Shown here: in pieces, positions 1 to 44,424 of the stretch
How the letters are laid out: each line of letters opens with the position of its first letter
Position numbering within the stretch: position 1 is the stretch's first letter
Source: Chthoniobacterales bacterium
GTDB taxonomy: Bacteria; Verrucomicrobiota; Verrucomicrobiia; Chthoniobacterales; UBA6821
Length of the DNA stretch: 44,424 bases
NCBI GenBank assembly: GCA_019747895.1
Contig: JAIEQF010000012.1
Span: forward strand, 1-44,424
Direction of reading: 5' to 3'
Made by a program: the position numbers and the translations under genes
Notes under the pieces: generated by a model
Databases searched by the model: none
What the model was told of the DNA's origin: nothing
What the model saw: only the letters and a program-made list of their open reading frames with translations

Positions 1-2
1 CT

Positions 3-158
3 GATGAGAGTGAATTGTTAGAAGAATTTTTGAATGATCCACATTTCGATGAGCTTTCACACAGTCATCATTCTTCTAATCCTTCTCTGTGGAATTTTTC
101 TTCTTCTCAAAGTCCCTCACAACATTCAGAGGAAATAGAAGAGAAACTCTCATTTTAA
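3..158 (+). CDS. C-terminal end of an unknown protein (5' part outside the window)
   Basis: An open frame runs from the left edge to a TAA at 156-158 and encodes 51 residues. They are rich in Ser, His, Glu and Asp, begin DESELLEEFLNDPHFDELS and finish EEIEEKLSF. The composition is that of a soluble, possibly disordered acidic tail, and I recognise no domain. Its stop lies inside the last codons of the convergent tatD gene, an overlap of 9 bases. The frame is short, so it could be fortuitous, but the acidic, non-repetitive sequence reads like real protein. Confidence 0.5.
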   Translation, partial: DESELLEEFLNDPHFDELSHSHHSSNPSLWNFSSSQSPSQHSEEIEEKLSF

Positions 159-1094
159 AGAAAATGCAAAAAATTCTTCGGCTGTTTTGGTAGTAGACAT
201 TGCAACTTCTTCAAGCGTAAGACCTCTAATTTGAGCAATTTTTTCTGCAACAAGTCGTGTGTGCCATGGCTCTGCGCGTTGCCCTCGGTAAGGATCTGGA
301 GCCAAGTAGGGACAATCTGTTTCGACCATGTAAGCATCTGCAGGAATTGCAGCAACCGTCGCGCGAACGAGTGGCGCATTTTTAAACGTCACAATTCCAG
401 TAAAAGAAACGAGGTGTCCTAAGGCGATGACTTTTGCAGCCTGCTCTGGCGTTCCGCCAAAACAATGAAAGACAGCGCGTAATTTTCCTGTGTATGGTTT
501 TAAAATCCGCAACGTTTCCTCCCAAGCAGCATTTGAACCAGCAACATCACGCTGATGAATGATGACATTGAGCCCCAGTTCAACAGCAAGGTCTAACTGC
601 TGTTGAAAAGCACTGGCTTGATTTTTTTTCCAGAGAGATTTTGTTCCAATTGCTTCACCAGCTTTTAAATTCGCTGAGACTGATGAAGAGTAAGGAGCCG
701 ACGGCGCACAGGCCCGCAGTTTACAAGAGGTACTCGAGGACCCGAGCACCGGCGCGACGCAGCTATTCGCAGTCTCAGTAGAATTTGAAGGCTGGTGAAA
801 ATAGTCGATGCCAATTTCGCCTATGGCCACGACCTTGGGATGCCTCGCTAGCTCCCGAAGCGCTGAAATAAAATCACCTTTTTCATCATCAATTTCTGTT
901 GGATGAATTCCGATGGCGACAAAGACCGATGGAAAGCGCTCGGCCAGCGCTAAGACAGATCGACTGCTTTCCAGACCTGTTCCAATAGAAATGATTCGCG
1001 TCACGCCAGCATCATGAGCACGCTGGATAAGAGCAGGAAGATCATCTGCAAATTTGGGATGATCGAGATGAGCGTGGGTTTCGACGAGTTTCAT
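150..1094 (-). CDS. tatD: TatD-family metal-dependent hydrolase with an in-frame palindromic insertion
   Basis: Amidohydrolase-fold TatD DNase family, 314 residues against a usual 255-290. The metal ligands are visible: H7 and H9 in ETHAHLD, E93 in GEIGIDY, H170 in VIIHQRD, H200 in AVFHCF and D250 in VETDCPY. Members act as 3'-5' exonucleases or DNases in DNA repair and turnover; the substrate here is inferred from family. Residues about 104-143, a Ser/Ala/Cys-rich low-complexity stretch between the E93 strand and the helix beginning ASAFQQQLDLA, are encoded by a palindromic repeat element (667-786) in the same frame. The reading frame and all catalytic residues survive. The exact size of the natural loop at this point is uncertain, since TatD proteins vary there. 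The ATG start is immediately followed by the conserved HxH motif. Confidence 0.93.
   Translation of the reverse strand: MKLVETHAHLDHPKFADDLPALIQRAHDAGVTRIISIGTGLESSRSVLALAERFPSVFVAIGIHPTEIDDEKGDFISALRELARHPKVVAIGEIGIDYFHQPSNSTETANSCVAPVLGSSSTSCKLRACAPSAPYSSSVSANLKAGEAIGTKSLWKKNQASAFQQQLDLAVELGLNVIIHQRDVAGSNAAWEETLRILKPYTGKLRAVFHCFGGTPEQAAKVIALGHLVSFTGIVTFKNAPLVRATVAAIPADAYMVETDCPYLAPDPYRGQRAEPWHTRLVAEKIAQIRGLTLEEVAMSTTKTAEEFFAFSLK
654..799. repeat. Palindromic element copy 1, inside tatD
   Basis: The 120-bp core at 667-786 runs from AAATTCGCTGAGACTG to CAGTCTCAGTAGAATTT, whose ends are near-perfect inverted repeats. It contains the family signatures GATGAAGAG, ACGGCGCACAG and CCGAGCACCGGCGCGACGCAGC. 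Outside the core, TTCACCAGCTTTT (from 654) and AAGGCTGGTGAA (to 799) extend the inversion with sequence found at no other copy. The core is 120 bases, a multiple of three, and is open in the tatD frame. Confidence 0.85.
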
Positions 1095-1101
1095 TTTAGA
1101 A

Positions 1102-2613
1102 TTATTTCCAAAAATAATAGTTAGACGTCAACTGTGACCGAATAAATTGATGAAGTTGTTCTGCTCTTTCAGGAGAAAGCCGTTTTTCCACCGATTCCAA
1201 CACAGGAAGTGAAGCTCCCTGTTTAAAAGCCAACAGATCTCCATTGATGATTCCAAAAGGCACTCTGGAAAAATAAAGATCTACCCGAGGATCGTGCAAA
1301 AAAGCCAAAGCTCCTTGCAGTCGAAAGTTCACGAAAAAAGGAAGTGCGTTCACATTCATTTGCAGTTTCAACGAAATAAGAAGAACCAGCGCAATAACTC
1401 CTCCAGCAAGCATCGCCTTTGCTTTTTTTCGTTGCTCAATAATTGAATCCAGAACCGCCAGGAATGGAAGACTCAATAAAGGAAGCATGACGAGCAAGTA
1501 TCTGGGCCCATACCCCCACCCTCCACTCCAGGTCAAGAGCTTGGCATTCACGAGCAGGATGACTAATCCGATGGAAAGGAAGAGGCATGTCTGAAAGCGA
1601 AATTTTTTGAAAAAAGCAGGATATCCAAAAAGAGCAAACAGCAGCAGAGGGAAATAAATAAAAATACTGTACTGAGGATTGAAGAAAAAATGAGAGAGCC
1701 CGGAAAAAAAATGTCCGGAAAAAATGGGCTGACCGCGTTCTTGCCATTGTCCGTAGCCACTTTCAAACGGAGAGCCAAATTTATAGTCATTCACACCAAG
1801 AATCACTCCCATCGCTAAGGCCACAGGCAGACCGAAGGAGCAGAACGAAGGGAACAAAGACCACCACGAGCGCCATGAGCACCACGAAAAAAGAGACTCT
1901 TGATTCTGACGCTTTTGGTAATACTCCAAAATAAAAAAGAGTCCCACAACAGGAAGTAAGATGACATAAACCACTTTAGTTAGGATCAACAGCGAAAAAA
2001 AGAGACCCGCCAGAGCCTCATGCCGTCTTGTTTTCAAGCCATCACAACTTCGTACAAGATGATAATAAAAACCCAACACAAAAAGCACCTGATAGATTTC
2101 GGAATTGTGACCTCTCAAATAATTCCACCAGTAAGTCGTATAAAATGCCGCTGCAACATAGAAAAATGCTACGACTTCTCGTTTTGTATAACGACTCGCA
2201 ATGAAAAAAAGATAAACGGCACTCGCTAGTGCCAATAAAAGATTGAAGAGATTGAGATAGATCACTCTCGATGGAGAACTATAACTCAAGATTCCTTCGC
2301 AGCATTTTTGAATAAAAAGAGCGGGAAGATATATCAGGCTATTTAAAATGCCATACTTGCAATACCATTTTTCTTTTGTCACATTCTCTACAAAAAATTG
2401 ACCGCGTTCACCAAAAGATTGAGCCAACGCTGCAGGAATCGCGAGCGAACCACCATTGATGAGGCTCACCGTCTCGCACCTCACAGCCATGGGATCGGCA
2501 ATGTATTCTTCCCTTGGCATGGAAAGAATTCCGACAAAAAAAACGAATGCAATGAGAGCACCTAAAACAAAGCGATGTTTTGTTAATAAGAGCTGATTAA
2601 ATTCATGATTCAT
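1102..2613 (-). CDS. Polytopic membrane protein, glycosyltransferase-like, function unknown
   Basis: 503 residues with an N-terminal transmembrane helix (about 16-32) and roughly ten further hydrophobic helices. A large N-terminal non-membrane loop includes VRCETVSLINGGSLAI and the YCKYG segment. The overall plan (first helix, extracytoplasmic loop with acidic residues, many helices, short C-terminal soluble part) resembles GT-C type lipid-linked sugar transferases of the ArnT/PMT type, but I cannot point to a diagnostic motif. It is divergent from the flavoenzyme at 2635, with about 20 bases between the start codons. Its first codons (MNHEF) are encoded by a 7-bp repeat (2601-2619), which makes the start slightly uncertain. 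Confidence 0.75.
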   Translation of the reverse strand: MNHEFNQLLLTKHRFVLGALIAFVFFVGILSMPREEYIADPMAVRCETVSLINGGSLAIPAALAQSFGERGQFFVENVTKEKWYCKYGILNSLIYLPALFIQKCCEGILSYSSPSRVIYLNLFNLLLALASAVYLFFIASRYTKREVVAFFYVAAAFYTTYWWNYLRGHNSEIYQVLFVLGFYYHLVRSCDGLKTRRHEALAGLFFSLLILTKVVYVILLPVVGLFFILEYYQKRQNQESLFSWCSWRSWWSLFPSFCSFGLPVALAMGVILGVNDYKFGSPFESGYGQWQERGQPIFSGHFFSGLSHFFFNPQYSIFIYFPLLLFALFGYPAFFKKFRFQTCLFLSIGLVILLVNAKLLTWSGGWGYGPRYLLVMLPLLSLPFLAVLDSIIEQRKKAKAMLAGGVIALVLLISLKLQMNVNALPFFVNFRLQGALAFLHDPRVDLYFSRVPFGIINGDLLAFKQGASLPVLESVEKRLSPERAEQLHQFIRSQLTSNYYFWK

Positions 2614-2619
2614 GATTCA
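2601..2619. repeat. Heptad repeat at a divergent gene junction
   Basis: Almost three copies of the 7-bp unit TTCATGA. It covers the start codon of the minus-strand membrane protein and the spacer to the flavoenzyme. It is the first of many 7-bp period tracts in this window. Confidence 0.7.
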
Positions 2620-2634
2620 CTAACTCTATTACAA

Positions 2635-4095
2635 ATGAATCCAGAACAGGAATATGAAATTTGCATTCTAGGAGCTGGCCCTGCTGGCTTGAGCTGTGCT
2701 TATGAACATACAAAAAGAAAGAGACAGGGTCTCATCCTTGATAAAAATCCGATCGTAGGAGGATTAGCACGCACTGAAGTCTATAAAGGTTATCGCTTTG
2801 ACGTCGGCCCTCACCGCTTTTTCACCAAGAATGATGAGATCGATCGCCTTTGGCATGAAATTGGGGGAGAGGAAATCATTCGAGTCCCTCGACTGACCCG
2901 CATTGTCTATCGCGGAAAATTTTTTGACTATCCCTTAAAACCTTTTCAAGCCCTTTTTGGACTGGGACTCTTCACTTCCTTCCAAGCTTTTTTTAGTTAC
3001 CTTATTGCTCAACTTTCGCGACGCAACAAATCTTTGAATTCTTTTGAAGATTGGATCACTCAGAAATTTGGCCGCAAACTTTATACGATATTTTTTAAAA
3101 CCTACACCGAAAAAGTCTGGGGAATTCCATGCTCGCAAATCGGCTCAGAATGGGCCGCTCAGCGTATCAAAGGTTTGTCTTTCACCGAAATCATTCGCAA
3201 TGCATTTTTTGGACAGATCAAAAATAAAAACAAAAAAGTTACTTCTCTTGTTGATGAATTTTCTTATCCGAAGCATGGCGCCGGCCGCGTTTATGAAAAA
3301 ATGCGAGATCATGTCGAGCAACACGGCTTTGAAATTCACACCTCTGAAACCGTAGAGCAAATTTTTCTTCAAGACGGAAAATATCTTATTCAAGCACGTC
3401 GTGCTGATGGTTCGCTTCATCGTTATCGTTGCCATGCTCTTTTTTCTAGCATTCCTCTCACGGAGTTCATTCTTAAACTTCAACCGCCTGCACCATCAGC
3501 AGTGATCGAATCAGCTCGTTCTCTTTATTACCGCGATCATATTACAGTTAATCTCATTTTGGAGGGATCCGCTCCCTTTCCAGATAATTGGATCTATATT
3601 CATAGTCCAGAAGTTCGCATGGCTCGTGTTTGTGAATACGGAAATTTTTCCAAGGAGATGCTCCCGAACGGCCAAGGAAGCGCTGTTAGCATAGAATATT
3701 TCTGCTTTGCCAGCGATGACCTCTGGCAAATGGAAGATGCAACCTTGATTTCCTTTGCTGTTGAGGAGATGAAAACATTAAAGCTTCTTACAAAAAATCG
3801 CGTCTTGGATGCTTTTGTGGTGCGGGAAAAAGACAGTTATCCGGCCTATTACATTGGCCATCGCCCCCATTTTGAAGAGCTCAAGAATTTTGTTGCTCAA
3901 CTCCCTCATCTTTGGATGATTGGCCGCGGTGGAATGTATAAATATAACAACCAAGATCATTCCATGCTTTCAGGACTCCTCGCAGCAAGAGCGTACGATG
4001 GCGAAGCGATTGATCTTTGGGAAATCAACAGCGATGAACATTATTTAGAGGAAAAGCAATTACCCAGTGCTCGCTCTGCTTCTAATTCGAGCTAA
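2635..4095 (+). CDS. FAD-dependent amine-oxidase / UDP-galactopyranose-mutase-like protein
   Basis: About 486 residues. The N-terminal Rossmann fingerprint is ILGAGPAGLSCAYEH, followed by GGLARTEVYKGYRFDVGPHRF, which is split between the FAD contact GGLAR and the DVGPHRF motif typical of the UDP-galactopyranose mutase and protoporphyrinogen-oxidase-like branch. The C-terminal FAD motif is IGRGGMYKYNNQDHSM. Close relatives are usually annotated as NAD(P)/FAD-dependent oxidoreductases of polysaccharide loci; the substrate is unknown. I chose the ATG at 2635 because it lies just before the flavin motif; the upstream ATG at 2605 falls in repeat sequence. Its 3' end overlaps that of galE by four bases, and the two could share a role in nucleotide-sugar metabolism. 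Confidence 0.85.
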   Translation: MNPEQEYEICILGAGPAGLSCAYEHTKRKRQGLILDKNPIVGGLARTEVYKGYRFDVGPHRFFTKNDEIDRLWHEIGGEEIIRVPRLTRIVYRGKFFDYPLKPFQALFGLGLFTSFQAFFSYLIAQLSRRNKSLNSFEDWITQKFGRKLYTIFFKTYTEKVWGIPCSQIGSEWAAQRIKGLSFTEIIRNAFFGQIKNKNKKVTSLVDEFSYPKHGAGRVYEKMRDHVEQHGFEIHTSETVEQIFLQDGKYLIQARRADGSLHRYRCHALFSSIPLTEFILKLQPPAPSAVIESARSLYYRDHITVNLILEGSAPFPDNWIYIHSPEVRMARVCEYGNFSKEMLPNGQGSAVSIEYFCFASDDLWQMEDATLISFAVEEMKTLKLLTKNRVLDAFVVREKDSYPAYYIGHRPHFEELKNFVAQLPHLWMIGRGGMYKYNNQDHSMLSGLLAARAYDGEAIDLWEINSDEHYLEEKQLPSARSASNSS

Positions 4096-5066
4096 TCTTC
4101 GTAACCATGCGGATGCTCTTGATGCCAGGCCCAAGCGCTCTTCACGATCTCCTCAATATTTTGATAACGAGGATTCCATCCTAACGACTTCTTGATTTTA
4201 TCGGAACCGCCAATGAGTCGAGGAGGATCGCCAGGACGACGCGGCTTTTCAACAACAGGAATAGAATGTCCTGTCACACGACGACAGCAATCAATGACTT
4301 CCTTCACCGATGTCCCACCTCCGGTTCCAAGATTATAAAAAGCATTCTGCTCCGCCTTCAACGCGAGCAAATGAGCCTGTGCTAAATCGAGAATATGAAT
4401 ATAGTCTCGGATACAGCTTCCATCTGGGGTTTCGTAATCGGTCCCATAAATTTCGACGGCCTCTTTTTGTCCGAGGGCTACTTTGAGAACGTTGGGAATC
4501 AAATGCGTTTCGATGCGATGATCTTCTCCAAATTGCTTGGTAGCACCAGCGGCATTAAAATAACGGAGCGCCACAAAAGTGAGTTCGTGAATTTTTCCGT
4601 ACCATTGCAAAATGCGTTCAAACATTAATTTTGATTCTCCATAAGGATTAATCGGGCATTGAGGCATGTCTTCGGTAATAGGCATCGTCGCAGGCATGCC
4701 AAAAGTAGCGCAGGTCGAAGAAAAAACAAATCGCTTCACTCCTTCTGCTACCATGGCATCGAGTAGATTCAAGCCAGCAGTAACATTATTGTTAAAATAT
4801 TTAGAAGGATTCACCATCGACTCTCCTACCAGCGCATTTGCTGCGAAATGCATGACTGCAGTTGCTTTCGATGTGCGCAAAGCGTGCTGCACAACGGCGC
4901 GATCAGCTAAATCTCCCTGAAAAAATTGGGCGCGCGGATCAATCGCAGCACGATGCCCTTCACTCAGATTATCAAATACAGCAACGTGATAACCTGCATT
5001 GAGCAGTTCCTCCGTGCAGATGCTACCGATGTAGCCAGCGCCTCCAGTGACAAAAATTGTTTCCAT
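4092..5066 (-). CDS. galE: UDP-glucose 4-epimerase
   Basis: Extended short-chain dehydrogenase of 324 residues, the normal length for GalE. It shows the NAD-binding GGAGYIGS at the N-terminus, the catalytic Ser in FSSTCATFG, the YGESK catalytic Tyr/Lys pair and the conserved RDYIHILDLA. It interconverts UDP-glucose and UDP-galactose in the cytoplasm, supplying galactosyl donors for surface polysaccharide. The ATG at 5066 is preferred over an in-frame TTG four codons upstream. It is convergent with the flavoenzyme, overlapping at the stop codons. Confidence 0.95.
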   Translation of the reverse strand: METIFVTGGAGYIGSICTEELLNAGYHVAVFDNLSEGHRAAIDPRAQFFQGDLADRAVVQHALRTSKATAVMHFAANALVGESMVNPSKYFNNNVTAGLNLLDAMVAEGVKRFVFSSTCATFGMPATMPITEDMPQCPINPYGESKLMFERILQWYGKIHELTFVALRYFNAAGATKQFGEDHRIETHLIPNVLKVALGQKEAVEIYGTDYETPDGSCIRDYIHILDLAQAHLLALKAEQNAFYNLGTGGGTSVKEVIDCCRRVTGHSIPVVEKPRRPGDPPRLIGGSDKIKKSLGWNPRYQNIEEIVKSAWAWHQEHPHGYED

Positions 5067-5138
5067 TTCGACAAACAATACTTCATATTCAAAAAAAGTC
5101 GAAAAAGATTATAAACCTATTTAATTTTCTAACCCACC

Positions 5139-5741
5139 ATGAACGTTTTCGAAGCTATCCGCACACGCCGCGCTGTTAAAAAATTTGATCCTCACCACGT
5201 GATGTCAGAGCAAGAGATCAAAGATCTGTTGTCTTTAGCGATGGAGGCTCCTACGGCTTTTAATATTCACAACTGGCGCTTCATGCTTGTCCAAAACCCA
5301 GAAGTTCGCAAGCAGGTCCGTGAAGCTGCCTGGGGTCAAGAACAGGTGACCGATGCCTCTCTCCTCATCGTCATGTGCGCTGATCTCTCTTCATGGAAAG
5401 ATCGTCCAGAACGTTACTGGGCAAACACCACACAAGCTACTCGCGATTTTATTTTGCCAGCCATTCACAATTACTACGATGGAAAGCCGCAGGTCATCCG
5501 CGATGAAGCGATGCGTTCTTGTGGATTAGCAGGACAAACCATCATGCTCGCGGCTAAGGCCATGGGCCTTGATTCGTGCCCGATGGACGGTTTTGACTTT
5601 GATGCTGTTGCGAAAATTATTCATCTTCCCGAAAATCACATCATTAGCTTCATGATCGCTGTTGGAAAAAAAATTCAAGAGCCTCATCCTAAACCAGGAC
5701 AACTTACTTATGAAGAAGTGGTAAAGATTGATCGATTTTAG
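5139..5741 (+). CDS. Nitroreductase-family FMN-dependent oxidoreductase
   Basis: 200 residues, the usual size for a NfsB/NfnB-type nitroreductase. The N-terminal FMN-phosphate motif is RTRRAVKKFDP, followed by the helix APTAFNIHNWRF. The C-terminal half has CPMDGFDFDAVAKI and a glycine-containing FMIAVGKK segment, as expected for the dimeric FMN fold. Such enzymes reduce nitroaromatics, quinones or flavins with NAD(P)H; the physiological substrate cannot be read from sequence. It is a single gene with no clear Shine-Dalgarno, and a palindromic element begins 31 bases after its stop. Confidence 0.9.
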   Translation: MNVFEAIRTRRAVKKFDPHHVMSEQEIKDLLSLAMEAPTAFNIHNWRFMLVQNPEVRKQVREAAWGQEQVTDASLLIVMCADLSSWKDRPERYWANTTQATRDFILPAIHNYYDGKPQVIRDEAMRSCGLAGQTIMLAAKAMGLDSCPMDGFDFDAVAKIIHLPENHIISFMIAVGKKIQEPHPKPGQLTYEEVVKIDRF

Positions 5742-5771
5742 AGTCTAGTTTATTGATTGAGAAAAATAATT

Positions 5772-6466
<695 letters not shown>

Positions 6467-6483
6467 TCAATGGCCGTTTTTAT

Positions 6484-6516
6484 ATAAAAAAACAGCGCTG
6501 AAAAAATTCAGCGCTG
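6484..6516 (-). terminator. Intrinsic terminator after the first beta-barrel gene
   Basis: On the minus strand a 10-bp perfect stem (CAGCGCTGAA / TTCAGCGCTG) with a 4-base loop is followed by a run of T. It lies about 25 bases beyond the stop codon of the gene at 6541-7092. Confidence 0.85.
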
Positions 6517-6540
6517 GTCTTTGTAAAAATTTATCAACTG

Positions 6541-7092
6541 TTAGAAATTGACGCGAATACCAACTCGTGGCAATGCCATAGTCAATCCACTAGTACCATA
6601 AAGCCAGCGGCAATCAGCAAACAAACCGGCATGTTCTAGCAAGCGCCATTCAATGCCACCTCCAACATTTCCATCACCCTGGCTAACAGGTCCCCAGCTT
6701 GCACCACCACCAAGCATTACATAAGGAGCGAGATTCCATGCACAGACAGGATAGCGAAGGAGCAAGTCTGCCTGAAGGCTATCACCAGCTTGAAGACCAT
6801 CAAAACCAGTCATTCCTGCATTTCTCATGCTTCCAACAGAATCATCGATACCAACACCAAGGTATTTTGTGAAAAAATAGTTTACTCCCCAGTTGCCGCC
6901 AAGACCTTGTTTGCCTTGACCATTATAAACTCCAGCAGCACCAACAGTAGAAGCATCAAGCTGCCATTCGTGAGCACGGAAGCGACAGTCATCCGCAGGC
7001 ACCACCACTTTTTTAGAACTCACTGTTTCTCCGGCAAAGGAAACTGCAGCTGTTGCGAGAATAAGGACAAGGAGAGAAAATGATTTTTTCAT
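6541..7092 (-). CDS. Small outer-membrane beta-barrel protein, paralogue 1
   Basis: 183 residues from the ATG at 7092, chosen because MKKSFSLLVLILATAAVSFA is a clean Sec signal peptide with an AxA-like cleavage site. The mature part alternates glycine-rich turns and amphipathic strands and ends in a terminal Phe (RVGIRVNF), the signature of an outer-membrane barrel. The length would suit an 8-stranded OmpA/OmpX-like barrel. It is about two-thirds identical by eye to its neighbour at 7234, sharing VVVPADDCRFRA, RYPVCAWNLAPYVM and WGPVSQGDGNVGGG. Function is unknown; a structural or adhesion role is possible. Confidence 0.82.
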   Translation of the reverse strand: MKKSFSLLVLILATAAVSFAGETVSSKKVVVPADDCRFRAHEWQLDASTVGAAGVYNGQGKQGLGGNWGVNYFFTKYLGVGIDDSVGSMRNAGMTGFDGLQAGDSLQADLLLRYPVCAWNLAPYVMLGGGASWGPVSQGDGNVGGGIEWRLLEHAGLFADCRWLYGTSGLTMALPRVGIRVNF

Positions 7093-7158
7093 AAGATCCG
7101 AAAAGCTTATTGCCATGAGGAAAAGAAGGCAAGGTCTTTAAAACAAAAAATAGCAAAA

Positions 7159-7189
7159 AAAACGGCACTGGTTTTCCCAGTGCCGTTTT
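7159..7189 (-). terminator. Intrinsic terminator between the beta-barrel paralogues
   Basis: A 13-bp perfect stem (AAAACGGCACTGG with its complement) around a short loop, with T-rich sequence on both sides. It terminates the gene at 7234 on the minus strand and could work in both directions. Confidence 0.85.
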
Positions 7190-7233
7190 ATAAACAAACT
7201 ATTCTAAACGTTCTTAATCGATAAGAAGAGAAA

Positions 7234-7788
7234 TTAGAAGTTGAAGCGAAGCCCAGCGCGAGGAAGAGCCATGCTGAGGTTACCATTAGCGGCACCTGTA
7301 CCATAGAGCCAACGGCATTCTGCAAAGAGACCAACGTTGCGAGCAAAGCGCCATTCGACACCGCCGCCAACATTGCCATCACCTTGAGAAACAGGACCCC
7401 AAGTAGCACCACCACCAACCATGACGTAAGGAGCAAGGTTCCAAGCGCAGATAGGATAACGAAGAAGAAGATCTGCTTGTAAGCAATCAACTCCAACTGC
7501 ACCAGCTCCGCTTGATGGCCAAAAACCACCAACCGCATCATCAATACCAACACCGATATATTGAGTGAAGAAGTAGTTGATTCCTAGATCGCCACCGATT
7601 CCGCCACCACTCTTGCCGTTATAGTTACCGCCAGCACCTTCAGCTGCAACATCAACTTGCCATTCGTTTGCACGAAAACGGCAATCGTCTGCAGGAGCGA
7701 CAACTTTTTTAGAACTGACTGCTTGTCCAGCAAACGACGTAGCAGCCGTTGCTAGAACAAGTGCGATTAATGATAATGTTTTGTTCAT
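7234..7788 (-). CDS. Small outer-membrane beta-barrel protein, paralogue 2
   Basis: 184 residues with the signal peptide MNKTLSLIALVLATAATSFA and a terminal Phe (RAGLRFNF). It is a tandem paralogue of the 6541-7092 product and conserves the post-signal segment with ADDCRFRANEW, the RYPICAWNLAPYVM strand and the WGPVSQGDGNVGGG turn. Each gene has its own terminator, so they are probably expressed separately, perhaps in different conditions. Two Cys (in DDCRF and ECRW) are conserved in both paralogues and might form a disulfide; this is inference. I know no named family for it. Confidence 0.82.
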   Translation of the reverse strand: MNKTLSLIALVLATAATSFAGQAVSSKKVVAPADDCRFRANEWQVDVAAEGAGGNYNGKSGGGIGGDLGINYFFTQYIGVGIDDAVGGFWPSSGAGAVGVDCLQADLLLRYPICAWNLAPYVMVGGGATWGPVSQGDGNVGGGVEWRFARNVGLFAECRWLYGTGAANGNLSMALPRAGLRFNF

Positions 7789-7860
7789 AGATTTAATTGG
7801 TTTGTGAAATAAGAATGTTCAGGTCTCTTGGATAAATGGAGAAGGCGTTTGAGTCAACAG

Positions 7861-8655
7861 TTAATTTTCATTTTTTTCTTCGAGCTTTTCTTGAACAGCA
7901 ACCTCGAGCGCCTCTTGCTCTTCTTCAGAATTGGAAAGCGGCAACTCAGGCTCTGCTGAAGCCGCTCTAGAAGCTTCACTTTGAGGAAGAGGAACGTAAC
8001 GCAACTCTGCAGCATTAGGGAGTTCATCTAAAGCACGCAAACCAAAATGGTCCAAGAATGCCTGCGTCGTCGTATAGAGAAGGGGTCGCCCAGGAACTTC
8101 AGAACGACCTGCAATGCGAATAAGCCCCCTATCTAACAATGTTTGCATCACACCATCAACAGCCACACCCCTGACTGCTTCAATGTCAGCACGAATCATC
8201 GGTTGTCGATAAGCTATGATGGCTAATGTCTCCAAAGCTGGAGCGCTTAAGCGCGTAGGACGAGCCTCTGGAAAAAGTTGACGCAACCAAGGCGCAAATC
8301 GTGATGCCGTGACCAACTGCCACCCTGAAGCGGTTTCGCGGAGTTCATACGCCCGTCCACTCAATGCGATCTCTTGCTTCAATGCATCAAGTGCACCTGC
8401 AAGATCTGTTTCTTTTAATGAACCAAAAGCAGAGGCCTCGCTTTCAGGAACCGCTGCTGCTGCTTTGAAATAACTGAGGAGTTCTTTGGTCGTCACAGCC
8501 TTTTGAGAGGCGAAGAGAAGAGCTTCCACAATTTGGGAGAGCTGAGGAAGGGCGCCATCGCTATGCGATGGAAGTTCGCAGTTGGCAGTTCGCAGTTCAC
8601 AGTTTTCATCGCTTTGCGATGTCTGCGAACCGTTATTCTTGTTTTGTTGATCCAT
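7861..8655 (-). CDS. scpB: Segregation and condensation protein B
   Basis: 264 residues. The ScpB winged-helix pair is clear: LSQIVEALLFASQKAVTTKELL in the first domain, split at about residue 55, then LETLAIIAYRQPMIRADIEAVRGVAVDGVM and GRSEVPGRPLLYTTTQAFLDHFGL. ScpB binds ScpA in the SMC-kleisin complex that compacts and segregates the chromosome. The first 35 residues are not part of the fold: they contain the repeated pattern ENCELRTANCELP, encoded by a heptad repeat, followed by SHSDG, encoded by a mini-hairpin. The C-terminus is Glu-rich. It starts 24 bases after scpA, so the two are cotranscribed. Confidence 0.95.
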   Translation of the reverse strand: MDQQNKNNGSQTSQSDENCELRTANCELPSHSDGALPQLSQIVEALLFASQKAVTTKELLSYFKAAAAVPESEASAFGSLKETDLAGALDALKQEIALSGRAYELRETASGWQLVTASRFAPWLRQLFPEARPTRLSAPALETLAIIAYRQPMIRADIEAVRGVAVDGVMQTLLDRGLIRIAGRSEVPGRPLLYTTTQAFLDHFGLRALDELPNAAELRYVPLPQSEASRAASAEPELPLSNSEEEQEALEVAVQEKLEEKNEN

Positions 8656-8733
8656 AAGAAAAAATTTATTTTGTCACTTTTATTCTGCGAACTGCAAACC
8701 GCTAACTGCGAACTGATCTTGCGAAGCAAGATC
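8556..8733. repeat. Inverted pair of heptad tracts with mini-hairpins at the scpA-scpB junction
   Basis: In order: mini-hairpin CATCGCTATGCGATG (8556-8570), heptads of the CAGTTCG type (8573-8604), mini-hairpin CATCGCTTTGCGATG (8607-8621), about 60 bases holding the scpB start, heptads in the opposite orientation (8685-8715), and mini-hairpin GATCTTGCGAAGCAAGATC (8715-8733). The left tract is translated as the N-terminus of ScpB and the right tract as the C-terminus of ScpA. Confidence 0.8.
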
Positions 8734-9459
8734 ACCTCTGCTGATCATGATCTCTCCAAACTCTTGCTCCTGGCGCACGGCCAGTTGCTTCATCCTGATT
8801 AATTCTAGCATGGCAAGAAAGGTAACGACCATCTCCGACCGGGAAGCCACTGCCGAGAAGAGCTCTTGAAATTGCACTGGAACTCCAGGTGTGATCATGC
8901 GAAGGAGATGTTGCATCCGATCAGCTACGGTGTATGTCTCTTCGTAGATTTCTGAACCAACTTCCTCCTTTGGGAGGCGATGCAACGCTTTTTGAAACGC
9001 ATTAATGAGATCAAAAATAGAGACTTCGTTCAACAAGAGCGGCCCTTCTGCAGGAAAGTCTGCTGCGGAAAGCACTCCAGGACGTGGAAAGAGCGTCCCC
9101 TGCAAGGCCTCTTGATCACGAAGGTGCGCAGCAGCCTCTTTGAATTTTTTATATTCGATCAGTTGTCGAATCAATTCCCAGCGCGGATCATCCTCTTCCA
9201 CATCTTCTTCAGGCATCTGCTGATCTTTGGGAAGCAAGGTACGGCTCTTGATGTAGAGAAGGTTGGCAGCCATCACCACAAAGTCTCCAGCCACTTCAAT
9301 ATTCAAAACCTCTAACGCTTCGAGGTATTTCAAATATTGATTAGTGATGAGCTCGAGAGAGACATCGTAAATATCGACCTCTTCTTTTTTGATGAGGTAG
9401 AGCAATAAGTCTAGCGGCCCCTCGAAAACTTCGAGGGAAATTTTATACTCTGATTCCAT
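8680..9459 (-). CDS. scpA: Segregation and condensation protein A (kleisin)
   Basis: 259 residues, usual for ScpA. The family-defining start is YKISLEVFEGPLDLLLYLIKKEEVDIYDV, quoted here as two parts (YKISLEVFEGPLDLLLYL and IKKEEVDIYDV), followed by the helix VMAANLLYIKSRTLLP and a C-terminal winged helix (VVTFLAMLELIRMKQLAV). It is the kleisin that bridges the SMC heads together with ScpB. The last dozen residues (DQFAVSGLQFAE) are encoded by a heptad repeat rather than by conserved sequence. It is the first gene of an scpA-scpB operon; smc is not in the window. Confidence 0.96.
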   Translation of the reverse strand: MESEYKISLEVFEGPLDLLLYLIKKEEVDIYDVSLELITNQYLKYLEALEVLNIEVAGDFVVMAANLLYIKSRTLLPKDQQMPEEDVEEDDPRWELIRQLIEYKKFKEAAAHLRDQEALQGTLFPRPGVLSAADFPAEGPLLLNEVSIFDLINAFQKALHRLPKEEVGSEIYEETYTVADRMQHLLRMITPGVPVQFQELFSAVASRSEMVVTFLAMLELIRMKQLAVRQEQEFGEIMISRGDLASQDQFAVSGLQFAE

Positions 9460-9520
9460 GAAAATTAGTGCCTGAAAAAATTTACAGTTTTTCTTTTTAT
9501 TAGGAAGATGTCACCTCAGA

Positions 9521-9664
9521 CTAGTGTGTTGGAAATTCGCTAGTGCGGATGAAGAGCAAGGCGCGACGGCGCACAGACGAGGAGTGTATATGGAAATACT
9601 CGACAAGTCGAGCACCGACGCAACGCAGCTCTTCGCCGCAATAGTAGAATTTACAATGCACTAG
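9521..9664. repeat. Palindromic element copy 3, at the 3' end of hpf
   Basis: The core runs from AAATTCGCTAGTGCGGATG (9533) to AATAGTAGAATTT (9652) with the family motifs ACGGCGCACAG, GAGTGTATAT and CGAGCACCGACGCAACGCAGC. The copy-specific outer arms are CTAGTGTGTTGG (from 9521) and ACAATGCACTAG (to 9664). The hpf stop codon is part of the right outer arm. It fills most of the 201-base gap between scpA and hpf. Confidence 0.85.
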
Positions 9665-10011
9665 GAGCGCAGTCCTCTCTTCATTGCTTCCTTAGCAACA
9701 CGAAGCTTATGAGTCTTGGATTCACGACGCTTCGTTTTATTTTTACGAAGTTGCTGAGCTAACTTTGCAACCGTGAGATCCACTGCCGCATAAAGATCAT
9801 CTTCTGCATCTTCAGCGTGAATATCAGGACCAGGCAGGGCTAGATGAACTTTAACAATGTAGCGTTTCTTTTTTGTTTCATCATGCATGATCACCACATG
9901 AGCAGCAATCAAGGAAGGAGCCATCGCTTCCAGATGTTCGACTTTTTCACAAACATAGGAATGGATAGCTGCGGTGAGCACCATGTGACGAGGACTTAAA
10001 TGAATTTGCAT
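9661..10011 (-). CDS. hpf: Ribosome hibernation promoting factor (HPF/RaiA family)
   Basis: 116 residues from the ATG at 10011, chosen because MQIHLSPRHMVLTAAIHSYV is the conserved N-terminal strand-helix; the upstream in-frame codons are AT-rich spacer. It has the short form of the S30AE fold: the basic helix VCEKVEHLE, the strand VVIMHDETKKKRYIVKVHLAL, and AEDAEDDLYAAVDLTVAKLAQQL, followed by a strongly basic tail. It binds the decoding centre of idle 70S ribosomes in stationary phase. Its stop codon coincides with the arm of a palindromic element. Confidence 0.93.
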   Translation of the reverse strand: MQIHLSPRHMVLTAAIHSYVCEKVEHLEAMAPSLIAAHVVIMHDETKKKRYIVKVHLALPGPDIHAEDAEDDLYAAVDLTVAKLAQQLRKNKTKRRESKTHKLRVAKEAMKRGLRS

Positions 10012-10033
10012 AAGTTTTAAAAAATTTAAAAAA

Positions 10034-10066
10034 AGTAATAGCCACAAAAGAACGCAAAGAACACAA
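10034..10066. repeat. Single tract of the ACAAAAGAACACAAAG type
   Basis: The sequence AGCCACAAAAGAACGCAAAG followed by AACACAAAA lies in the spacer between hpf and the phosphodiester glycosidase gene. The same short-period sequence occurs as inverted pairs at 20954-21032 and 37438-37596, but here only one arm is seen. Confidence 0.6.
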
Positions 10067-10077
10067 AAAAAGCTGAT

Positions 10078-10863
10078 TTATTTTAACTTCAGCCCCAAAA
10101 AATTCCTAACGGTGCCCATTTCTGATTGAGAAAAAGGTTCTGGCGTGAGATCAACCCAGAGAGCGCTCGAGGACCCTCCATCCAAATTGAGAGCTCGCTG
10201 CATCGGATGTGTTGGAAAAAACCGCGGGGCTGCAGCCAACAAAACACGGGCAGCATTGGCGAGCGTGACAGGAGAAATGACGCCGATCATCCAAAGACCG
10301 TGACCATCCGTAGCCACAAACGTCCGACGCGCAATTCGTGTTCCTTCTAAGCCAGCAACGGGAGCTTTATGATCGATTAAAAAAGGTCCCGCTTGTAGCA
10401 CTCCTATTGTTTCCACAGGCATGCTCTCTCCCACTCGCAGCAGCTGCAACTTCTCTCCCGCCATGACAACGAATCCACTTAGGAGCCGCGCCGTTTCTTG
10501 AGCGTGCACTACTTTTCCTTGACTGATCATTAATCCCAACGGTTTTCCATCGGGATGAAAATAAGCTCCGTTCACCCCAGCTAAGAAATGCTGCTCGCTC
10601 ATCACTTGTGCTAGCTTTTTATCTCGCAGAGGATTGTCGATCACCTGCAACTCGCAATTCTGTTCCTGGAATACAATCGCCGTAACAACGGCTTCCCTAT
10701 CTTTTTCTACAGTCGAAATTTCTCGCAAGGTCACTGACTTTACCAAAGCGCCTCCAGGGAGAGCGCCTCGCTCCCTGCTTTTGATGACATGCCATCGTGC
10801 GCTAGAGGCGACCCCCAAGCTAGCGATGCAAAGAAAAATAAGAAAATACCAAGAGCGCTTCAT
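10078..10863 (-). CDS. Secreted phosphodiester glycosidase (NAGPA-domain) family protein
   Basis: 261 residues with an N-terminal hydrophobic signal (YFLIFLCIASLGVASSA). The NAGPA domain is marked by the conserved FLAGVNGAYFHPDGKPLGL block near residue 95, RTFVATDGHGLWMIGV in the centre and the terminal LNLDGGSSSALWVD. Family members cleave phosphodiester glycosides such as GlcNAc-1-phospho-linked groups, as in the mammalian uncovering enzyme and bacterial cell-wall enzymes. The substrate here is unknown but would be extracytoplasmic. It is 11 bases downstream of cobA-hemD, so may be cotranscribed, although the functions seem unrelated. Confidence 0.85.
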   Translation of the reverse strand: MKRSWYFLIFLCIASLGVASSARWHVIKSRERGALPGGALVKSVTLREISTVEKDREAVVTAIVFQEQNCELQVIDNPLRDKKLAQVMSEQHFLAGVNGAYFHPDGKPLGLMISQGKVVHAQETARLLSGFVVMAGEKLQLLRVGESMPVETIGVLQAGPFLIDHKAPVAGLEGTRIARRTFVATDGHGLWMIGVISPVTLANAARVLLAAAPRFFPTHPMQRALNLDGGSSSALWVDLTPEPFSQSEMGTVRNFLGLKLK

Positions 10864-10874
10864 AAAAAAGATTT

Positions 10875-12452
10875 TTATTTTTTCTCTGCTTCAAAATGAC
10901 TCACAATCGCCTCCACCAAGCCAGGAATGTCATGCTGCTTGGCTTCCAGGCCGAGGGCCATTCCCAGTTCTTTCATCACGGAAGAAGTCACTGGACCAAT
11001 GCTGGCCAAAACTATTTTTTCAGACAAAGAAATTGATTTCTTCTCGAGAAGATTTTTAAAATGTTGCGCCGTCGAGCCACTTGTAAAAGTAATCAGGTCC
11101 GCACCCTCTGTAGCAAAGCGTTGCAGGCCGCCCGTTTCATCTTCAGTCATGCCCATGGTCTGATAAACAGCAACATCATCGACAATAGCTCCACAATTTT
11201 CTAATTCTACAGCAAGCATCTCTCGCGCTCCTGAGGCTCGCGGCAGCAGCATCTTCAAATTTTCAACTCCCAGTTTTTTAAATTCTTTCAAGAGCGATTC
11301 GGCCACAAACTGCGGTGGCATCAGATCAATTCCAAAATGATATTCCCTAATTTTTTGTGCTGTCCCAGGCCCGATGGCAGCAATTTTTGCATTTCCTAAT
11401 TCGCGAGCATCTTCATGGAGTTTATAAAATGCTTCAAAAAAATGAGCCACTCCATTGGGGCTCGTGAAGATGATCCAATCGTAATGGTGTGCCTGCACCA
11501 CGGCTTCAGCAAAGGCTTCGCGATCTTTCTTTTCTTGGACAGGCTCGATCCGAATCGTGGGAAGTTCATAGGCATCAGCTCCTAAATTGCGCAAGGCTAC
11601 AACCAGCTCACTAGCCTTCTCTCGCGTGCGAGTAACGGCAATCCGTTTTCCAAAAAGAGGGCGTGTTTCAAACCAATTCAACTTCTCTCGCAAATTAACA
11701 ACGTCACCAAAGACAGCGATCGCTGGAGCCTTGAAGTTTTCTTGCTGAGCTAGTTCTGCAATATTTTCTAGCGTTCCGGTGAGCGTTTGATGACGCCCTG
11801 TTGTCGCCCACCGCACGAGGGCAACAGGCGTTGTTGCTCCCATCCCGGCGGCAGCAAGCTTCGCGGTGATTGCGGCAAGCCGCTCCATCCCCATCAGCAT
11901 CACTTTAGTTCCGCTCGTTGTGGCTAACATTTGATAATCGAGTGCCGATTGTTCCTTTGAAGGATCTTCGTGCCCGGTGAAAATCGTGAGCATCGAATTG
12001 CTCGAGCGATGCGTTACCGGAATGCCGGCGTAGGCCAATCCCCCAATGGCAGAAGTCACACCCGGAACAATTTCAAAACGAAGTCCTGCCGCAGCCAGTG
12101 CCTCTGCCTCCTCTCCACCACGTCCAAACAAAAACGGATCACCTCCCTTGAGCCGCACTACCCGCTTTCCGGCTTTGGTGAATTTTACAAGCAATGCATT
12201 AATCTCCTCCTGCGAGAGCGTGTGATCACCGGCGGCTTTACCAACATAGATCCGTTCAGCCGCTGCGGGCGCTTGTTTCAACAACTCAGCATTACAAAGA
12301 TAGTCATAGACTACGACCTCTGCCTGACGCAACAACTCTGCTCCTCTCATCGTTAAAAGCCCTGGATCGCCTGGTCCTGCACCGACGAGATAGCAGATTC
12401 CATCGCTTCGCGATGAAAATTCGTAGTTCGTAGTTCGTAATTTTTTACCCAT
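10875..12452 (-). CDS. cobA-hemD: Uroporphyrinogen-III C-methyltransferase / uroporphyrinogen-III synthase fusion
   Basis: 525 residues in two enzymes. Residues about 17-255 are the SAM-dependent methyltransferase (YLVGAGPGDPGLLTMRGAE, RLKGGDPFLFGRGGEE, PGVTSAIGGLAYAGIPVTHR), making precorrin-2 from uroporphyrinogen III. Residues about 265-520 are uroporphyrinogen-III synthase (RIAVTRTREKASELV, IIFTSPNGVAHFFEA, ITFTSGSTAQHFKN), closing hydroxymethylbilane into the macrocycle. The fusion channels the HemC product toward siroheme or cobalamin. The first 15 residues (with LRTTNYEFSSRSDG) come from a heptad tract plus mini-hairpin. It belongs to a minus-strand hem cluster with hemC and hemA but is separated from hemC by a nuclease gene. 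Confidence 0.95.
   Translation of the reverse strand: MGKKLRTTNYEFSSRSDGICYLVGAGPGDPGLLTMRGAELLRQAEVVVYDYLCNAELLKQAPAAAERIYVGKAAGDHTLSQEEINALLVKFTKAGKRVVRLKGGDPFLFGRGGEEAEALAAAGLRFEIVPGVTSAIGGLAYAGIPVTHRSSNSMLTIFTGHEDPSKEQSALDYQMLATTSGTKVMLMGMERLAAITAKLAAAGMGATTPVALVRWATTGRHQTLTGTLENIAELAQQENFKAPAIAVFGDVVNLREKLNWFETRPLFGKRIAVTRTREKASELVVALRNLGADAYELPTIRIEPVQEKKDREAFAEAVVQAHHYDWIIFTSPNGVAHFFEAFYKLHEDARELGNAKIAAIGPGTAQKIREYHFGIDLMPPQFVAESLLKEFKKLGVENLKMLLPRASGAREMLAVELENCGAIVDDVAVYQTMGMTEDETGGLQRFATEGADLITFTSGSTAQHFKNLLEKKSISLSEKIVLASIGPVTSSVMKELGMALGLEAKQHDIPGLVEAIVSHFEAEKK
12401..12443. repeat. Mini-hairpin plus heptad tract at the start of cobA-hemD
   Basis: CATCGCTTCGCGATG (12401-12415) is followed by three units of TTCGTAG (12419-12443). 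It encodes residues about 4-14 of the CobA-HemD protein. The hairpin core is almost the same as at scpB and at 24436, although the heptad sequence is different. Confidence 0.75.
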
Positions 12453-12478
12453 AAGATTGTAGCTTTATAAAAATGTAA

Positions 12479-13570
12479 TTAGAGACACCGTGTTTCATTG
12501 GAAATACTACGTATTGTCATCTCGGCACGAATGCGCATGATCGCTTCATGAAGTTTTTGTTGCAGTTGTTCTTTTGGCAATGCTTTTGTCCAATAAGAAG
12601 AAACGTGAATTCCTTTTTTTTCTAAATCGAGCAATTCTATCGTCTCTTCTTTCTTTCCTGCGCAAAGGATAAGGCCAATTGGTTTTTCTTCATCTTTAGT
12701 ACGTTCATGGCGATTAAGCCAAGCAAGATAAAGCTCCATTTGACTCTTATAAGCAGGCTTGAATTCACCAAGTTTTAATTCAAGAGCAACCAACCGACGA
12801 AGATGACGATGATAGAAAAGAAGATCAAGATGATATTCTTCATGATCTATGCTCATCCTTTTCTGACGAGCAACAAAGGTGAAGCCAACACCTAATTCCA
12901 AAATAAAATTTTCTATTTCGCGCAGAATAGCAGTCTCTAAATCTTTCTCAGCAAAAGTATCTTTGAGCCCAAGAAAATCGAGAATATAGGGATCACGAAA
13001 GACAAGTTCTGGCGTTACAATGTCTTCATCTCGTAATTTTTTAAGTTCTAACGCAGCAAGTGCTGCTGGCTTTTTTGAAAGCGCTGTTCGCTCAAAGAGC
13101 ATTGAATCAATTTTTTTCTGAAGAACGCGTGTATTCCAGCCCTCAAGTCGGCACATTTCAGCATAGAAATCCCGTTTAATGGGATCATCTAAGTAAATGA
13201 TCATTCGAAAATGAGTCCAGCCTAATTGTCTCCCCAGCGCGGAGACAATTGCCAGATCTGGAAAAGATTCAACAAAACGAATCATATGCCGCAATGTTTT
13301 CTCTGAAAAACCACGCCCAAATTCATTTTCTAATTCTCTCCCCAATGCGGAGATAATTTGCTTTCCATACTCAGCACGTTTTTCTTGAAGAATTTCTTTT
13401 TTAATACGATTCCCAATAGTCCAATAAAGTGCAACAAGCCCAGAATCAACTGCTCGAGCAACTGCTTGACGAGCGTTCAAAATGAATTGTCGCACTTCAG
13501 TTAGCAATTCTTTGTTGACTTTGCTCACAAACAAAGAAGAGGAGGCAAGAGATGTTTTTTTCTTAGGCAT
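12479..13570 (-). CDS. YhcG-type PDDEXK nuclease (DUF1016 family)
   Basis: 363 residues, full length for the family. The DUF1016 N-terminal domain (about 15-175) includes SGLVALYWTIGNRI, KQIISALGRELENEFGRGFS and RDFYAEMCRLEGWNTRVLQKK. The C-terminal PDDEXK domain shows EEYHLDLLFYHRHLRRLVALELK, with the catalytic D of HLDLLFYH and the E-L-K of ALELKLG. Related proteins are frequent in defence islands and next to restriction-modification genes, and are thought to be DNA or RNA nucleases. Here it stands alone, 26 bases downstream of hemC, inside the tetrapyrrole cluster: a likely acquired cargo gene. No restriction or toxin partner is visible. Confidence 0.9.
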   Translation of the reverse strand: MPKKKTSLASSSLFVSKVNKELLTEVRQFILNARQAVARAVDSGLVALYWTIGNRIKKEILQEKRAEYGKQIISALGRELENEFGRGFSEKTLRHMIRFVESFPDLAIVSALGRQLGWTHFRMIIYLDDPIKRDFYAEMCRLEGWNTRVLQKKIDSMLFERTALSKKPAALAALELKKLRDEDIVTPELVFRDPYILDFLGLKDTFAEKDLETAILREIENFILELGVGFTFVARQKRMSIDHEEYHLDLLFYHRHLRRLVALELKLGEFKPAYKSQMELYLAWLNRHERTKDEEKPIGLILCAGKKEETIELLDLEKKGIHVSSYWTKALPKEQLQQKLHEAIMRIRAEMTIRSISNETRCL

Positions 13571-13582
13571 TGAGATTAGTTT

Positions 13583-14626
13583 TTAAACCACCGCTAACTT
13601 TTCTCCAAGCTGTGTTGCCACGCGCAGCGCCACTTCTTCCGGAGTAGTTCCGGTGGCCTCGCCCTCGCGCAACTTTGCTGAAGGAAAAGGAACATAGGTA
13701 GCACGAAGATGAAGTTGTTGCGTAGCAGGATCGATCGTTGCAAGGGCTCCCAATGCCATATGACAACCGCCACCGAGATAGCGCAACAAAAGCCGCTCTG
13801 CAGTGACGCAGCGCGCTGTTTCTTCATGATGAATTTTTTTTAATGCTTTTTCAAATTCTGAATCATGATGCTCAGCGCGTGCCTCAATGGCAATCGCTCC
13901 TTGACCCGGCGCTGGAAAAAGGCCTTTCAACTCCGTTACAAAAAGCTCCCCTCCCTCAAAAAGAAATTTGCCGCAACCATTAACAATTTTAAGATCAAAT
14001 CCGAGTCGCTCTAATCCTGCACGGGCTAAAAAGAGTGCATTAAGAGCAAAGGGGTCAGTCCCAGAAATTGCAGAATCTGGTGCCAGTCTATGAATTTTGG
14101 GGTCTGACCCTAAATTCTGCAATTTCTGGGACTGACCCCTTTGGAGTTTTCTTAAGCGGGTTGGAACATTACCACGAATCGGCTTCACGACAAGATCAGG
14201 ACGTTGAGAGCGGACCCACTCAAGACGCCGCGGACTACTTGTTCCGACAATGGAGCCCGAAGCGAGTTTGTTCCACCCCTCTTTTTCTAGCGTGATCACA
14301 ACATCAGCAACATTTGCTCGCGGAAGGATCGCTGCTAATTTTAATCCGGGAGGCGTCACCACCGGAAGATCCTTGAGACTGTGCACCGCCGCATCAATTT
14401 CACCAGCCAGCAGCGCCTCCTCCAATTGACGCGTAAAAAGCCCTGATCCTTCGGCCACCGGCTCATGAAGAGCCAGACCTTGTTTAGCATCTCCCGTGGT
14501 GGTGATGATTTTTTCTTCCAGGACTAATTGAGGAGCAACGGCACGCAATGCCTCGCCGACCAAGGTCGTCTGTACTCGAGCTAGAGCACTTCCGCGAGTC
14601 CCAAGGATAAATGACGATCTGTTCAT
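13583..14626 (-). CDS. hemC: Porphobilinogen deaminase (hydroxymethylbilane synthase) with an in-frame palindromic insertion
   Basis: 347 residues against a usual 305-315. It shows FILGTRGSALARVQT at the N-terminus, AVHSLKDLPV, GTSSPRRLEWVRS, RGNVPTRLRKLQ, PAPGQGAIAIEAR and C288 in YLGGGCHMALG, the cysteine that carries the dipyrromethane cofactor. It polymerises four porphobilinogens into hydroxymethylbilane. Residues about 162-194, between RLRKL and NALFLARAGLERLG, are extra: a 95-bp palindrome (14048-14142) is translated there without breaking the frame. This is an inter-strand position in domain 2, so activity may survive. It is upstream of the nuclease and cobA-hemD genes on the same strand. 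Confidence 0.95.
   Translation of the reverse strand: MNRSSFILGTRGSALARVQTTLVGEALRAVAPQLVLEEKIITTTGDAKQGLALHEPVAEGSGLFTRQLEEALLAGEIDAAVHSLKDLPVVTPPGLKLAAILPRANVADVVITLEKEGWNKLASGSIVGTSSPRRLEWVRSQRPDLVVKPIRGNVPTRLRKLQRGQSQKLQNLGSDPKIHRLAPDSAISGTDPFALNALFLARAGLERLGFDLKIVNGCGKFLFEGGELFVTELKGLFPAPGQGAIAIEARAEHHDSEFEKALKKIHHEETARCVTAERLLLRYLGGGCHMALGALATIDPATQQLHLRATYVPFPSAKLREGEATGTTPEEVALRVATQLGEKLAVV
14048..14142. repeat. 95-bp palindrome with GGGTCAGTCCC ends inside hemC
   Basis: A 28-bp perfect inverted repeat (from AAAGGGGTCAGTCCCAGAAA to TTTCTGGGACTGACCCCTTT) encloses about 39 bases that contain a second GGGGTCTGACCC palindrome. A shorter relative sits in nadE at 28340-28392. The GGGGTCAGNCCC motif resembles REP-type palindromes mobilised by Y1 (RAYT) transposases, but that assignment is inference; no such gene is here. 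Confidence 0.85.
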
Positions 14627-14647
14627 CGTTCGATCTTATAATACGAA

Positions 14648-14884
14648 TTAAAATGAACGAGCAGAAAAACTACATGATGGGGCAAGCACGAGATAGGGAA
14701 CCCTTTTTTCTAGCTGAAATTTTTCTTGTTGTTGGAGGTTGTCAATTTGTTGCACGAGCTCCTCTTCATCAGGATCTGTCTCTTTTTGTTCTTTCCCAAA
14801 AGCAATCTCATGATCGATATCACTCTTGTCCAAAATGAAATCAGGAGCAGAAATAAGAGGACTCAATTTGCTTTGTATAGTCAA
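14648..14884 (-). pseudogene. Possible small gene interrupted at its 5' side by a miniature element
   Basis: The open frame of 78 residues has coding-like composition (LSPLISAPDFILDKSDIDHE, DPDEEELVQQIDNLQQQEKF) but begins inside the terminal repeat of the element at 14876-15040. If that element and one TA are removed on paper, the frame continues upstream without a stop for 18 more codons (ending SYCRFFNVSTEVG) until a TGA. No convincing start codon is present in that extension. It may be a remnant of a disrupted gene or chance. No homologue is recognised. Confidence 0.3.
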
Positions 14885-15040
14885 ATTACTTAGAAATTAC
14901 AGGGAAGAACGCAGGAATTTTTAGAAAAGGCCAGGCCGAAGACCGAGCGCTATCTAAACGATAACGTGACGGGATGAGAACGCAGTTTTTCCTAAAAAGG
15001 ACAAGTCAATTGCTTGTAAGTTCTAAGTAATTTGACTATA
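14876..15040. mobile_element. 165-bp miniature inverted-repeat element (copy B)
   Basis: It has the same 20-bp terminal repeats as copy A and is in the opposite orientation, identical to it by eye over the whole length except for one missing A/G in an AGGAAAAGACTG context. It is flanked by TA on both sides. It lies in the 582-base hemA-hemC gap, which otherwise holds only the possible gene remnant at 14648 and about 170 bases (15041-15208) in which I see nothing recognisable. Confidence 0.85.
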
Positions 15041-15208
15041 GACCTACTTCGGTTGAAACGTTGAAGAACCGGCAATATGAGGTCTGTTCAACATTTCAAT
15101 CCTGTTCGCAGCAACAAAAAGTATTCTTATTTCAAATTAAACAATCGTTTTGGACAGCAGTGATTTGCTCTGTAGATCAGGCTCTGTTTAAGAGTTTAAG
15201 GGACGGGC

Positions 15209-16243
15209 TCAGGATTCTCTCATTTTGGCGCCAGAGCTATTTTTACTCCTCAACCATTTTAAAAAAGTTCCAACATGCTCCTCGATCATCAATTCGCAAC
15301 GCACGACTTCTTGGCGGCGCACGTCCAGGGACTGCGCGGCGATTTGTTGAAGGCTGTCGATGTCATAGAGAAAAACTCCTTCGAGCTCGTTGATAGCAGG
15401 CTCGGCATCGCGAGGGACAGCCAGATCAATCACGAAGAGTGGACGTTTTTTACGTTGTTTGAGGAGCGGCTTTAATTTTTCTACCGTAAGAATTGCATGA
15501 GGCGCACCTGTCGAACTGATCACGATGTCGACATCGGCGAATGTCTTTTCCCAATGATCAAAGTGGAGTGCCATCCCACCGATCTCGGCTGCCAAAGCGG
15601 CAGCGCGATCATAAGTGCGATTCGAAACAATAACACTTCGTACACCTCGTGATTGAAGACTGCGCGCTGTGCGTTCACTGATTTCTCCTGCTCCCAAAAT
15701 CATGACCCGACATTGGTCGAGCTCTCCAAAAATCTTTTCGGCAAGCTCCACTGCTACCGAACCAACAGAAACAGCACCACGTGTTATCTGCGTTTCGGTC
15801 CTCACTGATTTTGCTACTCGAAAAGCATGTTGAAACAAGCGATGGAGTGGACCTGTTGTTGTTCCATATTCCGAAGCGAGCGCATACGCTTTTTTTACCT
15901 GCCCAAAAATTTCCGTTTCCCCAATGACCATCGAATCGAGCCCACTAGCCACGCGAAAAAGATGGCGCACGGCTGCGGGAGTCGTGTGATGATAAAGCGG
16001 CAGCATTTCTCCTGAACGTTCCTGGAGAATTTCTTCGAAACCATGCAACGTTTGCAAAGGACATAAGGTCGATGCGTAGAGCTCGACACGGTTGCAGGTC
16101 GAGAGCATCACAGCTCCAGAAACACCATCAATTTTTCGTACACGCTCGAGCATGGCAGCCATCTCCCGATCTTGAATAGCAGCCTGCTCTCGCATGCTGA
16201 GCGAAGCCGTTCGATGATTGAGGCCAGCGCAGAAAATATTCAT
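15209..16243 (-). CDS. hemA: Glutamyl-tRNA reductase
   Basis: 344 residues from the ATG at 16243, chosen because MNIFCAGLNHRTASLSMREQ is the conserved start; the longer frame upstream is a shadow of the neighbouring membrane gene. The catalytic cysteine is in LSTCNRVELYAST, followed by LFRVASGLDSMVIGETEI, the NADPH motif ILGAGEISERTARSL, VSNRTYDRA and FVIDLAVPRDAEP. It reduces glutamyl-tRNA to glutamate-1-semialdehyde, the first committed step of tetrapyrrole synthesis. Length is at the short end because the C-terminal dimerisation domain is reduced. The start overlaps the stop of the HemX-like gene (ATGA), indicating translational coupling. Confidence 0.95.
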   Translation of the reverse strand: MNIFCAGLNHRTASLSMREQAAIQDREMAAMLERVRKIDGVSGAVMLSTCNRVELYASTLCPLQTLHGFEEILQERSGEMLPLYHHTTPAAVRHLFRVASGLDSMVIGETEIFGQVKKAYALASEYGTTTGPLHRLFQHAFRVAKSVRTETQITRGAVSVGSVAVELAEKIFGELDQCRVMILGAGEISERTARSLQSRGVRSVIVSNRTYDRAAALAAEIGGMALHFDHWEKTFADVDIVISSTGAPHAILTVEKLKPLLKQRKKRPLFVIDLAVPRDAEPAINELEGVFLYDIDSLQQIAAQSLDVRRQEVVRCELMIEEHVGTFLKWLRSKNSSGAKMRES

Positions 16244-17004
16244 GAAAGCCAAAAAAGGATACCAAGTGCGAAAAGAAAAATCAAAATCACTCCTTGAGCA
16301 AAACGATGGACCGAGAAGCGACGCGCTTGCTGAGCCACTCCCAGCAGTCCATAACTTCCCCACAACAAAAATGAAACCCAAAATTTTATTCCTGAAATAG
16401 AAATTGCAGACAAGGCGCCAGCGAGAAAACTCATCGTCAGCAATCCCAATCCTAACCACAACAAGCGCGTTGTTGTTATTTCCAATAATTGCATCGGCGG
16501 CAGAAAATGAAAAATGGGAGCAGGCGCTTGCGACTTGAGTTGCGCTTCTTGAAATAAAAACATCAGTGCTGAAACAGAAGCCAATCCTAATGCGCCAAAG
16601 GCAACCAGCGAGAGCGCGGCATGTGCTTCAATCCAGGAATTGAGTGAATGCTGCATCGGAACTGCTGGACCTAGCAATAGCAAGCCCGCCGATTGAAGAA
16701 TCACAATGAGCGGTGCTGTAAAAGTTCCCATCAATGAAACACGATAGGTTGAGCCAATAAGAAGGTAAAACCAACCGATGGCCCAACTCAAAAAAATCAA
16801 CATCTCCGGCAAGGTCGTGATAGGACAAGCGTGTGTTCCTTTTCCCCTCAACGCTAAAAACCAGCTTTGACATAAGACTCCTAAAAAAATCGCCGCAAAA
16901 CTAAACCTCCCGGGATGAATCTGTTTTGCCCTCAATGCCAAGAGCGTCGAGCAAAAACTAAACAAATAAAAAAAGGTGGAGCCCCAGAGGGAAGTTAATT
17001 CCAT
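16240..17004 (-). CDS. HemX/CcsA-like cytochrome c assembly membrane protein
   Basis: 254 residues with about eight hydrophobic helices. The conserved segment is TTLPEMLIFLSWAIGWFYLL, with a His in SWIEAHAALSLVAFGALGLASV, as in the CcsA/CcmC/HemX family that handles haem at the membrane. HemX proteins encoded beside hemA influence HemA level in other bacteria, whereas CcsA-type proteins transport haem to apocytochromes. Sequence alone does not decide between them, but the ATGA overlap with hemA favours the HemX assignment. It begins the minus-strand hem cluster. Confidence 0.82.
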   Translation of the reverse strand: MELTSLWGSTFFYLFSFCSTLLALRAKQIHPGRFSFAAIFLGVLCQSWFLALRGKGTHACPITTLPEMLIFLSWAIGWFYLLIGSTYRVSLMGTFTAPLIVILQSAGLLLLGPAVPMQHSLNSWIEAHAALSLVAFGALGLASVSALMFLFQEAQLKSQAPAPIFHFLPPMQLLEITTTRLLWLGLGLLTMSFLAGALSAISISGIKFWVSFLLWGSYGLLGVAQQARRFSVHRFAQGVILIFLFALGILFWLS

Positions 17005-17060
17005 TTCGAGAATATAATCTTATTTACATGATTTCACAAGAGCTCTACTCAACAGAAATA

Positions 17061-17301
17061 ATACCATCTTTAATAATTAATGAGATTATTTGAGGCAGGA
17101 GTTTTGGTGTTGAGTAAGGCGTCAGACCGAAGCGCTATCCAAAGATAACGCTAGAGATGACAACGATGCTCAGCGCCAAAACATACATGCGGCGTGGCAG
17201 CCGCTGGATCGACTGCCGAAGGCAGCCCGTAAGGGCGAGCCTCGCGGGCGCGAGCGAGTTGCAACAAGTCAAATGGTCTTAGTAATTATTAAAGATGGTA
17301 T
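17061..17301. mobile_element. 241-bp miniature inverted-repeat element, relative of the 165/166-bp element
   Basis: The terminal repeats ATACCATCTTTAATAATTA (17061-17079) and its complement (17283-17301) are 19 bp and perfect. The left interior shares AGACCGA-AGCGCTATC-AAA-GATAACG with the 165/166-bp elements, so the two types have a common core hairpin but different ends. The right interior is GC-rich with small hairpins (GACTGCCGAAGGCAG and GCGGCGTGGCAGCCGC). There is no coding capacity. It lies in the 457-base gap upstream of the HemX-like gene. Confidence 0.75.
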
Positions 17302-17426
17302 AAGCAGGTGAATAGCTGCAAATAAAATTTATTGCCACTAAGCGGCTGCACCAAACAAATCTCGACTGCTTTTCAAAAGCCGTTCACTTCCGGGCAGATT
17401 TTTTTATTTTACCGAAGATCTCGGCA

Positions 17427-17457
17427 ATTCAAACTCAAACTGCAATACTCAAACTGC
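17427..17457. repeat. Heptad-like tract after fumC
   Basis: The tract consists of degenerate ACTCAAA units of about 7 bp immediately 3' of the fumC stop. The same unit occurs as an inverted pair at 24447-24600. No opposite arm is seen here. Confidence 0.6.
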
Positions 17458-17461
17458 TGTT

Positions 17462-18862
17462 TTAGCAGCTCCCTGTCATATTTTTCGCCACGACCCATGC
17501 ATCAAACTGTTCTTCGGTCACGAAACCTAGCGCCAGCGCTGCTTCGCGGAGCGTCATTCCTTCTTGATGCGCTTTCTTTGCGATCTGAGCCGCTTTGTCA
17601 TAGCCGATGTGCGTGTTAAGAGCGGTGACCAACATTAGCGACTCTTTCACATATTTTTTAATTTGTTGATGATTCACTTCAATCCCTTCGACGCAATGTT
17701 CTGTGAAAGAATGGCAGACATCGCCAAGCAGACGTACCGAGTGGAGAAAGTTGTGAATGATGAGCGGTTTAAAAACATTCAGTTCAAAATTTCCCTGTGA
17801 TGCTGCAATGCCGATCGCCGTATCATTTCCCATCACTTGAACGGCCACCATGGTGACCGCCTCACACTGCGTCGGATTTACCTTGCCAGGCATGATCGAT
17901 GAGCCCGGTTCATTTTCAGGCAAGATCAACTCTCCAAGGCCACAACGAGGTCCCGAGCCCAACCAACGAAGATCGTTCGCTATTTTCATGAGCGAAGCAG
18001 CGAGCGATTTTAAGGCGCCACTGGCCATGACAAATTCTCCATGGCTGGCTAATGCAGCAAATTTATTTTCCGCAGAGACAAAACGAAAACCAGTCATCGT
18101 GGCCAAGTAAGCAGCAACTTTTGCTCCAAATTCAGGAGGTGCATTGAGACCAGTCCCAACAGCAGTGCCCCCAATTGCAAGAGGCAACAACCCATCAAGT
18201 GCGACTTCGATGCGTTTCAAATCTTGATCCAACATCGCTACGTAGCCTGAAAATTCCTGCCCCAATGTGATCGGCGTGGCATCTTGCAAATGAGTCCGTC
18301 CAATTTTAACAATGTGTGAAAAAGCTTTGGCTTTTTCATTTAACATATGCCTCAACTCAAGAACCCTTGGCAGGAGATGCTCTTTCAGCACAGCGACTGC
18401 TGCTACATTCATCGCCGTGGGGAATGTATCGTTGGAAGACTGTGATTTGTTCACGTCGTCATTAGGATGAATCGGGGTCTTGGAACCGAGGACACCACCA
18501 GCTAATTCGATCGCACGATTGGAAATCACTTCGTTCGCATTCATATTGCTCTGCGTTCCGCTTCCTGTTTGCCAAATGCGTAGCGGAAAGTGCTCGTTCA
18601 ATTTTCCTGCAATCACTTCATCAGCAGCCTGCACGATGAGCTCTTTTTTTTCTTGGCTCAAAATGCCAAGATCGCAATTCGCCAAAGCACAGGCTTTTTT
18701 GAGCTGCCCCAAGGCTTTGATCAAGGCTGCAGGCTTCACATCATCTCCAATGTTGAAGTGAATGAGCGATCGTGCTGTTTGCGCCCCGTAGTAGCGATGA
18801 TGAGGAACAGGAATCGTTCCCATGCTGTCGAATTCTTGGCGGTGGGTGGTGTTTGAGGTCAC
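17462..18862 (-). CDS. fumC: Class II fumarate hydratase
   Basis: 466 residues, the usual length for FumC. It shows [22 protein letters not shown] at the N-terminus (as [10 protein letters not shown] and YYGAQTARS), [17 protein letters not shown], the [20 protein letters not shown] region with the catalytic residues, [17 protein letters not shown] and the superfamily signature [15 protein letters not shown]. It interconverts fumarate and malate in the TCA cycle without an iron-sulphur cluster. It is a single gene on the minus strand, in a spacer that holds a palindromic element upstream and a short repeat tract downstream. Confidence 0.97.
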
Positions 18863-18960
18863 GGTTATGATATTGTAAAAAAATAAATCAGATGAAAGAA
18901 AAATCTAGGACTCTACCAAAGAATAAAGTTTAACAAAATTGAAAATACTTCACTACAAAT

Positions 18961-19105
18961 AAAACTGTCTCAGAAATTCGCTGATGCGGATGAAGAGCCA
19001 GGAGAGGCGGCGCACAGCGGCTGAGTGTATAGTTAATACTCGATGACGCGAGCACCGACGCGACACAGCTCTTCGCCGCAGCAGTAGAATTAATGAGACA
19101 GTTTT
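18961..19105. repeat. Palindromic element copy 4, at the 3' end of queD (uninterrupted type copy)
   Basis: The core runs from ATTCGCTGATGCGGATGAAG to CTTCGCCGCAGCAGTAGAAT. The centre GAGTGTATAGTTAATACTC is itself palindromic. The outer arms AAAACTGTCTCA (18961-18972) and TGAGACAGTTTT (to 19105) are specific to this copy and lead into a T-rich stretch on the minus strand, so the whole could end queD transcripts. The queD stop directly abuts the arm. Confidence 0.85.
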
Positions 19106-19459
19106 TTATTCGCCTCGATAAGTACACCTAGCCTTCGGCGTCTCATGAATGACAATTTCATAGAGGCCAGGCAACTGAGGCGCCAGCTTTTCCCAAAACC
19201 AACCACACATATTTTCGATAGTTGGATTTTCAAGTCCCTCGATGTCGTTCAAGTAAGAATGATCCACAAGCTCGATCAAAGGAGCCATCGCTTTGCTGAT
19301 GAGAGCATGATCGCAGAAGTATCCTGTCGTTGGATCTTTCTCACCTTTTAAGGAAATCTCGATTTTAAAACTATGCCCATGCATCTTTTTGCAACGGGTG
19401 ATGTGAGGCACTGTCTGTGCGGCTTCGAATCTGAATTTTTTAGTGAGGATAACTTGCAT
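19106..19459 (-). CDS. queD: 6-carboxy-5,6,7,8-tetrahydropterin synthase
   Basis: 117 residues, the normal QueD length. The zinc ligands are H19 plus H27 and H29 in CKKMHGHSF, and the catalytic Cys is C23. The rest of the fold is visible in VDHSYLNDI, NPTIENMCGWFWEKL and the C-terminal ETPKARCTYRG with the pterin-binding Glu. It converts dihydroneopterin triphosphate to carboxytetrahydropterin, the second step toward queuosine in tRNA. The other queuosine genes are not in the window. The start lies against a heptad tract. Confidence 0.93.
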   Translation of the reverse strand: MQVILTKKFRFEAAQTVPHITRCKKMHGHSFKIEISLKGEKDPTTGYFCDHALISKAMAPLIELVDHSYLNDIEGLENPTIENMCGWFWEKLAPQLPGLYEIVIHETPKARCTYRGE

Positions 19460-19620
19460 GATCAGGTAGCAGGTTACAGATTACAGGTCGCAGGAAAATC
19501 TTTTTTTATTTTTCTCTCATTTTATTTTTCTTAATCAGCTCATCCTGATGAAATGAAAAAGCTATATAAAATTTTTCCTGTAACCTCCAGCCCTTCATCT
19601 GTAACCTGCTCCCATGATCA
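19455..19620. repeat. Inverted pair of heptad tracts between divergent queD and spmAB
   Basis: GTTACAG/ATTACAG-type units occupy 19463-19494, with the complementary arrangement at 19578-19609. Each tract runs directly to a start codon, and both genes begin with an ATG adjoining TGATCA, so the symmetry includes the start codons. The 83-base AT-rich interior must hold both promoters. Confidence 0.75.
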
Positions 19621-20927
19621 ACCCCATCTGGTTAGGACTCCTTCTCATCGGCATTATCACAGGGCTCCTCACGGGTCATCTTGAAGCAGTCACAGCAGCA
19701 ACGTTCGAAGCTTGCAAGACGGCCATCATGACCATCTCTCTTCCTCTCGCAGGAGTCATGGCCCTCTGGCTCGGAATCATGCGGCTTGCTGAAAAATCAG
19801 GAGCCCTTCAAAAACTCGCTGCGTTGTTGCGACCACTCCTTGTCAGACTTTTTCCTGATGTCCCCCCCAATCATCCCGCGATGGGATCGATCGTGATGAA
19901 CATTGCCGCCAACATGCTGGGGCTTGGCAATGCAGCCACTCCTCTTGGGCTTCGCGCGATGCAAGATTTGCAAACACTCAATCGCCGCCCCGGCGTAGCG
20001 ACTAATGCGATGTGTACTTTTTTGGCGATCAACACGAGCTCCATTCAGCTGATTCCTGCCACGGCCATCGGAATTTTGGCAGCCGCTGGCGCGATTCATC
20101 CGACTTCGATCATCGGCACAGCTCTCATCGCTTCCACTTGCTCCTGCATCTTCGGCATCACTGCAGCAAAACTTCTCCAACGCATGCCCGTTTTTTCATT
20201 ACCACCGTTGCCCTCGTTGCCAACATCAAAAAGCATCGCAATGGAATCAACCAGCGCTCCAGCTTTTGAAATCAGCGTTCCACCAAAACCCCTCTCCACT
20301 TTTGGAAAAGGAACACTCTTTCTTTTTGTGATGCTTTTTGTGGGAGCTGCGTGGCAGATAGCAGCGCGCCGCGCAGGCTCTATCTCCCTATTTTTAGGGA
20401 TTCTTGAGACAATCTCGCTTTTGGCCATTCCGTTTCTTCTCGGTTTTTTCCCGCTCTACGCTTTCTTGCGCGGCGTTCCTGTCTATGAAGAATTTGTGGA
20501 AGGTGCCAAAGAAGGGTTTCAAGTTATCCTGCGCATTTTTCCTTACCTCGTGGCGATCTTGGTTGCGATTGGAATTTTTCGCGCTGCAGGATGTATCGAT
20601 TTTTTAAGTCATCTCCTAGCTCCCCTTCTTGATCGCATTGGACTCCCTTCTCAATTATTGCCGCTTATTTTTGTGAGACCGTTGAGTGGCGGCGCTGCGG
20701 TTGGCTGCTTTGCAGAAATAGTGAAGAGTGCGGGACCAAATAGTTTTGTGAGTCAATTAGCAGGCACCATTCTCGGTGGCACCGAAACAACACTCTATGT
20801 CCTCGCTGTCTACTTTGGTTCTGTAGCAATCAAACGAGGACGCCATGCCTTGGCAGCTGGGCTCATTGCGGATACAGCAGGCGTCGTTGCCTCACTCATC
20901 ATTTGTCATTTGCTGTGGAAAAATTAA
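19614..20927 (+). CDS. Fused SpmA-SpmB nucleoside-recognition membrane protein
   Basis: 437 residues and about ten hydrophobic helices in two nucleoside-recognition (Gate) domains. The N-terminal SpmA-like half has VMALWLGIMRLAEKSGALQK, NMLGLGNAATPLGLRAM and TFLAINTSSIQLIPATAIGI. The C-terminal SpmB-like half has RIFPYLVAILVAIGIFRAAG and FVRPLSGGAAVGCFAEI. In Bacillus, SpmA and SpmB act in spore core dehydration; in non-sporulating bacteria the fusion is common and its role is unknown, presumably transport of a small solute. It is a single plus-strand gene. Confidence 0.88.
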   Translation: MINPIWLGLLLIGIITGLLTGHLEAVTAATFEACKTAIMTISLPLAGVMALWLGIMRLAEKSGALQKLAALLRPLLVRLFPDVPPNHPAMGSIVMNIAANMLGLGNAATPLGLRAMQDLQTLNRRPGVATNAMCTFLAINTSSIQLIPATAIGILAAAGAIHPTSIIGTALIASTCSCIFGITAAKLLQRMPVFSLPPLPSLPTSKSIAMESTSAPAFEISVPPKPLSTFGKGTLFLFVMLFVGAAWQIAARRAGSISLFLGILETISLLAIPFLLGFFPLYAFLRGVPVYEEFVEGAKEGFQVILRIFPYLVAILVAIGIFRAAGCIDFLSHLLAPLLDRIGLPSQLLPLIFVRPLSGGAAVGCFAEIVKSAGPNSFVSQLAGTILGGTETTLYVLAVYFGSVAIKRGRHALAAGLIADTAGVVASLIICHLLWKN

Positions 20928-20953
20928 CCGCAAAGAATATTTAGAAAAAAAGG

Positions 20954-21032
20954 AATAGCCACAAAAGAACACAAGGAACACGAAAAATTAAAAATCTTTT
21001 CTTTGTGTTCCTTGTGTTCTTTTGTGGCTATT
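20954..21032. repeat. 28-bp perfect inverted repeat after spmAB
   Basis: The arm at 20954-20981, beginning AATAGCCACAAAAGAACAC, is perfectly complementary to 21005-21032, with a 23-base AT-rich loop. The arm is built of repeated AGAACACAA-like units. It can form a very stable hairpin and may end spmAB transcripts. The same sequence recurs at 37438-37596 and, as one arm, at 10034. Confidence 0.85.
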
Positions 21033-21078
21033 TTCTTTCTTTTTCCTGTGAGTTTCTTGTGATTAAATAGCAACCTTC

Positions 21079-21432
21079 ATGTTCCAAGTTATTTTCAATC
21101 CTATCAGTGCCGCTGAAATGAGCGTGCTCCCCAAAGAACTGCAACTTGATCTTCTGTGCGAGTTCCAAGTTTTACCTCAAGACCTCGAAAGTCTCGGCAA
21201 TGAAAAATTTGGTGCGATTCATCGTGATGGGAGAAAACTTTTTCGTTATCGTTGCGTCGACTATCGCATCTACTTTGAGGCACATCCCAAGGGAGTGATC
21301 GTTCATCGCGTTCTTCATAAAAATACCATTCGCGATTTTCTTTATCGCTCGGAGCTTCCGATGACCGAAGATGAACAGATTGCTGATGCTGGAGCTTTTT
21401 GGCAATTAATCGATGAGGGAGCTACAAGCTAA
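21079..21432 (+). CDS. RelE/ParE-superfamily toxin-like protein without an antitoxin
   Basis: 117 residues. The RelE-like fold is suggested by VIFNPISAAEMSVLPKELQ, then EKFGAIHRDGRKLFRYRCVDYRIYFE and VIVHRVLHKNT, the last matching the basic strand pattern of RelE-type mRNA interferases. It carries an extra C-terminal tail (MTEDEQIADAGAFWQLIDE) seen in a widespread branch of uncertain function. No antitoxin-sized gene adjoins it: upstream is a hairpin and downstream an inverted repeat. It may be a solitary or domesticated member. Toxin activity is inferred from fold only. Confidence 0.8.
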   Translation: MFQVIFNPISAAEMSVLPKELQLDLLCEFQVLPQDLESLGNEKFGAIHRDGRKLFRYRCVDYRIYFEAHPKGVIVHRVLHKNTIRDFLYRSELPMTEDEQIADAGAFWQLIDEGATS

Positions 21433-21436
21433 TAAA

Positions 21437-21600
21437 ATTCACAGGGATGGAAGCGATAGAAGGGATAAAATAAATTTTCTTTTTAGCTTCTATAAATTTT
21501 TTTTAATTAGTTTTCGATAAATTCTGGCAACACTTCTAAAAATATATTTCACTTTCAAAAAACTTCTTTTATTCCTTCTATCGCTTCCATCCCTGTGAAT
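21437..21600. repeat. 27-bp perfect inverted repeat enclosing the spacer upstream of the AhbA/B-like gene
   Basis: The arm from 21437 (ATTCACAGGGATGGAAGCGA) is exactly complementary to 21574-21600. The left arm follows the RelE-like stop by four bases, and the right arm contains the GTG start of the next gene. About 110 AT-rich bases lie between. Confidence 0.85.
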
Positions 21601-22731
21601 ATTCCCCAGCCTACTCCTACCGAACACAACGATCCCATCAACGCGGCTATCCTCGCAATCTCCGAAGATAAGATTGCTGGATTTCATGAAGATCCTTTTT
21701 CATTGATTGCGGAGAAATCAGGCCAGCCACTCGAGGTCGTTTTATCAAGAATCCGAGCCATGCTAGAAGCGGGTACGATTCGCCGAGTCCGTCAGACACT
21801 CATTGCAAATAATTTGGCGCCAGGGTCGCTTGTTGCATGGCGTATCCCTGAGGGAAAGCTCGATACCGCTTTTGATTTTATGTTTCGCGAAGACCCTTTC
21901 TCCGGACATGTGGTCACTCGCTCAACAGATGCCAATATTCCTGGTGGAGCTTTTAAACTTTGGACCACGATTAAAGTGCCCACCGAATTTTCACTCCAAG
22001 AACATTGCGAACTCCTTCAGCAAAAAACCGGAGCCGAGAGTTTTCGACTCATGCCTGCCAAAGGAATTTTTGCACTTGGCGTGGGTCATGTTCGTCGCAA
22101 AACATCTCAACCCGGGGATCGCGCCGATCAGCCCGCAACGATGATGATGCCTTCTGTGGTCAAGCTCACTAATCGCGAATGGGAAATTCTTTTGGAATTA
22201 AAACGCGAGTTTCTTCCCGAAGAAATCACCTCCTTTCCATGGCGCCAACGTGCTGAAAAAGCCGGCATCCCGGAAGAAGAATTTTTGGCGATTGGACGCT
22301 CCTTGGAGGAGAGAAAACTGTTGGGGCGCTTCTCCACTTTTTTAGAACATGTCAAACCCTCTGCAACAGGCGTGCGAGTAACTCGTTTTAACGGCCTCTT
22401 CCATTGGGCTGTCCCTCCAGGACGTGAGGCAGAAGCTGGCGCAGAAATTGGCCGCCACGATATTATGACTCATTGCTATTGGCGAGAAGGAGGCCCGGAG
22501 TTTCACCATGTCAACATCATGGGAGTAGCTCACGGAACTGATCGCGGACGCCTCTTCGAACATAAAGCAGCTATGGACCAACACCTACAAGAAGCTGGTA
22601 TTCCCCTGCTCTACACAAACGTTTTTTGGGGAGGCAGGAGTGAAATTAAACCTTCCGAAATTTCTCCGATCATTTACAAAGAGTGGTTGAAGAAGATGCA
22701 TAACTCCCAACGTACCGCTGGGAGTTGTTGA
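21595..22731 (+). CDS. AhbA-AhbB-like fused siroheme decarboxylase (Lrp/AsnC-type fold)
   Basis: 378 residues in two homologous halves, each a winged helix followed by a Lrp/AsnC-like effector domain. The first (about 12-175) has LIAEKSGQPLEVVLSRIRAM and GTIRRVRQTL; the second (about 190-365) has LTNREWEILLELKREF, ARRYGF-like GLFHWAVPPGRE and HCYWREGGPEFHHVNIMGVAHG. Such proteins were long annotated as AsnC regulators; AhbA/AhbB and NirDLGH remove two acetate carboxyls from siroheme on the route to haem or haem d1. With CobA-HemD nearby, that role is plausible. The start is a GTG inside an inverted-repeat arm with no clear ribosome site; the next Met is inside the fold. Confidence 0.82.
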   Translation: MNIPQPTPTEHNDPINAAILAISEDKIAGFHEDPFSLIAEKSGQPLEVVLSRIRAMLEAGTIRRVRQTLIANNLAPGSLVAWRIPEGKLDTAFDFMFREDPFSGHVVTRSTDANIPGGAFKLWTTIKVPTEFSLQEHCELLQQKTGAESFRLMPAKGIFALGVGHVRRKTSQPGDRADQPATMMMPSVVKLTNREWEILLELKREFLPEEITSFPWRQRAEKAGIPEEEFLAIGRSLEERKLLGRFSTFLEHVKPSATGVRVTRFNGLFHWAVPPGREAEAGAEIGRHDIMTHCYWREGGPEFHHVNIMGVAHGTDRGRLFEHKAAMDQHLQEAGIPLLYTNVFWGGRSEIKPSEISPIIYKEWLKKMHNSQRTAGSC

Positions 22732-22780
22732 ACGCTGCTTCGCAGCTGTTGAGGTGTTGAAGAGTTGAAGGGAAGCTCCG
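22702..22780. repeat. Hairpin and GTTGAAG-type tract at the 3' end of the AhbA/B-like gene
   Basis: AACTCCCAACGTACCGCTGG continues to GAGTT to form an 8-bp stem that spans the last codons. It is followed by the mini-hairpin GCTGCTTCGCAGC and degenerate TGTTGAG/AGTTGAA units. It could terminate transcription, but lacks a good T-run. Confidence 0.55.
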
Positions 22781-22892
22781 TATCATGTGCCTTTCTTTTT
22801 TACAAATGATGTCCTTTTAACCTGGCGCAAAATTTCTCAAAAAACTTTAGTTTTCTTTTTTTAAATTTTCTTTTCTATCTTGAACAGTAATT

Positions 22893-23615
22893 ATGCGTCC
22901 TAAAAACTCCAAGACAACGCCTCTACCTACGAAGCCTGCTGGAAATCCTTTCTTTAGCATCACATTAAAAATCTTGATCGGCATTGCCACGATCCAACTT
23001 GCTGCAGCTCTCATCGTATTGGCTCCACGCGTGACGACGACTTTGGTTGGGCTACTTCCTCACAAAACTCCAAGCGCTTCAGAAAAATTGCTACCAATAG
23101 TTGACTCTCATCAAAAAAAAGCAACTCCACTTTCCTCGCGATCAGAAAGTGGACCCTCTCGCAATGAAGTAGTTGCTAAAGCTGAGACCGCATTGGTTGA
23201 AGGCAACAATCCGCAACCGGGCGCCAGTTTGAGCATCATCGATATCCGGCATACTCAGGGCAACCTAGGAGAGCAGATGCTTAAAATTGCCATCAAATCA
23301 CAAACACAGGAACCAATTTCGATTCCCGATATTAAAGTCCAAGTCTATTTTTATGACCAACAAGGAGAGGAGATTATTGCCAGCAAAGCGCCTGTCACCT
23401 CACGCTGGGTCCGTTCTCCTGTTGAATGGAAAGATGCGGAACCAGAGATTTTAGAAGTCACTTATCAACCCGAAACTGTCACGCCAGATCTTTATTACGT
23501 CGGTTATGTCGTCGCTGTTTATTACAAAGGAGAACTTCAAAGCTATCGTGCCGACCCCGTCAAGCTGACGAATCAATTTCCGATCAAGGTGTTTATTGGG
23601 CATAATGAAATCTGA
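22893..23615 (+). CDS. Membrane-anchored protein with a C-terminal beta-rich domain, unknown function
   Basis: 240 residues. A basic, Pro/Thr-rich N-terminus (MRPKNSKTTPLPTKPAG) precedes one transmembrane helix (about 24-48), then a Ser/Pro linker, then a domain from about residue 110 to the end. The domain is mostly beta by pattern: LGEQMLKIAIKSQ, IKVQVYFYDQQGEEI, VEWKDAEPEILEVTYQPE and YYVGYVVAVYYKGELQSYR. The layout suggests a cytoplasmic N-terminus and a periplasmic immunoglobulin-like domain. I do not recognise a named family. A palindromic element begins at its stop codon. Confidence 0.75.
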   Translation: MRPKNSKTTPLPTKPAGNPFFSITLKILIGIATIQLAAALIVLAPRVTTTLVGLLPHKTPSASEKLLPIVDSHQKKATPLSSRSESGPSRNEVVAKAETALVEGNNPQPGASLSIIDIRHTQGNLGEQMLKIAIKSQTQEPISIPDIKVQVYFYDQQGEEIIASKAPVTSRWVRSPVEWKDAEPEILEVTYQPETVTPDLYYVGYVVAVYYKGELQSYRADPVKLTNQFPIKVFIGHNEI

Positions 23616-23758
23616 AAAATTGCTTTTATACTCTACTGAGGCAGGGTACTACTGCGTCACTCCGGTGCTCGTCGCTTCACGTATTAATATACGCTCAGCG
23701 CCTGCGCTCCGAGGTTCCTTGTATTACATCTGCCTCAGCGAACCTAAAAGCAATTTTA
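23616..23758. repeat. Palindromic element copy 5 (inverse orientation), after the membrane-anchored unknown
   Basis: Read on the minus strand it matches the family: CGCTGAGGCAG, GCGCAGGCGCTGAGCGTATA, TACGTGAAGCGACGAGCACCGG and CTGCCTCAGTAGAG. It is a divergent subtype shared with the copy at 29211. The outer arms AAAATTGCTTTTA (23616-23628) and TAAAAGCAATTTTA (to 23758) are specific to it. The left arm starts at the base after the TGA stop. Confidence 0.8.
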
Positions 23759-23820
23759 GCTGAGCCTACTTTGAACTAAAAAATCTTGCCTCTAGAATCT
23801 ATTTTTTTATCCTTAAGAAG

Positions 23821-24432
23821 ATGCGTGTTTCTTCTTTTTTCTTACCTTTTGTTGTTCTCACCGCTCTCTTTTTTTCGAGCTGTGCTTCGTATGACCATCG
23901 CCTTGATGATCACTCATTGAAATATCTTGGCACCGATGGATCCTTGACGCGCCAATCGCGCTTGTCCTTAGCAGATCAAATTTCTTACTGGGATGCTGAG
24001 AATGTTCCAGGTTCTCCTTCCATCGTCATCGACTTGAGTGAACAACGACTTTACTATTACAAAGGAAACAAACTAGTTGGAGTCTCTGCGGTTTCGACGG
24101 GATGTGAAGGACGAGAGACAAAAATAGGGCATTATAAAATTAGCAAAAAAGACCTTCACCATGTTTCTTCGGAATGTGGTGACTATGTCAACAGTCAGGG
24201 AGAAGTGGTCGTCAAAAATATCGTCACCAAAGAAATCAAAATGCCGAAAGGAGCTCATTTTGTCGGCTCTCCCATGCCTTATTTCATGATGATTTATCCA
24301 GGTGTTGGAATGCATACCGGTTTTCTTCCAGGCGTTCCTGATTCTCATGGTTGCATCAGACTTCCCGATCGCATGGCGAAGAAGTTCTTTGAAGTGACGC
24401 CCATTGGTACACCAGTAACAGTACAAAGATAG
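23821..24432 (+). CDS. L,D-transpeptidase (YkuD domain), probable lipoprotein
   Basis: 203 residues. The N-terminus FLPFVVLTALFFSSC is a signal peptide with a plausible lipobox Cys at 21. The YkuD catalytic domain spans about 60-200: IVIDLSEQRLYYYKGNKLV at its start and the catalytic His/Cys motif in GMHTGFLPGVPDSHGCIRLP, with C in SHGCIR. It would cross-link peptidoglycan stems through meso-diaminopimelate (3-3 links) or attach proteins to the wall. It is a single gene; the N-terminal acidic stretch between signal and domain has no recognisable motif. Confidence 0.92.
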   Translation: MRVSSFFLPFVVLTALFFSSCASYDHRLDDHSLKYLGTDGSLTRQSRLSLADQISYWDAENVPGSPSIVIDLSEQRLYYYKGNKLVGVSAVSTGCEGRETKIGHYKISKKDLHHVSSECGDYVNSQGEVVVKNIVTKEIKMPKGAHFVGSPMPYFMMIYPGVGMHTGFLPGVPDSHGCIRLPDRMAKKFFEVTPIGTPVTVQR

Positions 24433-24435
24433 CGA

Positions 24436-24600
24436 TCGCTATGCGAAAGTTTGAGTATTTGAAGTTTGAGTTACCGAGGCCTTCGGCAAAATAAACAAAA
24501 ATAAAACCGCAAAGCACACGGATTAGTGCGCGCCAAAAAATGACAAATTTTTTATGAAGCGCAGCCTATTGAACTCAAACTCAAACTACAGTACTCAAAC
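24436..24600. repeat. Mini-hairpins and inverted pair of AGTTTGA tracts after the L,D-transpeptidase gene
   Basis: Mini-hairpin TCGCTATGCGA (24436-24446) is followed by AGTTTGA-type units (24447-24472), the mini-hairpin GCCTTCGGC, about 90 bases, and the complementary units at 24572-24600 next to the gpsA stop. The hairpin is identical to the one in scpB. Confidence 0.75.
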
Positions 24601-24625
24601 TATTACGAAGCAGTTTTTAGTCTGT

Positions 24626-25633
24626 TTACACCTCCTCTTCCGAACGTAATTTTCGTTGTAGCAGATCATACATCGCTTCCTGAGGCGTTTTCTTTTGATG
24701 AAGAAGATCAACAACAGCGTCAATAATCGGCACTTCGATATCAAGCTTTTGAGCACAAGCCTGAGCGCTTTGAGCGGTAGGAAGTCCTTCCGCAACCATC
24801 ACCATGGAATGTTGAATTTCACTTACTGATTTTCCACGACACAATTGCAAGCCTGCTTGATAATTGCGACTGTGAGGACTAAAACAGGTCGCCATCAGAT
24901 CTCCGACGCCACTCAATCCACTAAAGGTCTGGCGATCGCCTCCCATAGCCATTCCTAGACGAGTCATTTCCGCAAGAGATCTGGTCACAATCCCAGCTTT
25001 AGCATTTTCTCCCATTCCCAAACCATCAGAGACAGCAGCAGCAATGGCAAAAATATTTTTTAAGGCACCGCCAAGTTGAATGCCGCGAATGTCCGAACTG
25101 CTATAAGCGCGATAGGAAGTTTCTTGAAAAATGGAGAGCAATCTTGTCGTCAAGGCAGGCTCTTCACATCCCAAAACCCCAGCCGCAGGCAAGCCGCGAG
25201 AGATATCTCCCGCTAAATTTGGACCAGAGAGGACCGCCATAGAGGCATGAGGCAAGATCTCTGCTAAAACTTCACTCATCAATTTACCGCTGCTATGTTC
25301 TATTCCTTTTGTGCAAGAAATCAACGTTCCAGAAAAACGAGGAGCAACTTTTGCAAAAGCTGTTGCCACGTTTCTTAAAAATTTCGAAGGGATGACAAAA
25401 AAGATTGCGCCAGCATCAGCACACTCAGCGAGCTCGTGAGTCAGATGAATGTTTTTTGGAAAAATGACACCAGGAACGTAAGCTGGATTGAGTCGCGATA
25501 TTTTTATTTCTTCAACATGATGAGGATTGTGCCCCCAAAGCGTTATGGAATCTCCTTGTTGTGCCATGGTCAATGCCAAGGCGCTGCCCCAGCTTCCAGT
25601 TCCCAATACACAAATTTTTTTTGACGATGTCAT
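24626..25633 (-). CDS. gpsA: NAD(P)H-dependent glycerol-3-phosphate dehydrogenase
   Basis: 335 residues, normal for GpsA. The NAD motif is VLGTGSWGSALALTMAQ, followed by FFVIPSKFLR, ISCTKGIE, VLSGPNLAGDISRGLPAAG, the catalytic Lys in GGALKNIFAIAAAVSDGLG, and GLSGVGDLMATCFSPHSRN. It makes sn-glycerol-3-phosphate for phospholipids. It lies four bases downstream of plsY, whose product uses that glycerol-3-phosphate, so the pair is an operon for the first steps of membrane lipid synthesis. Confidence 0.97.
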   Translation of the reverse strand: MTSSKKICVLGTGSWGSALALTMAQQGDSITLWGHNPHHVEEIKISRLNPAYVPGVIFPKNIHLTHELAECADAGAIFFVIPSKFLRNVATAFAKVAPRFSGTLISCTKGIEHSSGKLMSEVLAEILPHASMAVLSGPNLAGDISRGLPAAGVLGCEEPALTTRLLSIFQETSYRAYSSSDIRGIQLGGALKNIFAIAAAVSDGLGMGENAKAGIVTRSLAEMTRLGMAMGGDRQTFSGLSGVGDLMATCFSPHSRNYQAGLQLCRGKSVSEIQHSMVMVAEGLPTAQSAQACAQKLDIEVPIIDAVVDLLHQKKTPQEAMYDLLQRKLRSEEEV

Positions 25634-25637
25634 AAAA

Positions 25638-26354
25638 TTACTTTTTTTTGCTTTTAAAATTGGGTTCTGTTCCCTGGCATAATCGCTTCAAATTTCCGCG
25701 ATGCCTCCAAATCACAACAATCGCCATCAAGAGTGCAACCAGAAATGAAAGCCAGTCAGCGCTTATCCAAGAAGGCCAATCATAACGAGACCCAAAAAAA
25801 TAAAATACCGCAACGGTCAGCGGCAACATCGAAGCCCCAACAAGAGAAGCTAGCGAGACATAGCCCGTCGTAAAAAAAACAATCAACCAACTTCCTATAC
25901 AAAAAGGAAATGCTCCTGGAAAAAGGCCGACAATAATTCCTGCTGATGTTGAAATCCCCTTTCCTCCTCGAAAACTCAGCCAACAAGGAAAGTTATGACC
26001 TAACAACGCCATCAATGCTGCAAGGGCTCCTGGAGCGGAGTGAGGATTGATATGAACAGCCTCACTCCATCGTGTTGCTAAAATGACAGGCAACCATCCT
26101 TTTAAAAAATCGATCGCAAAAACAATTCCTCCCCATTTTTTCCCAAGCACCCGCACCACATTAGTCGCTCCAATATTTCCACTTCCATGCTGGCGAATAT
26201 CAATACCACAGCAGCGTCCCACCAAATAGCCAGCAGGGAAAGAGCCGATAAAATAAGCTCCTACGGCAAGAAGGACCCAGGCTGTAAGAAAGGCTGGAGG
26301 CTGGAGGCTGGAGACTGGAGGAAGAAGAGTTTGAAGTGCTGCTGAGTAGTTCAT
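25638..26354 (-). CDS. plsY: Acyl-phosphate:glycerol-3-phosphate acyltransferase
   Basis: 238 residues, slightly longer than the usual 195-215. Polytopic, with the PlsY motifs [34 protein letters not shown] and [21 protein letters not shown]. It acylates glycerol-3-phosphate with acyl-phosphate at the inner membrane. The first 22 residues ([16 protein letters not shown]) are not conserved and come from four GCTGGAG heptads (26291-26321). A start codon after the repeat is not obvious, so the repeat is probably translated. It is followed by gpsA. Confidence 0.95.
26291..26321. repeat. GCTGGAG heptad tract in the 5' end of plsY
   Basis: Four units of the 7-bp sequence GCTGGAG/ACTGGAG, translated on the minus strand into a Pro/Ser/Leu-rich extension. 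No opposite arm was found in the 54-base gap to msrB. Confidence 0.7.
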
Positions 26355-26408
26355 AGAGGCGTTACTATTCTATTGTCAAACAAAGTTGAAACGAAAACAA
26401 TTCTTTCA

Positions 26409-26966
26409 ATGTCACAAAATATTATCAAAATCATTTTATTTAGTTTGTGTTATGCTACTTCTCTCTCTGCGATGAATAATTCTTCTAATAATGTTGATGT
26501 CCATCTTGTTGGCCCCAATGGCTTGCCAGGGCCATTGGTCTCAGTCCCACGCGTTGTTAAGACGGACGCTGAATGGGAAAAACAACTCGGCCCTACAGCC
26601 TATCGCATTCTTCGAGCGAAAGGAACAGAGGCTCCTTTTTGTGGCAACCTTTTGGACAATCACCAAGATGGAATTTATTGTTGTGCAGGGTGTGATCTCC
26701 CGCTGTTTTCCTCTTCGTCCAAATTTCACTCTGGCACTGGCTGGCCCAGTTTTTTCCAACCCTTTACCAAAGAAAACATCATCACTCATCATGACACTTC
26801 TCACGGGATGGTCCGCAATGAGATTCTCTGCGCACGTTGCGGCGGCCATTTGGGCCATGTCTTCAATGATGGACCTCCACCAACGGGACTGCGCTATTGT
26901 TTGAATTCAGCAGCGTTGATTTTTAGAGATGAGGCAGCGATCTTGAAAAAAGAAAAGAAGAATTAA
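26409..26966 (+). CDS. msrB: Peptide-methionine (R)-S-oxide reductase, exported
   Basis: 185 residues from the ATG at 26409; the signal-like segment [18 protein letters not shown] follows it, whereas the upstream TTG gives a non-signal extension. The MsrB domain is clear: Zn-binding [10 protein letters not shown] and [15 protein letters not shown], the substrate motif SGTGWPSF and the catalytic Cys in [11 protein letters not shown]. It reduces methionine-R-sulphoxide in proteins. With a signal peptide it would act in the periplasm, protecting envelope proteins from oxidation. A separate msrA is not in the window. Confidence 0.93.
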
Positions 26967-27026
26967 AAAATCAATCTGCCTTTATTTTCACCAGCCTTAC
27001 ACGACACTAAAAACTCTTTAGAAAAA

Positions 27027-27449
27027 CTAATTGAATTTACGCGGCTCGTTAAAAGTCCTTTCTATCGGCGCAAAAAAAGAATCTCTTGTCACTTTCACTT
27101 CTGAAGGAGTTAAATCGCTTTCTCTTGAATTGGAAAAAGAAAAATTTATTTTCCCCAAATAGTCTCTCAGACTGAACCCACTTGAGGCCCTTCCTGTTTC
27201 AGTCAATTTACCCGATATTCCCCCACCTGCGTTTGCTGCTTGGTTTTTACATTGATTCAATAGACTTTGCTTAGCAAAGGAAAATCTTACTGTAATGGAA
27301 GATAAAATATTGGAAAAACCCTTAAAAACAGCTGAACCAGCTTGCGAGCCAGCTTGCTTGACTGTATCCAACAGACTTTTTTTTTCAGAAATGCAATCCT
27401 GATTCGTCAGGTAGTTACCAAAAGATCGATTGTTTTTTACGTCACTCAT
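27027..27449 (-). CDS. Hypothetical protein
   Basis: 140 residues, hydrophilic, Ser/Asn-rich, with no signal peptide. A central amphipathic region (LLDTVKQAGSQAGSAVFKGF, then NILSSITVRFSFAKQSL) might pack as helices. I recognise no family. The composition is coding-like and lies in an otherwise empty 500-base interval between msrB and nadE, so I think it is real. Its ATG is 18 bases downstream of the nadE stop, on the same strand, and could be cotranscribed with it. Confidence 0.5.
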   Translation of the reverse strand: MSDVKNNRSFGNYLTNQDCISEKKSLLDTVKQAGSQAGSAVFKGFSNILSSITVRFSFAKQSLLNQCKNQAANAGGGISGKLTETGRASSGFSLRDYLGKINFSFSNSRESDLTPSEVKVTRDSFFAPIERTFNEPRKFN

Positions 27450-27466
27450 TGTATCAATAAAAACAA

Positions 27467-29152
27467 TTAACCTTCTTGATACCTTTGCGCAATCGGAAAG
27501 CGCCGTCCAACTCCAAAAGCTCTCCCTGTGACCTTTAAGCCAGGAGCGGCCTGCTGACGTTTGTACTCACTGCGATAAACTTGAGTCACTATCCAGCGAA
27601 CTGTTTTCTCTTCAAATCCCAGCGCCACAATTTCTGCAATAGAGCGATGCTCTTCAACAGCAAGTCGCAAGATCGCATCGAGGATCTCATAAGGCGGCAA
27701 TGAGTCTTGATCTTTTTGATTGGGCCTCAACTCGGCGCTAGGATCTTTTTCTAATGTGGCACGCGGAATGATCTCTCGCTGACGATTGATCCAATGTGAC
27801 AATTCATAGACGATGGTTTTTGGTACATCAGCAATTACGGCAAGGCCACCACACATGTCGCCATACAACGTGCAATAGCCGACTGCCATCTCGCTTTTAT
27901 TTCCTGTTGTAAGAACCATACTTCCCAGTTTGTTAGAAAGGGCCATCAACGTTACACCGCGCAATCGCGACTGAAGATTTTCTTCAGTAATGTCTGCAGA
28001 ATATCCTGCAAAAGGTTCTTGAAGCGCCCGCAGCATCCCTTCGTAAGAGGTTGTGATGGGCAAATGGAGTGTTTGCATTCCCAGATTATTCGCCAAGGCA
28101 TGAGCATCATCGATGCTCCCTTGTGATGAGTAAGGCCCTGGCATCAAAACTCCCGTTACCGAATCCGCTCCCAGCGCCTCAACAGCGATGGTGGCCACTA
28201 ACGCGGAATCGATCCCACCGCTGAGTCCGAGAAGCGCTTTTTTAAAACCACATTTGTGAAGATAATCTCTCACTCCCAAGACCAAGGCATCGTAAAGCTC
28301 TTCCAGCTCCACGTCGCGAAGGCTCTTTTTAGGAGCAAGCGGGTCAGTCCCGTAATTTGTCATTTCATGCTTAACATTAAGGGACTGACCCCATTGCTCA
28401 TCGATGACTTTGTTTTCTTCACGACATCCTGACAAGCGTTGCACCGCATTGCCACCAGCAGCAATCACCAACGAGTTTCCATCAAAAATCAATTGATCAT
28501 TCGCTCCCACAGCATTGCAATAGACGATGGAAACGTGAAAACGCTTTGCTTGAGCGCGCAACATTTGTTCGCGCAGTGCTGACTTCCCTATTTGAAAAGG
28601 AGAAGCACTCAAATTGACAATCATCTCAGCCCCTGATGCCATCAGCTCCTGAAGGGGATCATAGCGATAAAGAGCTTGCGGCAAATAGTCGGGTGTCCAA
28701 AGATCTTCGCAAATGGTGATGCCTATTTTTTTTCCTTGAACCTCAAACAAAGACACTTCTTTTCCTGGCTCAAAATAGCGGGCCTCATCAAAGACATCGT
28801 AAGTCGGGAGCAATCGCTTATGCGCAACAATAATTGGATAATCTTTTCTCAAGACTGCAGCTGCATTAAAAAATGGTTTTCCTTGTGCACTCGAATTCAC
28901 ATCGACAAATCCAACAACGAGAGGAACAGTACCGACTTGTTCTTGCAGCCGATCAAGCTGCTGCCGCGTACGCCCTACAAAGTCACTGACAAAAAGAAGA
29001 TCTTGCGGCGGATAACCTGTCAACGCCAACTCTGGCGTGATCACCAACTCGGCTCCTTGCGCGACCAGATCGCGATAGGCAGCGAGGATGAGGCCTGCAT
29101 TGCCTGCAAGATCACCAACAGTACTGTTAATTTGGGCAATTCCAATATTCAT
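27467..29152 (-). CDS. nadE: Glutamine-dependent NAD+ synthetase with a small in-frame palindromic insertion
   Basis: 561 residues. The N-terminal nitrilase-like glutaminase (about 1-250) has the Glu in [15 protein letters not shown], the Lys in [13 protein letters not shown] and the Cys in [14 protein letters not shown]. The C-terminal synthetase has the ATP loop [59 protein letters not shown] and the terminal [13 protein letters not shown]. It amidates nicotinate-adenine dinucleotide in the last step of NAD synthesis. Residues about 254-272, in the linker between the domains ([19 protein letters not shown]), come from a palindrome like the one in hemC. The start codon adjoins a GTTACAG tract. 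Confidence 0.96.
28340..28392. repeat. Short palindrome with GGGTCAGTCCC ends inside nadE
   Basis: GCGGGTCAGTCCC at 28340 and GGGACTGACCCCA ending at 28392 form inverted ends around about 27 AT-rich bases. It is translated in frame in the inter-domain linker of NadE. It shares its ends with the hemC palindrome but not the interior. Confidence 0.75.
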
Positions 29153-29156
29153 GAGC

Positions 29157-29189
29157 TCAGGTTACAGATTACAGATCACAGGTTACAGG
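29157..29189. repeat. GTTACAG heptad tract upstream of nadE
   Basis: Four to five degenerate units of 7 bp (GTTACAG, ATTACAG, ATCACAG, GTTACAG), starting five bases before the nadE ATG. The same units occur between queD and spmAB and upstream of glnII. No second arm is seen before the palindromic element at 29211. Confidence 0.7.
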
Positions 29190-29210
29190 AGAAATTTCTA
29201 AGCTAGGTGT

Positions 29211-29352
29211 AGAGTGTATTCCAAATGCGCTGAGGCTAGTGAAGTACAAGGCGCGAGGAGCACAGACGCTGAGCGTATATATAATACGTGAAGCGGTGAG
29301 CACCACAGCAACGTAGTAATTCACAGCATCAGTAGCATTTGGGATGCGCTCT
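29211..29352. repeat. Palindromic element copy 6, between nadE and rplQ
   Basis: A divergent member with AAATGC replacing AAATTC at the core ends (CCAAATGCGCTGAGGC to GCATCAGTAGCATTTGGG). The interior has CACAGACGCTGAGCGTATAT, AATACGTGAAGCGGTGAGCACC and ACAGCAACGTAGTAATTCACAG, matching copy 5 best. The outer arms AGAGTGTATTCC and GGGATGCGCTCT are specific to it, with two G-T-type mismatches. It is 3' of the rplQ terminator. Confidence 0.8.
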
Positions 29353-29360
29353 AAACAAAT

Positions 29361-29392
29361 GAGCCCGGATTTGCATCCAGGCTCATTGTGAT
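29361..29392 (-). terminator. Probable intrinsic terminator of rpoA-rplQ
   Basis: On the minus strand AATGAGCCTGGA, a 6-base loop and TCCGGGCTCATT form a long stem followed by TTGTTT. It lies about 50 bases after the rplQ stop. The T-run is weak. Confidence 0.65.
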
Positions 29393-29439
29393 TTTTGTTA
29401 CGAGGCTATTTTAGTCCCGGCCTCACCGGTTCTGGGGAT

Positions 29440-29850
29440 TTATTCTTTCGAAGCTTTTTCAGCTTCAACAGTTGTCTCAGTAGTTGATACTACAGGCGCA
29501 TCGACCCATTCTAAGTAAGCCATCGGAGCACTATCACTCTGACGAGGTCCTAGCTTAATAATTCGTGTGTACCCACCTTGGCGATTCGCCGCAGCAGGCG
29601 CAATATTTTCAAAAAGGACTTTGACGATATCTTTTTGCTTGAGATAGGAAATCGCTATCCGGCGTGCATGAAGATCCCCTTTTTTACCAAGAGTGACCAT
29701 CTTTTCTGCAAGCGGCTTTGTTGCCTTTGCCTTAGCAAGTGTTGTTTTAATACGACGGTGCTCGATCAAGCTACAAACTTGATTGGAGAGCATAGAATCT
29801 CGGTGCGCTGTGGAGCGGCCGAGCTTAACAGTTTTTCTGCGATGGCGCAT
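29440..29850 (-). CDS. rplQ: 50S ribosomal protein L17
   Basis: 136 residues, 10-15 more than usual because of an acidic C-terminal tail (VVSTTETTVEAEKASKE). The signature start is MRHRRKTVKLGRSTAHRDSM, continuing SNQVCSLIEHRRIKTTLAKAK and ending its conserved part with GGYTRIIKLGPRQSDSAPMA. L17 lines the 50S subunit near the exit tunnel. It is 37 bases downstream of rpoA, the common bacterial order. The usual upstream genes rpsM, rpsK and rpsD are missing, so this is a detached end of the alpha operon. Confidence 0.97.
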   Translation of the reverse strand: MRHRRKTVKLGRSTAHRDSMLSNQVCSLIEHRRIKTTLAKAKATKPLAEKMVTLGKKGDLHARRIAISYLKQKDIVKVLFENIAPAAANRQGGYTRIIKLGPRQSDSAPMAYLEWVDAPVVSTTETTVEAEKASKE

Positions 29851-29887
29851 AATTTAAAAGTAATGTTAAAAGTTGAAAAATCAAAAA

Positions 29888-30895
29888 CTATTCCACTACT
29901 GGAGCAGAAACCTCAATAAGGCCTGCCTCAAACTTCATACCAAGTCCAAGACCAAGTTGAACAAGTTTGTCTTTGATTTCATTGAGTGATTTCTTACCAA
30001 AGTTACGATACTTCAGCATTTCAGGTTCTGATTTTTGAGCCAATTGTCCGACTGATGTAATGTTAGCATTATTCAAGCAGTTGGCTGCACGTACAGAGAG
30101 CTCAATTTCATTGACACTCATTGCAAGCAATTTCTTTAAACGGCTGTTTTCTTGACTGACTTCCGTTGGAGTTTCATCAAACTCAATTTGAGTATCATCA
30201 TAATTGACGAAGACATCGAGATGGTGACGCAAGATAGCGGAAGCTTGAAGGACAGCTTCCTCAGGTGTCAAACGGCCATCAGTCCAGAGTTCAAGAATCA
30301 GCTTGTCGTAATCGGTACGTTGTCCAACACGAGTATTCTCGACAGAGTATTTAACCTTTGTGACTGGAGAAAAAATGGAATCAATTGCAATCACACCGAT
30401 CGGCATGTCAGGATATTTATTTTCATCACCTGTTGCAAAGCCGCGCCCTACCTTGATCTCGAGCTCAGCCTCAAACTTCATCTTCTTGTCGAGGGTACAA
30501 ATATGTTGCTCTGGGTTCAGAACTTCGCATTGAGCGCTGGAAGCAATGTCTCCTGCGGTAACGGCTCCTTCTTTGTTAACCGAAAGAATCAAGTTCCGCA
30601 CTTCATGATCATGAGCTTTAAATTTTACCTTCTTGAGGTTGAGGATGATTTCAACAACATCTTCTACCACGCCTGGTAAGCTGGAAAATTCATGAGCAGC
30701 ACCTTCAATACGAACGGAAGTAATAGCGGCACCTTCGAGCGAGGAGAGCAATGTCCGACGCAACGAGTTCCCAATGGTGTGGCCGTAACCAGCTTCAAAC
30801 GGCTCAGCAATAAACTTTGCGTAGGTAGGAGTAGCGGCGTTCTCTTCTTTAACAAGAGATTTTGGCATTTCAAAACGACCAAGACGAATAGGCAT
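29888..30895 (-). CDS. rpoA: DNA-directed RNA polymerase subunit alpha
   Basis: 335 residues, normal length. The N-terminal dimerisation domain has FIAEPFEAGYGHTIGNSLRRTLLSSLEGAA (seen as FIAEPFEAGYGHTIGNSL and RRTLLSSLEG) and the AHEFSSLPGVVEDVVEIILN assembly segment. The C-terminal domain with two helix-hairpin-helix units begins SVNEIELSVRAANCLNNANI and includes LKYRNFGKKSLNEIKDKL, which contacts UP elements and activators. It nucleates RNA polymerase assembly. The 300 bases upstream (30896-31195) hold only an inverted short-period repeat; any promoter must lie there. Confidence 0.97.
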   Translation of the reverse strand: MPIRLGRFEMPKSLVKEENAATPTYAKFIAEPFEAGYGHTIGNSLRRTLLSSLEGAAITSVRIEGAAHEFSSLPGVVEDVVEIILNLKKVKFKAHDHEVRNLILSVNKEGAVTAGDIASSAQCEVLNPEQHICTLDKKMKFEAELEIKVGRGFATGDENKYPDMPIGVIAIDSIFSPVTKVKYSVENTRVGQRTDYDKLILELWTDGRLTPEEAVLQASAILRHHLDVFVNYDDTQIEFDETPTEVSQENSRLKKLLAMSVNEIELSVRAANCLNNANITSVGQLAQKSEPEMLKYRNFGKKSLNEIKDKLVQLGLGLGMKFEAGLIEVSAPVVE

Positions 30896-31053
30896 AATAG
30901 TAATGTTTCCTGTGCCGGGTTTCCCTTGGCGCTATCTGGCACTCAGCAAAAAACGGAGCACCCAAGGACCGACGGCAATGATAAATTTGCGCAGCCCGTG
31001 ACTGTAACAGAACTTGAGCTGCATGCAATCTTTTTTAGAAAGAAATAAGAATT

Positions 31054-31180
31054 TAACCACAAAGATTACAAATGTCGCTTTCAACGACATCGCATAGATC
31101 ACAAAAGAGATTTTTTTATAAAAAATTCTTTTTGTGCTCCTTGTGTTGCTGCGTTAGCGGCATTTGTGATCCTTGTGATG
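31054..31180. repeat. Inverted short-period repeat between rpoA and glnII
   Basis: TTAACCACAAAGATTACAAA with a mini-hairpin ATGTCGCTTTCAACGACAT (31072-31090) and ATCACAAAAGAG is mirrored by TTTTTGTGCTCCTTGTG, then CATTTGTGATCCTTGTGATG. The pairing is imperfect. From 30896 to 31053 I see no gene or clear signal. Confidence 0.55.
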
Positions 31181-31195
31181 AACCCTCTTTCTGTC

Positions 31196-32215
31196 CTACT
31201 TCGTAGGCACCGTCGCAATCGTCTGCACGATGCGGCTTGCGATCTTGTACGGATCGGCCTGAGAATTAGGACGGCGATCTTCGAGGTAGCCTTTGTAACC
31301 GCTGTTAACAAAGCTGTGAGGAATCCGAATGGAAGCACCACGATTGGCTATTCCATAATTAAATTTATCAATCGACTGTGTCTCATGAAGTCCTGTCAGA
31401 CGAAGATGGTTGTCAGGACCATAAACAGCGATGTGTTCGTTTTTGAATTTATCAAAAGCGGCCATCAACTTTTCAAAATAGTCTTTGCCACCTTGTTCAC
31501 GCATAAATTTGGTAGAAAAATTACAATGCATACCGGAACCGTTCCAATCAAAATCTTTTCCGAGCGGCTTGCAATGAAACTCCACATCAACGCCATAGCT
31601 TTCACAGAGACGCATCAGCAAGTAGCGGGCCATCCAAACCTCATCAGCAGCGGTTTTGGAGCCTTTCCCAAAAACTTGGAACTCCCATTGTCCTTTGGCC
31701 ACTTCCGCATTAATCCCCTCGTGGTTGATCCCTGCGGCAAGACAAAGTTCTAGGTGTTCATCGACAATGTCACGAGCGATACCACCAACTTGTGCATAAC
31801 CCACACCGCAGTAATAACGGCCTTGTGGTTCCGGAAAACCACTTTGAGGAAAGCCGAGTGGACGTCCTTCGCTATAAAGAAAATATTCCTGTTCAAATCC
31901 AAACCAGACATCAGGCTCATCGATGATCGTGGCGCGCGAGTTCGAAGGATGGGGCGTGCCATCTGGCATCAAGACCTCAGCCATGACAAGAAATCCATTT
32001 TCTTTGGTCGGATCGACATAGAGAGCCACCGGCTTGAGGATACAATCTGAGCTTTTTCCCTCTGCTTGACGCGTCGAACTTCCATCAAAATTCCACATCG
32101 GAATTTCAGCCAAGGTGGGCGCTGTTTCAAATTCTTTGACGGTAGTTTTGCTACGGAGATTGGCAACGGGTTCATAACCGTCGAGCCAGATATATTCTAA
32201 TTTGTATTTAGCCAT
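31196..32215 (-). CDS. glnII: Glutamine synthetase, type II (eukaryote-like)
   Basis: 339 residues, the short GSII form rather than the 450-residue GlnA. Characteristic segments are LEYIWLDGYEPVANLRSKT, EIPMWNFDGSSTRQAEGKSS, WFGFEQEYFLYSEGRPLGFP, the ammonia/glutamate site GINAEVAKGQWEFQVFG and the C-terminal GIANRGASIRIPHS. It condenses ammonia and glutamate with ATP. GSII is typical of eukaryotes but also occurs in some rhizobia, actinobacteria and PVC bacteria. PII is encoded elsewhere in the window. The start is next to a GTTACAG-like tract. Confidence 0.96.
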   Translation of the reverse strand: MAKYKLEYIWLDGYEPVANLRSKTTVKEFETAPTLAEIPMWNFDGSSTRQAEGKSSDCILKPVALYVDPTKENGFLVMAEVLMPDGTPHPSNSRATIIDEPDVWFGFEQEYFLYSEGRPLGFPQSGFPEPQGRYYCGVGYAQVGGIARDIVDEHLELCLAAGINHEGINAEVAKGQWEFQVFGKGSKTAADEVWMARYLLMRLCESYGVDVEFHCKPLGKDFDWNGSGMHCNFSTKFMREQGGKDYFEKLMAAFDKFKNEHIAVYGPDNHLRLTGLHETQSIDKFNYGIANRGASIRIPHSFVNSGYKGYLEDRRPNSQADPYKIASRIVQTIATVPTK

Positions 32216-32219
32216 AATG

Positions 32220-32366
32220 AGCAGGGTACAGGGTTATAGGGAACAGGAAGAATCCAATTAAATTCGAAAATCTAAATTTAAATAAAGTTGCTGGCAATGA
32301 TAATCATAGACTTTGTTTTAAAACCTTAAAAAAATCTGTAAACTGTAATCTGAAATCTGTAACCTG
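32220..32366. repeat. Inverted pair of CAGGGTA/CTGTAAT tracts between glnII and the kinase-like gene
   Basis: CAGGGTACAGGGTTATAGGG at 32220-32247 is mirrored by CTGTAATCTGAAATCTGTAA at 32336-32366, with an AT-rich middle. Each arm runs to within a few bases of a start codon of the divergent genes, as at queD-spmAB. Confidence 0.7.
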
Positions 32367-32373
32367 ATTCTCC

Positions 32374-32772
32374 ATGCAAGCTGTTAAAGACACTCTTCGG
32401 GCTACCGTTCACGTCACTTTTGATGGACGTGTCTTAAAGCAATTTCGCGGGCCACAAGCCGCAGAGCGCTTTACTAACGAAGTGAAGATGCTCCGTTTTT
32501 TGGACCAACATCATTGCCCCTTTGTACCGCGTTTATTAGAAATCGATGAAAGCGCTTTAAAAATTGTCACAACGAGCTGTGGATCTCGCGTAGAGCACCT
32601 CGATGAGGGGCGCCTGCAAGAACTTTTTGATGAACTAGAACAGTATGGCGTACGCCATGATGATCGTGATAAACGAAATATCACTTACCGACAACGAGAC
32701 GGTCGTTTTTGTATTATCGATTTTGAATTTGCAACGATGATCGAAGACAAAGGGCTTAAGGCTGAGGACTAA
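32374..32772 (+). CDS. Minimal protein-kinase-like protein
   Basis: 132 residues holding the reduced core of the kinase fold. K22 (VLKQF) and E36 (TNEVKML) fit the lysine-glutamate pair. H95-x-D97-xxxx-N102 in RHDDRDKRNITY fits the catalytic loop, and D116-F-E in CIIDFEFA fits the metal-binding DFG position, with E in place of G as in Bud32/RIO and WaaP kinases. There is no glycine-rich loop or C-lobe extension. It may phosphorylate a protein or small molecule; substrate unknown. A PP2C phosphatase gene follows 94 bases later on the same strand. The last residues (KGLKAED) are encoded by a repeat tract. Confidence 0.8.
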   Translation: MQAVKDTLRATVHVTFDGRVLKQFRGPQAAERFTNEVKMLRFLDQHHCPFVPRLLEIDESALKIVTTSCGSRVEHLDEGRLQELFDELEQYGVRHDDRDKRNITYRQRDGRFCIIDFEFATMIEDKGLKAED

Positions 32773-32906
32773 AGGTTTTTTGACTTACTTAACAAAGATT
32801 AATTTTTAACGAATTTATTGAAAACATTCTTTTGACACTTGTTCCACAAATCAAAATTTTTTTCCTTTGCATACCTTCAGCCCTCAGCCCTCAGCCTTCA
32901 GCCCTT
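32751..32906. repeat. Inverted pair of CAGCCCT heptad tracts across the kinase-PP2C junction
   Basis: The left tract (32751-32775) is the complement of the CAGCCCT/CAGCCTT units at 32874-32906. The left arm is translated as the kinase C-terminus and the right arm as the PP2C N-terminus. The AT-rich spacer between them is about 95 bases. Confidence 0.75.
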
Positions 32907-33742
32907 CTTCCCTCCGCTGGTCAGGCCACACCGACCGAGGAAGAGTGCGTACGAATAACGAAGATAGTTTTTTAGGATTAGTTCTCGACGCCCAAGAGAT
33001 TCACCTTCTTGGGAAAATGGGAGAAGCCCCTCTTGATCGTGACTATGTCTTTGCGGTCTGCGATGGCCTCGGCGGAGCCAAAGCGGGAGAATTTGCCAGC
33101 CGCATCGCCGTCGAGAAAATCACCAAGATGTTCCCAAAATATTTGTCAGAAAAAAAACTTCCGCGAGAAGAAGAAATTTCTAAAACTACCGTCTTGCTTG
33201 TAGAACTTTTTAGCGAGATCCACCGTGCCCTTCTTTTTTTAAGCGCCAGCTACGACGAGTGTCACGGCATGGGCACAACCCTCACACTTTGTTGGCTCCG
33301 ACCTCATCATTGTATCTTTGCCCATATTGGAGATAGCAGACTTTATCATTTGCCAGCTGCACAAAGCAGCAGCCCTCTTTCTATTCAGCAGCTTTCAGAA
33401 GATGACACCCATGTCGGCTGGCTTTTTCGTCATGGAAAAATTAACGAACGTGAAGCGAAGCACCATCAAGGCCGCAACCTCCTTCAAAAGGCTCTTGGAG
33501 CCGATCATCAATTTGTGACTCCTCAAGTTGGCTTTTTTAATTGCTCTCGAGGCGATCGCCTACTCCTCTGCACGGATGGAGTGACCGATGGACTCTTTGA
33601 TCATCAACTCGTAAACATCCTCAATCATCCCACTCAAAAAACTCCTGCCCACCACCTCGTCGAAGAAGCAGTCGTCCAATCAGGACGCGATAATGCAACA
33701 GCGATTGTTTTGGAGTTTGCGGAAACTGACCTAGAAAAATGA
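32867..33742 (+). CDS. PP2C-family serine/threonine phosphatase
   Basis: 291 residues. PP2C motifs: GHTDRGRVRTNNEDSFL at the start (metal-binding Asp in NNEDS), YVFAVCDGLGGAKAGEFAS (the DG metal site), GMGTTLTLCWL, FAHIGDSRLYHL, and LLCTDGVTDGLFDH and SGRDNATAIVLE at the end. It removes phosphate from Ser/Thr with Mn/Mg. The start must be a non-ATG codon: TTG at 32867, because the first internal Met lies after motif I. Residues 3-14 (TFSPQPSAFSP) come from the heptad tract. It may counteract the kinase-like protein encoded just upstream. Confidence 0.93.
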   Translation: MHTFSPQPSAFSPSSLRWSGHTDRGRVRTNNEDSFLGLVLDAQEIHLLGKMGEAPLDRDYVFAVCDGLGGAKAGEFASRIAVEKITKMFPKYLSEKKLPREEEISKTTVLLVELFSEIHRALLFLSASYDECHGMGTTLTLCWLRPHHCIFAHIGDSRLYHLPAAQSSSPLSIQQLSEDDTHVGWLFRHGKINEREAKHHQGRNLLQKALGADHQFVTPQVGFFNCSRGDRLLLCTDGVTDGLFDHQLVNILNHPTQKTPAHHLVEEAVVQSGRDNATAIVLEFAETDLEK

Positions 33743-33777
33743 TTTTTAAATGAATATCTATTCAACTATGGACAAAG

Positions 33778-33920
33778 TAATGAGTAATGGGTAATGAGTA
33801 TTTTTCAAATCGAAAGACAATCAATTTTTCTAAATTCTTATTTTGCTAGATTTTTTAAAAAACAAATTTTAGACATAGTACATTACACCTTGCGTCAGTT
33901 ACTCATTACTCATTACTTTT
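33778..33920. repeat. Inverted pair of TAATGAG heptad tracts upstream of the nucleotidyltransferase gene
   Basis: Three units of TAATGAG/TAATGGG (33778-33800) are mirrored by CATTACT units (33900-33920), 100 bases apart. The right arm ends six bases before the ATG at 33926. Confidence 0.8.
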
Positions 33921-33925
33921 CTTTT

Positions 33926-34684
33926 ATGAACATCTTGATCCTCGCAGCGGGCTATGCAACCCGACTCTACCCCCTCACTGAAAACCAACCTAAACCTCTT
34001 CTCGAGGTAGCTGGCAAGCCGATGCTGGAGTGGGTCATTGATAATCTTGCCCCCATCCCAGACATTGAGAAAGTCTTTCTCGTCACCAATAATAAATTTG
34101 CTGAGATCTTTAAAACCTGGGCCACAAGCTATCAAAAAAAACATCCCAAACTTCATTTCACGATCGTCAATGATGGATCAACGAGCGATACCGATAAACT
34201 CGGCGCCATTGGCGACATTCATTACGTCTTAAAAAAAGAAAATATCTTCGACCAAGATCTTCTCGTTGTTGCGGGAGACAATCTTTTTAGTCAACCTGTG
34301 GCTGAGTTTGCAAGCGCTGCCAAGGCTCACCCGGCCACGTTGGCGCTTTATGATGTCGGTGATTTGGAAGCGATCAAAAAATACAATAACGTCACCACGA
34401 ACGAGCGTGGCGTCATCACACACTTTGAAGAAAAGCCAGCAAAACCAAGCAGCACGCTGACTGGCATTGCGCTTTACTACTATCGCAGCGATGTGCTTCC
34501 TCTCATCGAGACTTACATCGCAGAGGGAAATAATCCTGATCAACCTGGCCGCCTGATTCAATGGCTCTACCCACGCCTCGAGGTTGGCACCTGGATCGTT
34601 CCTGGCACCTGGTTTGATATCGGCAGCAAAGAAACACTTGTCGAAGCGAATGAGGTTTTTAAGAAGTTTTGTCCGTCGGTATAA
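33926..34684 (+). CDS. Sugar-phosphate nucleotidyltransferase
   Basis: 252 residues from the ATG at 33926, set by the signature MNILILAAGYATRLYPLTEN; the frame upstream is repeat and AT-rich spacer. The nucleotide-binding loop AAGYATRLYPLTENQPKPLL, the Asp in VVAGDNLFSQ and GVITHFEEKPAKP match the RmlA/GlmU-type pyrophosphorylase fold. PGTWFDIGSKETLVEAN is typical of a monomeric hexose-1-phosphate nucleotidyltransferase. It activates a sugar-1-phosphate with NTP; the sugar cannot be read. No other polysaccharide genes adjoin it. Confidence 0.9.
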   Translation: MNILILAAGYATRLYPLTENQPKPLLEVAGKPMLEWVIDNLAPIPDIEKVFLVTNNKFAEIFKTWATSYQKKHPKLHFTIVNDGSTSDTDKLGAIGDIHYVLKKENIFDQDLLVVAGDNLFSQPVAEFASAAKAHPATLALYDVGDLEAIKKYNNVTTNERGVITHFEEKPAKPSSTLTGIALYYYRSDVLPLIETYIAEGNNPDQPGRLIQWLYPRLEVGTWIVPGTWFDIGSKETLVEANEVFKKFCPSV

Positions 34685-34711
34685 AACCGCGACGAGGGTG
34701 TCTTGAGGAAA

Positions 34712-35080
34712 ATGAGATCCTGCTACACTCTTAGTGAAACGGAATTAGAATTATCAATCTTTGCGAAAACGCATGCTCGGAAGACAGCGATTGCTGGAGT
34801 TGATCAACAGCATCTGCATATCTCACTCCATGCAAAACCAGAGGAAGGCAAAGCGAATATTGAGTTGATCAAATTTCTTTCTGAATATTTCAAAATCCCC
34901 AAGACACAAATTGTCTTACGTCATGGAAAACAGAGCCGTTATAAAAAAGTTGTTTGCCGATTGGAAAAAAACCAGCGAACCACAAGAGCAGAAATTATTG
35001 AACAGCTCACTAGACTTCTTTCCAAACTCGCTGAGACTGATGAAGTACCAGAGCCACACCGCAATTCGGAGCATCAGTAG
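34712..35080 (+). CDS. DUF167 (YggU-family) protein
   Basis: 122 residues. The domain occupies about 8-95: ELELSIFAKTHARKTAIAG, HISLHAKPEEGKANIELIKFL and IPKTQIVLRHGKQSRYKKV, matching DUF167, a small fold of unknown function. I used the ATG at 34712; a TTG at 34703 with GAGG upstream is an alternative that adds three residues. The final 17 residues and the stop codon come from a truncated palindromic element, so the original C-terminus has probably been replaced. Confidence 0.85.
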   Translation: MRSCYTLSETELELSIFAKTHARKTAIAGVDQQHLHISLHAKPEEGKANIELIKFLSEYFKIPKTQIVLRHGKQSRYKKVVCRLEKNQRTTRAEIIEQLTRLLSKLAETDEVPEPHRNSEHQ

Positions 35081-35096
35081 AGTTTTGAAAGAATTC
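35013..35096. repeat. Palindromic element copy 7 (truncated), at the 3' end of the DUF167 gene
   Basis: The core ends AACTCGCTGAGACTGATGAAG and CATCAGTAGAGTT are present, written here as CTCGCTGAGACTGATGAAG and CATCAGTAGAG, but the middle is reduced to about 30 bases. The outer arms GACTTCTTTCCAA and TTGAAAGAATTC are specific to it. It supplies the TAG stop of the DUF167 gene and ends four bases before the apaG stop. Confidence 0.75.
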
Positions 35097-35099
35097 TAC

Positions 35100-35477
35100 T
35101 CAAATTGGAATCAACTCAAATGCCGGAATCATTGCTATCACAGCCTCTCCCTGATCAGTTACGGCCAGATAAGCCCCTTCAGCCACAGCACATCCTGCAG
35201 TAACATGGTAGCTGTTATAAGAAAATTTTTCACCGGGCAATAAATAAGGAAATTCTCCCACCACTCCTTCTCCTTCCATCACGGCAACATCGCCTCCTTC
35301 TTCGCGCACCACCCACTTGCGTCCTTTCACGGTCAATGCTTGATCGCTGTTATTGTGAATCGTGATGAAGTAGACAAAGGCATACGGCTTGCTTAGTGGC
35401 CTCTCTAAATCAGGATCTTCAGTCACACCATTGATTTTGACCGTGAATCCTTCAAGCAAGCGTGGTGTCGATTTCAT
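35100..35477 (-). CDS. apaG: ApaG-domain protein
   Basis: 125 residues from the ATG at 35477, which precedes STPRLLEGFTVKINGV; the upstream codons are repeat sequence. The ApaG/DUF525 beta-sandwich is indicated by AFVYFITIHNNSDQALTVKG, RKWVVREEGG, GVVGEFPYLLPGEKFSYNSY and GAYLAVTDQGE. In Salmonella ApaG is linked with cobalt sensitivity and Ap4A metabolism; the molecular function is unknown. It is convergent with the DUF167 gene. Confidence 0.92.
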   Translation of the reverse strand: MKSTPRLLEGFTVKINGVTEDPDLERPLSKPYAFVYFITIHNNSDQALTVKGRKWVVREEGGDVAVMEGEGVVGEFPYLLPGEKFSYNSYHVTAGCAVAEGAYLAVTDQGEAVIAMIPAFELIPI

Positions 35478-35498
35478 CAATGAAAAGAAAAAAGAAGA

Positions 35499-35622
35499 AA
35501 TTAACCGCAAAGAACGCAGAGAGCGCAAAGAAAGGAAAATAAAATTTTGAAAAATAGAGAGCCTAGCAAATTTTTATACTTTTAAAAATTCTTTGCGTTC
35601 TCTGCGTTCTTTGCGGTTAATT
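35499..35622. repeat. 34-bp inverted repeat between apaG and aspS
   Basis: The arm at 35499-35532, beginning AATTAACCGCAAAGAACGCA, is complementary to 35589-35622. The units are close to 9 bp (AAAGAACGC, AGAGAGCGC). The right arm includes the aspS stop codon. It is a strong hairpin that could end aspS transcripts. Confidence 0.8.
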
Positions 35623-37413
35623 ATTTTTATGCTCGTGCGTCGCTTTGGGCTGATGCGTTGAAATGATCGAAAGCATTTTTAGATCCTTCGCAGGAACCGC
35701 TGCGGGAGCACCTGTCATCATTTCCACGCCACGATTATTTTTTGGAAAAGCAATGACATCACGAATCGATTCCTCGTGGGCAAGGAGCGCAATGAAGCGA
35801 TCGAGCCCTAAGGCAATGCCTCCATGAGGCGGAGCACCAAAACGAAACGCGCGAAGCAAGTGGCCGAAAAGTTTTTCTTGTTGTTCTTCATCCATTCCGA
35901 GAGCTGCAAAAACTTGCGCCTGCAAATCGCTTTCATGAATCCGAAGGCTTCCTCCGCCAACTTCCACGCCGTTGAGAACAATGTCATAAGCTTCCGCACG
36001 AATTTCTCCAAATGCGCCAGCATCAAGGAGCGCCTGATCTTCCGCCTTAGGGCGTGTGAAGGGGTGGTGCACAGCATTCCACTTTTTGTCTTCGTCGCTA
36101 TAAGCAAAGAGAGGCATATCGACAACCCAGAGAAATGCGAGTTGCTGAGGATCGATCGGAATTTTTTGCAACTCTGCCACCTTCAGTCGCACGCGCCCAA
36201 GAGCCGTGCAAACTGTTTCCCAGGTGTCAGCCCCAAAAAGAATCAGATCTCCCTCTTCGATATTGAGCGCTGTTGTCAGTGCTATTTTTTCGGCTTCGCT
36301 AAAAAATTTAACGATCGGTGACTTCCACTCTCCGTTTTCTACTTTGATAAAAGCAAGCCCCTTCGCCCCTGCCACCTTAGCCACATCAGTCAATGCTTCA
36401 ATCTGTCCGGTTGTAATCGAAGCAAATCCTTTTGCATTGATTGCTTTGACGACCCCTTTGGCTTCGAGAGCGCTGCGAAAAACTTTGAACTCGGTCGCTG
36501 CAAAAAGATTCCCCAAATCCTGCAACTCCATCCCAAAGCGCATGTCTGGCTTATCGCTTCCAAAACGATTCATCGCATCGCGATGCGTTAAACGTAAGAA
36601 GGGCGTCGTGATCTCCACGCCACGAGCCTCACGCACAACACGAATGAAAAGTTCCTCAATGAGTTTGAAAATATCTTCGTCATCAATGAAGGAAGCTTCG
36701 ATATCAACTTGCGTAAACTCTGGTTGACGATCTGCTCTAAAATCTTCATCGCGAAAACAGCGCGCAATTTGAAAATAGCGATCGATCCCACCGACCATCA
36801 AAAGCTGCTTGTATTGCTGCGGCGCTTGCGGCAAGGCATAGAAATGCCCTGGAGTGAGCCTCGAAGGAACTAAAAATTCGCGCGCGCCCTCAGGAGTGTG
36901 TCGCGACAAATAGGGTGTTTCAATTTCCCAAAAACCACGTTCATCGAGACCATCACGAAGGAGCTTGGTAATGCGATGACGCAAGCGAATGTTTTCTTTC
37001 ATCTCGGGCCGACGCAAATCGAGATAGCGATACGCCAAACGCAAATCTTCATTCCCGATGCGTTCTTCCATCGGAAAAGGGGGAACCTCCGAGCGATTGA
37101 GAATGATGAGCTCGGTGGCTACGAGTTCAATAGCACCCGTGGTGAGCCGCGTATTTTCAGTCCCAACGAGCCGCGCAGCAACTTCGCCTTGGACTGTCAA
37201 AACATCTTCGGAGCGCAATGTGTGTGCCAACGCAGCAGCCTCAGCATGCACCTCAGGACGAAAAACAACCTGCGTTATTCCATCACGATCACGAAGATCA
37301 ATAAAAATAACGCCTCCATGATCCCGGCGTGAAGCAACCCAGCCACTGAGTTTCACGGTACGTCCAATATCTTCGGCGCGCAAAGCGCCACATAAACAAT
37401 CGCGATAATTCAT
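35617..37413 (-). CDS. aspS: Aspartyl-tRNA synthetase
   Basis: 598 residues, the bacterial type with GAD domain. The anticodon-binding OB fold is at the N-terminus (GRTVKLSGWVASRRDHGGV). Class II motif 2 is FRDEDFRADRQPEFTQVD and motif 3 is HGGIALGLDRFIALLA, with the GAD insert at about 290-410. The sequence does not by itself decide between a discriminating and a tRNA-Asn-charging enzyme; no gatCAB or asnS is in the window. It is a single minus-strand gene, 174 bases downstream of hisS. Confidence 0.97.
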   Translation of the reverse strand: MNYRDCLCGALRAEDIGRTVKLSGWVASRRDHGGVIFIDLRDRDGITQVVFRPEVHAEAAALAHTLRSEDVLTVQGEVAARLVGTENTRLTTGAIELVATELIILNRSEVPPFPMEERIGNEDLRLAYRYLDLRRPEMKENIRLRHRITKLLRDGLDERGFWEIETPYLSRHTPEGAREFLVPSRLTPGHFYALPQAPQQYKQLLMVGGIDRYFQIARCFRDEDFRADRQPEFTQVDIEASFIDDEDIFKLIEELFIRVVREARGVEITTPFLRLTHRDAMNRFGSDKPDMRFGMELQDLGNLFAATEFKVFRSALEAKGVVKAINAKGFASITTGQIEALTDVAKVAGAKGLAFIKVENGEWKSPIVKFFSEAEKIALTTALNIEEGDLILFGADTWETVCTALGRVRLKVAELQKIPIDPQQLAFLWVVDMPLFAYSDEDKKWNAVHHPFTRPKAEDQALLDAGAFGEIRAEAYDIVLNGVEVGGGSLRIHESDLQAQVFAALGMDEEQQEKLFGHLLRAFRFGAPPHGGIALGLDRFIALLAHEESIRDVIAFPKNNRGVEMMTGAPAAVPAKDLKMLSIISTHQPKATHEHKNN

Positions 37414-37437
37414 TTTAAAAAGTTAAGAAGGATGAAG

Positions 37438-37596
37438 AGAATAGCCACAAAAGAACACAAAGAACACAAAGAAGTTTTTAAATCAAAAAAATCTTTTAAT
37501 AGACTGAACAGCAAAGAAGTTTGAGCCTCTCAAAAAAGCAAGCCAGCACTACCAATGAGGACAAATCCTTTTTGTGTTCTTTTGTGGCTATTCTCT
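37438..37596. repeat. Inverted repeat of AGAACACAA-type units between hisS and aspS
   Basis: The tract at 37438-37474 (AGAATAGCCACAAAAGAACA and onward) is complementary to 37568-37596, around 90 bases of AT-rich spacer. It is the same sequence family as 20954-21032. The right arm overlaps the last codons of hisS. Confidence 0.8.
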
Positions 37597-38859
37597 TTCT
37601 TTTTTCAGCTCCTCGCAGAGCCAACCCATCAATCCTTCAACCGCCACAGCACTCTCCTCCCGCGTGCTCAATCGTTTCACTTTAAGCTGAGGCCATTCGG
37701 CACCGATCATCACAGCAAAAGAAGCCCCACCATTTTCTGCAGCACTAAATTGTTTTCCAACACGCTCAGGCGCCAATGAAAAAACTACTCTCAACCCAGC
37801 ATCCCGAAGTTGTTGCGCGAGTCCGATGGCCTGAGGACGTTGCGCCTCATCGGCAATGACAAGATAGACTTGGCAAGCTGAAGTCGCAGCATGAAACGCT
37901 TCTTCGCGCTGAGTGGCGAGTGGAACTTCTTTTAAAAATTCCAACATCACTGCATCTCCCATGCCAAATCCAACGGCGGGAAGCGTCACTGCTCCATTGC
38001 TAAGATCGTGAATCAAGCGGTCATAGCGACCTCCTCCAGCAACCGCACGCAAACTTCCTTGCAGGGCGAATGCCTCAAAAACAATTCCGGTGTAGTAGGC
38101 AAGCCCGCGCACAATGGAAAGATCTGGCTTAATAAAATCACGCAAACCTCGTGCAGCAAGCTCCTCGAGGAGCGGCTCCAGAACAGGAATGCGAGGCGAT
38201 GCCATGAAGTCGCGCAATTTTTCTACCGTCAATCCCGAATGCTCCAACCCCGCTAATTTCTCCTCAGTCTTTTCTTGAGGCTCTCGTTCCATTTTGTCGA
38301 CGATGTTGAGGAACTCTGTCGTGCTTTCTTTTTTAATCCCAAATTGTTCAAGAAAATCGTGCCAAGCAAGACGATCGCTCAAGCGTATGGTGACATCCTT
38401 AGGACCAAATCCAAAATGACGCAACAGGTCAATTAGCAAGGCGATGATTTCTGCGTCAGCTGTCACGGAGCACTCCCCCAACAAATCACAATTGAGTTGC
38501 AAAAACTCCCGCAGCCGGCCTCGCTGTTGCCGTTCATAACGAAAACAATTTCCAACATTGAACCAACGAAGCGGCTTTGCAAATTCACGATCATGAGCTG
38601 CTACGATGCGGGCCAAGGTAGGCGTCATCTCCGGACGCAAGGCTACAGGACGATCGCCACGATCCGTAAATTGATAGAGCTGCGTCAAGATTTCTCCTCC
38701 GCTATTTTTTTTCTGATAAAGCTCCAACGATTCTAATGTTGGTCCATCAAATTCGACAAATCCGTAACGCCGTGCGACATTACGCCACCCCTCAGTGAGG
38801 TAGCGTCGCCGCGCATAATGGCAAGGCAAGAGATCTCTAAATCCAGAAAGGGGTTTCAT
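37588..38859 (-). CDS. hisS: Histidyl-tRNA synthetase
   Basis: 423 residues. The class II core has FRDLLPCHYARRRYLTEGW at the start, DGPTLESLELYQKK, VALRPEMTPTLARIV, the motif 2 CFRYERQQRGRLREFLQLNCD (as CFRYERQQRGRLREF and LQLNCDLLG) and the His-specific VRGLAYYTGIVFEAF. The anticodon-binding C-terminal domain starts around residue 330 (VYLVIADEAQRPQAIGLAQQ). It charges tRNA-His. The DNA repeats on its 3' side do not reach the catalytic domain. Confidence 0.96.
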   Translation of the reverse strand: MKPLSGFRDLLPCHYARRRYLTEGWRNVARRYGFVEFDGPTLESLELYQKKNSGGEILTQLYQFTDRGDRPVALRPEMTPTLARIVAAHDREFAKPLRWFNVGNCFRYERQQRGRLREFLQLNCDLLGECSVTADAEIIALLIDLLRHFGFGPKDVTIRLSDRLAWHDFLEQFGIKKESTTEFLNIVDKMEREPQEKTEEKLAGLEHSGLTVEKLRDFMASPRIPVLEPLLEELAARGLRDFIKPDLSIVRGLAYYTGIVFEAFALQGSLRAVAGGGRYDRLIHDLSNGAVTLPAVGFGMGDAVMLEFLKEVPLATQREEAFHAATSACQVYLVIADEAQRPQAIGLAQQLRDAGLRVVFSLAPERVGKQFSAAENGGASFAVMIGAEWPQLKVKRLSTREESAVAVEGLMGWLCEELKKERE

Positions 38860-38890
38860 AATGAGATAGCAGCCTAATAGCTACTATTTC

Positions 38891-38976
38891 ATAGTTGAAG
38901 TTAAAAAGTTAAAGTTGAAGTTTTAACTTTCATGTTCGAAAAAGTTTACTTCAACTTCAATTAACCACTTCAACTA
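38891..38976. repeat. Inverted pair of GTTGAAG tracts upstream of hisS
   Basis: Degenerate AGTTGAAG/AGTTAAAA units at 38891-38922 are mirrored by ACTTCAACTTCAATTAACC at 38949-38976, with a 26-base loop. The rest of the 221-base gap to the DksA-like gene shows nothing further. Confidence 0.7.
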
Positions 38977-39080
38977 CCGTTCAGAATTTTTTCTAAACGG
39001 TACGATTTCTCTTGCACCTCTTGCCTCGAAGAGGTAACTACCAACCTCTTCGTTTGACGAATAACATCCCAATTCTTGTT

Positions 39081-39863
39081 ATGATTAAGAAAAAGACTTC
39101 TGTGAAAAAAATAAAAAAAACGCCCGTGAAAAAAGCGACTGAGAGCCTAAAGAAAGCCGTCAAAAGCCCTTCCAAAGGCCTTAAGAAAGTTCTTGTAAAA
39201 AAAGCGCCCGTGAAAAAAGTGGCGAAAAAAGCGATCGAAATCGCTCCTAAAATTTCTTCTAAAAAAAGCTCAACTCCAAAAAAGTTAGCGCCAAAAATGA
39301 CTCCTACAGAAAAAACAGTTCGCAAAACAAAAGCCTTGCCGGAAAACAGAGGCGTTCTTCGTCAAACTTTTATTACACAACCTGCTAAGAAAAAAAATCA
39401 AATCCTCTCTCCCTTTTTAGGAAAACAAAAAGTACGTCTCTTGCAACTCAAGGACACACTACTTGATTCAATGAAAGGGGTCGCTCGCGATAACCTCCAT
39501 GCCGGAAGCCAAACTTCAGGCTTTGGGATGCATCAAGCCGATGCGGGAAGCGATGCTTATGACCGCGATTTTGCCTTGAGCATCTTATCTCAGGAACAAA
39601 ATTCACTTTATGAGATTGACGAAGCGCTCAAACGCATCGATGATGGTACCTATGGAGTTTGTGAAATTTCAAACAAGCAAATTCCTCGTGCGCGTTTGGA
39701 AGCCCGACCTTTTACTCGATATACTGTAGAATGTCAGGCTGACCTTGAAAAACGGCAGCACGTTGTTGGAACTCGCCTTCCCGTTAGCGCCCTCTTTGGC
39801 TTGACCGAAGAAGAGACTGAAAATGATGAAGATGAGAACCTTCTTGAACCAACTAAAGATTGA
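39081..39863 (+). CDS. DksA/TraR-family protein with a histone-H1-like lysine-rich tail
   Basis: 260 residues from the ATG at 39081. Residues 1-95 are dominated by lysine, alanine and proline in repeats such as [14 protein letters not shown] and [12 protein letters not shown], resembling the tail of histone H1 and bacterial H1-like proteins. Residues about 130-245 are a DksA/TraR domain: [12 protein letters not shown]-like coiled coil, then [20 protein letters not shown] and [18 protein letters not shown]. The zinc finger keeps only two of four cysteines (in GVCEI and VECQ), as in many short DksA relatives. It may bind RNA polymerase or DNA. It sits directly upstream of rpmG and rpsR. Confidence 0.85.
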
Positions 39864-39865
39864 TT

Positions 39866-40039
39866 ATGGCCCGTGATATTATTACATTAGAATGCACCGA
39901 AGCAACCGCTGAGGGAAAACCTGTTTCTCGTTACGTCAGTACGCGCAACAAGAAGAGTCTGAACACTCCAGGTCGCCTCGAAAAGAAAAAGTACAACCCG
40001 AACCTCCGTCGTCATACTCTCCATCGCGAAACTAAGTAG
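39866..40039 (+). CDS. rpmG: 50S ribosomal protein L33
   Basis: 57 residues, three bases after the DksA-like stop. [20 protein letters not shown] is followed by [19 protein letters not shown] and [15 protein letters not shown], the classic L33 layout. It keeps one Cys rather than the CxxC pairs of zinc-binding L33, so it is the zinc-independent type. It is a component of the 50S subunit. Too short for most automatic cut-offs, but conserved throughout. Confidence 0.96.
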
Positions 40040-40065
40040 AGCACCAACGACAACCACATTAAATA

Positions 40066-40311
40066 ATGCACACTCAACCTAAAACTGCAAAACGTCGTTC
40101 CAACTTCCGTCGGGCCAATCGCGCGATGCCACATCGCCGCATCGACATTTCAACAGACGCTATCGATTTTAAAAATCCTGAACTTCTCAAGAAGTTTGTA
40201 ACGGAAAATGGAAAAATTCTTTCTCGCCGCACCACGGGTGTCGCTGCTCACTTACATCGCAAGATTACCCGTGCGATCAAGCAGTCTCGTGCTGCGCTCT
40301 TCATGAAGTAA
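40066..40311 (+). CDS. rpsR: 30S ribosomal protein S18
   Basis: 81 residues. Conserved S18 sequence: a basic N-terminus ([20 protein letters not shown]), [20 protein letters not shown], and [20 protein letters not shown] at the rRNA-binding end. It pairs with S6 on the 30S platform; rpsF is not in the window. It lies 26 bases after rpmG, so both are cotranscribed with the DksA-like gene. A large hairpin follows. Confidence 0.97.
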
Positions 40312-40330
40312 TTCATAAGAAAATTTAAGC

Positions 40331-40404
40331 AAACCGCTAAATACGCGAAATAGCGCAAAAAAGATTGTTCTTTTTTAGCGATGTTTGGCGAATTTAGCGG
40401 TTTT
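40331..40404 (+). terminator. Large hairpin after rpsR, probable terminator
   Basis: AAACCGCTAAATACGCGAAA and AGCGCAAAAAAGA pair with TCTTTTTTAGCG and GGCGAATTTAGCGGTTT around a few bases, giving arms of about 33 bp with a few mismatches. TTCTTTTTTT follows. Related single-arm sequence (TTAGCGATGTTTCGCGTG) recurs at 42198. Confidence 0.7.
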
Positions 40405-40418
40405 CTTTTTTTATCCCT

Positions 40419-41102
40419 GTGAATTTTTTTTCTACGCGTATAGTTGGCATTCTTCACACAGAAGCTTGCCTTAAAAATTTAAGTGAAGAGGGAGATGCGT
40501 TACAATTGCCAGGAATCGACCTGTTGGAAATTCGTTTAGATGCACTGCCTCATGGCTGCTTGATACCCAAAAAATGGCCCTTGCCAGTTATTGCTACGGC
40601 ACGCGATCCGAAAGAAGGTGGACAGAATAATCTTTTCTTGCAAGAGCGTCAGCAGCTATTAACAACTGCTCTTTCGTGGGCTAACATCATTGATATTGAA
40701 TTAGCCTCGGCAAAAGAATTTTCTCCGATCATCACCATGGCGCACGATCAACAATGCGAGGTGATTCTTTCTTATCATAATTTCAAAACAACGCCATCGT
40801 TGAAGGAATTAGAAGCCCTGGCCTCTCAAGCTGCTCAAGCAGATGCCACCATTTTTAAAGTGGCAACCACGACCTCTTCGGAAGAAGAATTAGAACGCCT
40901 CTTGGAATTCCAACAACTCTCTCATCCTCTTCCCGTCGCCACAATGGGCATGGGATCTCTCGGAAAAACCTCACGCCTGCGCCTGGCAGCAACTGGCTCA
41001 GCGCTTGTTTATGGCTGGCTCTACGAACCCCTCACCATGATACCTGCATCCACGCAATGGTCAGCACGAGAGTTGGCACGCTTTATTGGAGATGATTACT
41101 AA
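40419..41102 (+). CDS. aroD: 3-dehydroquinate dehydratase, type I
   Basis: 227 residues. The class I aldolase-type dehydratase is shown by LLEIRLDALP (substrate Glu/Arg), PVIATARDPKEGG, IIDIELAS, EVILSYHNFKTTPSL with the catalytic His, and ATIFKVATTTSSEEE with the Schiff-base Lys. VATMGMGSLGKTSRLRLAAT then carries the second Arg. It dehydrates 3-dehydroquinate in the shikimate pathway. The start is a GTG at 40419 (NFFSTRIVGILH follows); no ATG is available in the conserved part. Its end overlaps the convergent gene by 20 bases. Confidence 0.93.
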   Translation: MNFFSTRIVGILHTEACLKNLSEEGDALQLPGIDLLEIRLDALPHGCLIPKKWPLPVIATARDPKEGGQNNLFLQERQQLLTTALSWANIIDIELASAKEFSPIITMAHDQQCEVILSYHNFKTTPSLKELEALASQAAQADATIFKVATTTSSEEELERLLEFQQLSHPLPVATMGMGSLGKTSRLRLAATGSALVYGWLYEPLTMIPASTQWSARELARFIGDDY

Positions 41103-42147
41103 GCATTTCATCACTAAAAGTTGCAAGCCCATTTAAATCTTTGGCATGAATACTGATCGCACCTTCTGGAATTTTTCCACTGAGAACTGGTAACTCCGGC
41201 GCAGTCGTTGACGAGAGAGCTGGTATCTTTATTGGATTGTTAAAAATCATCTCGTTAATCCCAACGTAATTTGGATGATCACTAGTGATATTGATTGTAC
41301 CATTAGTAATCTTTCCGCCATTTTTAAAATTGAGCATTGGTAAAATGACGACTCCACCATTGAGATCATAAACTTGATTTTCATCTTGCGAAATAGACAT
41401 TCCGTTAAGCACAGTCGCTATATCTTCTAAAAACAAGGGACTTTCTAATGAAAACAATGGGCCGTCTGATGAAAATATAGCTTTATCTAAATTAATCCTT
41501 CCATTGATAATCTTGGATCCGTCGGCCAACTTAATTTCAGCTGTTTTAATAGTTTGACTTGCAAAGTCTATTATAGCTTTACTGCCAACATTAATTCCCC
41601 GAGGAAAATAGCTGTTCGATCCAGTAAGGGGAGGAACACTTTCTAGGAGATTGCTTGGACCAATAAGATCACTCGGGCTACCGGTTACTACAAAAGAAGA
41701 GGAACCTGTAGAAAGGTGAAGACTTCCATTTTGATTTAAGGAACCATCATAAATGAAACCTGGTTGAAGAGGTGCAAGAGGTGCATTTATTAGAAGATCA
41801 CCAGAAATTGATATAGTTGCGGTTGGATGAAGAAGATTAAGATTATTTTGATCTCCATTTTGCATAGAATTCAAAACAGTACATCCTGACCCGAGAGCAT
41901 AATTGTTAGAACTAGTAAGAGACCCACCAGAAAGCGTTACTTCTCCTGAAAAATCATTTGATCCGTTAAATGAATTTGGATCCCAATTTTTTGCACTATC
42001 CGCAGTAGTACATCCTGATCCCCCGTATACATTCCCCCAATTTTGCGCACTCAGATGTCCTGGAAAAAAGAAGGTAGTGACTGATACTACAAAAGCAAGC
42101 AGTGAAAAATGAATAAGGTTTTGAGGAGAAGCGAATGTTTTTTTCAT
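41083..42147 (-). CDS. Exported protein with repeated beta-strand segments, unknown function
   Basis: 354 residues with a long signal peptide (LIHFSLLAFVVSVTTFFF, cleavage near SAQNW). The mature part is Asn/Ser/Gly-rich and made of short strands with turn motifs such as GNVYGGSGCTTADSAKNWD, LSGGSLTSSNNYALGSGCT, ADGSKIINGRINLDKA and FKNGGKITNGTINITS. These look like the irregular rungs of a right-handed beta helix or an autotransporter-like passenger, but no barrel domain follows. Four Cys lie in the first half. It is probably secreted or surface-attached; not recognised further. Confidence 0.7.
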   Translation of the reverse strand: MKKTFASPQNLIHFSLLAFVVSVTTFFFPGHLSAQNWGNVYGGSGCTTADSAKNWDPNSFNGSNDFSGEVTLSGGSLTSSNNYALGSGCTVLNSMQNGDQNNLNLLHPTATISISGDLLINAPLAPLQPGFIYDGSLNQNGSLHLSTGSSSFVVTGSPSDLIGPSNLLESVPPLTGSNSYFPRGINVGSKAIIDFASQTIKTAEIKLADGSKIINGRINLDKAIFSSDGPLFSLESPLFLEDIATVLNGMSISQDENQVYDLNGGVVILPMLNFKNGGKITNGTINITSDHPNYVGINEMIFNNPIKIPALSSTTAPELPVLSGKIPEGAISIHAKDLNGLATFSDEMLSNHLQ

Positions 42148-42294
42148 AGAAGAGCTTTATAATCAAAATCAGGGCTCAACGTCAAGAAGGGATTTTATTT
42201 TAGCGATGTTTCGCGTGTTTCACGGTTCATCATTCTTACTTTTTGTTTTTCCTTTGATTTCTTTGTGCTCTTTGTGGCCATTCTTTTTTCAAAA

Positions 42295-44013
42295 CTACAT
42301 CCTCTCCGGAACTTGAATTCCCAACAACTCCAACCCGAGCCGCAGAACCCGCGCAGTAAGCTCTACAAGCGCAAGACGCGATTGTTTGATCGATGCCTCT
42401 GCTTTTAAAATCGGGCAGTGTTCATAGAAACGATGAAAGCTATTGGCCAATTCATAAAGTGCCAGGCACAAAATATTCGGACGTGCATCGACTAAAACAG
42501 CCGGAACAATTTCTGCAAATTGCAAAAGCTGTAGCGCTAAAGTGCGCTCGACATCCTCTTGAAGCTTGATAGGACCTAGCACGGAGCCACCTCCCCCTTC
42601 TTTGTCTTTTCGTAAAATTGATTGAATCCGAACATAAGCATTCTGCAAGTAAGGCGCTGTGTTCCCTTGAAACGAAAGCATTTTTTCCCAAGAAAAAATA
42701 GTATCCGTCGTCCGATGCTGCATGAGATCCGCATATTTTAAGGCTCCCAAGCCGACAGTCTGTGCGATCCTCTTTTTTTCCTCTTCGGAAAAAGAAGGGT
42801 TTTTTTCTGAGACAAGCTTGAAAGCACGATCTACAGCCTCTTCCAAAAGAGCAATCAATTCGACATTGTCTCCACTCCGCGTCTTCATCATCTTACGATC
42901 CTCGCCCAAGATGCTCCCAAAAATAATGTGCCGGAGGCCTGCTTGAATTCCCATTTTTTTTGCTACAGCAAAAAGTTGTTCAAAGTGCAGCTGCTGCGGC
43001 ATCCCGCAAACATACCAGACTTGGTCAGGATGCCAGCGCTGCTCGCGATATTCGAGCGTTGCAATGTCGGTTGTAGCATATAAAAACCCGCCATCAGCTT
43101 TGCGAATGAGGAATGGTTTTTCAGCAAGGGCGGGATGATCTTTAAAGAAAATAACAAGTGCTCCTTGACTCTCTTCAGCAATTCCCTCTTGCTCGAGCTT
43201 CTTTACCAAAGGCGCCAGAGCCTCATTGTACGAGCTTTCGCCAAGACACTCATCAAAAGAAATATCAAGAAGTCCATACACCTGTTCAAATTCTTTCCAT
43301 GAAATTGCAACAACTTCTTTCCAAATCGCGATATTCTCAGCATCGCCCTGCTGCAACTTGACGAGCTCTTCGCGCACGGCAGTTTTCATCGCAGGATCGT
43401 GCTGCTCTCGTTCCGTCACTTCACGATAAAGGCGAACCAATTCATGAACAGTGGATGCCTCTGGATCAGCAGGATTCCTTAAATGCTTCCAACCATAAAT
43501 AACTTTTCCAAACTGTGTTCCCCAATCACCAAGATGATTGTCAGTAACCACATGATGCCCTAAAAACCTGGCGATTCGCGCCAAAGCATCTCCCAAAACG
43601 GTACTTTTGATGTGCCCCACATGCATCGGCTTCGCCACATTCGGAGAACTAAAATCGATGACAATCGTCTGCGGCTTTTCAACCACGGGAACTCCACAAC
43701 GCGGATCTTGCAGTAATAATGTAACTCGCTCTTCTAAAAAGGAAGTCGTTAATCGAAAATTAATAAACCCGGCTCCAGCCACTTCTGGCGGTGCAGAGAG
43801 GTCAGCCACATCGATTTTCTCAATTAATTCTGTCGCTACGAGACGTGGATTTTTTCGCTCCTGTTTGGCGATGACCATCGCCGCATTCGCCTGATAATCG
43901 CCAAAGCGGGCATCTGCTACTGGAGTAACGATGGCAAGCGAGCGATCTAGGTGAAGCTTAAACAAAGCATCGCCGAGCCGTTGTTGAAGAAGTGTTTGAA
44001 GCGTTTCTTGCAT
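42295..44013 (-). CDS. argS: Arginyl-tRNA synthetase
   Basis: 572 residues, normal length. The N-terminal Add1 domain precedes the class I HIGH region FSSPNVAKPMHVGHIKS, with NHLGDWGTQFGKVIYGWK and the flexible KMMKTRSGDNVELI loop in place of KMSKS, as in many bacterial ArgRS. The C-terminal helical DALR domain contains YLQNAYVRIQSILRK and ends EHCPILKAEASIKQSRLALVELTARV (seen as EHCPILKAEASI and RLALVELTARV). It charges tRNA-Arg and needs tRNA for amino-acid activation. The 147-base spacer downstream holds single repeat arms only. Confidence 0.97.
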   Translation of the reverse strand: MQETLQTLLQQRLGDALFKLHLDRSLAIVTPVADARFGDYQANAAMVIAKQERKNPRLVATELIEKIDVADLSAPPEVAGAGFINFRLTTSFLEERVTLLLQDPRCGVPVVEKPQTIVIDFSSPNVAKPMHVGHIKSTVLGDALARIARFLGHHVVTDNHLGDWGTQFGKVIYGWKHLRNPADPEASTVHELVRLYREVTEREQHDPAMKTAVREELVKLQQGDAENIAIWKEVVAISWKEFEQVYGLLDISFDECLGESSYNEALAPLVKKLEQEGIAEESQGALVIFFKDHPALAEKPFLIRKADGGFLYATTDIATLEYREQRWHPDQVWYVCGMPQQLHFEQLFAVAKKMGIQAGLRHIIFGSILGEDRKMMKTRSGDNVELIALLEEAVDRAFKLVSEKNPSFSEEEKKRIAQTVGLGALKYADLMQHRTTDTIFSWEKMLSFQGNTAPYLQNAYVRIQSILRKDKEGGGGSVLGPIKLQEDVERTLALQLLQFAEIVPAVLVDARPNILCLALYELANSFHRFYEHCPILKAEASIKQSRLALVELTARVLRLGLELLGIQVPERM

Positions 44014-44071
44014 GAAAAATAAAAATCACCTTATGATAGCATATGTTGCCTGATCCTCTAAAAGATTTTTC

Positions 44072-44414
44072 ATGATGAATATAAGAACAAGCTTAAGCGC
44101 CGATCATCTTCCTCCTATCAGTTCATCTCCTGAAGAGAACAAGCCTCCCCGCAGTGCTTCTGCTCCAGCGCGCATGAACGGTTCTGATCTCTCCTTTAAA
44201 TTAACAGAACCTAAAACACATATTATAAATACCAACTCCTTTTGCACTCGCTCAAGACGAGAAAGCTTATTCCAATTATCAAGCTGCATTAACTGAACAA
44301 AAGACGGAACAACCTTCTTTATGGAGTTCCCTCTTTGGCTCGAAAGCGGTTAAGCAACATTATTTCTGTAAAATTGAAAAGAGGGTAATGAAAAAGTTAG
44401 AGGTGAAGGGTTAG
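44072..44414 (+). pseudogene. Small gene broken by a frameshift
   Basis: The first frame (44072 to about 44230) encodes MMNIRTSLSADHLPPISSSP and SSSPEENKPPRSASAPARMN, then LSFKLTEPKTHIIN. The second frame (about 44229-44414, TAG at 44412) encodes TPFALAQDEKAYSNYQAALT and EQKTEQPSLWSSLFGSKAVK, ending KKLEVKG. Both look like genuine protein, and they join only if one base is gained or lost around 44225-44240. The protein would be about 110 residues, hydrophilic and Ser/Lys-rich. A sequencing error, a true pseudogene or a programmed shift are all possible; I have no family for it. Confidence 0.45.
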
Positions 44415-44424
44415 TTTTTAGCGA

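Follow-up and report, generated by a model that had tools for sequence, protein, structure and literature searches.

How can a long palindrome lie within the gene of a conserved enzyme and leave the gene readable, and where did such a sequence come from? The window, that is, the whole analysed stretch of 44,424 nucleotides from a Chthoniobacterales bacterium, raises this question with a palindromic insert in its tatD gene. The closest parallel is RPE1, the Rickettsia palindromic element that was reportedly described by Ogata et al. in 2000 and 2002. For more than 20 years RPEs have, to our knowledge, been described as specific to Rickettsia. They are repeats of 100–150 bp that occur within the reading frames of Rickettsia genes; similar elements are present in Wolbachia (PMC3767692).

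Extent, fold and spread of the element

The insert, which the earlier note had placed at 667–786, is larger than that. Across 80 copies, flank pairing is about 90% at the fourth base inside each end of the model and returns to background within two positions beyond the ends. Since the pairing of the arms stops there, the element measures 144 bp and the 120-bp stretch is its core (Table 1).

Table 1 Features of the element, its host gene and its further copies in the window
Feature	Positions	Strand	Remark
Full palindromic element, 144 bp	655..798	+	arm pairing stops sharply at both positions
Conserved 120-bp core	667..786	+	core as named in the earlier note
Left outer arm TCACCAGCTTTT	655..666	+	varies between copies, pairs with right arm
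Right outer arm GAAGGCTGGTGA	787..798	+	
Host gene tatD, 314 aa	150..1094	-	
Further copy	9521..9664	+	outside genes
Further copy, 143 bp	18962..19104	+	outside genes
Further copy, 142 bp	29211..29352	+	outside genes
Further copy, 142 bp	23616..23757	-	outside genes
Split copy	5787..6069	+	split by a different palindromic element (about 5840-6013)
Truncated copy	35009..35100	+	

The element folds as a single long hairpin, and 30 of its 46 pairs show compensatory changes. The sequence of the outer arms is nearly free (the 128 copies have 83 distinct left arms), yet of 1408 cells 1233 (88%) are Watson-Crick pairs, where independent arms would give 632; mispairs in the outer stem are G-T in 100 cases and A-C in 22, and the genic antisense copies show 60 G-T and 12 A-C mispairs over the whole structure, all of these being counts that related copies have inherited and not independent events. 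The G-T excess persists where the host mRNA is the complementary strand. What is constrained is therefore probably the forward strand, either as RNA or as single-stranded DNA, during the life cycle of the element itself. For the paired arms only, the compensatory changes could instead stem from arm-to-arm correction by quasi-palindrome template switching and not from selection on a folded strand, an account that is compatible with a mobile element. Arms that differ between copies and still pair are what such correction would leave behind, whereas the asymmetry of the outer-stem mispairs points to a functional single forward strand. We hold this account to be a serious possibility, if not quite an even one, and correction between the arms may contribute to their pairing.

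The core was found at 39 other places of the genome with 74–82% identity. A covariance-model search identified at least 82 copies in this genome, at least 81 in the congener G005, 56 in the congener G002, and 24, 21 and 7 in three more congeners. With stricter filters, the same kind of search found no element in 136 other genera (286 genomes of the class). Weak matches in one of these genera, g2 (E 1e-4 to 6e-8), were lost under the stricter filters. Two exact patterns did not find the element in viral contigs, a plasmid collection gave chance-level or no matches, including by tblastn of three element peptides, and searches of solved structures with element peptides gave chance-level matches only. 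No part of the window matched Rfam.

Other repeats share the window. A palindromic repeat with ends TATAGTCAAATTACTTAGAA, about 165 bp long, is present at 5840–6008 and 14876–15043 in inverted copies that are 97–98% alike; one of them interrupts a copy of the 144-bp element. Inverted repeats that are rich in AT and share the motif GCCACAAAAGAACACAAAGAACAC are located at 10028–10084, 20945–21041, 35490–35622 and 37431–37604.

Relation to RPE1 and to other palindromic repeats

The earlier note had called the sequence unrelated to the Rickettsia elements. This part of its claim has to be given up, since the forward frame matches the RPE1 profile of NCBIfam, TIGR01045: 11 of 28 forward-frame peptides match (best E 2.2e-8), and the first forward-frame member aligns to positions 1–48, the full length of the profile. 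None of ten shuffled or reversed control peptides matched, nor did the antisense-frame peptides, the frame that is used in tatD. A six-frame search of 38 relatives with the profile gave matches in this genus only. The best, in the congener G003 (38.7 bits, cut-off 30; E 1.8e-9), spans exactly the 144-nt element, and this genome gave a partial match of 32.4 bits (cut-off 30). Among 388 Verrucomicrobiota genomes only this genome matched, and none outside the genus. Most copies of the element score below the curated cut-off of 30 bits.

The resemblance goes beyond the profile. Like RPE1, the element is a palindromic repeat of 48 codons (144 bp, within the range of about 100–150 bp, in a single hairpin) that is found both in genes and between them, and it is inserted in frame in conserved protein genes, none of which is broken (29 of 29 genic copies, as defined below). 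Its host belongs to the Verrucomicrobiota and not to the Rickettsiales, a departure in taxonomic habit and not in structure. It differs from RPE1 in that 18 of the 29 genic copies use the antisense frame, which is outside the RPE1 profile, and in that a 3-bp target duplication is visible here, where that of RPE is listed as unknown (PMC2229807). We found no report of RPE1 outside the Rickettsiales in the literature searched, of which our coverage is incomplete.

Judged by these profile matches, the element is most likely a member of the RPE1 family in another phylum, and we infer common ancestry with the RPE1 of Rickettsia. The view of the palindrome as a second independent case of in-frame insertion is therefore probably wrong, and it is preceded by a report of intragenic in-frame repeats in Opitutus terrae (PMC3733652). 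An unrelated element might still have converged on RPE1 behaviour, its profile match arising from shared amino-acid composition or from the constraints on a translatable palindrome. The many copies under the curated cut-off, the unmatched antisense-frame peptides and the mere 48 residues covered by the profile would agree with this. They have to be set against an end-to-end match at the element's own 144-nt boundaries with E down to 1.8e-9, against its restriction to one genus in 388 genomes of the phylum and against the negative controls, and we consider convergence unlikely. We lean towards regarding RPE1 as a mobile family that has crossed phyla and is no oddity of Rickettsia, in which the length of 48 codons, the 3-bp duplication and two opposite stop-free frames allow life in genes. 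With its numerous copies, visible empty sites and 3-bp duplication, a relative of RPE1 from a distant phylum provides a comparison for testing mobility, frame selection and spread between phyla.

Other translated palindromes were compared with the element. The Wolbachia palindromic element (WPE) and RPE4, RPE6 and RPE7 are likewise in-frame palindromic inserts in genes of Rickettsiales (PMC3767692); they differ from the element, whose scanned members matched no NCBIfam RPE model besides RPE1. REPs are also palindromes translated within conserved genes, and intragenic repeats of the GTAG type are most numerous in O. terrae, of the same phylum, and those of the CGTC type in R. conorii (PMC3733652), so that in-frame palindromes in Verrucomicrobia are not new as such. 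REPs are 20–40 bp long, carry a terminal GTAG or CGTC tag and are often tied to tyrosine transposases (PMC3733652), whereas the element has 144 bp and no terminal tag, its GTAG being internal. No Y1 transposase was detected in G001 or G003, each with at least 20 copies of the element, and a REP/RAYT reading was rejected for this reason.

Coding MITEs (ERIC/RU-1, RU-2 and the 107-bp Correia element; PMC2229807, PMC10969869) resemble the element as small non-autonomous inverted repeats with open frames and target duplications; they have characteristic terminal repeats, often with TA ends, whereas the outer arms of the element vary with pairing kept. The element itself shows terminal inverted repeats and a target duplication and has no transposase of its own. 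DDE transposases are present in most congeners; the DDE_Tnp_1 and rve families did not clearly track with the element, nor did any candidate transposase. The element would be moved by an enzyme that acts in trans. Coding palindromes of nematomorph mitochondria are also inverted repeats inside functional coding genes, but there both arms encode conserved protein regions and, in the part of the source available to us, they are not described as one mobile family (PMC6649704).

Insertion in frame in conserved genes

A copy was counted as genic if the open reading frame around it has at least 250 codons, with 25 or more of them on each side of the copy. By this definition 29 of the 80 copies examined with their flanks in this genome are genic. 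Their length is divisible by three in all 29 cases, compared to 16 of the 51 other copies (Fisher p 1.3e-10); 28 are of standard length, and in one a nested repeat raises the model length to 207. Only two of the six frames are used, 18 copies being read in the antisense frame and 11 in the forward frame. Genic copies of G005 behave similarly: of 26 copies, 24 use these two frames and 23 have a length divisible by three, compared to 7 of 22 others (p 7e-5). Of 28 genic copies in this genome, 21 have an open forward frame and 26 an open antisense frame; the corresponding values for shuffles are 12% and 22%, so that the absence of stops on both strands is largely intrinsic to the element.

A second, GC-rich repeat of about 60–80 bp, whose peptide resembles CGVAAAGSTAVRQPVRARLAG, is nested in frame in or beside copies of the element and also occurs between genes. 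Its sites are L093:2595-2801, the host reading frame of L084 downstream of the element, L187, and L057 at about 1270–1330.

The element is copied in frame into tatD and into at least 28 other genic sites of this genome. Because of the frame rule, we infer that the insert is translated as part of the host proteins, and these, of which some are essential elsewhere, are probably longer by about 48 flexible residues. A guanylate kinase that bears an RPE is translated and active (PMC2229807). Altogether, we consider it very probable that the element is a non-autonomous mobile element of the RPE1 family whose insertions keep the frame, are tolerated in loops and are translated. A full-length insertion would add 144 bp (48 codons) and a 3-bp target duplication, 147 bp in total, and would for this reason keep the reading frame at any site. 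With two of six frames free of stops, one per strand, about one third of the possible genic insertions would be readable. Copies in surface loops would be tolerated and translated as a disordered insert with a near-neutral effect on the host protein, and selection would remove insertions that are out of frame or contain stops.

Alternatively, the element could be removed or bypassed before or during translation, by RNA processing, ribosome hopping or splicing, and the mature proteins would then lack it. A stable conserved hairpin with compensatory changes might serve such a process, and the enzymes that bear the inserts are highly conserved. Removal would, however, free both length and stops from constraint, and the genic copies show no such freedom: the length of all 29 is a multiple of three, and the frame used contains no stop; moreover, the excess of G-T follows the forward strand even where the mRNA is the reverse strand, so that host mRNA is not the selected form. 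This leaves removal a very improbable explanation.

Curated models gave names to hosts of the inserts: RibD, RsmE, a UbiA/MqnP-type prenyltransferase, TsaC/Sua5, PEP carboxylase, acetate kinase, an asparagine-synthase-type protein, a penicillin-binding protein, a HAD hydrolase, PriA, triosephosphate isomerase (tpiA), MiaB, homoserine dehydrogenase, an NAD(P)H-hydrate repair enzyme, PurD and the large subunit of glutamate synthase. One open reading frame (L015:486-2675) joins dephospho-CoA kinase (coaE) and the transcription terminator Rho and includes two copies of the element, of which one lies within the kinase and the other close to where kinase and Rho meet. A 641-aa open frame of G005 (L183) matches both the coaE and the Rho parts, consistent with the same join. 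The sole TIM gene of this genome carries an insert, as does its sole gene of the TatD family, and these hosts are thus not decayed spare copies. The family thereby offers about 50 natural experiments on conserved enzymes with an insert of one kind.

Empty sites and the copy in tatD

For 28 genic sites of this genome, orthologues in G005 or G002 were found with a query of concatenated host flanks and then aligned. At 27 of the 28 sites at least one orthologue is without the element, L011 being ambiguous; the insertions L009, L011 and L013 are common to this genome and G005, and L084 to this genome and G002. Of 42 comparisons with an empty orthologue, 17 gave a net difference of exactly 49 codons, the most frequent value, and most of the rest gave 44–48; 49 codons correspond to an element of 144 bp plus a 3-bp target duplication. 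Identical trinucleotides were observed at both ends of 20 of 128 copies, where 3.9 were expected and none of 1000 shuffles gave more than 12; direct repeats of 4–6 bases at the ends showed no excess. TCA, for example, occurs once at the empty orthologous site L162 and on both sides of the element in L016.

In tatD, the palindromic insert is real and in frame, as the earlier note had proposed: the 120-bp core is a multiple of three and has no stop in the tatD frame. The gene reads the element from the minus strand, in the antisense frame, as residues 99–147 approximately, and Pfam TatD_DNase matches the product in two stretches with the insert in between. The forward frame of this copy contains a stop; the copy is a member of the family by DNA similarity. 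Its ends carry no matching 3-bp repeat (GCT and AAA), so the duplication is not intact. The net gain over the orthologues of G005 and G002 is 41 residues; it falls short of the length of the element because the host loop itself differs from theirs, with roughly 20–25 bp lost or replaced.

The suggestion that all metal ligands are intact was borne out, as H7, H9, E93, H180, H210 and D260, which we take to be the ligands from established knowledge of the family, are invariant across 25 sequences. An AlphaFold2 model of the protein, built with 24 homologues, has a mean pLDDT of 87.8, with values below 50 at residues 107–137 and mostly above 90 in the remaining barrel; its nearest solved folds are TatD nucleases. 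The insert is accordingly predicted by the model to be a disordered surface loop on an intact barrel.

In the named genome collection, the neighbours of this TatD belong to the Verrucomicrobiota, most of them being metagenome assemblies of Chthoniobacterales, which agrees with the guess of a PVC-like bacterium made from the letters; the closest is LacPavin_0419_WC53_MAG_45_28, with 85% over the matched part. That the loop is ancestral tatD coding sequence which resembles a repeat by chance can practically be dismissed: TatD loops after E93 do differ in length, but the insert is absent from the orthologues of congeners and other genera, none of which has the same loop residues, and the same sequence recurs dozens of times, both in unrelated genes and between genes. 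The tatD gene of G005 is without the insert, yet an intergenic copy of the element is located directly beside it (L057:1386-1503).
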